DNA from: Siphonodentalium dalli | Lineage: Eukaryota; Mollusca; Scaphopoda; Gadilida; Siphonodentaliidae | Direction: 5' to 3' | DNA: 64,000 nt | Assembly (NCBI GenBank): GCA_032622095.1 | Contig: CP136069.1 | Location: 128,135,123-128,199,122, forward strand | Part shown: positions 1 through 64,000 of the stretch, piece by piece | Numbering within the stretch: position 1 is the first letter of the stretch | How the letters are laid out: each line of letters opens with the position of its first letter | Position numbers and translations under genes: made by a program | The notes under the pieces: generated by a model | Told to the model about the DNA's origin: nothing | What the model saw: the letters and a program-made list of their open reading frames with translations, nothing else | Database searches by the model: none

Positions 1-1470
1 TGTTCATCTAGATAATTTGTCCGGCCCAGTGACATGCCACAACCAGTTACGTCTGATGGGATCTGGCGATGTCATTCATGTCGACGGAGACAGTTGATAG
101 CCTTTACCAAACGCAACTGAAGATCAATGGCAATCTCTTCATCAGTACATGTACACTATCGGGGATTTAGGTTGCGACGTGGCTGTCAAAATGCAGGGAC
201 AATGGGTGTCCCACCATCAATTCCAGCAAAAACAATGAAATCATGCATTTAGTGTGGTAAATTAGTTTGTCAACGCAATTTCAGCATTACACAACTGTGT
301 GTATATTACTATGTTATGCAATGATACCGGCAAATCTACAACGACCGAAGACCGTTATATCCCCATTGTAAGACTTCGATATTGGCATATTAGTGGGCAG
401 GGAGATCTGTTTGCATATTGATTCAAGATAATTAATATTCATCTCACTGTCCAATGAGGATGCATAATTCCCGGACGAGGACGCGATGTGACTATCTGTT
501 GTAACGTTTTGTTGGCATGTTATTGGGCAGTGAGATTTGTTTGCATATTGATTCAAGATAATTAATATCCATCTCACTGTCCAATGAGGATGCATAATTT
601 CCGGACATAGTAATAGCGTGAGACTCCTTTGACCGGGAATAAGAAAGAGTTTCTTTCCATCTGCCGAACGCCGAGGACGCGATGTGACTGTATGTTGTAA
701 TGTTTCTTTGCTGTGTGCATATAAATGTCTTGAAATTTCAACTACGTGGAGCAATCTGTTATTCCCAGACTATAATACTCGGGCCAGAGTGTTATACCGT
801 GATGGACTGAAGTCTGAAATTATACTGCATTATGTTACATTCCCATCCAGTTCAGGAGATGAAAATGGGTCGATAAAAACCGGTAATTAAAATGCTCTAG
901 GGCTAATATCACAGCATATAGAAAGGTCGATCCCAACATTTCGTCAGCGTCGACCAATTCTAAAAGCGTGCCTTGTTAGTATACTCCCGTTATGGTGAAA
1001 ATAAACTAAGTTCATGCGAACAATTGAGAACAGGTGGAAAATTGCAATGACTTCGTCAAGTTTTTCAGAGTATATAAAGCCCCCCTTCCCCTTCCCCTTG
1101 ACACGATCAAGCATGTAGATAGATATTGTGAGCATGTATTTATCGACATACAGGTATCGATGATCTTATGGCTACTTCCCATTACATTGCGTGAGCATGA
1201 TTCGGAGGTTAAAATAATAGCAATGTCCGTTTAAAAGCGGACGGCTTTGGCTAATGTCATATTCAACTCAATGCGGTTCTGTTGCTCTCTTCACCCTGAA
1301 TATATTTATAATGTTGAAAACATGTCTAAACATTATTTTGGTTCTTTAATGATCACTGGCGACGTTTTTGTGAGGCCGTATACTGGCATATAGAGCATAC
1401 TAGCAGTGACATCTCTGGTACTATTCTGAGTCTCCAGTGTGTTCACGTGTCGCACCATACACGCTATTCA
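1..1470. repeat. Low-information region with a 130-bp tandem duplication
   Basis: A segment starting near 382 (TTGGCATAT...) recurs 130 bp downstream near 512, with the same TTGATTCAAGATAATTAATA and CCAATGAGGATGCATAATT blocks. The block GAGGACGCGATGTGACT appears near 477 and again near 673, so there are a little over two copies. Open frames across it are explained by the repeat. The remainder up to 1470 shows no recognisable gene. Confidence 0.7.
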
Positions 1471-1479
1471 GCATGTTCA

Positions 1480-1496
1480 CCCCCCCCCCCCCCCCC
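1480..1496. repeat. Poly-C tract
   Basis: A run of 17 cytosines, directly before the inverted-repeat element that starts near 1500. A similar C run lies near 5708-5723. Confidence 0.95.
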
Positions 1497-1499
1497 AAA

Positions 1500-1870
1500 A
1501 AGAGCACATTATCGGCTTATAATATAACTTTATTTAGGTAGATAATCTGCTTAGAATCGTCGATAATGTGCTGAAAATGTGAGTGTTTTAATCACATTAT
1601 CGACACTTAATGAGACGATTCTAAGCAGATTATGTTTGGACAATGACACAACTAAGTCAACTAACGACTGTTCAGGTGTACGCTCTGTAACATGTGTTTT
1701 CACTGTAAACGAAATAACGGGTATGAGTCCATTATCTGCTTATTTCAGAATAAAATAATCACATTATAGGCGCGAGGATATGTTGAAATAACGGGTAAGA
1801 GTCCATTATCTGCTTATTATCAAATACTCACTGTATGTACCTATTTCACATTATATATAGCTCGATTATG
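1500..1870. repeat. Inverted-repeat element with GATAATCTGCT motif
   Basis: Arms GATAATCTGCTTAGAATCG (near 1541) and CGATTCTAAGCAGATTAT (near 1616) face each other and enclose CGATAATGTG / CACATTATCG. The motif ATTATCTGCTTATT recurs near 1731 and 1803. A matching block, TTTAGGT-GATAATCTGCT, is found near 60749 and inside the 41-44 kb foldback element. Probably a non-autonomous hairpin element; no coding capacity is seen. Confidence 0.65.
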
Positions 1871-3234
1871 TGCGTATTTCCGCGAGGATATGTTGCGCAA
1901 TTATATTTCCCTTCCAGAATTATTTTAAGATTGGTTCGGGCCGACCGGGCGTCCGTTGATTGATTGACACACGGGCGGGGAGTCCATTTGCCCTAGTTCA
2001 CTTTCGCAATGCATCTGTGAAAAACCATCAAGGAAGAGAGCAATAAACTGCAACGATTGCGCCACACAACAAATCGAAAAAACATGTAATTTTACTCCCC
2101 AATGGGAGTCATTCTGAAGATGATCTCATTTTATTATGTAGTATTTCTGTTAATATTGCGTGATGTTATATTCTTCTGCATATCGACATTCCTTCTAGTT
2201 TATAGTTGATACATATCGCAGAAGTAATAGCGTAGAAGCAATAATCGACTAGATAACCGACAGTGCTGTTAGCGAATGCCATTAGTGTGTTCATTGGTGC
2301 CAGTCGAAAATGTACGTCTCAACTGGCGGCAGGGGCGTGGCGATACGGTCATAGTTGGGGCGGGGGCATGTCCAAATGCACCCCGTTGAACCAGGATCAG
2401 TTTCCCAACTTCGAGAAATTGCATTTGCACCCCTTTTTGTTGGAATTTTCTAATTATAACATCAAACTTTTCTACTGTGGTAAATTTTCAACATAACACT
2501 CCCTAACATTGGAAATGTCTAACTAGTTTCCATTTCGGTCCAAAAATGCGACCAAAGTAGGAAACAACAACATTCACACTCAATAATGGTTGGAATATCA
2601 AACTTACAGAAGAAATTCAACCAATACTTTTGGTCTGCATATTCTAAGTAATGTTGTAGCAGGCATGAAATTACAACTTGTGAAGTGTTTGGCAAATTTT
2701 GAGACCATCTTCGAGGAGCAATGAACTGCAAAGAATGCGCGCCACACACAAATTTAAAATAAATTGTACTGTTAGCCCCAGCCGGAAACACGATGATGTC
2801 CTATTTTATTATGCAATATTTCTGTTTATAATGCTATGATAATATATATATATATATATATTATAATATGATAGCAGCCAAAGACGCCCGCTATTAAACT
2901 GTCATTGCTATAATATTAACATCCGAATCATGATCACGTAATGTATTATATACCATTAAAACCCACCGGCGTGTTATCCCTTTGTCCGGACAGGGCTCTT
3001 ATCTGGCAGAACGCTCAAGCGTTTTGATCGCATGAGCATTATTTTAACGCCAACAGTCATTCTTTTTAAAGAATGCCCGTGGGCATTATTTTTTAAGAAT
3101 GCCCGTGGGCATTATTTTTTACGAATACACGAGGGATTAAATCGACTGAGGGGCGTCATAGAGTGGCTCCTCCCCCAATCATGTAAGTTGAGTCAATATA
3201 GCGTGTCGGCAAGCTGCATTAAATATCGGAACAC
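1871..3234. other. No gene recognised
   Basis: I see no recognisable gene here. There is a (TA)n run near 2841-2862 and two adjacent copies of a GAATGCCCGTGGGCATTATT unit near 3071 and 3099. Short GTTGGAAA-like pieces near 2500 resemble the unit repeated at 56.7-57.5 kb. Confidence 0.5.
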
Positions 3235-3238
3235 TTAA

Positions 3239-3682
3239 AGGTACTCAATCAGATCAGGCCCTTATACATTACTATTTCTTTGGCTTCTGGGATAAACAAT
3301 AATTGATTCGAGACGAGTAACCTATCTATCAACGCTCATAGTGATCAGATTGTTTTTTGAAGTTTTGTTATTTCTATTGTTTCTGGCCCAGAAACACGCC
3401 GTCAAAAGGGTGGTCTCAGTCAAAATTGCGTTATTAATACACTTGATTTTAGAGTTATCCAGCTTCGCCTGTTTGAATAAGTGTTTCTGTGAAAATTATA
3501 CATCTCGAGAAAATTACAAACTTAGGGGCAATTATTAGTACGCATAATTGCAAACTTTAAAAATTAATATCTAATAACTCTGAGCTTTGATGGATGGGTT
3601 CCTCGACTCGAATCAAATATTTTGTTTACCCCTGAAGTCACAGAAATAGTAATTTAGGGGTGCTTAATCGGATTGAGTATCT
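3239..3682. mobile_element. MITE with TTAA target site (AGGTACTCAATC family)
   Basis: About 100-bp imperfect terminal inverted repeats begin AGGTACTCAATC (after TTAA at 3235-3238) and end GATTGAGTATCT (before TTAA at 3683-3686). Inside the ends are ATTACTATTTCT and a block like GATTCGAGTCGAGGAACC, inverted on the right side. The TTAA duplication suggests mobilisation by a piggyBac- or Kolobok-type transposase. Relatives lie near 12672-13030 and 16112-16440. Non-coding. Confidence 0.8.
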
Positions 3683-3686
3683 TTAA

Positions 3687-5080
3687 TTTGCTGAGCTAAT
3701 TTAAACTTACAAATATTTAGCGATTTTGATTTGATATTGCCACGCCAAAAAATAAAATAAAATTTCTTCAAACTTTGATACAAAAACACCAACAGCTATT
3801 TGGACTATTTAGAAAAGTCCGCAGACAGGCTAAAACACATATAGATAACATCTAAATACGTCCCTAAGTCGGTCAAATAAACACAAAACCGTTTAACACA
3901 GATTTTAACTATACGTTACTTATTGAACGAGAAAGTGCTCACATGGTTATTTTTAATACAATGGGGAAGCACAGAAAAAATATAACATTTCCAGTATCAA
4001 ATTGAAACAGAATAGCGTATACCCATGTGTATAGACATGTCATGCATATCTACTCTGGCTTCGCCAAGATATCATACTCCACTAGTTCAAAACATGGTAA
4101 CTTTCTGTTGCTCTGACAGGGAAGTTTTATAACATTGAAAAAAAATGCAGTTAACATAATGCTCGGTTATAACTGTTCCGTAATAACATTGTATGTTATA
4201 GCAGGTAAAGGTCCTAACTCGAGTTTGCATGGTTTGGGGGACTTTAATTAATCGATTGTACTATGCGTCGCTTGGAAAGTTGGAATTTCATTGATGTTGG
4301 CTCACAAAACTACACAAATCTTGCAACCTCGAGCTGGGAATTTATATTCAAGGAACAAGTATTAACACAGAAATATATTCGCTGCATGGTTTGTTCAATC
4401 GTCAAACCCATCAGAAGATAATAGAAAAGGCTCCCAGGGTTTGAACATATGGGAAATGATATATACGGGGGTACGGGAGCCTGATAAATTATTATGGAAT
4501 GTTAACGTATTTGATGTCGAATTAGATGGGGCATCTTTAAATCAAGAAAGAAATATAGTAAGATATTGCTCACATACACTGTCCGAATCCAAAGCGCAAC
4601 GACAAACTTCGGAAGAAACGTCCCTCAACTGGCGAGTCCTAATTCGAATTAAATAATAATTGAAATGTGTTGCTTTTCATCGTGGACAACACGGACATCA
4701 CAAACTGTCCGTGCTGAACTGTGGGCGTGTACTCAGGTAATCAAGGCAGAGCTGTGTGCCAGACACAATTGATAGTTGGCTCCAACGACAATTTTCAATG
4801 AGTGGGTTTTAAGTCAGATAATATTCTCAGCGTCGGGAATTCGGTAAAGAATAGACTCGGGCAAGCCCTCGTCTATTCTTTTACCGAATTCCCTCTGCTT
4901 CGAACATTATCCTTTACATAATACTCAATTATGTTTGTTAGTTTGTTTGGCCGCTTATTGGCGATCAAACGGCTGGACCATCATAGTTTGAAAACTTGTA
5001 TATAGGGGTAATTTGGGCATTATTAGATAGGTCCCGTTTACCTCAGATGTTTTAAACAGACCAACTGAGATTATGCACGG
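3687..5080. repeat. Mostly unrecognised; hairpin at 4817-4911
   Basis: No supported gene. Near 4817-4911 a hairpin is formed by GGGAATTCGGTAAA and TTTACCGAATTCCC, continued by AATAGAC / GTCTATT, around a loop containing TCGGGCAAGCCC. The outer parts (ATAATATTCTCAGC and GCTTCGAACATTAT) also pair imperfectly, as in a foldback MITE. Confidence 0.6.
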
Positions 5081-5085
5081 AATGC

Positions 5086-5165
5086 ATGTGACATGTTGCG
5101 CACATAAGCGGTCATAACGCTCTTTATTTATACCATATCAGGAATAGATCAAATGAACAATAATC
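5086..5165. mobile_element. Remnant related to the 494-bp TTAA MITE
   Basis: The stretch around AACGCTCTTTATTTATACC and CATATCAGGAAT matches the inner part of the elements at 47432-47925 and 52623-53116. Only this part is recognisable; ends are lost. Confidence 0.45.
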
Positions 5166-5205
5166 AATAGATCAATATTGATCAATAGACCAATAGATCA
5201 ATAGT

Positions 5206-5475
5206 ATGTTAGTCTACACAGAGACCTCACTGAACGTCACACACCGCTTCTTTAATTTCAAGTTAGTTACAGTCAGCTTTGCAATGACTATACATAAGGC
5301 TCAGGGGAAATCCCTCAAGATCGCTGGACTTGATTTACTATCTCGTGTTTCTCCCATGGCCAGCTCTACGTTGTGTGCTCGAGGATTGGATCATTACAAA
5401 ACCTATTCATCCACCCAGCAGACGGGAAAACCACCATTATATAGAGAAGTTATTTTAAATTGTGTAAATGATTGT
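5206..5475 (+). pseudogene. Helitron Pif1-like helicase, C-terminal remnant
   Basis: The end of a Helitron-type Pif1 (SF1B) helicase, which in intact Helitrons is fused to a Rep nuclease and unwinds DNA during rolling-circle transposition. The first frame gives VSFAMTIHKAQGKSLKIAGL, the S/T-x-x-K-x-Q-G helicase motif region. A second frame continues with CFSHGQLYVVCSRIGSLQNL and the first frame returns with YREVILN. The conserved sequence therefore runs through two frameshifts, near 5340 and 5440, so this is a dead copy. The rest of the helicase and the Rep domain are absent upstream. A CTAG at 5533-5536 could be the 3' terminus, but I see no convincing hairpin before it. Confidence 0.85.
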
Positions 5476-5539
5476 CAGGACACTTCAATTTGTTTCCAAT
5501 CTGCTTTACCCAAGCAACACCGGGTACCACAGCTAGTGT

Positions 5540-7340
5540 ATATACATGTGTATAGGTGCCAGTGTATCGATGGCAGTGGGAAATGTACGTCTCGGTTGTA
5601 GTGGATAATGGACGCCTCTAATGTCAGGAGGCGTGTGGCTAAATGGTCTCCCCCTAGGGTGTCCAACATAAAATTTCCAACTGCATCCCATCTTCCGTTA
5701 GAACCCACCCCCCCCCCCCCCCCAAAATTGTCCAACTGATGTCTAAAATCTACAAATTTTGGACATTTCCAACCTGACACCCCTTGAGTATGAACATTTT
5801 CAAACTATAATGACCAGTTCTGTTTAAAATAATTGCATTTCTGTTTCAGCTAAAACAGGAAAATATTCGAAAGCTGGTATTAAAAAACTAATTACACACT
5901 AAATGTTGGTTGGAAAACTATCGGAACACTTATAATAGTGAGTTTTCCGTTGTGGGTAGTTGGTCTGCGCATGCTCACGACAAGATCGTGAACAAAACAT
6001 GAATATCAAGCACTGTTTGATTTCAGCTGCGAAAATCGTGGCGTATCATTGGTTAACCCCACTTGCGACGGCATCGGAGTCGTGGGTACGTAAAAATCGT
6101 AGGGTAGTCAATCACGTGGTTAACCATGACTACGAACAACCCAGAAATCCCCCAAATTGTGTGAACAGACTATCCAAGTTTTTGTCGGGTCAGATTTCAC
6201 CACTTACGAATCGTAAGTTACGATTGAATCGTGGTCGTATATGAACGTTCACATGGAAGTTAGAACAAACGCCTTATCATTTGTGTAGTTACATTGTGCG
6301 AATTGCAAGCGTAGTGGACGTCGGGATGAAGGCGTCAAACGCAAGAATAGGAACAAGGCGTCTGAGTGTATGTGGTGTGCGTCGCGTTTAAATTCGGAAA
6401 TGTCCGTCATTTACGACCACGGGGAGTGACATGACGTGGATACCGAAATGGATCGAACATCACAGTCAAGACTGTTCGAGTGAATATTGTGGTCGGTCGT
6501 GAAGCAGCATGCCGTCTACAAAGACCTGCGGCAATATATATTGTATGTACGGCGCTTGTGTATTATAATCACGCATGTATCTGCGGGACATTATCAATTA
6601 GCAATGCACAGGCGAAGTATTGCTACTGCATTGTGCCAATGTGCGGTGCTGCCTGTCATTGTCTGCTATGGTGTGATTGTTTGAGAGCATGTATTGATGT
6701 CTGTAATTGTGTAAATTTAGTCAATGGTGGAAATAGACGATCTTTTCATTTTGGATTTTGCACATTATCATTTAGGCATTTTGATTTTGATCATATGGTC
6801 ATGGCGTGTGGGCTAATAAGATGGTTGGTGACCGATCGCCAAAACGCGACATGATGTGAGGATACACCGGCCATGTGTTGACGTTATATACGAAAACGCA
6901 CGTGTGTGTGTATCCCCCCATGTATACACATGTGTATAATACACAAACTCCATATATACATCTCGCCGTTAATGTGAACAAGATTTCAGATAAAGATGTG
7001 TATTATATTATCCGGGACAAATCGGTTTGCCGGAACCACTCGGTCGCTCTGTTACATGAGCCAAGACAACTTGGTTACCCGGTACAACTCGGTTTGACGT
7101 GCAGCTATATATATCAGTCTATCTTTCAATCACAGCTGAAACAGGTCAATGTGAAAGAAGACATTCATGTGAACAACCAGTAACTGTGTTATATTTGAAA
7201 TTTGCAACGAGGATGGCGTTAATTGGTAATTTAAAAAACAATCGGTAAAATATTGACGTCACGGAACTTCGTCGGAAGGGTCACACATAAAAAACACTTG
7301 GTAACCGGAATAGACTTTCGCCATTGTTTTGCTAAATTAC
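5540..7340. other. No gene recognised
   Basis: Open frames of 60-140 codons occur here but have no recognisable domains and overlap in both directions. The piece near 5675-5815 (poly-C plus TTTCCAACCTGACACCCC) belongs to the dispersed GTTGGAAA unit seen at 38.8 and 56.7-57.5 kb. Several short GT/TATACA-rich patches lie near 6895-6960. Confidence 0.4.
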
Positions 7341-7354
7341 TCATTTTCTTAACG

Positions 7355-7800
7355 ATGACGACCTGCAGTGCCACAGAGCAAGTGTCGAATGCTGAATTGA
7401 AACAATATATTGTGAACTTGACAAAGGAGATGGACGATAATTTCCAGATTTCACAAAAACAAGAAATGAAGTTGACAGTGAAATGTGAAATAAAAGAAGA
7501 GCAGCAACGAATTGACATTGCCGTGGGCTATGTCGAGGCGTGAATATAACAAATAGAAGAAACAGTCATTCCTGAACTCGATGTTAAACTGCTGGCAACA
7601 TATGAAGAACTATATGAGAAAGAGGCATGATCCGAGAAGTCCATGATCGGAAGTATAATCCTCATGAATATGGTAATTCCTGTGACAAAACCAGAGAATC
7701 CGTAGAGTGTCTTGGAAAAAAGTTATTGTGAATGACTTTAAATTGTTGTTCGGAAGACAGCACATTTAGCCTTGTGATTCCCAGTACCGTAGGATATAAC
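7355..7800 (+). pseudogene. LINE ORF1-like coiled-coil remnant
   Basis: An open frame from ATG 7355 to TGA 7541 encodes a charged, helix-forming stretch (VSNAELKQYIVNLTKEMDDN). After the stop the similarity continues in other frames with IEETVIPELDVKLLATYEEL and then KYNPHEYG. This is the usual order of an L1/Tx1-type ORF1: a coiled coil, then a segment of the R-x-x-N-L-L-x-x-G-I-P type that opens the RNA-binding domain. ORF1 proteins bind LINE RNA. Several frame breaks make it a pseudogene. The assignment rests on pattern resemblance only. Confidence 0.5.
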
Positions 7801-7859
7801 GTATTATGTATATAATATGTTAATAGTGTTCTATCATCTCGAATGTACGCCATGTTATA

Positions 7860-8545
7860 TTGAGCTGAAAAATTAACTCATTCATATCATAGATTGATTT
7901 CATAATTGCATTATTTGTTTGAAAGTCATTTGATTATTTCATTCCATTAAACCACGCGAGATAGTATTGCTAGTAGTGTGTGAAATCGCCAGCTGAAATA
8001 GCTAGCACAAAGAAAAACCTTAAGATGTGACATATTTGCACTTATATCTCTGTTTCTGCACTTTGTCATTACTGAGACTGTCACATCCAACTGGAGCTAT
8101 GCAACTCTTTAATACTCCTTCCAACTTTCAAAATAATGTCCAAGAAGGAGTATGCCAACGGGGTAAAGTATACCACATTCAAAGAAATGGTATTCACCTG
8201 GTAATCTCCTTCAACTTTTGAATTTAATTAGGATGGGTGGTCCGAACCTAATGGATACATATACACCTATGTTCATAGATATATCCGGTGGATGGACAGT
8301 ATATACCAGAAAGATGTGAGTCTCGGCTTCTATAGCTGCATATACATATTTATCTCAAAATTAGCTGTTTATCAAGACTTTGTCTCTATAATAAGACCAA
8401 TTCCAAAGTAATTTTATATTATTAGTAAAGGCGAATTACAAATAGATAAGATAACAGAACAGTCTCTTTATGAATATCTCTTTATGTATATTTAAAATGC
8501 ATCTGCAAATTTAGATTGTTGTTTTTGGCCAAGGTTTGGGTGCCT
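7860..8545. other. No gene recognised; left flank of minisatellite
   Basis: No gene seen. The segment near 8373-8420 (CAAGACTTTGTCTCT...CCAAAGTAATTT) resembles the sequence that follows the minisatellite near 11408-11455, so the array sits between direct copies. Confidence 0.5.
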
Positions 8546-8561
8546 TCGGGACCAGATACAG

Positions 8562-11395
8562 GTTTCCTGTCCGTATTATAATATTGGTGTTGGTGACATT
8601 CGGGACCAGATACAGGTTTCCTGTCCGTATTATAATATTGGTGTTGGTGGGTTTCCTGTCCGTATTATAATATTGATGTTGGTGGGTTTCCTGTCCGTAT
8701 TATAATATTGGTGTTGGTGGGTTTCCTGTCCGTATTATAATATTGGTGTTGGTGGGTTTCCTGTCCGTATTATAATATTGGTGTTGGTGACACTCGGGAC
8801 CAGATACAGGTTTCCTGTCCGTATTATAATATTGGTGTTGGTGGGTTTCCTGTCCGTATTATAATATTGGTGTTGGTGGGTTTCCTGTCCGTATTATAAT
8901 ATTGGTGTTGGTGGGTTTCCTGTCCGTATTATAATATTGGTTTCCTGTCCGTATTATAATATTGGTGTTGGTGGGTTTCCTGTCCGTATTATAATATTGG
9001 TGTTGGTGGGTTTCCTGTCCGTATTATAATATTGGTTTCCTGTCCGTATTATAATATTGGTTTCCTGTCCGTATTATAATATTGGTTTCCTGTCCGTATT
9101 ATAATATTGGTTTCCTGTCCGTATTATAATATTGGTTTCCTGTCCGTATTATAATATTGGTTTCCTGTCCGTATTATAATATTGGTTTCCTGTCCGTATT
9201 ATAATATTGATGTTGGTGGGTTTCCTGTCCGTATTATAATATTGGTGTTGGTGGGTTTCCTGTCCGTATTATAATATTGGTGTTGGTGGGTTTCCTGTCC
9301 GTATTATAATATTGGTGTTGGTGACACTCGGGACCAGATACAGGTTTCCTGTCCGTATTATAATATTGGTGTTGGTGGGTTTCCTGTCCGTATTATAATA
9401 TTGGTGTTGGTGGGTTTCCTGTCCGTATTATAATATTGGTGTTGGTGGGTTTCCTGTCCGTATTATAATATTGGTTTCCTGTCCGTATTATAATATTGGT
9501 GTTGGTGGGTTTCCTGTCCGTATTATAATATTGGTGTTGGTGGGTTTCCTGTCCGTATTATAATATTGGTTTCCTGTCCGTATTATAATATTGGTTTCCT
9601 GTCCGTATTATAATATTGGTTTCCTGTCCGTATTATAATATTGGTTTCCTGTCCGTATTATAATATTGGTGTTGGTGGGTTTCCTGTCCGTATTATAATA
9701 TTGGTGTTGGTGGGTTTCCTGTCCGTATTATAATATTGGTGTTGGTGGGTTTCCTGTCCGTATTATAATATTGGTTTCCTGTCCGTATTATAATATTGGT
9801 GTTGGTGGGTTTCCTGTCCGTATTATAATATTGGTGTTGGTGGGTTTCCTGTCCGTATTATAATATTGGTTTCCTGTCCGTATTATAATATTGGTTTCCT
9901 GTCCGTATTATAATATTGGTTTCCTGTCCGTATTATAATATTGGTTTCCTGTCCGTATTATAATATTGGTGTTGGTGGGTTTCCTGTCCGTATTATAATA
10001 TTGGTGTTGGTGGGTTTCCTGTCCGTATTATAATATTGGTTTCCTGTCCGTATTATAATATTGGTGTTGGTGGGTTTCCTGTCCGTATTATAATATTGGT
10101 TTCCTGTCCGTATTATAATATTGGTGTTGGTGGGTTTCCTGTCCGTATTATAATATTGGTGTTGGTTGGTTTCCTGTCCGTATTATAATATTGGTGTTGG
10201 TGGGTTTCCTGTCCGTATTATAATATTGGTTTCCTGTCCGTATTATAATATTGGTGTTGGTGGGTTTCCTGTCCGTATTATAATATTGGTGTTGGTGGGT
10301 TTCCTGTCCGTATTATAATATTGGTTTCCTGTCCGTAACATAATATTGGTTTCCTGTCCGTATTATAATATTGGTTTCCTGTCCGTATTATAATATTGGT
10401 TTCCTGTCCGTATTATAATATTGGTGTTGGTGGGTTTCCTGTCCGTATTATAATATTGGTGTTGGTGGGTTTCCTGTCCGTATTATAATATTGGTGTTGG
10501 TGGGTTTCCTGTCCGTATTATAATATTGGTTTCCTGTCCGTATTATAATATTGGTGTTGGTGGGTTTCCTGTCCGTATTATAATATTGGTGTTGGTGGGT
10601 TTCCTGTCCGTATTATAATATTGGTGTTGGTGGGTTTCCTGTCCGTATTATAATATTGGTTTCCTGTCCGTATTATAATATTGGTTTCCTGTCCGTATTA
10701 TAATATTGGTTTCCTGTCCGTATTATAATATTGGTTTCCTGTCCGTATTATAATATTGGTGTTGGTGGGTTTCCTGTCCGTATTATAATATTGGTTTCCT
10801 GTCCGTATTATAATATTGGTGTTGGTGGGTTTCCTGTCCGTATTATAATATTGGTTTCCTGTCCGTATTATAATATTGGTGTTGGTGGGTTTCCTGTCCG
10901 TATTATAATATTGGTGTTGGTGGGTTTCCTGTCCGTATTATAATATTGGTGTTGGTGGGTTTCCTGTCCGTATTATAATATTGGTTTCCTGTCCGTATTA
11001 TAATATTGGTGTTGGTGGGTTTCCTGTCCGTATTATAATATTGGTGTTGGTGGGTTTCCTGTCCGTATTATAATATTGGTTTCCTGTCCGTATTATAATA
11101 TTGGTGTTGGTGGGTTTCCTGTCCGTATTATAATATTGGTTTCCTGTCCGTATTATAATATTGGTGTTGGTGGGTTTCCTGTCCGTATTATAATATTGGT
11201 TTCCTGTCCGTATTATAATATTGGTGTTGGTGGGTTTCCTGTCCGTATTATAATATTGGTTTCCTGTCCGTATTATAATATTGGTGTTGGTGGGTTTCCT
11301 GTCCGTATTATAATATTGGTTTCCTGTCCGTATTATAATATTGGTTTCCTGTCCGTATTATAATATTGGTTTCCTGTCCGTATTATAATATTGGT
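8562..11395. repeat. Composite minisatellite, 25/35-bp units
   Basis: About 2.8 kb of tandem units. The short unit is 25 bp (GTTTCCTGTCCGTATTATAA + TATTG). The long unit adds GTGTTGGTGG, giving 35 bp. A rarer unit of about 54 bp adds GTGTTGGTGACACTCGGGAC plus CAGATACAG (for example near 8584, 8781 and 9315). Units are nearly identical. Short and long units are mixed irregularly, but from about 11030 to 11340 they alternate strictly, giving a 60-bp higher-order period. Because 60 is divisible by three, this produces open frames with a 20-residue repeat. I consider these repeat artefacts, not genes. Confidence 0.97.
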
Positions 11396-11930
11396 GACAT
11401 TTTTTCTCAAGACTATGTCTCTGAATAAAGAAACACGTACAATTTCCAAGGTAATTTAAAATCAATTGACCCAATTAACGAATTTAAATCTGGAACAGAT
11501 GGCAGTGACCACTTTGCAACATTTTATCGCCAAATAGATACATAAAAAAAGCCAAACTGTGAATCCATTTGGCATCGGACTGATTTGGATATTTGATGAA
11601 GATAACATATCCTGTTTTCAACGATTGCTATCATCTTCAGATTTTTCAATAATTTTGCAATCCTCATCCGTAGATTAGTCATAAAAATCATTCATGGAAA
11701 TCTACATAAATTGTTGTGAAATTGCCTTTCCGATAAAACACTAAAAAAATACCAAAAACAACAGCTATAGATGACCAAATGCCTATTGCAATCGTCTGTA
11801 GAAAAAGGAAAATTATATAGAAAACAATTGAGGTCTCCAACAGGCATCAATACAAATTTTTACAAAAAATACTGTTGATAAATTAATCGCGCCAAAAGAT
11901 ATATAAAAAGAGTATTATAGTAGGCTACAT

Positions 11931-12100
11931 ATGTATAAACGTGATATGAAGAAAACATGGCAGGGAAGTTATCCAGAATACAAGTAAAAAGCTGCAGTAC
12001 CCCAACAATCTAACATTGATGGTAAACAAATAGAACATTTCAACAATTTCTTCTCAACTATTGGAATGCGAGAAGTAGAAACAATTAACAAAAATTGTGT
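11931..12100 (+). pseudogene. LINE ORF2 linker remnant
   Basis: The frame reads MKKTWQGSYPEYK, a stop, then NIDGKQIEHFNNFFSTIG. The hallmark K-x-x-W and the EHFNNFFSTIG segment are typical of the region between the endonuclease and reverse transcriptase of animal LINEs. Nothing recognisable of the flanking domains remains. Confidence 0.6.
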
Positions 12101-12109
12101 ATAAGAAAT

Positions 12110-12670
12110 ATGTAGGTCCATCAATGGGTCCGCTTTGCATAGCAGTTCCAGAGTTCTGTCTAATAGCTGTGTCCAGTGTTGGTAGTAGCCATATTGAGAT
12201 TAATCCGGTTCGAGGGATCAAATGTCGGGAAGATCGAATGAAAGCGAGAAGATCGAGGGTATCGGAAGGCACAATTTTACTCTAGCCAAGCATATTTACA
12301 ACTTTAAGTCAATTACACACAATACGTGGTCATACACAGTTCACTCACTCAATTGTCTCACGCATTACGCAGCGTCACATTCGTTAACGTGATTAGCTGC
12401 TCAGGGGCGGACTCAATCCCCGACAAATTGGATCATGATTTTACATATTGATGAACCGACATCTAATAGTATGTTTATGAGACCAACAAACACGGAAGAA
12501 TTGTTTTATATATTGTGAGCAATATGAAAAATAAGACTATTAAGGATAAGTGGAATAACAACAAGTCTTCTTAAAGAAACTATAAGTGAAATATCTACAC
12601 CACTATGTAACATAATAATCTGTCTATTGAAAAGGGTGTTGTTCATAGGGACATGAAAATAGCCAGAAGT
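12110..12670. other. No gene recognised
   Basis: Short frames on both strands overlap each other; no domain or repeat was recognised. Confidence 0.35.
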
Positions 12671-12671
12671 G

Positions 12672-13030
12672 TATCACTATTACTATTTCTTTGGCTTCGG
12701 GAGTAAAAAATATTGGATTCGAGTCGAGGAACCCACCCATCAAAGCTCCGAGTGATCAGATATCGATTTTTAAAATGTGTTATATTTCTGCACCTCGTAA
12801 TATATGACGGCCTGGCAAAAATGGCGGTTTCTTCTTCCCCAACTGTTAAAGACAGGCGTGGTAGTCATTATTAGCTCGTAACGGCGTCCGCGCATGTATG
12901 TCATTGTTGTTGAAGAAGTCATCGCCATTTTTCCAGGATGCCAAATATTGCGAGGTGGTCAAATATAACACATTTCAAAAATCGATATCTGATCACTGAC
13001 TCGAATCAAATATGTGTGTGCCTTTAAGAA
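12672..13030. mobile_element. Hairpin MITE copy, related to 3239-3682
   Basis: ATTACTATTTCTTTGGCTTC followed by GATTCGAGTCGAGGAACCCA on the left matches the inner terminal region of the 3239 element. On the right ATCGATATCTGATCACTGAC and CGAATCAAATATG are the inverted counterparts. The middle pairs CCTGGCAAAAATGGCG with CGCCATTTTTCCAGG. The outer TTAA-flanked tip is missing on the left. Confidence 0.7.
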
Positions 13031-13039
13031 AGCTGAAAA

Positions 13040-13750
13040 TAATCACAACATTCAATTCGGATCTACATTATGAAAATCTAATCTCCATGCCCAATATAGA
13101 TATTATAGGAACAAAAATGGGTGCTGTTATGGTATCATAATAATGTGTTGACGAAATTGACCCCAGTTTCTGGTCGGGTACCGAATCAGTCATACCTTGC
13201 ATGCGGTATACACTGAAAAAATAGGGATATAACATGATATTGGTTCTGAATAGAACACAAATATCTGTTAAGTAGAAATGTGCTTATCTACGAAAAACCG
13301 TTTAATGATAAATTACCAAGTGTTGTACATAGCCGAAGAAAAAGCAAACTATATATCGGTTATCACAAAATAGGTCCCATAATTCCGTTCAGCAATTATT
13401 TGTTACTTTGAACCAAATAACCAAACTCTTGCGCAGAAAGTAGCCCATTGCAATTCAATCAGGTTGCTTCATACGCGTGTATGGTTGAATCTTAGTACTG
13501 ACGTTTTAAATTAGTGTACCTTGAATTCGCGCAATTGGTCGAAGTCATCTCATTATAAAAAAAACGCTAAGATTTTTGGAAAGCGAGATGCTATATAGTT
13601 TCAGTACGTCACGTTACCATTTGTATGACAAGAGTTAGGAGAATCTCATGTCATCCAAAATGCAGAAGGGATAATAATTGTTGATACACGAAATTCACAT
13701 GTATATACATGCAGCAACAGAGACTTTGAATTAAGTACATGCACGTCTAG
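13040..13750. other. No gene recognised
   Basis: AT-rich intergenic sequence; no domain, repeat family or RNA gene recognised. Confidence 0.35.
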
Positions 13751-13755
13751 ACACT

Positions 13756-14028
13756 TCACTGAGCGTCCACATACTGCATGGTTGTATTTTGGAACTTGCC
13801 CACAAGTGCTGACAGATACCATTGCCCATGGGATACCATATGAAACTTACCATCTGACGACAGAGGCTTCAATAAGGTATTTTCTATGCATCTCTTCAGA
13901 ACATTCCAGGCTCTGGGGTCGTTGACAAAGGTACCGTATGGTTCCATATTCTCTACAATTCCACTGGAGGTGTCATTGGATCGGAATGAAACTTCGTTGC
14001 CATAGCGAGTAGTATTAATCATTTCCAT
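13756..14028 (-). CDS. Unrecognised 90-codon open frame
   Basis: A frame from ATG 14028 to a stop near 13756 encodes a soluble-looking peptide with no low-complexity bias, containing DPRAWNVLKRCIENTLLKPL. Just upstream, CGTCACCAG could be a splice acceptor, so it might be a last exon. I recognise no family, see no signal peptide or membrane segment, and no neighbouring exon could be identified. It may equally be a chance frame. Confidence 0.25.
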   Translation of the reverse strand: MEMINTTRYGNEVSFRSNDTSSGIVENMEPYGTFVNDPRAWNVLKRCIENTLLKPLSSDGKFHMVSHGQWYLSALVGKFQNTTMQYVDAQ

Positions 14029-14135
14029 GGTTACTGGTGACGTTTAACTCCGTATCACATTGTTCAGCATGAATGGTATCTGCTGGAAAGAAAAGCCTCC
14101 AATGAATCACAAGGGCTTGTTACAAGCTCCGTTAA

Positions 14136-14526
14136 CCCTTTACCCAACAGAAGGGCCCTGTGCCAATGCATTCTCTTATATATGCGAGTCGACCATAGGT
14201 CGCCTCGCATATATAAGAGAATGCATTGGCTTAACACATTAAAAATTATAAAATTGTTAAAGAATGTAAGAAAAAATGGTAATAAGTGTTAAAAAAAGAT
14301 TTTTTTAGGCCAATGCATTCTCTTATATATGCGAGGCGACCTATGATCGACTCGCATATATAAGAGAATGCATTGGCACAGGGTATAACTGTAACTATCA
14401 CAATGTGGTCAAGGAGCCGGTTCCAATGATATCCATATTTGTATGGTTCTATTGAGACAGACCGAAGATATTTTAGGCTGTTGAAGCTTTATTTGGCCGG
14501 TTTTGACCGGTTTGCTGGGTAAAGGG
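14136..14526. mobile_element. piggyBac-type MITE with internal hairpins
   Basis: TTAA (14132-14135) is followed by CCCTTTACCCA, and the right end reads TGGGTAAAGGG before TTAA (14527-14530). CCC-starting ends next to TTAA are characteristic of piggyBac. Inside are two perfect hairpins made of CCAATGCATTCTCTTATATA with GCGAG and their complement. The two hairpins are themselves inverted copies of each other, and the outer GTGCC / GGCAC bases extend the pairing. A second copy starts at 63814. Confidence 0.85.
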
Positions 14527-14561
14527 TTAATCACACCCCTCCCACCACCATCATCCGCACT

Positions 14562-14693
14562 GCCGTAGTATGCACCGTCCCCCACCGTAGTATGCACCGT
14601 CCCCCACCGTAGTATGCACCATCCCCCACCGTAGTATGCACCGTCCCCCCACCGTAGTATGCACCGTCCCCCACCGTAGTATGCACCGTCCCC
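14562..14693. repeat. 22-bp minisatellite
   Basis: Six units of CCGTAGTATGCACCGTCCCC plus CA, with small variations (ATC for GTC once, one extra C). It creates three overlapping glycine/tyrosine/histidine-rich open frames on the minus strand that are repeat artefacts. It abuts the right end of the piggyBac-type MITE. Confidence 0.95.
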
Positions 14694-14699
14694 CATATA

Positions 14700-16105
14700 C
14701 GTGCATGCATTGCGCTAAGGTAGTATAGTAAAGATAAGAAGAACAATATATTTTACCCAATTTTATACCGAGATATCATGCGACATTGCAATAGGAACGT
14801 GACACAGTTTCTGACGTGTCTAATGTTTGGCAATCCATCTTGAGTTGCTTTTACCAGTTCGCTTCAAATGAAATTAAATGGTATATACATGTACCAATAG
14901 TTCCACCCATGTCAGCACGATATATAATGCCCTTTTGTAAATGTTTCAACTCATAAACACAGCATTTAACAATCTGATGCGTTTCTTCAAATTGATTTTA
15001 TCACAGAGATGATACTCCCAGAACTTAATATCCCCAGTCCGTTCTCAGACTAGCTAATAACTCGTCATAAGCTCACACTATGAAACACAATTCTGATTAA
15101 AATCATACTCAGATGCTTTAGGTACTGAGTCTGGCGAAATTGGGTAGGGGTTCCATTACTACAAACAGGAATTACGTAATACCAATAGCCAATACCACCA
15201 GTAAAGCGATGTAACCAATCAGGCGATAGTCGCATGGAATACTCAAGACTATGGGAATGACTCCAGCCGACACGATTCCAGTAAACGCCGCCCATTAGCT
15301 AAAATAGCGTAAGAACTTTTCTGCCGCATTGCTAATTTCACTCAATGTTTACAAATTCAGAGTTTACGACATCCAATTAAACACTACTAGCTGCATGCAA
15401 GGCGTATATAAATAATCCACAATTTATCAATATTACTAGCTAACATGTCCAATAGAACTGCATATTATCAAGAATTGTAACATTTATTACCGAGCAATCT
15501 GAGGTAGATTTCACTTTTGGATTTGGCTCAATATCTCTATCTCTAAGAGCAATTTAGAAGCAAAACCGAGTTCTAAGACCTACTGCAACCGCCATGTAGA
15601 TCTCTTTAGTTCGTACATTCATGTGGTAATGCTATTTATTTCACTCATGTATTATAGTTGTTAATTCTTGGAGATGAGATATATGTAAGTTTACATAACT
15701 TGTGCCCCGACTCCGTTTGTATACTTCATTATTTATTAATGGATATCATTTATTTATATATTGGAGGGTTTACAATTAAAAGCAATGTTTACACCAAGCT
15801 CACACGCTAACAGCGTCATCCCGGATCATAACAACATATGAGACCAAAAATTATAATATAACGGAGTTATGCGTTTTTGTGTTTTATTGGGATGTTCGAA
15901 CGACAATTTGTTTTCAGCCCTATATCAGTTGTGCAGGTTTGACCAGGGCCATTCTAATCGACAAGAGGCATTGTGTGAGCGCAAATAAACAAAAGGCTGA
16001 ATAAACAGGCAAGAGAACAACAACAACAGCATTGTCAGACGACCGCTTTCATAGCAGTGTTAATTTACTGAGCAGTCATATGCACTATGAGATGAAAGTC
16101 TATTA
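14700..16105. other. No gene recognised
   Basis: A minus-strand open frame at 15065-15295 (containing RVGWSHSHSLEYSMRL) is the only sizeable one. It has no recognised domain and I do not support it as a gene. Confidence 0.35.
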
Positions 16106-16111
16106 TTTTAA

Positions 16112-16440
16112 AGGTACTCAATTCGATCCCCATACCATCAAGATACAACAGCATTTCTTCAAAATACGCTTTAGTTATCAGAATCGATTTATTGCAACAA
16201 AATAATGCTAACCACTGTCAACTATGGTATATCATATTTCCCAAAACTTGTTATTTATCAACATTTTGTTCAACAAAATATGGGCGTCCGAGACCCGCCG
16301 TTTGTCAACGTGTTTCTGGGCCGCATATTATTACACACCGCGAGAAATAACGAACTTCAAAAATCGATATCTGATCACAATGAGCTTTGATGGGTGGGTT
16401 CCTCGACTCGAATCAAATATGTTTTACCCCCGTATTTCGC
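16112..16440. mobile_element. MITE copy of the AGGTACTCAATC family, right end worn
   Basis: TTAA then AGGTACTCAATTCGATCC at the left matches the start of the 3239 element. On the right, ATCGATATCTGATCACAATG, GATGGGTGGGTTCCTCGACT and CGAATCAAATATG match its inner right arm. The final TTAA tip was not found. Confidence 0.7.
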
Positions 16441-16839
16441 GCATTAGACTGGCCCTTACGAGGCGCCAGATACGAGGTAACATGACCTTTTTTGCCGGAG
16501 TTGTGCAGCGTTTTGTTGATGTGCGTTGTTACCACCGTTTCAAATTTATACTTACTGGTGTGCGGCAGTCCAGACATGAACCGTTAGCTCTCGACGTGGA
16601 CTTGCATGATAATTAGTTTCCTGCAACAGCTGTTTTGAGATTGGGCAGTCAAGTACTATCAGTTATACTAAAGTTTGGCTGCCCGTAGCTTTCATTGGTA
16701 TTAAGCAATGTGTACATGTAATAATTTTTTAATAAATGATATATATAAAAATACTTCTAGTTCATCAAAATTATTTTAATTATTGTGTATTTACCTGTGT
16801 CTGTTAGATTTTACGTTTTAGTCATTAATTGTGAACCTA

Positions 16840-16990
16840 CCAGAAAACGATGATTTAATTTGGCCAAAGTGTTTTTTAATTTGGCCAAAAAACATTTGGC
16901 TAAAGTTTGTTTCAGTTGGCTAATAAAATTTTCATTTGGCTAAACTTTTGGCTAAAGTTTTTTTCGGTCCAGCGCGAACATTGTAGCACA
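16840..16990. repeat. TTTGGCCAAA-rich tract with GCGCTGGACC edge
   Basis: Five imperfect repeats of ATTTGGC(C/T)AAA are followed by TTCGGTCCAGCGCGAACATTG. On the minus strand this reads CAATGTTCGCGCTGGACCGA followed by the repeat tract. The same order occurs near 18687-18760 and 26332-26415 on the plus strand. Confidence 0.65.
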
Positions 16991-16999
16991 GTAATATAT

Positions 17000-18600
17000 A
17001 AGATGGAGAAGCTTTGAACAAGCTACGGTAAGATAAAACGAAAAAACGTCAAAAGTAAACATGCAATTGTGCTTGCCAAACAACTTGCACATGCAGCCAT
17101 CTTCCACAATACAAACTAGAACCACAAGAACCCCATCCAATGGTAATTGACCCAAACACCAAATAGGTGGTATACTGATCAGATTAATAAGTTCAACAAA
17201 CGGACATAAACAAATATGTTCCGCCAATGAATACGACTCTTACGCTTGTATTATCTGTCTTCTGCTTATATTTCCTGAACATCCCTCTAAATGAATAATA
17301 GATAATTCCAATCTATGAATTTATAACTGATGGTAGAATCCGTTAACTAAATAAGACGGATAACGGAAATTAAGATGCAGACGTACCTTAATATTTCAGT
17401 AGGCAAAATTATTATCCCGTACTGAGTGTAAACGTTATGATGAGTGTAACCTCTTCACTAGGTTGAACGAATACCCCTTGGATAATTTCAATGTCCACAC
17501 CGTAGCTCTTGTCCTGCTACTGTTTGTCTTCAAACAATTGTAATTAAGAGACATAAAGTCCTTGTTTAAGGCATGTAGGTTGGGATAACATTGTTTTCAA
17601 ACGGCATGCTTGTATATGGACATTCGGTTATAAGGAGGCAGTAGGGCATATAAATGTGGCATGAGACCTCATACTTCCTCGCAGAAAGAACTGTCAGTTG
17701 TTATCATCGTGGCGAACTGATCTCTATTCAGGATGATTAATATTCGCTCATTTGTCACAGAAACAGTAGGACAAGACTTCCTGTCGAGGTCCTAATTCTG
17801 ATCAGAATCGCAATTAGTCGGTGGATGCCCACAGGCTCTTAATCACATACAGGGAATTGATACGGTTGTCCTTGTGTCAATATGCTGAGCGAAATTAGGA
17901 TAAATGTTGGAAGCAGTGGCGTTTTCTTGTCAGGCGAACGACCCAATGCATGAAGAAATGGACCGCTGGGTAAAGCTGAGTTAACAAGATAAAACTTGTA
18001 TAGCACTGAAACTTTCTCACTGTTTCTTATCGAGATTATTCCTGAACGTGCACATGTTTGACGCCGATAACAGTTGGCACCCGCCGAATGATAAATCACA
18101 GCAGCCGCCGAATGATAAATCACAGACTATTCCATTGAGAAAATAACAGCGTCAATTCTTTGAAAAGAGCGGTAAAATTTCCCGCTAAGATAGTTATTCC
18201 CCCTTACCACGCTTTCCTTTGGTTAGACACAATTGCCGTCTGCGCTTCTATCTCCAGCAATAATCCGATAATAATCCCATGCCGACGACAGATCATGCCG
18301 TGACCAATTGCACACAATTCGTGAAATCGATCTTTCGACAACTCATCGTATGCCATGAACGATGAGACGACATGCGGTTAAATACCAGTCTGACGAGCTA
18401 CAGTCCACCTATTATCATGGTCTCTTATTACATATACCTCTTACTCTGATAACTCTTCATTTATGGAGGACATTAAAGACATATATAAACTGCACCCCGG
18501 TATATGTATATGAATTAATGTGAACCATGTATTACCATGAGGGCCCTCATATTATCAAGCTCTGCTTCAATAGTGTCATGTTGTGTGTATGTGTATAGTA
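17000..18600. other. No gene recognised
   Basis: No supported gene. Two adjacent copies of CCGCCGAATGATAAATCACA lie near 18081-18125. Confidence 0.35.
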
Positions 18601-18615
18601 GTGTCATTGCTTATC

Positions 18616-18646
18616 TAATAAACTTTATTGAACTTGAACTTGAAAG
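18616..18646 (+). mobile_element. Retroelement 3' tail
   Basis: AATAAACTTTATTGAACTTG followed by further TTGAAC repeats is a typical non-LTR retrotransposon or SINE 3' end with a short tandem tail. A similar tail built of TGGAAC ends the LINE fragment near 49625. The upstream body (18460-18615) is not recognisable. Confidence 0.5.
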
Positions 18647-18686
18647 TCGCGTTTGATTTCCAGTTTTCCGACATCCACAAAGTACA

Positions 18687-18765
18687 GTGTTTACGCTGGG
18701 CCGAAAAATCTTTTGCTCAATATTTTCGCCAAACTAAAAACAACTTTGGCCAAATTAAATACTCA
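18687..18765 (+). repeat. GCTGGGCCGAAA / TTTGGCCAAA element copy
   Basis: CAGTGTTTACGCTGGGCCGA leads into TTCGCCAAACT and CTTTGGCCAAATT, matching the loci near 16840-16990 (inverted) and 26332-26415. Confidence 0.55.
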
Positions 18766-18769
18766 TTTC

Positions 18770-20075
18770 CCGCATGGTTTCAAAATTAATTAATAGTTTT
18801 GTTTTATTTAACATCTAACATTCTATATAAGTATGTCCATACCTTCAAATAATCTGTATAACACTTTAATTCCACAATTGTTACTATACCACTAACCACT
18901 ATCTACCATTCAGCCTTATATTACAAACAAAGGTGTCATTAGTGTTAATCATCATTACTGCCGCGTGTTTTATTGAAGTTGGTAACCCATTGTTTGATAG
19001 TGCGCTGCCATGATCGCCGTTTGTTACACATTAAGCTGTATCACATAATCAATTAGCAGATGATCATACTATAAGTTTGATTCTCATTTCGCTCCCTTTA
19101 CAAAATCAATTCGTGTTTTTGAATTAGATTTTCGATTTTGGGTTAAAACAAACTTTGTCCAAAATTTAGATTGGTCATTTTCGAAGAAAAAAATTGCCCT
19201 TGGCGCAAATTTGGCGCGGATCGATGTCCAACGGCTGTCATTGAGTTACAACAGCGTTGGGTTGCGATTGATTGATTGTATGTCATTACAACTGAACACC
19301 ATGGCGAACAAGAGGTAAGTAATGAAATCATACCTGACATAGCCGATTAGTAAAATTATTAAGCTGTCTGTAACGATCGAGACATGACATTAATTAACTT
19401 TTGTTTCGTTTACAAATAGACACAGAACATGGTTCAATGTCGAGATATTCCCATGGCGTGGTGTTTAAAATAAATAACATATATTTTTAGTAATTGAGTG
19501 TCGCAGATAATTAATAATACACGTTCAGATTGTGTTTCTTGTAGCATTACGCTCTGTGGTATCGATCAATATATAGACTAATGTTTACTGTTATCTTTCA
19601 AACAACGAGATTCAGACCAAAACACCATACACATTGTTTGTTGACCCAACATCGGGACAATATTTTGGTTGATATAAATTATATATGAACATCGTAAATT
19701 ACGCTAAAATCTCAAAACATTCAAAAGACTTTGGCCCAACATATATATATATATATATACATGTATATATATAACCTATATAGTATGGCCGTTAGACCCG
19801 GAATAAATTGGTACAGAAGCCATTTTTGGTATGGTATAATGATCTACTTCGAGAACTGATGTAATTTAGGCAATCATGTTGAATGCCATCCTGAATAACA
19901 AAGTTTTCCCAAAGCGGATTTTAGATATATTATACTGACAACTCTGCAGTATCTGTTGACACCAAAATCGCCTCTTTTTTTACCAATTCATTCCGGGTTA
20001 ACCCATTATTTCGCGTACCACGACCAATCTAATACACGACCATGTCACATGTGTTTTTTTTTATTTTCGTATATC
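18770..20075. other. No gene recognised
   Basis: AT-rich sequence with a TA/TACATGTA microsatellite near 19741-19772. A 65-codon minus frame near 19143 has no recognisable features. Confidence 0.4.
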
Positions 20076-20080
20076 ATTTA

Positions 20081-20226
20081 AGAAATAAATACACGGTGTA
20101 GAGGTGTGTATGGTCAAGTTGTACCACAAAAAAACTGATTGTAGGACGACGCGTAGCGGAGTCCTACAATCAGTTTTTTGTGGTACAACTTGACCATACA
20201 CACCGATACACCGTGTATTTATTTCT
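20081..20226. repeat. Long near-perfect hairpin
   Basis: Left arm AGAAATAAATACACGGTGTA ... GTAGGAC and right arm GTCCTAC ... TACACCGTGTATTTATTTCT pair over about 65 bp around the loop GACGCGTAGCGGA. The inner part contains GTGGTACAACTTGACCATAC on the right arm. A small hairpin with the same GTGGTACAATT core lies at 20953-20989. Probably a foldback MITE. Confidence 0.9.
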
Positions 20227-20229
20227 TTT

Positions 20230-21440
20230 GTAATACGACTGAAAGTTTATGGTCACAATTCGACTGAATAGTCAACGAAATACTGCGCTTTTTCGGTCTC
20301 AGGTGAGAAATCATTTCGTGGTGTAATTCGTATTGGGCGTACTCGATTCTTTGCATGGAGTACTCTAGTAATTTGTTTGCGTAAATAATCGTTGTGATTG
20401 GCTAAAAAACGATGTGTTTTCAGCGGCGCCCGTGCCTTTCATTTAAATTGTACAGGAAATACGATTGCTGTCATTTCTGTGTTGAACGTTGTTGGGACAA
20501 CATGAATATTATCATCGACTATGGACCATTTTCCTTACACAAAGCGATCTAAATGAACTAGTTTACTAAACTAATCTTATTCCCCTTCTGTACTGGTGAA
20601 CAAGCGCTTTCATTTTCAACTTGATTCCGAAATATCGAATATGATCGAGATTCGAATCGACGAATGCACAGCCCGGCCCCATGGATTTAGTTTGTCATTT
20701 AATATACTTATTAAGTAACTTTCTTTGGTCGTAACGTATATCAGTATATAATAACATCATTTGGACCATATTCATTGGCAACCAAACTGGTTTCAAGCGA
20801 AAAATCGCTAGAAAATTCGCAAGATTGTCAAGATGTAGCAAAATAATTCAAAGGGTTACGGGTGCGGGTGTACTCCGTTGATGCCCCGTTTGCGCGGAGT
20901 TAGAAAAGACGGGAAAAGTCGCGTGCGGCGATATGAATAAACCGATTTTTTTCGTGGTACAATTGGAAAAAGTAGAATTGTACCACAAAACTGGAACGAG
21001 ATAGCCATGGTAACTCGGGCCACTGGCCAATCAGGACATGGCTTTTAAGCATAGTTAGGCAGGGTCGTATTACAATTAAAATTATTCCATTAGTTGTTAC
21101 ATATGTGGGGAAGTATAGTCGTATGCCTCCGACAGTGGCGTTTTACTTGTGTAAGTCATATAAGGGGCAGAACTATATTATAATATGAAAGTGTGGATAA
21201 AACCAGCGATATGTGGATATTAACATCACCCAATCCGAATATCGATGCTTGAGTTATAATGCAATACGTTCATTGTATGATGTTTTCTAAGTCCAACAAG
21301 GCCCATAACTATGGTAGGTATGCGTGGGTGAAACCCACAACATATGGATGTCTGATCTCCCATGTTGGTGTATATCACCATACCATAGGACATCAAAATC
21401 CGATAACTGATGCTTGAGTTATAATGCAAAATGTTTGTAC
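20230..21440. other. No gene recognised; left flank of transposon
   Basis: No gene supported. TTGTAATACGAC near 20228 has an inverted copy GTCGTATTACAA near 21066. GCTTGAGTTATAATGCAA occurs twice (near 21247 and 21413), inside what looks like a direct duplication. Confidence 0.4.
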
Positions 21441-21449
21441 GGACGGACG
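21441..21449. other. Left 9-bp target site duplication
   Basis: GGACGGACG immediately before the left end CAGTCGAC of the 14-kb transposon; the identical 9 bp follow its right end at 35492-35500. The sequence is itself a GGAC repeat, which weakens the evidence slightly. Confidence 0.75.
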
Positions 21450-22292
21450 CAGTCGACATAAATTTCGACTCAGTATATCATATAAATTCATCTGAGTCGA
21501 ACAGGACTGGCCGGAATTCTATTTCCAGACTTGGGGATATACCAGGGAATTCCTTGTTTTGATTGGAAGCGGTACCAGAAAGCGATGGCCCCGATTAGCT
21601 AACCGATAACAGCTGCGCGTGTCCCGTAAAAATAGCCCAGTTATCACCATAAACAGGTGTGTATATTGATCTAAATTTAAATACTGGGCGGAGCGAAGAG
21701 ACGAGAAATTTTCATTTGAGCATGCGCACACATTGACAAATAAGCTTCCTGTTCAAAATATTTTTTTAAAAGAAAGACATTATTCATCGGTAAAACTCGT
21801 TTTCGACGCTTTTAATAATCACATCACAATAGGAAAATGAGTGTTACAGTGGACAAAGACCGAGACAATGTGTTAGTGAAGTGTGTTTCGTCTATCTTGA
21901 AAGAGACAGTTATTTCAGAGTTGAAATCTGAACAATTTCAAGTGTTGTCGGCAATATTCGTAAACAGGTGTGATGTTTTGTGCATTTTGCCGACTGGTTT
22001 TGGAAAGAGCCTTCCGCACCAAATATCACCATTTATTTTGAGGAAAATGGCTAACGGTGAACATTTCAAACAATACAGTGGAATGCATTTGATCATTGTG
22101 GCTCCTCTTAAAAGTTTGATGAGGGATCAAGTCAGCAGAATGGAGAAACTGGGTGTGTCCGCTGGATTTATTGGACAATCAGAGGACATTGATAAGAAAA
22201 TTGCAAATGGTGAACTTGAAGTCGTGTTAGGTAAGTCAGTATATTTTAGACTAATAGTTTAAAATAAACGGAAATATATCTCATCGGACAGG

Positions 22293-22472
22293 CTCTGTTC
22301 CGTTTAATATTGCACCATACAGCCTACATAATTGGCTACGGCTGAAGCAAACTGGGCCACAGCATACGTAGTGTTGCCGTAGCGGATTGCCGAAGCCAAA
22401 CAATCTGAATTAAGAGGGCTGCACCATACAAATTTTTCACCACAAATATGTATGGTGCAATACGGAACAGAC
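22293..22472. mobile_element. Small MITE in helicase intron 1
   Basis: TCTGTTCCGTTTAATATTGC plus ACCATAC at the left is matched by GTATGGTGCAATACGGAACA plus GA at the right. The interior has smaller inverted pieces such as GGCTACGG / CCGTAGC. Non-coding. Confidence 0.75.
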
Positions 22473-22793
22473 TACAGTGCAGATATCGTTTCGTTTATTT
22501 TGAACTAATTTAGACTTGTCCAAATCACTAATCAGTTATTTAAATTTGTATTTGCAAGTGAACAACTTGAACTAGTAGCCCGATTCCCCAGACAGGTGAA
22601 TCGTGTATTAAAGATTCGTGTTATGAACTATATATTAGTATTCACAGACCTGCCCAAAGAAACGAGCCTGCTGAATAAACGTGCTGGCTTACATTTACCC
22701 CTAATAATTATTAATAGTGCTGGAATTTTCACTATCATGACCAATTAAATTAATATTAAAATTAATAAACGTGCCAGGCTGCCAGCTTGTTTT

Positions 22794-23928
22794 CTATGGG
22801 AGGCCAAAATTCACATTTAATAATGAATTGCGCTTGAGCGCAATTGATTGCGTTTAAGCGCAAATACCACATATTGTGCTTAAGCTCAAATAGGGCATTT
22901 ACGCTTAAACGCAATAAATTACGCTTAAGTGCAATCAATTGCGCTTCAGCGAAATTGTGACTACTATCTAACCTACCTATAAACTATTAGCATGACCTGG
23001 TGTATCACCTAGCAACAAGTGATGAGCATTGGGCTAATTTTGACCTGTGCTCAACAGTCAACTATGAGTATGTGTTCAACAAGGAGAATCCCTAATTACA
23101 TATTATCAACATCCCTCTATCCAAAGAATTTATGTCGCCTTCCCGGAACTCTAGTAATTTTTTGTATGATGTTTTTAATGTATTTTTGCACATATTTTAG
23201 CCTTTACTATGGTAATATCCTATACATGCATGCGGTGTCACGACATGAGGGCTTTCTTACCTCATACAGTAATGCTCTAATTAATCGACTTCTTAACCAC
23301 AGCAGAATTATGGGTAACTTTTCAGGATTTAGTCGGAAATATGACTTGTTGCCATTCATCGAAAAGCTCTTGAGAGTCGATTAATTAGAGCATTACTGTA
23401 TGATTTACTTATTGACTTAAATCAGGGGGAAAAAACCCTATTTTCATATTATCAGCATCCCTGTCCAAAAAATGGTGTGTAATTACTGGAGCTTTGGTGT
23501 CTCAGTCCTGGAGCTCTAGTTTTTCTTATTAAATCAGCATCTCATGCACAAATCTATAGTATTTCCATGATCATATAGTGTGAATGTGGTGTCACCGAGG
23601 GCTTGCTACCCTCATATGGTGTGCCTGTATACTCGAAAATTGAAGAAAATCAATGTTGCCCCGACTAATACAGAAAGTAATGCTATTGCGAGTAGCCCCA
23701 ACTAATATATACAGAAGATAATATAATGCTATCACGAGTCGCTCCAACTAAAACAGAAGGTGATACCGTACTATTGCGAGTCGGCCATTTTGATAACGGA
23801 GTTGGGCTAGCTCCCTACCCATCCAAACCAATGAAACCAAGAGGTGACATGTCAATTGATTGCGCTTAAGTGTAATTATTTGCGCTTAAGCACAATTAAT
23901 TATTAAATGTGAAATTGGCCTCCCATAG
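22794..23928. mobile_element. 1.1-kb MITE with TGCGCTTAAGCGCA arrays in its arms
   Basis: The left end CTATGGGAGGCCAAAATTCA with CATTTAATAATGAATTG and the right end, inverted, CTATGGGAGGCCAATTTCAC with CATTTAATAATTAATTG form arms of at least 60 bp. Both arms carry repeats of the self-complementary motif TGCGCTTAAGCGCA, with more copies on the left (22829-22950). TTTT flanks both sides and may be a 4-bp target duplication. It interrupts helicase intron 1 and itself contains a mariner-type MITE at 23277-23398. Confidence 0.8.
23277..23398. mobile_element. Tc1/mariner-type MITE (CAGTAATGCTC)
   Basis: The ends CAGTAATGCTCTAATTAATC and GATTAATTAGAGCATTACTG are perfect inverted repeats flanked by TA. 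The interior TTAACCACAGCAGAATTATG and TTCAGGATTTAGTCGGAAAT are shared with the element at 29551-29675. TA target duplication and CAGT ends suggest the Tc1/mariner group. Confidence 0.85.
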
Positions 23929-26331
23929 TTTTCTGGCATCCAAGAGTACATACATGTGTATATAATACATTGTTATTAGTACAACACACATGTTGTTCAT
24001 GTATGTAATTTGTAAACATATATACACATTATTTATTATTGGAATAGTTAGTCAAATTGTAAATGCTTTATACGTGCTTAAAAGAACACAGTAGTAAATG
24101 CACATGAACTGACTCCACTGAGTGAGGTCAACATGGGTGATGATCAATGATATTTATTATTGTTATAAAACATGAGTTCACATTACTGAACATCTTGCTA
24201 TTTTTCACATAATTGAACGTTGAACACTTTCATTGTAGGCAGCCCAGAAAGTTTGGTTGGCAACAACAGATGGCGTGATGTTCTTTTAGACAAATACAGA
24301 GGAAAAGTCCTGTGTATCGTGGTAGATGAAGTACATACAGTTGCTAAATGGTGAGTTCATTGAAAACTGTTGGAATCTGATATTAATGGCAGATCATATC
24401 ATCATAAGAACATTTTCACACGACGTTGAACATTACTAGTATTGTTCAGTACAGGGGGGGGTATTAATAAAAAATAGTACCCATATGTGCATCAGACCTC
24501 GAGAGTACAGTTACATGTTCACTAAGTACACATATGTAAGTTACTGACTTACTGCGTCTTGTATTGATGTACTCTATACATTGTCAATTTTGTCATATCT
24601 GGTGAGGTTAGAACTATATCAGGTGAGGAGCCAAGTTTTATAGTATTTATTAAATTTGTATTGTGAAAAGGTAAAGTATTAGCAACTATTCGTCAACTAA
24701 TTTATTTATTAAATCTTTGAAATTATTCAAACATATTTTTAAATGATCATTACATGTAATACATGATAATCATAAGGGTTATTAAAATATAGTTTAATAG
24801 TTTTGATTTAGTATAATTGATGGAATCAGATGGGTTAAACAATTCAGCGATTACTTTGAGGTGGGAAAACATTATCTTTTTTTTAAAAGGTGGAAGACAC
24901 CCAATTTGATTTTATGTTAGGTTATTTGAAATTTAATATGGGTTAACCAGTTTAGTTGCTCGTTAAATTACCTAATACAGTGTTATATACACCCAATCAG
25001 AATGTGTGACACAGTGCCTGATGGTGTATTCCATTTAACATACAATCGGTGCAATGGCACTTCCAAGTTTCATGGCCTATTCTGTGATAGACTTCCAAAT
25101 TGAAAACAAAACTGATATGTCAGATGTGTAATGTTTATTTATATTTTCTTTCCAGGGGAGAGAAACAAGGTGGACAATCTAACCCATTTCGGGTGTGGTT
25201 CAGACATGTTAGTGAACTTCGATCAGTTCTGCCAGATGTTCCCATCCTATGTCTGACGGCAACAGCATCCCTGCAGACACAGAAAATTATTAAAAACTCG
25301 TTAGAGTTAGCACATGATGTGATGGTGATTCAGAAGGATACCGATAGGTCAAATATTAAATATATGGTGATGCGATGCAGTCCGAATGTCGGGGAAAATC
25401 TGTTCTGGCTTGTTGACCTCATCAATGACAACAAGATGAACATCGACACGATACCGAGAATGATTATTTATTGTTCATCAATTCTTAAATGTGGCAATAT
25501 CCATGACTTTCTATTGAAGGAGTTGAGTGAAGAGTTAAAGAAAAAAAACTTCCTTGCACAATTCCATTCGAAGACTGAAGAACCTGTCAAAGAAGATATT
25601 TTGGAATCAGTGAGTGAATCCGATAGTCCACTGAGAGTAATTATTGCAACAAGTGCGTTGACATGAAGGGGACATTCTTAGCACTTCATTATGGTCCACC
25701 AGATGATGTTGACTGCTTCGTGCAAGAAACAGGTCGAATTGGAAGAGAGGGACAACCTTCGCTCTCATTGTTGATGTTTAATGGGTCGATGCTGAAAACA
25801 TGTGGTGAATCGATGAAAGACTATGCAAATAACAACACTGAATGCAGGCGGATATTCTTCCGATTGAACATCGACTTCACATTTTTAATGAACTTTCAGG
25901 GTCAGACACTGATCAATCATCATCGACATCATCATTATCATCAACAGAATAAACGATATTGCATCAGTGATTTATTGAATTGTATACTACAAACGTATAC
26001 ATGCTGTAAAAATTGTTTTAAATATATAACATTCAGTCAATTGAATAAATGTGAAAGGGCTTTAAGCCTTAAGACACGTACATATTTTTTATTGTGTAAC
26101 TACTCAACGATTCGACTAGCAATTTTATTCCATTTTGACCGACAAAGATGTTCTCCAAAGTGGATTGAACATTTCTGACAGGCAAATGTAATAATTTATT
26201 ATAATTATGATTCCTATGCCATTCAATATTGATTTGCCAACTACCGGTAGTCTGTTTGTACAATGTACAAACTTGACGATAAATTCAGATTGTTTCAATA
26301 ATCACTGCAGCTGTCGGATATGACATGATGC

Positions 26332-26415
26332 TCAGGGTCCGCGCTGGACCGAAATTTACTTTTGCCAAATGAAAATATTTTTTGCCAAATTCTGTTAGAA
26401 TTTGCCAAATGTTAT
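26332..26415 (+). repeat. GCGCTGGACCGAAA / TTTGCCAAAT element copy
   Basis: CAGGGTCCGCGCTGGACCGA is followed by three TTTGCCAAAT units. It matches loci near 16840-16990 (inverted) and 18687-18765. It lies inside the Academ-like element just downstream of the helicase gene. Confidence 0.6.
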
Positions 26416-26509
26416 CATTGATGCTTTGTTAACAGAATACATACTCTCTGGTGCCAAATAAATATGTTGGCTGAGTTAAAGCGCCGACATATTTCTGTAA
26501 AATTATTAA

Positions 26510-26849
26510 AGGGGTAGTCCGAACTCGAAGCTAAAAAAATAATCTTGTTTGCAACAGTTCAGTGGCTAAAATATTAAAGAAAATATCTACTATGAGTCAA
26601 AGTTCGGTAAAATAACCAAACTATGGCATAATGTATACTGTTGGTGATATAGCACTAAAATAATAAATTGCGGATCTGCAACTTGTTATTTCAGTGCTAC
26701 ATGTATATCAGCAACGTACATCATGCAATATTCATGTTTATTTTACAGAACCTTGATGGGTGGTATATATTTTCCTCAATATTTTAGCCACTGAACCATT
26801 GCAAACAAAATTGTTTTTTTTCACAAAACATTATGCTTCGATTGACCGT
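26510..26849. mobile_element. TTAA MITE (AGGGGCAGTCC family)
   Basis: TTAA 26506-26509 is followed by AGGGGTAGTCCGAACTCGAA. The right end, GCTTCGATTGACCGTTTAA, is a worn inverted copy with TTAA at 26850-26853. The interior includes CAGTTCAGTGGCTAAAATAT on the left and ATATTTTAGCCACTGAAC inverted on the right. Relatives lie at 31453, 33932 and 34122-34607. Confidence 0.8.
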
Positions 26850-27068
26850 TTAACATTGATGCCATTTAGATGATATGCATATATCATGACCAAATAATAG
26901 TACTGGGCAACAATTTCTTCCAAATTTGATAAACATGATCGCACGTTTATAATTATTTGGCACCCAAATCGCAAATGTTGTGTTCATTTGCATGCGATAG
27001 TATCCAGACATATGTGTATCATATGCATGCATACATAGGGTAGATTAATATAAATGAAGTTCACATGG

Positions 27069-27414
27069 CTTTAATTGTTCAATTGGCCCCATATCCTATT
27101 CTGATCCCAAATATTTTTTATTTAAAAGCTATTTGGAACGAGTAGCTAACAAAACGCATCTGCGGTGCCTCGAAAATTCAGCGATGGGAAGTCAAAATAA
27201 AATTAAAACCAGGTACCTTAATTCTAAATAAAATCATTTTAAGGCGAGGGATTTCTTTAATTTCTAGAGACTTTTAGGCTACGCATAATATACAAAATAA
27301 CATGTATATATATTATGTTTTCACACCTATATATACAACCACAAGCAACTCGTTCCTAACTGCTTTAAACAAAATAATTTGGTGGTCCGAATGTGATGTG
27401 GGCCTTTAATTAAA
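27069..27414. mobile_element. MITE between the two transposon genes
   Basis: GGCCCCATATCCTATTCTGA near 27085 and GGCCCACATCACATTCGGAC (inverted, from about 27404) form imperfect arms extending through TTATTTAAAAGC / TTTGTTTAAAGC to GGAACGAG. The exact ends and target duplication are uncertain, though TTAA lies close to both sides. Confidence 0.6.
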
Positions 27415-28602
27415 CCAATGCGAAAACCAGGCTTAGTTACAATTCTGTTTTTGCTGTAACAGAAAATCATTAAACTCTGCAGCATTGACTTCAAAGATGT
27501 TTCTCATGTCACTCTTGATGTTTTTGTAGGGTTTTCGGCCAGCAACATGTTGCATAAGCCGTCTGTCCTTTATGTCAGACATTATTTGTTTAACACATTT
27601 TTCTCTTATTGGCCGCGCATGAAATCCCATTTTCCTCTTTACTGAAGATACTTCATCAAAGTTTTTGTTGATTTTTCGAATTGCGTCGAAGGCCTTTGAA
27701 AGGGTTTGGCAAGATTTGAAGTCTTTACTTCCTTCACAGTCACTTTTCAAATCACGATTTATCAACTCGACCCAACCATCAATAGATTCATTTGATGATT
27801 GTCCTCCTTTTATATTAACTGTTCTGTTCCATGTTAATCGAAATGATGTTTCTGCTGGTAACAAATACTCCACAGACGCGATTAATTGAAAGCTGGAGAG
27901 GCAATATTTAAATTTCTTTGTCATGTTGAAGAGCAAAATTTCGAACTTGGAGAGTCTGACATTGCGCTTTCCATCCCCATCATCGATACTTGTCTGCAGG
28001 TTGAAATAAATAGCCGAAATGGTGAATAACGCTTTCTGATAGCAAAACACCTGGTCATCTTGTGGACTTTTCTTTATCTTTTTTGTTTTTGGTGGAATGA
28101 TTTGTTGGTGTTGTTTTTTTTTGGTGATTTCTCAAGGCAGACAGATTAACATACGAACGAGTGCAATCTTCAATTTTACATTCAAATTTATTCTGGTCAT
28201 TCAAATTGAGAACATTGTTTGACTCCAGTTGGTGTAGTTCATCCCGGAGCTTTCCAAACAAGTCTTCAGAGTTATCAAATACAAATGAATCCACAATTTC
28301 TAGAGAAGAAATCTCCAAAAAACTCAGAAGTTCAGAACTTTCCATGGTCACTAATCTATCTGGTAGATCATCGACCAAGCTATCCATTCCTAATTTTGAC
28401 AAAAATAGTTCGCAGCACATTGCATCAAATATAGTCTGTAAAAAGTTTTTACATGCCCTTAATTTGCTTTTTGGTTTGTTTGAAACATCATGGGCTTTCA
28501 ATTCATTTTTGTAGTATACCAAACTACCGACATCACCAGCAGAATTGTCCTTGTAGAAGATTTTCCATATTGCCTGAAAGAACATTATGAATATATGTAT
28601 AT

Positions 28603-28648
28603 TCAGATGAATTTATATGATATACTTAGTGGAAATTTATGTCGACTG
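28603..28648 (-). repeat. Inverted copy of the transposon's left terminus
   Basis: Read on the minus strand from 28648 this is CAGTCGACATAAATTTCCAC followed by AGTATATCATATAAATTCAT, closely matching the left end at 21450-21495. It lies just upstream of the last transposase exon. The flanks do not duplicate the 9-bp site of the large element, and no partner right end was found. Confidence 0.75.
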
Positions 28649-28649
28649 C

Positions 28650-28912
28650 TCCAAGCCTTGAAATAGTGTGTCTGTCATTTGCAGAATGAGGTCCCCAGAG
28701 GGTGAATTTAGTGATGCTACCCCGCATAGCGGGCTAGGAACACCAAATTCACCCTCTAGGGACCTCATTCTGCTTACAACGCAGCAGAATGAGGTTCACA
28801 GAGGGTGAATTTGGTGATGTTAGCCCGATATGCGGGGTAGCATCACTAAATTCACCCTCTGGGGACCTCATCATGCAAATGACAGGCACACTATTTCATG
28901 GCTTGTTCGGCT
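28650..28912. repeat. Nested hairpin (GAGGTCCCCAGAGGGTGAAT)
   Basis: Outer arms CAAGCCTTGAAATAGTGTG and CACACTATTTCATGGCTTG enclose GCAGAATGAGGTCCCCAGAG with GGGTGAATTTAGTGATG and its inverse. Two internal copies of the same module face each other, so the sequence can fold as one large or two small hairpins. It lies in the intron before the last transposase exon. Confidence 0.85.
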
Positions 28913-29148
28913 CCAGCGAAAAGTGACCATGCCATTTCAGCAAGTTGTATAAAGTGCTTCTCCATTCCAACATGCATCACATTCTGTATTTATTACACAC
29001 CCCATTTGAAATAACAGTTTTTCATTGAATTGAACGAAAAAATATATTTCCCAATAAAAAGCACAATGTATATAACTGTAAACAAATAATGTCATGACTC
29101 ATACTACACATTTTTAGTGGTTATAACAGGATATAAGATATATTATAC

Positions 29149-29293
29149 CGTATGTTAATAAATATCCTGTAAGTCTCACATTTATAAGGATTAAATGGGT
29201 TGATAGTGCCATCCCAGAGTTCATACAATTGAGTGTGTAGAATGAGATTGTATATGGACTGCAGGATGGCAATATCGGCCCATGTAATCCTTC
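29149..29293 (-). CDS. Possible unplaced exon, 48 codons
   Basis: On the minus strand TTGATTTATAG precedes, and ACG|GTATAA follows, an open segment reading RITWADIAILQSIYNLILHT then QLYELWDGTINPFNPYKC. Its composition looks protein-like, but exon 5 and the last exon of the transposase gene join in phase without it, so it may be an alternative exon, an exon of a lost gene or chance. I do not recognise the peptide. Confidence 0.3.
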
Positions 29294-29550
29294 CTATAAA
29301 TCAATAACATGATTGTTACCCCAGGTGGATATTTGATATCAAAATATCAGATAATAATCGAGAGAAAATATGTTCCAAAAATACTGCGAACATGCATTAA
29401 GAATTACAGACTATTGAAATTATCACATTCATATGCTACTTAATGCAATGGATGGATACCGCAGATTAAAATATATAAGCTACTTTTAACAGTAACACAT
29501 TGTTCATCCCTAACAGTACACTAAACAAGTGGAATAATATATCTGATCTA

Positions 29551-29675
29551 CAGTAATGCCCAAAGTAATTGACCACTTAACCACAGCAGAATTATGACCA
29601 TATTTCCGACTAAATCCTGAAAAATTACCCATAATTCTGCTGTGGTTAAGTGGTCAATTACTTTGGGAATTACTG
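29551..29675. mobile_element. Tc1/mariner-type MITE (CAGTAATGCCC)
   Basis: A near-perfect palindrome: CAGTAATGCCCAAAGTAATT at the left and AATTACTTTGGGAATTACTG at the right, flanked by TA. The interior TTAACCACAGCAGAATTATG is shared with 23277-23398, but here it is present on both arms. Confidence 0.9.
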
Positions 29676-30068
29676 TACATGCAGACACACATGGCCGTGT
29701 TAACTTTTAACACAGGATTATAAGATTATTTATTTGCTCTGGATGAAATATGGATTAACATTCAACCTTTCCAGCCGAAATTAAATGGACAGCCAATCGA
29801 CGGGTGCGCTTCTCAGTCAATACAAAATACGCTCTCATATTTTGGATGTAACTGACGAATCAAATGTCTAGATTCGTACTACTGGTGTACAACATAAAAT
29901 ATATTTATCGCATAGTTATGACTAATTTCATAATCCCATAATGTAAATATTGTTGATGTATACATGTATTTATATACTCACATTGATGTTTCCTTGTCAA
30001 CCTTATATTGACACGGCAATAAATGTATATAATAGTTGTATCCGCTGAAGTTGGAACACCCTATTTTA

Positions 30069-30137
30069 CAGTCGACATAAATTTCGTCTCAGTAATATCA
30101 TAGAGTGGAATTATTACGGAGATGTTCGCGTCGACTG
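30069..30137. mobile_element. 69-bp deletion derivative of the Academ-like element
   Basis: The left part CAGTCGACATAAATTTCG and CTCAGTAATATCATA match the left end of the 14-kb element; the right part GGAATTATTACGGAGATGTT plus CGCGTCGACTG matches its right end. It is flanked by a perfect 9-bp duplication CCTATTTTA (30060-30068 and 30138-30146). It lies in a transposase intron. Confidence 0.92.
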
Positions 30138-31452
30138 CCTATTTTATAGGTCTTGTCCATTTTATTTAGTTTATAGACTTACATCTAAATTATTCATGCT
30201 TCTGTGGAGATCCTCTGATTTTGGTATTAACCCATCAAGCTTTTGAAGAGGGGTAGTTGTCTCTTTTAAACTAGCCATACACCTCTTTGCTCCCTGCGCC
30301 CGTTCATCGGTTAGCCAGTCACCTCCTAGGAAGATAGGCTCTATGGTTTCAGTGCCAGGTGTGCTCACTTGTGGAGTGAACTCTTTGGTGAGTGTCTTCA
30401 TGAGCTCAATCATATCGGCAGTCTTTGACTCATTTATTTCTTCCAAGCCCAGGACATACTGAAGAACAAAATTTAAAAGTATTTAGTCAACATGTTGTAT
30501 TATCTCAAAGACCGCCCAAAAGAAACATTGATGTTAATATATTTCTACATCCAATCATCCATAAACTCATACTGATCAACCAAATAGTAATTTCTGCTGT
30601 CTTAGAGATATATAACAACCAATATAGAGGATCTCCTAACAGGTACATGTAACATTTCAGTTTTCAAATTAGAAGTTTGATAAAATTGGAAGAGAGTGAT
30701 TTAAATTTATTAAACTTATGTCAGTCTATAAATTGTCAGATTACTTTGTGTACACAGTACACCATTGATACTGATTTTGTTATTATAATAAAAATGTGTT
30801 CTTATCCTAATCCATGGACTCGTCATGATATGGCCTAGTTGCTAAAGTGACTAATCAATCCTAATCCATGGAAGTTTTTATGCGACAAATTGAAATGGTG
30901 TGATATATTTATTAGTTATAATTATTCTTCACATGTACCAGGTTCACAAATAATTATGTAAATAATGTCTGAAATAAGTTTACCTGTTCAGACTTTTCTT
31001 CATTGCGTCGGCCATTGGATTAAAGTATGTCTCTGGAAAGGCTGTTTTTCTTGACTTCAGAAGCTTCGTTAGTTGAGGCATGTATTCTAGTGTTCTAGAT
31101 ACTATCAGATATGCTATCTCAGATGTCACGAGTATTTGGTCTGTTTTTGATGGTATCCACTCAATATTCTCATGCAGGCGAATCTCCTTAAGTGGTTGAA
31201 TACATTCCAAGCCATCACCCTTCACACGATCCACAAGCAAAACGCTGTTGAAGAAATGTTGATCATCCACTCGTCTATCCGAAGTGAGATATGTCGGGAC
31301 GATTCTCCTGTCCCAATTGTCACCGGCCAGACTGTATTTCTTGAAATCTGGTGATGGTGGTACAGATGTGACTATCCTGCAAATAAATGTCATTGACAGC
31401 ATGTCATATTATGGAAATTTCGTCCAAAACATGAAAACATTCCCAATTTTAA

Positions 31453-31585
31453 AGGGGCAATCTGGACTAGAAACAACACAATTTGAAAAAATAGTGTTAT
31501 TTGAAACGCTTCAGTGGCTAAACATATTATACCACACGCATGTTGTATGTTGGTGATATAGCACTGAAATAATATATACATGCAC
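31453..31585. mobile_element. Partial TTAA MITE (AGGGGCAATCTGG)
   Basis: TTTTAAAGGGGCAATCTGGA followed by CTTCAGTGGCTAAACATATT and GTTGGTGATATAGCACTGAA matches the left half of the 26510 element. The right arm is not found. Confidence 0.6.
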
Positions 31586-32180
31586 AAATTTTATTTAGAG
31601 TCTGGACTAACCCTAGACTATTTAAAAAAAAAATCCATGTATTTGTTGTATTATTGCCAGTAGATATATGGATTACTTTAAACATATTTTAGTCTGGTGA
31701 GCATGACTGTACTTGTGTATTGTTAAGGACTTGGGGCATATTCGGGTGTAAAGAATTTTCCATCGTTAACTAAGAATTTATTCTTCCTCAATTATCCGAT
31801 CTTGTGAAATCACGTTTGCTGGAATGTAAATTACATTAGTTAGTGAAGTTATACAATACTTACATTCCTGAATTGTTTTCACATGATCTTTTCAAAGAAG
31901 ATGTCCATTCGGTGACTAATTTGTCTACTTCTGCAAATTTTCGTCCAGCAATCGCCTTGATCTTAGCATTCGAAGTCTCACGTGTTACACAAAATCCTAT
32001 CTTTTGTAGACGCTGCTGGGCCTAGAATGATATTCAACAATATGTAGAATGACATTTAACAATATAATGAGATGATAAACATCTTGACACCTAGATGCGA
32101 CTGATGCATTATAGAACATACAATTTACGCCTACATGCATTTATGAACATGTAGGTGACATTGTTGTGTATAGTCATATG

Positions 32181-32940
32181 CAGTCGACATAAATTTCGGC
32201 TCAGTATATAGAGGATATGAAATGAGTGTTTCTCTCATATGATATTTATGAAACGAGTCTAAGAATTTTCAGTTTTCTCGAGCCTGTGGCGAGAGAAAAC
32301 TTAAAATTCGTTTCATAAATATCATATTAGAGAACACGAATTACATATTCTAGTTATCATATGACACCTATAAATTTATTATGATGTCCAAATGATGTCC
32401 AAAACGCACACAAATCACTAAATAGCTATATGACATTGGCAGCAAAAGGTTAATGTGACGTCACTTCATTGCACCGGAAGCCCAATTACACCTGGTGAAC
32501 TAGCAGAAATAATATGCACGCAAAGATATAGTGCACTATTCTGTTCTCAGTTTGTGACATTATATCGTATGTTTATTAGATCAATACGAATTACATATTC
32601 TATTTATCGTATAACAATGTCCAAAACTATATATTTCAAGATTATAATTGCGAGTATTTCGGCATCGCGTTAAGTCGTGTATTTGACGCGCACGAATTTG
32701 ACCTGCATTTAGTCAGAGATGCGGCTCGGCCCCCGGCTGCCATTCAGAACCCACTTTTTATCAACAAACCAATCAAATTATCGGAAGGTGATATGGACTA
32801 GTAGTCCATATGAAATTGATTTATGACATACATGTAGTTTCCAACGTAAATAATGATTGAGTCGCATGATCAATCAGTATATCATATTGATTCATTTGAA
32901 TAATATTGGAATTATTACCGAGATGTTTACATCGACTGAG
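32181..32940. mobile_element. 760-bp non-autonomous Academ-like element
   Basis: The left end CAGTCGACATAAATTTCGGC and right end CCGAGATGTTTACATCGACT plus G match the large element's ends. Flanks AGTCATATG and AGTTATGTG agree at 7 of 9 positions with only transitions, consistent with an older 9-bp duplication. The interior contains a hairpin at about 32234-32330 (ATATGATATTTATGAAACGA and inverse) and no recognised coding sequence. It sits in the intron between transposase exons 2 and 3. Confidence 0.87.
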
Positions 32941-33931
32941 TTATGTGTGGTTTCATATAAACATTTGAAATAAGGTATGATGTCCAAATATATCTCAGCA
33001 TTTGATATTTCAAAAGCAATTTCAATTTAGATGTCTCCGAAATAAAAGAAACTTCGTTTTGAGTTTGTAAACAACGTAATCAATTGAAATGTAAAGTGTA
33101 CACATGGGTGTTCTAAAGTATTCTAAATACCTTGGAGCTGCATCCACCATTACTGAGGATGATACCCGTCATGTGCTGTAGTAGATTCATTTGCATATTT
33201 CTATGCCTCAGAGCAACTGCTGCTGTTGTTGAAACTCGCCTCCTATTAACATTGTCCTGTGTCGATCATCCCACAATAGCACCAAGAATTTTACATAGAG
33301 TGGGTGCTACAAGTTCAAGTTCATCATAAATTTTGTCCCATTGAAAGGTGAATAGGGTCTCTATGTCCTTACTTCGCAGAATTGAATCAGTGTTTTTCGA
33401 ACATATTTTGATGCATTCTTTGTTTAGAATGGTGCAGAAGTGTTCGATCATTTCTCTTTCGCACAAAAGAGAACATTTCTTGACCAGGCCCATATGATTT
33501 TTGTACACCATCGATGAAATAATGCTCTGTTCCACTGGATCCACTATGGTGAATTCTCTCTTTTTCGAAGGATAGATGAATGTGACCTGAAATTGCAATG
33601 TTTTATATTTATTTACATCATGTTTTTTTATAAATATAAAACAAATTTAATATAGATATAAATATTAGTGTTATCATACATTGTATACAATATAAATCTA
33701 TCTACATTTATTTATAGGGGTGTAAAATAAACAGTGGCCTACATGCATATAAAGGGCTACATATACAAGAACAGATATACTGTACATGTAAATGGGGCTG
33801 CTTAAATATACATGAGGGTACATACAACTCGATACAATTTTGTCGCCTTCGTACATATCAAAATGTGCCAAATTAAATATTTGTTTGAATTATAAACATG
33901 ATCTTTTTAAGAATTAAATGCAAAATATGGT

Positions 33932-34110
33932 TGAAGGAGCATTCCGGGCTCAAAGCAAAACAATTTTGAAAAAATAATCTTGTTTGGAACAGTTCTATGG
34001 CAAAATATATTATGGAACCTATATACCACGTGTCTGTAAAATAACAAAAATATTGCATGCTGTATGTTGCTGATATAACACTAAAATAAGAAATTGCTTT
34101 ATAGATTATG
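33932..34110. mobile_element. Partial copy related to the AGGGGCAGT MITE
   Basis: GGAGCATTCCGGGCTCAAAG with AATAATCTTGTTTGGAACAG and TTGCTGATATAACACTAAAA corresponds to the left half of the adjacent 34122-34607 element. Its end has diverged. Confidence 0.5.
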
Positions 34111-34121
34111 AAATGATTTAA

Positions 34122-34607
34122 AGGGGCAGTACGCACTCGAAGCAAAACAAAATGAAAAACAATATTGTTTCGAACAGTTCAGATGCTAAAAATATTAAAG
34201 AAAATATACACCATCAGTCAAATATCCGAACAATTACCAAAATATCACATAATGTATGTCGGTATACGACTGTGAAATTGTATTTCACAACACGTAGTGT
34301 TATATGTTGTATTTATATGAACCAATAAAGAGCTTTTCTCACTGTATTAATACAGTCGTAAATAGAACAAACCGTATATTAATGAAGCTATATATTGATT
34401 ATGTGTCTCAAATTTGACGCTAGTAAGTCAGATTCCTCTTTCTCTTGCTTTTATATACGCCAGATCAGATATAGCATAGTAGCGTCGGAGACAAAATCGG
34501 AATTTGATGGGTGGTATATATTTTCCTTAATATTTTTATCCACTGATCCATTCCAAACAAGATAATTTTTCCTATTTTTTTTTTGCTTCCGAGTGCGTAC
34601 TGCCCCT
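34122..34607. mobile_element. TTAA MITE (AGGGGCAGTACGCACTCG)
   Basis: The ends AGGGGCAGTACGCACTCGAA and its inverse TTCCGAGTGCGTACTGCCCC (plus T) are flanked by TTAA at 34118-34121 and 34608-34611. Arms extend through AAGAAAATATACACCATCAG / TTGATGGGTGGTATATATTT. It lies in transposase intron 1. Confidence 0.9.
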
Positions 34608-35491
34608 TTAATGATGCCATGTAAACAGTGAGTTACAGTGTATACAAAGAGGAGAATACTCACTTTTCATCTGTTTTTTCCCCAAATTCCAGACATTTTT
34701 TCGCTTTCGGTTTTTTCTTTTCTTTCATTGGAGTCTTTATCTTGGTTGTAATGTCTTGCAGTTGTCCGAGTCTCAACCGTGGACTGTCAGTTGTCGTACC
34801 AACACTTTGAATTCGGTCACACAATAGGTTGGTGAACGATTTCAGAGGTGTCCTTTTAATTGTTTTGAGTTCCACAGGAATATTTTCAGAACCTTTTTCA
34901 AGCTCCAAGGAAATCAGTTTATTTTTCTTTGCACATTGCCCATCTGTATACGGCGAACGCAATAGTCGTTTAACTCGGTCATGTGGCACTGATTTAAAGT
35001 TAGTTTTAATAGTTGTATTGATTTTGACCAGCTGCTTCATCAAAGAAAAACACTTGTGACAAATGGCATGATTCTGGTCGGCGGCGAAATAACCGGTGCC
35101 GATATTCAGTGTTCTGTAAATCTCTGCCTCTCGTAACATTCCAATACAACCTTCCGTTAAAACATGTTTATTTTTTATATTATGTTCCAATCTTCCAGTT
35201 TTTGTAACATGAGTCCCTTCAAAAGAATAGTCGCAAAGCATACATGATTTAATTTCACTTTTTAAAATAAATTTAACAGGTGTCGGTACCGACGCCATGA
35301 TTCCGGAAGCAAGCTTTACTTTGTTTACTTAAATTGATTGACGCGCATAAATTATTCCTTGTTTGGAATGTCTGCGACATCAGTATGACGTCACGATATT
35401 GGGGGGAAGCCCACAGTTCTGGAAATGGGTTTTTACATGAATTCGTGTCGACGTAATATTATAATTATTACGGAGATGTTTACGTCGACTG

Positions 35492-35500
35492 GGACGGACG
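35492..35500. other. Right 9-bp target site duplication
   Basis: GGACGGACG directly after the right end GTCGACTG, identical to 21441-21449. Confidence 0.75.
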
Positions 35501-35640
35501 GAGACATCGAATATATATACCCACCGAACTTCGTACGGATGCATACTAATACCAATCTGTGTAAATATACACTCATATTCATGCTGATACTGTTCTGTAT
35601 ATGTGGGTATGTAATTCAATCCAGACTGAATAATATAAAG

Positions 35641-35775
35641 TTATTATACAATGTTGTGTACAGTATGTGTTTTTCTTGTACGAGTCCAGGTTGTGGTGAA
35701 AAGTCAATATGACTTTTCACCACAACCTGGACGAGTACAAAAGATAAACTCATACTGTACACAACATTGTATAAT
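35641..35775. repeat. Long hairpin just outside the transposon
   Basis: Arms TTATACAATGTTGTGTACAG with GTCCAGGTTGTGGTGAAAAG and their inverse CTTTTCACCACAACCTGG ... CTGTACACAACATTGTATAA meet at CAATATG. One side has a few extra bases near TCTTGTACGAG. Probably a foldback MITE. Confidence 0.88.
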
Positions 35776-35779
35776 GACA

Positions 35780-37000
35780 TTTTTATTATCCATCTGTATG
35801 TTTATCCAAATTTTGGAATAAAACTTTTGTGGTTATTTTTGGTATTTGTCAGCACTTAATTATCTATAAAAGCCTGTATATTGATCATCAGAAAGCATGA
35901 TTTGGAAAAGTAAACACGGAAGTGAGAAAAAATAACTCAATGCGGAAGTGAAACGTCTGCTAAAATCCATCAGTGTTGCGCGCGCATCACAATTTCACCG
36001 ATTCATTTCGCAATAGAATTATTTCGTGACGTCACGGAGTCCCAAGAACAAAGTTATATTGTTCAGTCGGGTGTCCAATATGACTTTCGGGAGTCCAATA
36101 TGACTTTTTCAAGGACTATCACGTGGCGGCTTTTGCCCAATCGGAAATGGTGTTAGTTAAGGGATGGATAATAATACCATATATTTGGCGTAGATCTAAT
36201 ATGCCTGACTGGACTGGGGTGAATATGGTTCGGACTTTGTGGTTTATATTGAGTCTATTGTCGCTGCGCAGATGGCAATGTCAGCACATGTTGTGAATCA
36301 ATAAACTCCAGCTGTGCAGGAGATCCCAATCGAACAGCATGCACCGAGTATACCGTGGCCGAATATTATGATGACTCGGACAACACAGATGTATCTGTGT
36401 TATACACTGATATATCTGTGTTTTGTTATTGTGGTTCATGGCATTGTCTCTCGCCATGACATATCGTGGCGTCAGTTTTACAGATGAAGAAAGAACGCAC
36501 AGAAGGATAATTTTCCAGGCAACTCTCTCCACTGCATGCGGATACCACCAGGAAGCAACTGACAAACTATCCAAGACATGTTAATCAGGTATCCTTCAAT
36601 CTATGTAGTTCACAAGTCATCTGGATTACAACCAGGCCGGACATCGTTGAAATGCTTATGTTTCCCTAATACGCCACGTACATGTATCTTAGCAAATTAG
36701 CCACACACCATCCCCCACTCCGTTGTTTAGGCGATACGAGACGTGTTGATAGCATGGGCAGTGTTGAATCATTGCATATAGTGAAGGCTACATATAGGCG
36801 ATAGCATCACTGTCGGTTACAGGGCTATTAAAGTATCTGGAATTCGCTAGCAAAGACTATTCGGAACTCGAATTCATTGCCATAGTTCAAGTCAGCATTA
36901 AAAACTCACCAATTTAAACGCAGGTATCAGAAGACTAAAGCGAATGATACATAGTGACTAATTGTGTATTCCATCTTTTGTTGCTGACACTTGTTTTAAT
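35780..37000. other. No gene recognised
   Basis: GTCCAATATGACTTT occurs twice in tandem near 36073 and 36093. No gene or domain recognised; a minus frame near 36281-36574 has no recognisable features. Confidence 0.35.
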
Positions 37001-37010
37001 GTCTATTTCT

Positions 37011-37068
37011 CACCCAGTACGGGATAAGCGCTACATAAAAATTATAATAATTATTATTATTATTATTA
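37011..37068 (+). mobile_element. SINE/L2-type 3' tail
   Basis: CACCCAGTACGGGATAAGCG followed by CTACATAAAAATTATAATAA and (TTA)n is the stereotyped 3' end of L2-clade LINEs and of SINEs that borrow it. The body upstream is not resolved and no tRNA-like promoter boxes were recognised. Confidence 0.55.
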
Positions 37069-37069
37069 G

Positions 37070-38220
37070 TTTTACCATGGAAGTATATTGTTATTCAATT
37101 GTTTGTATTCTTCTCTATTATTTATTATTCTTAGAAATTTTGTAACACTTATATCTCAGGAAGTAAAAGAGATGGAATTACGTATGTATATAGGCCTATT
37201 ATAGTTACATCGAACTCCGCTATATGCAATTTTGTCCGCACTTGACTTACATAGTTATCTCCCTTTATGTGAAAATTGGGGTTTTAAAATCACGGAAAGT
37301 ATGAGGAGCAGAGACTCGAAGGATCATAGATACATCTCAGTATGCCAATTTACGTCCACATATAACACTTTTTGTCCTTGCTTCCATGGTTCGCATAACT
37401 CGATGTCTTTCAGATTCAGTGTCCGCTATATATATGGCATGCAAGGTATCCAGATGTGACAGCTTAGTGCAGTTACTCATCAACTTGCTATAGCACACTT
37501 GCTAATGGAGGCGTATACCTGGTACAAGTCACATCAATGCAGCAGTAGCACAATGCAGTAGACCTGCCAGCACAATGGTTATTCATAACAGTTTCAGCAA
37601 CAAAACATAGTCCAGCGCCGAAAAGTTGTCATTGTCTCAAGCGATGGTTGAGTGTGAACGTTATCCGAATTCGTCCCCGGCGTTGCTAAGATATTTCATA
37701 TGGAGGATTTACGCTTTTTATCCAGAAAATTACCCGTGTAACGAATGCAACCCAGTGCACTGGGGTATGTATCAAACACGACCCAAAGGTATGATAGCGG
37801 ACGGTACGCACTTCACCACGTGGTCTCCTTTAACAAATTGAAAACAAATCATAGTGGTCCAAGCGGGAGCTTCAGCCGCACCTTTATACGGCAATTTGTT
37901 TTCCATCACCAGCCTCGATTGAGGGGAATGGCATTGTCCTAATGATAACAAGTGATAACAGCATTATGCTGATATTATTAGGTCTATATTACATGAAATT
38001 TCGCAGTATTATATATACTACTCGGATATCTTTAGGATATATAATATCTAGCTTTCGTGTATCGGTTGAAAATTAACCAAGTTACGGACCCCGACATCGG
38101 AAATCCAGAGTTTTGTATTCAAACTATATCTCTCACTATGAACTAACATGCATACGCAACAGTTTGCATCTTACTCCACCTCTGCATAGTAACATTAACA
38201 AACTGCGGCGTTTACTCCAC
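37070..38220. other. No gene recognised
   Basis: Only short unsupported frames; no repeat or RNA gene recognised. Confidence 0.35.
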
Positions 38221-38232
38221 TATTGAAAATGA

Positions 38233-38498
38233 TAAAAGATACTGAATCCAGAACTGAAAGAATTTTCAAAATCAGTTGCGAAAGACCAGATTTATGGGCC
38301 CTCAAAATTTGGTGAACTGGTTGTAAGTTTCGTGACTTGGACATCACGGAAGGGATGGCAAGTGGCCTTAATTTTTGTTACCCACCGAATCTAATAAAAC
38401 TTGGAATATAAGATCACTAAAAGGCACTGTATCCGAAACGGAACGATTTGTCAAAATCCGTTGCAAAATACCAGATTTATGGGCTCTCAACATTTGAA
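38233..38498. repeat. Diverged direct duplication of about 80 bp
   Basis: Segments at 38233-38312 and 38418-38498 share ACTGAATCCAGAACTGAAAG / ACTGTATCCGAAACGGAACG and CCAGATTTATGGGC(C/T)CTCAA. Confidence 0.6.
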
Positions 38499-38559
38499 TT
38501 TTGGGCTGAAATGTAGGTCATGCTACATATCGTTTTGCTAGGAATGCGCTAATAGTGTT

Positions 38560-38720
38560 AGGTTTACAGCTATGTTAGGTTTTATTTATGGGGTAATCTT
38601 AGGGTTAGGGTTGGGTTATTTTTTAGGATTAGGGATAGGGTCAGCTTCAAGATTAGGGTTATTATTTGGGTTACAGTAAGATTATGGTTAGGGGTTTTTG
38701 GTTAGGGTTTGGGCATGTTT
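38560..38720. repeat. Degenerate TTAGGG-like tract
   Basis: Irregular TTAGGGTTAGGGTTGGG, TTAGGATTAGGGATAGGG and GATTAGGGTTATT repeats resemble an interstitial telomere-like block. No long perfect array. Confidence 0.65.
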
Positions 38721-39639
38721 TATGGTTATGAATATGGTGCCTTTCTCTTACATGTATACTATAAACACGATTTGCGCTTTCCTCTAATTAACGTTTTTCA
38801 CCTGTTGGCAATTTCCAACCTGATAACCTCCTAACGTTGGCAAATTTCCAACTGATGATCATTTCAGACCTATGAAAAGTAGAACAAATGTAAATATCTG
38901 GTATAAAAACAAATTACTGGGTGGACAATAAAACAATTATAACCATTTTAACCAATGTGAGCATGGTGCAAAATGTCAATCTAATGTTATGTTATGTTAT
39001 GAACATTCAGTTATTGAAGTTTGGGAGAGACACCCCTCCTCGCAATGCTCTCCATCATTACATTAGTGTTGTCTCGAATCTAGTTGCCAAAGAGTCTTTA
39101 TTTTAATGTCCCCGAAATAAATGTGGGGGTGACAACAGAAATGATAGAATGAGGGTATCACCCCGTCCGTCATCCAGATCGTACAACACATTTGTTGTCC
39201 CTTGAATGTATGACTGAATTTTATGACATTTTGTATGTGCATGGTCTGCACATGAAAACGTTCCGGAGAATTACCAATGTGGATCTGCTCAGATTTAGAA
39301 TTTACTGATCATTTTGTTTTCCACATGATAACTTAAACGGACGTGCATTTCAACCTTATGTATGCATAATTTGGTAACATGTATTTCGAACTGAACCAAT
39401 GCGGAGGATTTTCAAACAGACTCGTCGATATAGCGCTGAAAAATACGTCTTTTGTTTCTGATATTTCGGTAAATTTGCGATCGTTTCCTTTGTGCCGGAT
39501 CAATTTTGTAATCATGGGTCGCGTAAAAGTTATAAATCTATAGAGCTTTCGTCGCCATGGAACATTCATGGTAATACATAGTTTTGATGATTAAACTGAA
39601 GAGAAAGCAGTTTGTGAAGTTAGAAAGACCCTTCATTAA

Positions 39640-39860
39640 TATATGTTTCTTATATTCGTCCACTTAGAATACGCTTCACCCGTTTGAAACAACTGCACAG
39701 GTAAATAGAGCACATGCACAACTTGAACAAATTCAATTCTAATCCGCAAGGATTGTCCCATGAGCCACGCGTAGCACTAGCAATAGCTGAACTTGGATGG
39801 GAAACATTAGCAGATAGGAGAAACAATTTTAAACTACATCAGTTTTATAGCATGACTAGC
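39640..39860 (+). pseudogene. CR1-like LINE reverse transcriptase, C-terminal remnant
   Basis: Frames read LEYASPV, a stop in place of tryptophan, NNCTG, then HAQLEQIQF and, in another frame, IAELGWETLADRRNNFKLHQ. This is the region after the RT catalytic core of CR1/Jockey-group LINEs (LEYASPVWNNCT and LGWETLxxRR). Several stops and frame changes are present, so it is a fossil. Nothing upstream in the window continues it. Confidence 0.75.
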
Positions 39861-39869
39861 TGAAACATG

Positions 39870-40990
39870 ACGAGAGCCTTTATTCAGCGTCGGAAAGGCC
39901 TGTGCCCCTGTGTGCGCTTCGCGCACATGGCAAACAGATCATACTCTAAAATATATAGATTATAATTATTATGCTACGTCAATATATAATATCGTGCAAA
40001 TTGGTTCATACTGGACATAATCATTGACATCATTGGTTCATATTGGACTTATTTTATTCCTGGAATAAGCCCATAGTGGACATATACCCGATATTATGTT
40101 GGATATTCTGGGCCACAGTCAAAACACATATATAAAGAGCGTGCTTTGTAAATAGGTTCATATTGAACCTAAATATTCGCATTTATTTGATTACGAAATA
40201 GGCCCATAGTGAGCTTGTTTAAATTTGTGTGTGTTTTAATTTAATTAACAAAATCTGTTTAAATACAAATTTAACGCCAATATAACTTCTGTCAGGGTAC
40301 CACGAGTCACCAGACCACATTTAGTCTTTAGATATATTTAAGTCATGATTAGATGTTATGCTATTCAATATTCCATAGTCACTTGATTTATGATATACTT
40401 CAGAAAAAATCTATGCGCATAATAAATAATAAAAAAATATAATATTCACACAGATCCACTATTCCAAACTATGGAAGTTTTAAAATTCATTGATCTGTTT
40501 ACTCTGAATTCAAATCTAGCTGTTCGTGATGGTTTCATTTAATTAATTCATATGAATGTTCCAAAATGACACGCGACAAACAGTATCTTCTCTCGAAACT
40601 TACTCGAACAGTATTTTTCAAACGATGTGGAATTCCCTGGACGAAAGACTAATACTTTTCCAACGCGAACAATTTTCAAAAATGATTATTCTGAAAGCAT
40701 CCTATATATATTCTTATTAGTCGAATCCCAAATGTACATACAAAAGATGTCATATAGAGTCAATACTATGATACTTTTACAAATTGTTAAATTGTAATAA
40801 TTTGTTATTACAAAGCTTCGTAGTACTGCTGGCCCGCAAGAATTGTGAAAACCGAAAGTAGTCTTTAGACGGAATATTACCCAAAACACCTTAATATGAA
40901 TCATATTGCATGTGCACCAGATGGCCAATACATTTAGAACGGGTTCTGGAATAACAGCGCTGTAATGGCTGTGATGTGAGTGACATTTAC
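39870..40990. other. No gene recognised
   Basis: Contains a few repeats of GGTTCATA(C/T)TGGAC near 40003 and 40042; otherwise nothing recognised. Confidence 0.35.
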
Positions 40991-41001
40991 GTATAACTGT
41001 C

Positions 41002-44000
41002 GGGTGTACCTAAAACGCTGAATCAGCAGCTGATCAGCAGGTTATCACCTAAAACGCTGATCAGCAGATTTCCCGATTTTAGTTTAACTCAAATATAACG
41101 TTGATGGCGGGTTGTAGGTTGTGCAAATGGCACGTAGAATATGTGTTATATACCAATACAACAAGGAGACACATTTAGACCGTTCAGCGGTTCAAAATCC
41201 CGACCAGCAGTTCATATCGAGCAGATCAGCAGATTATCACCTAAAACGCTGATCTGCAGATTTTCCGAGTTTAGTTTAACTCAAATATAACGGCGATGGC
41301 GGGTTGTAGGTTGTGCAAATGGCACGTAATACATGTGGTATATGCCAATACAGGAAGGGGACACATTTTGACCACCCTCTATGCCCGTTCAGCAGTTCAA
41401 AATCAGTTCAACAGTACGGCAGCTACAGTTCAGTAGATTATCGCAAACGCTGTTTAACTCAATTGTAACGAAGTTAGTTGAGTTTAGGTGGTGCAAATGA
41501 CTTGTAATTAATGGGACATAACCAGGTACATGGATAAAAAGCCATTTGGCCGACGCCCACCCCAGATCAGCAGTTCAAAATCCCGTTCAGCAGTTCATAT
41601 CGAGCAGTTCAGCAGATTCCCCGAAGGCGGTTTAACCGAATTTTAACGAAGATAGTCGGGCATGTGTTGTGCAAATGACATTATATCGATGGTCCATAAC
41701 AAAATACAAGAAGAAAACACGACTTGGCCGACATAAACCCCAGATCAGCAGTTCAAAAGCCCGTTCAGCACTCTATTTGGGGCAGTTCACCAGAATCTCA
41801 AAAATTCAGTTTAACTGATTTTTAACAAAGATATTCTGGTATAGGTGATGCAAATGGCATTTTATCGATGGCTCATATGCAAGCACATGGACAGGAAACC
41901 ATTTGGCCGACGTCCACCCCAGATCAGCAGTTCAAAATTCAGTTCAGCAGTTCATATCGAGCAGTTCAGCAGATTCCCCGAAGGCGGTTTAACCGAATTT
42001 TAACGAGGATAGTCGGGTATATGTTGTGCAAATGACATTATATCGATGGTCCATAACAAAATACAGGAAGAAAATACGGCTTGGCCGACATAAACCCCAG
42101 ATCAGCAGTTCAAAAGCCCGTTCAGCACTCTATTTGGGGCAGTTCAGCAGAATCTCCAAAATTCAGTTTAACTGATTTTTAACAAAGATATTCTGGTATA
42201 GGTGATGCAAATGGCATTTTATCGATGGCTCATAAGCAAGTACATGGACAGAAAACCATTTGGCCGACGTTCACCCCAGATCAGCAGTTCAAAATCCCGT
42301 TCAGCAGTTCCTATCGAGCAGTTCAGCAGATTCCCCGAAGGCGGTTTAACCCAATTTTAACGAGGATAGTCGGGTATGTGTTGTGAAATGACATTATATC
42401 GATGGTCCATAACAAAATACAGTAAGAAAACACGAATTGGCCGACATACACCCCAGATCAGCAGTTCAAAATCCCGATCAGCAGTTCATATCGAGCAGAT
42501 CAGCAGATTATCACCTAAAACGCTGATCTGCAGATTTTCCGAGTTTAGTTTAACTCAAATATAACGACGATGGCGGGTCGTAGGTTGTGCAAATGACTTG
42601 TAATTAATGGGACATAACCAGTTTCATGGATAGAAAATCATATGGCCGACGTCGACCCCAGATCAGCAGTTCAAAATTTAGTTCAGCAGTTCATATCGAT
42701 CTGTTCAGCAGATTCCCCGAAGGCGGTTTAACCGAATTTTAACGAGGATAGTCGGGTATGTGTTGTGCAAATGACATTATATCGATGGTCCATAACAAAA
42801 TACAGGAAGAAAATGCGGCTTTGCCGACATAAACCCCAGATCAGCAGTTCAAAAGCCCGTTCAGCACTCTATTTGGGGAAGTTCAGCAGAATCTCCAAAA
42901 TTCAGTTTAACTGATGTTTAACAAAGATATTCTGGTATAGGTGATGCAAATGACATTTTATTGATGGCTCATAACCAGGTTCATGGATAGAAAACCATTT
43001 GGCCGACGTCCACCCCAGATCAGCAGTTCAAAATCCCGTTCAGCAGTTCATATCGAGCAGTTCAGCAGATTCCCCGAAGGCGGTTTAACCGAATTTTAAC
43101 GAGGATAGTCGGGTATGTGTTATGCAAATGACATTATATCGATGGTCCATAACAAAATACAGGAAGAAAATACGGCTTTGCCGACATAAACCCCAGATCA
43201 GCAGTTCAAAAGCCCGTTCAGCACTCTATTTGGGGCAGTTCAGCAGAATCTCCAAAATTCAGTTTAACTGATTTTTAACAAAGATATTCTGGTATAGGTG
43301 ATGCAAATGGCATTTTATCGATGGCTCGATGGTTATGTCCCATTAATTACAAGTCATTTGCACCACCTAAACTCAACTAACTTCGTTACAATTGAGTTAA
43401 ACAGCGTTTGCGATAATCTACTGAACTGTAGCTGCCGTACTGTTGAACGGATTTTGAACTGCTGAACGGGCATAGAGGGTGGTCAAAATGTGTCCCCTTC
43501 CTGTATTGGCATATAACACATGTATTACGTGCCATTTGCACAACCTACAACCCGCCATCGCCGTTATATTTGAGTTAAACTAAACTCGGAAAATCTGCAG
43601 ATCAGCGTTTTAGGTGATAATCTGCTGATCTGCCGATATGAACTGCTGATCGGGATTTTGAACTGCTGAACGGACAGGACGGGCGGTCTAAATGTGTCTC
43701 CTTGTTGTATTGGTATATAACACATATTCTACGTGCCATTTGCACAACCTACAACCCGCCATCAACGTTATATTTGAGTTAAACTAAACTCGGAAAATCT
43801 GCAGATCAGCGTTTTAGGTGATAATCTGCTGATCTGCTCGATATGAACTGCTGATCGGGATTTTGAACTGCTGAACGGACAGGACGGGCAGTCTAAATGT
43901 GTCTCCTTGTTGTATTGGTATATAACACATATTCTACGTGCCATTTGCACAACCCACAACCCGCCATCAACGTTATATTTGAGTTAAACTAAACTCGGAA

Positions 44001-44267
44001 AATCTGCAGATCAGCGTTTTAGGTGATAATCTGCTGATCTGCTCGATATGAACTGCTGATCGGGATTTTGAACTGCTGAACGGACAGGACGGGCGGTCTA
44101 AATGTGTCTCCTTGTTGTATTGGTATATAACACATATTCTACGTGCCATTTGCACAACCCGCCATCAACGTTATATTTGAGTTAAACTAAAATCGGGAAA
44201 TCTGCTGATCAGCGTTTTAGGTGATAACCTGCTGATCAGCTGCTGATTCAGCGTTTTAGGTACACCC
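41002..44267. mobile_element. Foldback element with satellite core and 9-bp TSD
   Basis: The element begins GGGTGTACCTAAAACGCTGA and ends TCAGCGTTTTAGGTACACCC. The 9 bp ATAACTGTC lie directly on both sides (40993-41001 and 44268-44276). The left arm, about 41002-41523, is inverted at the right, from about 43328 to the end. The right arm is longer because the unit around CAGATCAGCGTTTTAGGTGA occurs more often there. Between the arms, 41524-43327 is a tandem array of units of about 178 bp. Two unit types roughly alternate: one with ATTCCCCGAAGGCGGTTTAA, one with AGTTCAGCAGAATCTCC. All share CAGATCAGCAGTTCAAAA. No transposase is encoded; short arginine/serine-rich frames come from the units. Long arms with subrepeats and a 9-bp duplication fit Foldback/MULE-type elements. 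Confidence 0.93.
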
Positions 44268-44276
44268 ATAACTGTC

Positions 44277-46360
44277 TGTGTTACATGTTAGCGATCACTG
44301 CCAGTACTATCAGAGATCGTAACTCAGTTTGCTGGTAAGTTTTTCTTACACTTGTCATTGAGAATTTACCAAACGAAAGATCTATAACTAATAGTTACAA
44401 ATTTTTAAGTTCTAAATAAAAAATCCATCTTTTTCAGAACCTATTGATGTGTATTATAAGAAAATGTCAACAGTATGCACAATAAAAATGAAGCGTATTG
44501 CATGCATTAGTTCGTATAATTAGCACATGCAGTCAAAAGTTTAGGTTATCACCCCACCCATTGCATTATATATATAATCGACCATAAGTCCTATGATTGG
44601 GTAGAATGTTTGAACAATCACTCTACACACTGAACATGGAGTTTTGTTTTGAAGTAGCATATAAATATTCCGTTTTCTATTTGTTGAAGCGTCTACAATC
44701 TATTGCCTTGATATGGTGGTCGGGGGGGGGGGGCAAAACACTCACTAATTATATATTGGATAACGTGTGAACTGATATATGATACTAAATTCAGCAAAGT
44801 GCCGCTGTACGGTGGCTGATATGTTGTGCTCAAGAAAAAGCCAACAGGCTAACACTTTTAAGAGATCATGACACATGTGTCAAACGTATTCCCTCTGCAC
44901 GTTTGACCAAAAGGTTAAACGAATTTCTCACTGACAGATGTTTCGACTGCGTTGTCAGCTCGTTGATTAAGGAAAATCGATATTTTCTCACGGGATACTG
45001 TTCTTTAAATTACAAACCACTGAAAATTCCGATACTCATAGCGTTTAATTATTGTTAGCCAGCATTTGTAATGTCGAATTGTTCCTACCAGTAACATATA
45101 ATTGGAACACGATGATATGCTCCTGTGAACCCTGCATGTTATGTTATGGAGCTAAAAATGGCTACTCGCCAATTTACCGTTTTGAGGATTTGATAATTTT
45201 TTTAGTTACAATTAATCGCCCATTCTGTAGATTCTTACTACAGTAAACATGTTTGATTGTACTCGGATATACACGCGCTGGTGAAATTTCACAAAAACGA
45301 CCGGATTATACTATTGTAAATATGTTTCATGTATATTTTCAATAACATTGTATCGTCCTAGGAGTTCTGTTCCATGCTTTTAATAACCGTTTTTTTTTTT
45401 AGTTTGGTTGTTAAATCGTCAAGATCGGTCCATGCAATGTAAACCAATAAGCTATGGAAGTAAATGTATGTTATCCCATTCTGCGATTTGGCATATTCAA
45501 TGTCGTCTTGTCGCGGAATTTACAGGCGATGTAAATTGCATTAGAATCTTCCCTGAAAGCTATTGGGAAGTTGTCGATTTCGGAAATGTACATTCATATC
45601 ATCATATGTGTCAATAATCCCCAAGTACGTCCTCACACAAAATACATCTATGATGGAATAATTAAATGTCGCAGACCACGTGTGCCCGAACAAGTGTTTT
45701 TTTTAAGCAAGGATAGACCGTGACCAAATTAAAACATTTCCTTTGTTTTCTGAAATTTGAGCCACTTACCAAATATCAAGCAATTAATTCGTTCAGATAA
45801 CTAAAGGTAAAGTTATCAATCGGAAACCAAAACAATCGGCACATTTCAAGTCGACAAGGACCATAAATCCGGAAAAATGGGCGGACAAAACGCGAATTCG
45901 AACTCAGTCTGTATCTTCATGCCGTTAATCCACATGCCAAATTAAAAAACAATCAGACTAGAAAAACTAAAGTTATCATCCGGAAACCAAAATAATCGGC
46001 AAAGTCGACAATGTTCATAATGCCAACCTCTTTCATAATAGCAGATATGTAATATGTATGTATGTCAGTCCATGTTTGAAAGTGAATCGCTCATGTATTC
46101 GTCTGGGGTTTCTGATTCTTTTATGTAAGGAATAGGCAGATATGACATATTTCCAAAAAGGGTTGAATTTAGAAAGATTATTCTAAAGTTATAAGACTAG
46201 CTTTGTTTAAATTCAGTTTTTGTTTCAGAAGGATCATTTTCCATTCTAATAGTTAAGACGGTCCATTAATTTCTTTAGCCATGTCACATTAAGAGATTTC
46301 AACAAGCATGTTAATTCTTGTAGTTTCAGACCTCCATTTGTTGCACTTTAACCTATCCCC
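44277..46360. other. No gene recognised
   Basis: Contains a G run near 44719 and a T run near 45390. AAAGTTATCA(A/T)(T/C)CGGAAACC with CAAAA(C/T)AATCGGCA occurs twice near 45811 and 45970, a diverged direct repeat. No gene recognised. Confidence 0.4.
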
Positions 46361-46367
46361 TTTACCA

Positions 46368-46661
46368 TTAAACAATAATATTTTGAATTACTTTAGTTAT
46401 AGAACAGGGTAGATTAGGTATTACATTCATTATTTGAGTGAGGATATGTGGTGCTAACATTTTAATTACTGTTGCTTTTCCAATATATGGCAGTTTCATA
46501 AATTCACAATGCTTCAATACATGCTCAACGCTTTCTTTATTTATTAAATCAGGGACATGTTCTTTCCGAACCACACACCAAGGATTCTCCAAGACAAAAG
46601 AATTTGAATGTTTTCTGAATATAGCCTCAATCAATAAAGTGGAGTGTTTTTTCATAATCAA
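46368..46661 (-). pseudogene. LINE ORF2 fragment, RT thumb region
   Basis: The frame contains VEHVLKHCEFMKLPYIGKAT, then VIKMLAPHILTQIMNVIPNL. The pattern of a (S/P)-x-x-G-K/R-x-x-V-I-K-M block followed by a hydrophobic segment ending in NLP is typical of the part of L1/Tx1-type ORF2 just after the polymerase core. No stop within the 97 codons, but neither side extends into recognisable RT. Confidence 0.55.
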
Positions 46662-47173
46662 GGAGAAGCATCAAATCCACGGGTTGCCTTCGTTGTAGGT
46701 TATAACTTAGAAATAATAGTTAATACATTATGAGCATTTCCTCAATAATTGTTTTTTTATTATATTTTTTTATTGAATAGCAAAACATACACGGAATATC
46801 ACAGACATACATTAGCTTAAGATACTTCAAGTCACAGTCACAAGCGCAGTCTCACACTCTTCATTCGCACCTGGTGTCATCATCTAATGTGACATGGATA
46901 TATAATATGTTTATATCAAATATGGAAGATTGGGCACGATCCACAACGCTGAGAACAGTCAGGATATGTCAAAACAGATGATACAGCCTCGATGCCGGTG
47001 GGGGGGGGGGGCTATATTAATAGAGTTGTTACCCTTTGTTGTGTGCAAGTAATTCATTGCCGACAAATTATTTCGTTGTTTACGAACAATCGGTCAATGA
47101 CTGGCGATGTTTCGACTTTCTATTCTACCAATATAATATTGCGATGTATATTCGACCTTTAACGTGTTGTATC

Positions 47174-48351
47174 TTATCGGGTTTCGTTTTCAAGTGCTGG
47201 TTTCATTATAAGCCACTTGGTATCGAACATATCACGTTCAAGTCTGCAGTATGCATTGTATTTTTCGCAATTATACCTAAAGTTGAGTTCTGAAATTAAA
47301 GCATTCATAGATAGTTGGTCCGTTTTAAATTTTGTTTTGTAAATATAGTTTTTAATAATCAAAATTAAATAATTTGTAATGTTATCCGTTCGCTTGCTCA
47401 TGTTTCCAAGCGTCATTGTCTTTTTTGTTAAAGGCACGTGAGGCCTTAGTTGTCGAAAATATTCATATTTGTTCTAATCACCGTAAACAGAAAAACATTA
47501 AAACGCATACAGTTTCGTTCATATATACCATGACCATCACGTAAACAGCATGTTATCATAAAGACCTACTATATTTTACCTAAGCAAGAGCCTGATTGTG
47601 TTACAGAAGACAGCACAATGCTACAGGCTAATCACACACAAATGGCATAAACGCTCTTTATTAGTTCCATATCAGGAATTCACCAACAAAGAACGCTCTT
47701 TATGTTTACCATCATAATATAAACAAACACCAGAAAAGTTACTTTTTATGCTTTTGTTTACATAACAATGGTCAAACATTTGACAATAACATACTGTTTA
47801 TGCGATATTTCTTATTTGTATACGGACAAAGTCTGTCTACATTTTGATGTTCTTTCTGTTTGTGGCGGTTTTTGACGGGTGGAAATATTTTCACAGGATA
47901 CCCACCGCCAAGGCCAACCGTACCTTTAAAGGAATGACAAAATTGTTTGATATTGTCCATTTGGAAAGCTTGTCTATAGGAATGATTGAACATGCGGACA
48001 TTCCCAACATATGTGGCATATCGTTTCTTGTGTTTGACATCGGTTGCAAAGATCGTCTTGTCTAAACTTGGCCATTTTTAGAAATTTATTGGTGGCTAAA
48101 ATTTTACATTGCTACTGTGCTATATTACAGTTTATACGAAATTGAAGCCAGTGTAATTTAGTGTCAGATGTGGACTGGAATGGGGCCCTGAAGCAAATAT
48201 CCCACGGAATATTGTACTCCCCTAGTTTGGATTCCCATTTCGAGCAAACGTCAAGTTTCTTGTTTCTCGACACTAGACAGTTGTAAAAATCGCGCACACC
48301 TTTCCCATTACGTAATATTAATATGTATTTACTTGGGAGGATTTGTGCCAT
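47174..48351 (-). pseudogene. LINE ORF2 C-terminus with zinc-binding RVT domain, split by MITE
   Basis: Reading from 48351: KWESKLGEYNIPWDICFRAP and TKLHWLQFRI, then after a frame break KILATNKFLKMAKFRQDDLC with NRCQTQETICHICWECPHVQ. The cysteine/histidine spacing is that of the zf-RVT domain at the C-terminus of L1/Tx1-like ORF2, next to which the WLQFRI...ILATN motif is normal. The frame is cut at 47925 by a 494-bp TTAA MITE and resumes at 47431 with NITNYLILIIKNYIYKTKFK and NALISELNFRYNCEKYNAYC, the usual end of such ORFs. Frameshifts near 48110 and 47985 show decay. Confidence 0.8.
47432..47925. mobile_element. 494-bp TTAA MITE (AGGCACGTG), copy 1
   Basis: The ends AGGCACGTGAGGCCTTAG and AAGGCCAACCGTACCT are inverted repeats flanked by TTAA (47428-47431, 47926-47929). 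Two AACGCTCTTTAT blocks lie inside. It interrupts a LINE zf-RVT domain. Nearly identical in length and sequence to copy 2 at 52623-53116. Confidence 0.93.
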
Positions 48352-48439
48352 CAGGGGATTATTCGGTTGTTTAAGGTTTTGGCACTTTTTTCTGCCTGTA
48401 TTTCCTCAAGAATATAGTGATGGTATAGTATAATGATAG

Positions 48440-49625
48440 TATTAATGTGATACTAATAATATTAATAAAAGCAATTATATGCTTTTACACCCACAAAACA
48501 ATGACAAAAAATGGAATACTTTGAAATTAAAGCTAAATAACATTGAATTGAACCGAATAGGAAATCTTGGGCGTGAATCCTCGACAAAATTCTTAGGTAT
48601 CCACATTGATGAGAACTTGACATTCAAAAAGCACATATCCGTAATCTGCTCCAAAATATCACATGCAATCTACTGCATCAATAAGGTGAAAAACTTGTTC
48701 CCAAGTAAAGCATTGAAAATATTGTACTATGCTCTGATTCAAAGCCACTTAGTTTATGGTATCCAAATATGGGATCATGTTCCGGAAGTCAAGAAAATAT
48801 TCCTATTACAAAAACGAGCATTGCGTATAATATGCAATAAGTACAGGAGTCACACAGATCCACTCTTTAAAAGAGAGAATATCTTTAAAATATATGACTT
48901 ACACACCCTCAATTCCTCAATTTCCATGCATGACTGGTGTTATAACCGTCTGCCTGCGTCTTTTGGAATGATGTACAACAAACGAGCAAAATCAATCCCA
49001 ATACACCCGAATCCCGTACTGTTGGAACTTCCTAGAACTGACTGGTCAGGAAACCTACCCCACCACGCCTTCCCCACAACATGGAACAATATGGAAAAAG
49101 TCTATACTTCTTGCCAAAGCAGGCACACATTGAAGAAGCGCTTACAGATAGCCATGCTGAGAAATTACCCAGAAAATGTACACTGTAAAAACAAAGGATG
49201 TCCCGATTGTGCTCTATAATACAACGAACATTAATAGTCATACGCGATACATAATCCTAACTCTACTCGAATAATGTTCTTCACAACGTACCCGCAAGTG
49301 GACACACATCGCATTCTCGTTCCTAGCATGCCCATACACTACCATACATGATACATCATAGATGCCATCGTATATTATTATGATTACTCTAACGTGGCTC
49401 TGACCCTATACCGCTAGACATACATAGAACATTACATATATGTAATATTGTTAATCTGAATTATCCCAGAACCTCACTCAACAAAGAGACTTCCCGGCGA
49501 TCTTATATAGATCCTCATTGTGTTTACCGAACAAATAATGGTGGTATCTCTCGCCTGAATCCGTTGTAGCAACACAAAACTAACTGTTTTATTCCTAATA
49601 AACCCATGGAACTGGAACTGGAACG
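48440..49625 (+). pseudogene. 5'-truncated LINE: RT C-terminus and 3' UTR
   Basis: The open frame (ATG 48479 to TAA 49219, open further upstream to about 48440) starts NINKSNYML and contains KFLGIHIDENLTFKKHI and KALKILYYALIQSHLVYGIQ followed by IWDH. This is the thumb/connection region of CR1/Jockey-group reverse transcriptases. It ends with CKNKGCPDCAL. The 3' UTR runs to AATAAACCCATGGAACTGG with a TGGAAC tandem tail near 49605-49625. The catalytic YxDD region is missing because of 5' truncation, as usual for LINE insertions. Remarkably free of stops, so relatively young. Confidence 0.85.
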
Positions 49626-49860
49626 GAAACTGTCATATGTTTAGAAAACCTGAACAGTTCAAAACATTCATGTGGAGAGATAATACATTTTTCGATCTTA
49701 TAACTCGTCTGGATTGACTCACAACCACACCAATACTTGTTTTTGTTATGCCCTAAGTACTGGATTCTACAAAGTTTTATATATGATTATAGTCTGTACG
49801 TGTGCGTGGATATGGATACAAGCATCTATTCTATTATTTATACTGATACCTGTTTTAGGG

Positions 49861-49986
49861 GGTAGCAGGAAGACAGCCCGATAGGGCTAGGCTACCCCCG
49901 ACAATATACTGCTTTACCTTATTATGTATTTCTGCCATTGTATAAATCATGTATATTGTAAATAAATTATCCTATCCTATCCTATA
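49861..49986 (+). mobile_element. LINE 3' end with TATCC tail
   Basis: GGTAGCAGGAAGACAGCCCG ... GTATATTGTAAATAAATTAT followed by CCTATCCTATCCTAT. The same TGTAAATAAA-(TATCC)n tail occurs inverted at 57844-57900. No coding part is attached here that I can recognise. Confidence 0.65.
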
Positions 49987-50180
49987 CTACCCACAAAACA
50001 CACTTTGTGTGAGATAAAATGCAGTTTGATTGTCGTTATATTTTTCGCGAAAAGCACGTTGGTCTGTTTATCAGCAGATTCAAGAAGTTATCCGTAGGAT
50101 TCCGGAAATCGTCGGCTAATGAAGCGAATCTTTCGCGTAAATGACAACCACGTGTTCGAACAACATTCGCTGTACGCTGT

Positions 50181-51964
50181 AGGTTACAGTGAAGTAATTC
50201 TTTCCCATAGGCCTCAGTGTTAACATAAAATGGCCTGCAGCCCTGACTATCCACGAATTGTGATAAATGAGTACATGGTCACCAGGATTGGCATCTGCGC
50301 AAAGTTTCTGCATGAAAAAATCATATCGTTGAGCGTGGAATGTACCTTTAAATTTGGGATTTATAATCGAGAGTCAGAATTGCATGAAAAAAATATTGAC
50401 ATTTTTTACCTCATACTAAAAAAATTAAATCTAGGAACCACGTGCTTTACAATGTGCCAATGTTTTGTTTGGCGTCTGAAATTTCAAGAGGAGTGATTGC
50501 ATGTATTTTATATGTTTAAATATCGAAACTACTATTAACCAAGCAGAGCCCAGAATTTTTTTAATTCTCTCCTGAATCTTGGTCCAAAATCCGTTGGAAT
50601 CCAATCGAATTACTTCACTGTAACCTAAAGTGACAACAGCGTCAATGACATGTCATCTGAAAATGACACAAATCGGTCCCTGTACTCTTCACATTTGAAA
50701 ATTAAATACAAAATCTCTATCCATGACTTTGTTTTCGTCTTATTAACCCTTTCCTGACCCCACCCCTGTTTACAATTGCAACACAAAATATCTTAAAATG
50801 AACACGAAAAGTCACCATGTGAGGTCCATGTCGATAAAGTAAACGATGGTAGCATATATACCCATCATTGGTGTTATAGCTCACCGACTTCTCTCTGAGA
50901 AAATATGGACGATGGTTCACCTGATAAACATGGACACGCTGGAGCTTGAATTGGGCGCACTTGACAAATTCTGGTAAACGAAATTTTAGTATAAAACTGA
51001 AGTTTTGAGTGCAGCAGAATTATTCTGTGCCTACATGTATGTGAATGGAAACAGCCACATCACTCAAACACACCACCGTGTTACACTTTTTGTCGACAAG
51101 CCACCTCAAGCAGACTAATTGGCTGCCATTTAACCCTGCACTGGTCATGTTTTACATCAAATTTTAGAGACCTGCCACATATAGCGATGTAGTTTGCTCT
51201 CATGGCTAGTCGAAAAGCCTTTATTTCAGTTGTGTACTCACCCTCGATGTTCAGTGCGTGATTTGTTACCATGACATTCATTAAATGTACACATATGGGC
51301 TCATAACGGACAAAAAAGGGAGATTTTCGAGGTGAAAATTTGAAGCAAAAATTGTCCCAGATGGGTTAATATTGGCTTCTCATTGATTACCACCGACTCA
51401 AATAATATAATATGCCACGTGCTACAAGTTCCCTAATTGTTTGTTGGTCAATATTGATAGGAAACCCACCATTGGGGCCCAAATGAGAAATTTTTTCGTT
51501 TTTGTGCTTTAGGTTACAGTGAAGTAATTATTTCCCATAGGCCTCAGTGTTAACATATAATGGCCTGCAGCCCTGACTATCCACGAATTGTGATAAATGA
51601 GTGCATGGTCACCAGGATTGGCATCTGCGCAAAGTTTCTGCATGAAAAAGATCATATCGTCGAGCATGGAATGTACCTTTAAATTTGGGGATTTATAATC
51701 GAGAGTCAGAATTGCATGAAAACAATATTGACATTTTTTACCTCACACTAAAAAAATTAAATCTAGGAACCACGTGCTTTACAATGTGCCAATGTTTTGT
51801 TTGGAGTCTGAAATTTCAAGAGGAGTGATTGCATGTATTTTATATGTTTAAATATCGAAACTACTATTAACCAACCAGAGCCCAGAATTTTTTTAATTCT
51901 CTCCTGCATCTTGGTCCAAAATCCGTTGGAGGGCGCTACCAATCGAATTACTTCACAGTAACCT
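50181..51964. mobile_element. Composite element flanked by two direct MITE copies
   Basis: Two copies of a MITE in the same orientation (50181-50626 and 51511-51964) bracket 884 bp. Each copy has ends AGGTTACAGTGAAGTAATT and AATTACTTCAC(T/A)GTAACCT. The outer flanks are GTACGCTGT at the left and GTATACGCTG at the right, a probable target duplication of about 9 bp with a TA indel. The interrupted LINE RT reads across once the whole unit is removed. So the unit appears to have inserted as one piece. Both MITE copies contain, on the minus strand, a conserved peptide frame (MQKLCADANPGDHVLIYHNS). The middle segment has no recognised gene. Confidence 0.78.
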
Positions 51965-52622
51965 GTATACGCTGCCTGTTCTCCCGAAAACCCACACGCT
52001 ACTTGCTTATAATATAACTTCTTATAAATTGACAAGAGTTGTTGCCATAGAGCTATTCTCCCAATTTTGTCAAATGCTTTTTCATAGTCGACAAATGCGC
52101 AATAAAGGTTTGAATTTATTTCCCTTGTCAATTCACTTAGAATGTGTAATAGACATATGTTGTCAGTTGTAGAATAACCTTTTCGAAAAACCTGATAGGT
52201 TTTCGAGAAGTGTTGCATTTTCCTCAACACACGTGTACATTCTATTATAAGAATGTTCATGAATTTACCAAAGCAGCTTAATAACGTTATGGGTCTATAA
52301 TTTTTTGGGACCTTCGTGTCTCCCTTATTTTTGTATGATGGTACTATTGTTCCTATTCCCCACGCGTCGGGTATACATCCTGAGTCTAATTTAATATTGA
52401 ACAGTGTACAATAAATATCTGCCATGTTGTCCGCTGTTGCTTTTATGTATTCATTGAGGACCATATCTTCCCCAGGCGACTTATTATTTTTCAAACTTTT
52501 CAAGGCTGACTTTTTTTCTTCTACAGATATTGGCCTGTTAAATACGCTATCATGATCCAAAGAATTACAATTGTATTCGATGTCGATATCTTGAGAGTGT
52601 GTTACAGAGTTGAGATCTTTAA

Positions 52623-53116
52623 AGGCACGTGCGGCCTTAGTTGTCGAAAATATTCATATTTGTTCCAATCACCGTAAACATAAAAACATTAAAATGCATA
52701 CAGTTTCGTTCATATATACCATGACTATCGCGTAAACAGCATGTTATCATAAAGACCTACTATATTTTACCTAAGCAAGAGCCTGATTGTGTTACAGAAG
52801 ACAGAACAATGCTACTGGCTAATCACACAAAAATGGCATAAACGCTCTTTATTTGTTCCATATCAGGAATTCACCAACAAAGAACGCTCTTTATGTTTAC
52901 CATCATAATATAAATAAACACCAGAAAAGTAACTTTTTATGCCTTTGTTTACAAAACAATGGTCAAACAAATGACAATAACATACTGTTTATGCGATATT
53001 TCTTATTTGTATACGGACAAAGTCTGTCTACATTTTGATGTTCTTTCTGTTTGTGGCGGTTTTTGACGGGGGCAAATATTTTTACAGGATACCCACCGCC
53101 AAGGCCAACCGTGCCT
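52623..53116. mobile_element. 494-bp TTAA MITE (AGGCACGTG), copy 2
   Basis: AGGCACGTGCGGCCTTAG at the left and AAGGCCAACCGTGCCT at the right, flanked by TTAA (52619-52622, 53117-53120). Same length as copy 1. It interrupts the LINE ORF2 between endonuclease and RT. Confidence 0.93.
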
Positions 53117-54609
53117 TTAAAGTATTCCTGGAGAGTATCTATGCTTATATTTGAGGAACGACCCTTTTTCCATTTCCGCCAAGTTTATTCCAAACTTTTC
53201 TAGGGTTATTTACTTTAGTGTTTGTCATTTCGCGAGATACCTGATCTCTATGCTTTGATATGGCAAAATCGAACTCCCATTTGTACTCTCGAGACTTCTC
53301 TCTTAATACATATCTCGCATCGTCGTTCGAGAAACGCCTAAAATCTCACAGCTTTTCGATAGCTTTTCCGTTCCAAGGTTTACTGTTATTTTTGTCTATA
53401 CCTTTTAGTCACACAATAAGATACTGTACCAACGGTCTGTTCGGCACAAGTACAAAGTATATATGTTATCATATTAGCCAAGTTATTTATTGTCGTAAAG
53501 TCAATGCTACTAACTGTCATAGGGTTTAAATTGCGTTTAATGTCGGCTAGTTTTTCAATATTTAGGTTCAAAGTAAATTCTGAAGTTTTGTTAGGGTCCC
53601 AAGTTTTTATTGAAGTCTGAATATTTTCTGAGGGATTTGATATTGTTTCAGTACCTGACAAGGTTATGCTGGTTTTAATATACGAATGAGCTTCCGAAAA
53701 TAGACTATCATATCCGCCAACATTAAAATTGGTCACTAGTTTGAGAACATCTATAGAGCAAATCGCGTAGGCGACAACAGAAGCGTCGCGACAGGTAAGC
53801 GCATCGATTTCTCTGTCATTGCCTGCTCTCCCATTTAAAACCAAAACAAAATCACTAACTTGACATAAAGATAAAAGATGACGACCAAAGTTATTTTTCA
53901 TTTTATCCACACTATCGTTTTTGGGGGAAGCTAGCTTCGTCGAGAATAACTGATCCATCGACGATTTCCAAATCCATGTTCATGAAGTCAAGATCAAAAT
54001 CATTCTCATATACTAAGTATTCTAACTCAGTCGATGTGCGCGCAGTGAAATCGCCTATTAGGAGTATTTTATTTGAACGCCGTTTCATATGAGCAACTTC
54101 GCACTCGATTTCATTGATAGCGGTATCTGAGGTGTACTTAGTTCCTTCTGGAGGTACGTATACAGCCCCTATAATAAACTTTCCATTCGAGTTCGTTATA
54201 ATTTCTGTCCATTGTACAAATTGACATTTGGTTTCTATCACTTTAAATGACGACTTTATGTCGTCATGTACACAGAAAACTACACCTCCGGATCTAATTC
54301 GTGACAAATTCATTCTGTTTTTCATGTAAAACGTGTAGCCAGGAATTATTATTTCATCGCAAGCGTCAGTTTTCGTTTCGGTTAAATACAGCAAATCGAA
54401 ACGCTTACAAAATTCTCGAAATTCTGAACAAAGGGATTTCTTTCGGATGCCAGACGTTTAACGCTAAAATATTTAAATCAGTACTAAATTTGCGTTGTTC
54501 ACGTTTGGAGCAATCTTTTTGGATTAAAAGTGTTGGATATGGCATCACAGTTTTGTTGTTGGCTGTCTCATATAAATCATTTACATGCGTGGGATACGCC
54601 AATATCCTG

Positions 54610-55560
54610 TCCCTAAAACATATACATTTTCATCATCGGTCTTGCTATTGTTGAATATTTTATTAGTGATGAGTTCACATAAGTACTACGTATAGGTACA
54701 TATTCGTGATCATAAGAGTCAACGTGCTCATATTCAATATTGTTTGCGTATTCTTCATCAGTAGATTGCAGTTCATTAGTTTTACATGTAATTACACTTA
54801 GGGGTTGTCATATCCAACAGTTGGAAGAACCCGTTGTAAACTCGATGAAAACTCGAACCTAATATGGGGGTGCAAATAAAAGTTATTGGAAGGGGTGCAT
54901 TTAGAAACTGTAGGTGAACACCCCAACAGGGACCCTGCTAACCCATGATTTACACTGCTTTAATTTTTCGATTGTTGTACAGTTCCGGGCCTATAATGTC
55001 GAATAACACAGAATAGCCTATACTATTAATGACATTGGGACATAAAACACAAACACGCTTCCACATGCACCCCACCCTAAAGATGATCCGTGTGCCGGCC
55101 TGTCCGAATGATAATTGGGATATTTTCAAGCAGAAACGGTCCAAATGTGAAGTATATTACATGTATTCGCATCTTTGACATCCCGTATCTGCTTTGGCGA
55201 CATCTCGATCTGCGGCTTTGATAGCTGCAATTACGGTGGGTACCCACACTTGGACGCAGATAGTATTTTTGAGAACCGGTCTGCAGGCTAGACAATTTTA
55301 TGGTTAATTAAACATATAATGTTCTATTGATACACACATTATCCGCCGTCTATGGCTGGTAATTATGTTTCACACGAACTACCTAACGTCAAAAAGTGTC
55401 TACTATTTATGATATCGTAAATGAGCTGGAATTTCTAATAAATTTATCGGGGTGAGAGTATGCTATGGTCGCTACCTCATCGAGGGAACATTCCGCTTTG
55501 CGAAATTAAGTTTTTAATAGTGGATATCACCATTTAAATGGGAGCTATATAGATTCATCT
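54610..55560. other. No gene recognised; between LINE ORF1 and ORF2
   Basis: Presumably the inter-ORF part of the minus-strand LINE plus unrelated sequence; only short frames with no recognised domain. Confidence 0.35.
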
Positions 55561-55574
55561 GAGGGAAGATATGT

Positions 55575-56250
55575 TTATTTATCAAAACCGCATCGTCTGG
55601 TTTGGTGATACCCTCGGGTTTGGCGATAACACGTACACGGGGTGATGAAGTCCTCACAGCCTCTCTTATTTTCTGAGTCACATAGAAGTGTGTATGCCAC
55701 ACCTGCGTTGGCAAACTCGTCGTCATCAAATATGGTATCCGCTAGAGCCGCTGAAAGATTTTCGCACCGCTTTGAGTTCAGATGGACCCCGTCGGTTTCG
55801 TCCTTAGAAAGGGATTTAACAATATTGCCACCTTTGATTAGCCAAGTGTCATTGTCTGTGAAGTCATAACCCTCAGTGAGCTCACAGTGTGTTCGCATAT
55901 GCTCATTCACGCCACTGGTTATGACGTTGGTTGTGTGATACTTTCCTCTTGGTAGTCTCCTAGGTGGAATACTGCATTATGTTCAATGTGGCGTTCGGGA
56001 AGGCACATTTAAGCTTCGCCTGTGCAGCATTGAACAAATGTGTTACAATCTTACTGTTCGTGGTATTGTTTGTGATGTCATTGGTTCCGAGGTGAATGGT
56101 AACGGTTTTGACATCGCCCGTATTAACATCACTGGACGCTTTTGCTTTCCCGATTAATTTGTCTATATGTTGATAAGACACTCCGGTAATATACGCAACA
56201 CGAGTATTGCTTTTATTGACACGCACGTCACGGCAATTACTGGCACCCAT
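55575..56250 (-). pseudogene. LINE ORF1 with SGNH-type esterase domain
   Basis: From 56250: MGASNCRDVRV (block I, usually GDS), VTIHLGTNDITNNTTN (block III, GxND), then after a one-base frame change IPPRRLPRGKYHTTNVITSG and DGVHLNSKRCENLSAALADT (block V, the D-x-x-H catalytic pair). This is the SGNH-hydrolase fold found in ORF1 of CR1-clade LINEs and probably belongs to the same element as the ORF2 at 50036-54602. The first block has A in place of D and N in place of S, so the nucleophile seems lost. A frame upstream (56294-56527) is proline/threonine-rich and may be the linker before the domain. Confidence 0.78.
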
Positions 56251-56689
56251 AATTTATTGATTGAATCTTTGCTTTCGTCTGGTTCTGATTGGTCTATGTT
56301 GTTCCCGGGGAATTGTCACCACTCAAGCTCGCTTGCTCTGGTTGGTCACCGCCCACTTGTCTGTCATTCTTGTAGAATGTGACATCAAAGAGGCGTGGTG
56401 TACGCCATTGGTTTCCCGTAGTAGCACGTGATGGATCCTGTGTGTAGTTTTCGTCAGACGTGGCGACACCCCTTGTTTTGGGGGTGTCTATCCCCCCCCC
56501 GCCAACTTTGGTCAAAATATTCAACATTTGGAAAATTTATATGTTATACCTGCCAAAACATTAGTTCACACCAACAATAGGTTGAAAATGTTCCTGTATT
56601 TTGATTTTCAAACAATTTATTGCGGGGAATTAATTGTTTTTGGGCCAATATTTGCATATTTTCCTATTTTTTGTCAAAAGATTTGACTG

Positions 56690-57480
56690 AAATGGTAATA
56701 AGTTGGAAATTTTCCAACCTTAGGGGGGTGACAGGTTGGAAATTCCCAACACTTGGAAAGCTTGTTTCCTGGTACCTCCACCGTGGCCAATCAAAAACTG
56801 CTAGTTAATTTAAGAAAACAATATTGTCATACAGTTGGTCAACGTTTTGATTAGAATTGTCATCAGTTGGAAATTTTGCAACCTAAGTGGGGTGTCAGTT
56901 TGAAATTTCCAACTCTAGGAAGACTTGAGGCTAGTCTAGATGCTAGGATTTTGCGATTTTCTTGTTCAGATTTCAAAATGTTCTCACACCAGCCGAACCA
57001 TAGTCTGCCCGGTGTGGCATTGTCCCTCCCCATGGCCAATACAAAGCTGATAATAAGTTTAACAAAATAATATATTATTACATTTGGTCAAACTTGTGGA
57101 CTGAAATGGTCATCAGTTGGATAATTTTCCAACCTATGGGGGGAGTGTGAGGTTTGAAATATCCAACACTATAGGAAAGCTTCAGTTCAGTCCAGTCTAG
57201 AATCTAGGATTTGCGATTTTCTTGTATATTTTTCAAAATTTTCTATCACCGGGTCGAACAGCCATGGTCAGCCCGGTGTGTCCTGTCTCTTGTCCGTAAC
57301 CGTGTGCATTTGTCTGGAGATAGACTACTAGATGTTAGGATTTATGCAATTTTTCAGGTTAAAATATATGAATGTTCTCATACCAGGAATATATAACCAT
57401 AGTTTATGAATATATAGGGTGCAAATGGGTGCAAATGGACTTATGCAAAACTAAACTTGTGTTTGGTCTGATTCTGATTC
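56690..57480. repeat. Three tandem GTTGGAAA units
   Basis: Three diverged copies start near 56690, 56855 and 57105. Each contains a GTCATCAGTTGGAAATTTTC-like piece, CAACCTA(A/T)GGGGGGTGT, and TTGGAAATTTCCAACACT, then a TCTAGGATTTTGCGATTTTC block in two of them. Fragments of the same unit occur near 2500, 5760 and 38820 and contain inverted TTGGAAATTTCCAA. Confidence 0.75.
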
Positions 57481-57631
57481 AAGAGGGGGGTTGCAGTTGG
57501 AATTGTCCAAGGTGAACACCACCCACAACGGAGAACCTCTGGCCACGTCCCTGGTTTTCGTAACTAGTTCTGGCGCATGTGATGTGGGCATTGTTTGTAA
57601 ACATGACCAGTGAACCTTACACGACTTGCAC

Positions 57632-57838
57632 CTAATCGCTCAAACAATTCCCACAGAAACGGTTGGCCAGCCTGCTTTCTTCACATATGCAGGTCAGATA
57701 GTGTTTGCACGAGCAGTGCTTACAGTCAATCTTTGTCAAGGCCGAATGTATGCGTAGTGTACAGCCCTGCATGGAAATAGTGCTTGGAATGTCAGCATTA
57801 CCGGATTTTATTTGCAGGAATCTGGTGCCAGTTTCCAC
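57632..57838 (-). pseudogene. Cysteine-rich PHD-like zinc finger, LINE ORF1 fragment
   Basis: The frame reads STISMQGCTLRIHSALTKID then CKHCSCKHYLTCICEESRLA and NRFCGNCLSD. The C-x2-C, H/C and final F-C-x2-C spacing resembles the PHD-like finger that precedes the esterase domain in CR1-type ORF1 proteins. It could therefore be the N-terminal part of the ORF1 at 55575-56250, separated by the GTTGGAAA repeats. A LINE tail abuts it upstream at 57844. Confidence 0.45.
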
Positions 57839-57843
57839 AATAC

Positions 57844-58312
57844 TCTGACTGTAGGATAGGATAGGATAATTTTATTTACAATACACATATGAATAGTACA
57901 ATAAATTAACATATAACTAGATAATAATTCAGTATATTGCTGGGGGAACATAACCGGGCTTTCTTCCTGTTTCCTTCATATATGTTCCTCTACGAACGTC
58001 CCCCACTATTTCCCCACATGTAGAGAGACATGCATTTACATCAGGCATTTGTATGGGACCATCTTTTATGTTGACTGCTGTGCTTCTTTCTTCTACACTG
58101 ACAGGCCTAATTTTGAATCCGTATATGTTCATTCCTCTTGACAGAAGTTCATTTTTCATATCTTCGCTACTCACTGTTATTATGCATTCTTCTTGTGTCA
58201 TCTGAATAGCACGTATTTGATCGCAGGGAATCACCTTTTCTGCAGCGCGCAGTACATTTTCTCGAGAAATCCCGTGGAAATGTGTTGTGCAGAAAGAATC
58301 CGTCAGTGGCAT
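57844..58312 (-). mobile_element. ORF1-only retroelement: RRM-like frame with LINE tail
   Basis: From ATG 58312 a frame of 127 codons encodes an RNA-recognition-like fold: VIPCDQIRAIQMTQEECIIT, VSSEDMKNELLSRGMNIYGF and NACLSTCGEIVGDVRRGTYM. Such domains open the ORF1 of many animal LINEs. The stop at 57929 is followed at once by TGTAAATAAAATTATCC and a (TATCC)n tail (57844-57900). The same tail ends the element at 49986. Thus ORF2 and the rest of ORF1 are absent and the frame is intact. Confidence 0.7.
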
Positions 58313-58319
58313 TTTAATT

Positions 58320-59350
58320 TAGCACGACATAACTTAATTCTGGTTTGGCAAGTTCTCCGATCACCCCGGTGTTATTTTGAAGGGATATGGAGCCAGGACA
58401 ATAAGCTATTTGGTGGTTGGGGTTTTGAGTGAAATTATTAATTTCTAGCAGTTCTTGGTACCGAAATAGACAAAAAATTAAATAACATATTCAACCTCTG
58501 AAATGTATTAAAATCCATTGTTTTGTTGTTTATTAATAATTGCCTATTATATATACAATGAAGATGAACTCAAGATATGTTTCCAGATAGATCTAGAGAA
58601 ATTCTGTTGAAAATGTCTTGCTATTTTGGCTTGATTTATGGAAAACGTGCGTCTCCCCCTTATACTTAAGCCACGTATTTGTTTTTCTCCAAATTCTAAA
58701 AGCAAGCCATATTTTAAACGTCCATTCGCCTATATATCAATACAAAACTTTGTGTATCGCTTATCATGTCATTCGAGTGTACTGTCAGTCTATTAGCAAT
58801 CACTAAGGCTGCAAGTTTATAGTATACATTTATTAGAGTAATTTGCGTTATGTTTTTCATAAAACAAATTCAATGATAGTCTTTCATATTGTATATGGCT
58901 ATCTATATGAATATAGTTGTCGCCAGGATCAGTGATTGTTTGATTTATCGTGTATTCAAAGGAGTTATTGGAACCAACTGCTATACCCCTACTGATGCGC
59001 AGTGTGGCCCCGGGATAGAATAGGTCCACCGCCCCACTGCGAGGGGTAAGCACCCCCTAATGTTAGCACCCTGTTTGCCGTGGGGTGCATCATGTGAGGT
59101 GTGGTGTAGGAGTTTTGGAAATACTATGGCGGCCGTATCCCATGGGGCATCGACCTGCGGAAACGGCTCAGCTCATGGTCCTACATCTAATCAAGACGGG
59201 TGGTTGAGTTGACCCGGCTCATTCAATCGGATAGTCACGCCTCTCCATAGTGTTTCAGATTACATTTCTGCCATCTGTTGTATTTGGTTTCAGGTGTCTA
59301 GTTGTGTGTTGTTTCTAACGTATGTTGTGTCTCTCATGTCATATCTGTTT
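58320..59350. other. No gene recognised; possible LINE 5' UTR near 59040-59350
   Basis: 58320-59040 has nothing recognisable. The GC-richer stretch 59040-59350 precedes the ORF1 remnant that starts at 59372 and may be its 5' UTR (inference). Confidence 0.35.
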
Positions 59351-59371
59351 GCATTCATCTTCATGACTTAA

Positions 59372-60230
59372 ATGTTTCAATCTTGTGCTGTTTACGCCTG
59401 TCCCATTGTGGCGATATACCGAGAGGCTGCTATATGCAGTGGTGGCTGCTGGGCGAGTAGTCGATTATCTGCTTTTCATATGGAAACTCAAAACAAACAA
59501 AAACGTACGATTGACCACCCGCCAAGTTCCACTGATGCTGAGGTCTATCCTCAGTACTTGGTTTTGCTCCAAATGTCAAGAAATCTTCCCTTATCTGTGA
59601 TTGATAAAATGCTACAAAGCATAGCCGGATTATTAAAATATGTCAAACAGATCAGGACTGGGCCACTAAGTGGCTCTCTTATGATCAAATGTTCAAGAAA
59701 AAATCAAGCGAACGTTCTTATGCAATTAATATCTGTTGCACAAACACCAATATTGATCACTCCTCACAAGACATTGAACAGTAGCAGAGAACTCTAGCTG
59801 ATTCCGAGATATTTGCCGAGTTAGCATCACAGGGAGTTACATAAGTCCATATATTTACTAGACAGTTGATGGACAAAAAGTTCCATTGAATAGTTATCTT
59901 TTGACCTTCAGTCTGTACGAACATCCACCGACGTTGAAGATTGGCTATATGAAGATGGATTTAAGCACTTATGTTCCAACCCCATTGTGACGTTTTAAAT
60001 GTCAGGGGTATGGCCATGGCCAGGAACATTGTAAAAACAAAGAACACATATGTGCACGATGTTCTATTTCTGATCATGATAATAAGAATTGTACGAATAT
60101 TAATAAATGTTCAGACTCTGAAGTTTCATATGCTGCAATGGATCGTTCATGTCACATTTGGGACTATGAATATAAGATTAAACGATGTAAAGATGTAAAG
60201 CTGAGAAACATCTGTCATATGTAGATGCTG
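59372..60230 (+). pseudogene. LINE ORF1 with CCHC zinc knuckles
   Basis: The first frame (59372-59797) contains YPQYLVLLQMSRNLPLSVID then MLQSIAGLLKYVKQIRTGPL and LITPHKTLNSSR, the RRM-like half of a Jockey/Nimb-type ORF1. After about 180 bp with stops, a second frame near 59985-60190 reads RFKCQGYGHGQEHCKNKEHI then CARCSISDHDNKNC. The first knuckle has perfect C-x2-C-x4-H-x4-C spacing; a second C-x2-C...H...C follows. These proteins bind element RNA. Broken by stops and frameshifts. The open frames from 60230 to 60720 are unrecognised. Confidence 0.72.
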
Positions 60231-60737
60231 AGAAAATAGCTGGTCCTCGGCCATACATTCCACAGGTTACAGACTCAACAATAGTGTCTACAAAAAAGTG
60301 TTTTGATGCCAGCAATCCGACATAGAACTAAACTCGTCAGTATATCATTAGCAACACAAGTGGAGGAGACTGATATTATTCCTTTTCTAGAACCTGTAGC
60401 GCAGGCAATGGACAGTCTCCGCTGTTGATACAGATCCTCCGAAACAATCTATGCAAGTTGATCTTATTGTTCCAAAACCAAAATCTCCAAAATCTGTCAA
60501 ATCTTTTCACTCTCGGAAACAGAGGTTGATATTTGAATGCTTCGAGAGATAATGTTATAACTTGGAGGGAAGGGGACACCATGTATGTTTTGTGGAGAGA
60601 GGCTGGCTGTTGGGCGAGGGATCCCCTACTGAGTCAACTACCCGATTGTGAACTTGATGAACTGATTATATTCACGCCAGATTCAACAGATATTAGACTG
60701 TTCTCCAGAAAATCCGCACATTTATCTGCTTATAACA

Positions 60738-60830
60738 GAACTTATTTTAGGTCGATAATCTGCTGAGAATCGCTTCATTTTGAATCGATAATGTTCTGAA
60801 AATGAGAGCGTTTTAGTAACATTATCCAAA
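60738..60830. repeat. GATAATCTGCTGAGAATCG element copy
   Basis: TTTAGGTCGATAATCTGCTG then AGAATCG, CGATAATGTTCTGAAAATGA and GAGCGTTTTAGTAACATTAT. It matches the left part of the hairpin at 1536-1600 almost base for base, but the right arm is missing. Confidence 0.7.
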
Positions 60831-60839
60831 AATGTAAAG

Positions 60840-62880
60840 TGTGCACACTGGTATTTCGGGCCTTCCTTCCAACTACGTAAACAAAATTGTGGAACATCAT
60901 TGTGGGTAGAACCAGACAAGCCCGGTCATTGCTGACCTACTCAGTGTTTGACGGTTATTTCACACGACAAATGATATATGTGGCATTATGAACTGGTATC
61001 CCTTCAACGGGAGATACACCGGTCACCGTATGGTGAGCCGGTTCTCATATCTCTGCTGAGAACTCACTGCCCTACCCGTCGCCTTCGACTGAACTAAATG
61101 GTGTTTAAAGTTTATTCTATCTTATAGAGTTATCCTTCATGGTTCATTGGTTTTCAGTTTCATTGCTTGATTTGTGTAAAACAAACTGCACTGGGTTGTC
61201 GCTTCAAACCAGTACTGGACGTGATGCTATGTTTCATCCCTGGTCAAGCGCTCATGCTGATTTCATATGATGTTGGTGGGCTAAAGTGGTGATGTTAATA
61301 AGTGAAAGTGGCAATGACACTGTAGCTCAACTCGGGTGTCGTTACTAAATTTAGGCTGAGCAGAGCAGCCAATAGAACGATAAAGAAGGAAATTCAAAAG
61401 ATTTCAGTAAATGAATTGTGCTGTGTAAATGAAATTATATCAATTTCAAACATTTCTACAATAAATGTGGGCTGCGGGGTGTGCCGATGGATTCAAATGT
61501 TAAATCCTAGATGGCTGCAGGCGGCCATGTTGTTTAACAAATTGCGGATAAATTGGACAGCTTCAATCCTTCAATACATAGATCACCACAAAGAACCATA
61601 CGAAGTTTAGGGATGAGGGATTTGGCATGTATGGTGTGTCATATAATTTTAGTCATGAAAAGAGTAAAAACCAAGCTGGACGCTGTATAGTGTGCGAAAG
61701 GATTTAGTCATGCAAAGATTAAATTTCAAGATGGCTGCCGGCGGCCATGTTTTTCATCGAAAATCTCTAACATCTGATAGCTCCCATCAAATCCAAATGT
61801 GCCGGGAACCCCCATAGGACAAGTAATGAAACACCAAGACGATATAACATATACAGCTCTGGTATTTATTGTACTGGATGTGTGATACACGCATGCGTAT
61901 TCAGCACAGTGACAATAGTGATGAAGGCCGAGACGAACAAAAAGGTCAAAGGTACGGAACAAGATTTTTTGGGATAAGAAAAAATATCTGACATTTCGAG
62001 TATTATCTAACTTTTTTATATAGCAATTAATTATCTTAAAGATTGTGTATCTTTTCCTAGAAAGTTTGATGTAGATTCCGGGTAATATAATAATAGCTAT
62101 GAATCGAGGACACCTGTCCGAAAACGCTTCTATCAATTAATATTAATTTATATAGAATTTCTTATCACATTCCCGGAACAGTAAAAGAGCTATTTTAAAA
62201 CAGAAATCCCGCGAACGCGTTTCACATCGTACCAAGAAGGAGAACACTATATCTTATTAGCGCCCTCTGGGAAGGCAAATTTCTTTTCAACTAATAGATT
62301 ATGAAGAATTAAGCTTGGTTGCAGAAATTAGAAATAAACCGCTTGAATTTGTAGTCTTGAAATCTGTTTTTTTTAATGTTGTAATTGTATGCCAGAAGAG
62401 ATACACTACCTTTAACATGTTCTGGAATTTAACGAAAATTGAAAAAATAAATAAGTATAAAGTTCAAATCTTTCGTCTGCGGTTTGGCTTCAAAGAAAAC
62501 TTTCTAACCAAACGTATGTGTACGGTTGCATTTTGGTATCCGGTGGATTGAAAATAAGGACGTGCCTCCGATCTCGAGACCTTAAGCTACACCACTGTTA
62601 AAGCAGTTACAGTAATAAACAATGTGATGACGCACATAACATCATTTGAGCGTTATATAATAATGAAAACAATTCAAATATCAACAATAGCACAAATATT
62701 CTTGCACTCAAACTTGAAAGGATATTAGTCCATATGGAATGATGGGCAATCCAGAATACCTGTTTCCCCATTAGTAGGTAGATAAGAAATTTAGACCTTT
62801 TTAATGGGACCCAATTCACTCGCAATGGGTAAATGAACAAAAATGTAAATGTCTACAAAATATCACCAATAAGATCACGG
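60840..62880. other. No gene recognised
   Basis: AGATGGCTGC(A/C)GGCGGCCATGTT occurs near 61510 and 61730. The stretch 60990-61130 (CCCTTCAACGGGAGATACAC ... TTAAAGTTTATTCTATCTTA) may be a retroelement 3' end. No gene supported. Confidence 0.35.
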
Positions 62881-62892
62881 AGAACTTCGTTC

Positions 62893-62955
62893 CTATATTC
62901 ATTATTGATAGTTCTATATTCATTATTGATAGTTCTATATTCATTATTGATAGTT
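62893..62955. repeat. Three 21-bp tandem repeats
   Basis: Three perfect copies of CTATATTCATTATTGATAGT plus T, followed by ATTATGAAC-like sequence. Confidence 0.95.
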
Positions 62956-63038
62956 CTCCAATAATGAACTTTCGCGTGTTGGAATGTTTGTTACAATGAA
63001 AACAAAACGATTACGGTGATTTGCCAACAAGCACCTCT

Positions 63039-63467
63039 AAGGGTATACGTTCATACGCTGGCAAGTTTGCACGGCATGTATTTGTGGGCATTTCGTCATT
63101 GAAAACCACATGGTGCCAGAATATGAACGGAAACATGCACATAACATGCATATTTACCAAAGTGAAAGTACTGAGAAGTAAAATGTATGTAGTTTCGCTT
63201 GTAACGGCGCTACTGGGATTTGCCTTCCAATACTTGTATAATTTATTCTTGCGAGATTATTGCATGCTATCTACATGCAAATTCATGTAACATCGCTACA
63301 TGCGGAACTACGGAGATTTTACTTCGCGCGTAGTTAGCTGTGGCACAGATACACTTTATGCGCTTGTTTCCGTTCATATCCAGGCACCATACCGTGTTCT
63401 ACGACAAAATTCCCGCAAAGCACACCGTGCAAACTTGCTGGTGTATGAACATACCCTAAACGTGTAG
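63039..63467. repeat. Inverted pair of about 100-bp coding-like segments
   Basis: 63039-63140 and 63366-63467 are diverged inverted copies. On the minus strand the right copy lies in a 75-codon open frame (63334-63561) reading GYVHTPASLHGVLCGNFVVE then HGMVPGYERKQAHK. On the plus strand the left copy gives VYVHTLASLHGMYL in one frame and HFVIENHMVPEYERKHAHN in the next. Peptide-level conservation across the frameshift hints at a real, unrecognised protein source. The function is unknown. Confidence 0.55.
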
Positions 63468-63813
63468 GAATTTCAAATAATTTTAGTCTAAATATGATTT
63501 TCAGAATATTTTTCCTTGCTTTGCAGAGTGCTTTGATTTTCTTCAAATGATTACCGGCCAAGTTTTGATTAAACTCTACTATCTGATCGGACTAATTGGA
63601 CATTTATCGGTTATTTCAGGGCAGCAGTAATGTCTATATAGCAATGGTTTAGACATGCGAAATCTCATTTTTTTTAGAGTTATTAATATTGAGAATAAGA
63701 ACAAAGTAAAACTCTTTGCTCGCGTACTTGTTAATAACAATTTTTTTTACAAACGTATACAAAAAATATGTTATTACACACAAACCCACTTCGAATGCCT
63801 TTAATCCCTTTAA

Positions 63814-63940
63814 CCCTTTCATGATGGGAGCTGCGTAGGGCCAGTACATGCTCTTATATATGCGAGTCTCCGGTAGGGAGCATCGCATATATAAGAGATC
63901 AAGGTAAATGTTGTTAGGCCAATGCATTCTCTTATATAAT
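63814..63940. mobile_element. piggyBac-type MITE, second copy, partial
   Basis: TTAA (63810-63813) followed by CCCTTTCATGATGGGAGC, then a CTCTTATATATGCGAGTCTC hairpin and GCCAATGCATTCTCTTATAT. It matches 14136-14526. The right half is replaced by the (TA)n run. Confidence 0.7.
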
Positions 63941-63942
63941 AA

Positions 63943-63943
<1 letters not shown>

Positions 63944-64000
<57 letters not shown>
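63944..64000. repeat. (TA)n microsatellite at window end
   Basis: An uninterrupted TA run from about 63948 continues to the end of the window. Confidence 0.95.

What the first reader, a model, noticed from the sequence alone, without database searches (positions are those of the whole stretch)
21441..35500. A complete 14-kb helicase-plus-DUF6589 transposon with exact ends and 9-bp TSD
Seen: CAGTCGAC...GTCGACTG ends, identical GGACGGACG flanks, and two convergent genes that fit just inside. Known: transposase plus SF2 helicase pairing defines AcademH-type elements (from memory). Inference: the DUF6589-like protein is the transposase. The family boundaries are corroborated by two small elements with the same ends. 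An element with both genes and both ends in one window is unusual and would define a consensus.
Basis: partly seen in the sequence, partly recalled or inferred. Interest (0 to 1): 0.92.

Follow-up and report, generated by a model that had tools for sequence, protein, structure and literature searches.

The report
Helicase-carrying DNA transposon, complete but broken
A 14-kb DNA transposon in an animal genome carries its own cut-and-join enzyme and a RecQ-type DNA helicase; relatives in the same genome confirm its exact ends and 9-base target duplications, and some of them look like scars left by incomplete DNA repair.

Summary
Window 21450-35491 (14,042 bp) is a structurally complete DNA transposon with CAGTCGAC...GTCGACTG ends between GGACGGACG repeats. 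The left end occurs 386 times exactly in the genome, 0 for the reversed control. Of 20 copies fetched, 19 pair with a right end and 9-bp flanking duplications of 14 different sequences. Uninterrupted satellite units give empty sites that fit 9 bp and no other length from 6 to 12. Inside are two convergent genes: a RecQ helicase and a DUF6589 protein, whose oyster homologue is predicted to fold like P-element, hAT, ISCth4 and RAG1 transposases. Both genes are interrupted in this copy. A second family has the same layout, open exons, 14.2 kb and 9-bp duplications. Helicase plus 9- or 10-bp duplications is what is reported for AcademH, so this is most likely a new AcademH family; Academ phylogeny could not be tested. 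Unexpected: copies of 61-136 bp at 20 sites, with 19 different internal junctions crowding at subterminal inverted repeats, some with filler DNA: probable scars of aborted gap repair.

The parts
21450..35491 (.). whole transposon, 14,042 bp
   Evidence: ends and flanks; same ends genome-wide
21441..21449 (.). left target-site duplication GGACGGACG
35492..35500 (.). right target-site duplication GGACGGACG
21450..21501 (+). left end with subterminal inverted repeat (nt 15-24 TTCGACTCAG / nt 43-52 CTGAGTCGAA)
35447..35491 (-). right end with subterminal inverted repeat (nt 36-45 from the end GTCGACGTAA / nt 3-12 TTACGTCGAC)
21837..22230 (+). RecQ helicase exon 1 (Walker A GFGKS at 21996)
   Evidence: splice sites predicted
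24239..24350 (+). RecQ helicase exon 2 (DEVH motif)
25156..25666 (+). RecQ helicase exon 3 up to an early stop (TGA 25664-25666)
25657..25899 (+). continuation of helicase similarity in another frame
   Evidence: 37% to the open helicase of family 2
34664..35298 (-). transposase exon A (N-terminal CxxC...CxxC)
   Evidence: 26% to family 2
33131..33586 (-). transposase exon B with in-frame TGA at 33266-33268
31864..32021 (-). transposase exon C
30984..31376 (-). transposase exon D; first catalytic Asp (GDNWD) at 31319-31321
30183..30458 (-). transposase exon E, DUF6589; second catalytic Asp (GGDW) at 30318-30320
   Evidence: (E 8.5e-8)
28124..28573 (-). transposase exon F, ending in a C2H2 finger; frame change near the F/G border
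27433..28131 (-). transposase last part (G), DUF6589; probable catalytic Glu (DGWVE) at 27766-27768
   Evidence: (E 3.8e-11)
30069..30137 (+). nested 69-bp element of the same family, duplication CCTATTTTA
32181..32938 (+). nested 758-bp element of the same family, flanks 7 of 9 identical
28603..28648 (-). orphan 46-bp left end, no partner found
   Evidence: (I10)

Best explanation
A cut-and-paste DNA transposon of the AcademH kind. The minus-strand DUF6589 gene encodes the DDE transposase, which acts on the CAGTCGAC...GTCGACTG ends and makes 9-bp staggered target cuts (shown as 9-bp duplications; enzyme activity inferred). The convergent plus-strand gene encodes a short RecQ helicase, whose role is inferred: most likely to help repair synthesis refill the donor gap from the sister chromatid after excision, so that the element is not lost. 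This copy is an old, immobile one with both genes interrupted; hundreds of short copies depend, or depended, on other transposase sources. The 61-136 bp copies are inferred to be donor sites where gap repair was aborted and the two short stubs were end-joined.
Confidence: 0.85

Rival explanations
1. Same element, but the 61-136 bp copies are self-mobile mini-elements rather than repair scars.
For: All 32 have both ends and duplications with at most one mismatch; L094 and the ATAATTATA group share a junction at different sites; family 2 also has a 62-bp copy with exact duplication ATATGTACC. MITEs under 120 bp are known for Bari (passage).
Against: 19 different junctions at 20 sites; a moving mini-element should repeat its junction. 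Fillers copied from the element (L104, L105, read by eye) are typical of break repair.
Confidence: 0.25
2. The helicase-DUF6589 element is a transposon lineage outside Academ (for example nearer P, hAT or Kolobok) that acquired a helicase independently.
For: Best structural matches are P-element and hAT transposases (no Academ structure was in the list); no paper in the library mentions DUF6589; KolobokH also carries RecQ (passage).
Against: The 9-bp duplication with a helicase matches AcademH as described. [quoted passage not shown] here it is a separate convergent gene.
Confidence: 0.15
3. The true element is 7.2 kb (21450-28648, bounded by the inverted left end) and the rest is unrelated DNA.
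For: Inverted 46-bp left end at 28603-28648.
Against: Flanks GGACGGACG and CTCCAAGCC do not match; it would cut the DUF6589 gene; family 2 has the whole layout in one 14.2-kb unit.
Confidence: 0.02
4. The breakpoints of the short copies mark transposase-protected ends rather than a stall of repair synthesis at the inverted repeat.
For: Both would leave about 46 and 38 bp.
Against: None decisive; both readings need a break inside the element.
Confidence: 0.3

Closest known systems
AcademH DNA transposons (Kojima 2020; paper not held, known here through PMC10045372)
   Same: helicase gene; 9-bp duplications (9 or 10 bp reported); DDE-type transposase
AcademX
   Same: sister lineage by report
   Different: 3 or 4 bp duplications and a nuclease; here 9 bp and a helicase
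KolobokH
   Same: RecQ helicase in a DDE transposon
   Different: [quoted passage not shown] here a separate convergent gene in an animal, 9-bp duplications of varied sequence
Ds/P internal-deletion derivatives made by abortive gap repair (Rubin and Levy 1997, seen only as a reference)
   Same: internal deletions with intact ends and duplications, filler DNA
   Different: here reduced to about 46 plus 38 bp, with breakpoints at subterminal inverted repeats

Membership tests
AcademH | encodes an SF2 helicase | tested here: met
   also family 2
AcademH | 9- or 10-bp target-site duplication | tested here: met
   criterion
AcademH | DDD/E transposase fold | tested here: met
   on a homologue (P0003); conserved D160, D310 (nearly invariant) and E623 (invariant). 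Middling Z
AcademH | transposase groups with Academ transposases by sequence | not testable with these tools
   no Academ sequences in the libraries used; Kojima 2020 not held
AcademX | 3- or 4-bp target-site duplication | tested here: not met
AcademX | XPG-type nuclease | tested here: inconclusive
   no such hit in the 9 exon pieces scanned; the rest of the element was not scanned
[quoted passage not shown]
   convergent genes; criterion
KolobokH | TTAA target site (recalled) | tested here: not met
   9-bp duplications of varied sequence

The most novel reading that the evidence does not exclude
The element-encoded RecQ helicase is a donor-site rescue factor: it drives repair synthesis past subterminal inverted repeats after excision. 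Where it fails, both nascent ends stop at the inner arm and are joined, leaving a solo-ends scar of about 46 + 38 bp with an intact 9-bp duplication. Such scars would be a permanent genome-wide record of past excisions.
Probability: 0.3. Interest if true: 0.72.

Novelty: new member of a known kind. Interest (0 to 1): 0.5.

Why it matters
It ties an unnamed Pfam family (DUF6589; no paper in the library searched mentions it) to a transposase fold and to real ends and empty sites, so many uncharacterised mollusc proteins can be named. Why a transposon should carry a RecQ helicase is open; the short scars with breakpoints at inverted repeats give a concrete, countable readout for testing a role in gap repair.

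Tried and rejected
A 7.2-kb element ending at 28648 was rejected for lack of matching flanks. A 5-bp duplication was rejected because the other copies and empty sites show 9. Transposase cutting at the inner motif was considered for the scars and set aside: it could place left breakpoints but not the right ones (reasoning, not computed). Profile search of the PDB by sequence gave only zinc-finger and chance matches; NCBIfam gave nothing useful; Foldseek alone gave no match at E 0.001 or better. The 14-kb copy's own empty site: joined flanks had no spanning match in the window, and the genome search did not complete. A genome-wide list of short copies was sought and never answered, so the 20 sites come only from two chromosomes. 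A genome search with the helicase did not complete. Weaker empty-site-like matches were seen for L062, L069, L071, L003/L011 and L028 at 79-92% identity and are not counted as proof.

Full report
What is there. The window lies in a 2.23-Gb genome of 9 contigs, held without a name. At 21450-35491 is a 14,042-bp element that begins CAGTCGAC and ends GTCGACTG, with GGACGGACG on both sides. Beyond the first 8 bases the two ends are only partly alike. The left end is not chance: 4 matches to its 18-mer in the window against 0.04 expected, and 386 exact matches in the genome against 0 for the reversed control. A right-end pattern has 420 matches against 0.

Are the boundaries right? The flank by itself is ambiguous because of its 4-bp period. 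I fetched the first 20 listed left ends. 19 of 20 pair with a right end whose next 9 bp repeat the 9 bp before the left end: 14 exactly, 4 with one mismatch, 1 with two. The 20th (L016) had no pair in the stretch fetched; a right end lies 5.9 kb away by the coordinate lists. The 19 show 14 different duplications, several copies sharing host flanks and so probably copied with their surroundings. GGACGGACG is therefore not part of the element. The 557-bp copy with duplication CAGAATGTC sits in a tandem satellite, and joined flanks match the uninterrupted units: for assumed duplications of 6, 7, 8, 10, 11 or 12 bp there is no ungapped spanning match, for 9 bp there are 51 of 53, four of them perfect. 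The empty site of the 14-kb copy itself was not reached.

The genes. On the plus strand three predicted exons (21837-22230, 24239-24350, 25156-25666) give a RecQ-family helicase: DEAD domain E 3e-16, best PDB relatives WRN 1e-18, BLM 7e-17 and a bacterial RecQ 1e-16. It stops at 25664-25666, and similarity goes on in another frame from about 25657. On the minus strand seven stretches (A to G, 35298 down to 27433) match, in order, the exons of an open relative. Two of the nine pieces scanned, both from this gene, reach Pfam's cut-off for DUF6589 (E 8.5e-8 and 3.8e-11). This gene has an in-frame TGA at 33266-33268 and a frame change near the F/G border; predicted phases also disagree at A/B and D/E, which may be wrong splice sites or further damage. 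So the copy is complete in structure and broken in coding.

Relatives in the genome. The last transposase exon finds 36 matches; the window copy is the only one at 100%, and the other 35 are 23-62% identical (counts are lower bounds). One at C4 was read in full: a 14,193-bp element, CAGTCTGAGTGAAC ends, duplication GGTGACATG, with the same exons A-G and a convergent RecQ helicase, frames open; its spliced protein scores 112.9 bits for DUF6589. A scan of 8-10 bp duplications gave this pair and one weaker 8-bp candidate. Three other copies are 98-99% identical over their longest aligned pieces, so this family moved recently. One of them has duplication TATATTTGT; for the other two no right end was in the stretch fetched.

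The helicase lineage. The open family-2 helicase finds 380 proteins at E 1e-20 or better, 120 listed. The best are short RecQ proteins of Saccostrea, hemichordates (Ptychodera, Saccoglossus, Glandiceps) and Haliotis, mixed with unnamed ones; bacterial RecQ follow at about 1e-30.

Short copies. By coordinates on C1 and part of C2, 71 of 93 left ends pair: 27 under 200 bp, 2 at 217, 38 at 480-618, 4 over 1 kb (duplicated host segments included). The L009 type of about 550 bp is made of pieces 1-231, 309-509 and 13888-14042 of the 14-kb element. For the shortest class I examined 41 loci: 32 are under 200 bp, 3 are 552-618 bp, 6 had no pair in the stretch fetched. The 32 fall on 20 different duplications, 17 exact and 3 with one mismatch. 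At these 20 sites there are 20 different sequences and 19 different junctions; L094 shares one with the ATAATTATA group. Left breakpoints lie at nt 37-46, nine of them at 46; right ones at nt 25-40. The left end has an inverted repeat at nt 15-24/43-52 and the right end at nt 3-12/36-45; 15 of 20 left and 12 of 20 right breakpoints lie in the inner arm. L105 carries a filler that copies left nt 25-46, and L104 one with pieces of helicase exon 1 and of the right region (read by eye). In the window, 30069-30137 is such a copy, and the orphan left end at 28603-28648 stops at nt 46 too. Family 2 has a 62-bp copy with exact duplication.

How it probably works. Shown: ends, 9-bp duplications, empty sites, two genes, their families, internal-deletion derivatives. 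Inferred: the DUF6589 protein cuts and joins; each excision leaves a gap; repair from the sister refills it; when repair stops early the stubs are joined, giving a short scar. In flies, blm mutants show more aborted gap repair and shorter synthesis tracts (PMC8951532, passages), so a RecQ helicase carried by the element could serve to finish this repair. That last step is a proposal without direct evidence.

Known or new. AcademH is reported to make 9 or 10 bp duplications and AcademX 3 or 4, linked by the author to helicase and nuclease (PMC10045372, passage). The original paper was not held. Bivalves are rich in Academ (PMC10294476, passages; no match there for helicase, '9 bp' or DUF6589). 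I therefore call it a new family of a known kind, most likely AcademH, with the superfamily placement untested.

Noticed in passing
window 28652-28905: A nearly perfect 123-bp inverted repeat (91% complementary, 8 nt between arms) directly beside the orphan left end, inside the E/F intron; probably another MITE.
   Followed up: no
window 23265-23403 and 29546-29680: Two related inverted-repeat elements inside the 14-kb element's introns; the second has 51-nt arms 96% complementary.
   Followed up: no
window 26530-26820, 31448-31577, 33930-34257, 34502-34611: A dispersed repeat with AAGGGGCA...-type start, four partly inverted copies within the element.
   Followed up: no
window 22807-23916: Cluster of TTGCGCTTAAGCGCAA-like palindromic units bounding about 1.1 kb in helicase intron 1; similar letters occur in an intron of the family-2 element (by eye).
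   Followed up: no
L063-L068, L076, L095-L099: A repeated host segment carries the same short insertion (duplication ATAATTATA) on C1 and C2, so insertion and host segment have multiplied together.
   Followed up: partly
G000 C4:228.80, C5:224.61, C6:169.54 and C6:56.41 Mb: A recently active 14-kb sister family, 98-99% identical over the longest aligned pieces, with open exons in the copy read in full.
   Followed up: partly
L004/L012 (C1 about 6.02 Mb): Tandem satellite with a unit of about 90 bp, interrupted by a 557-bp copy; gave the empty sites.
   Followed up: yes
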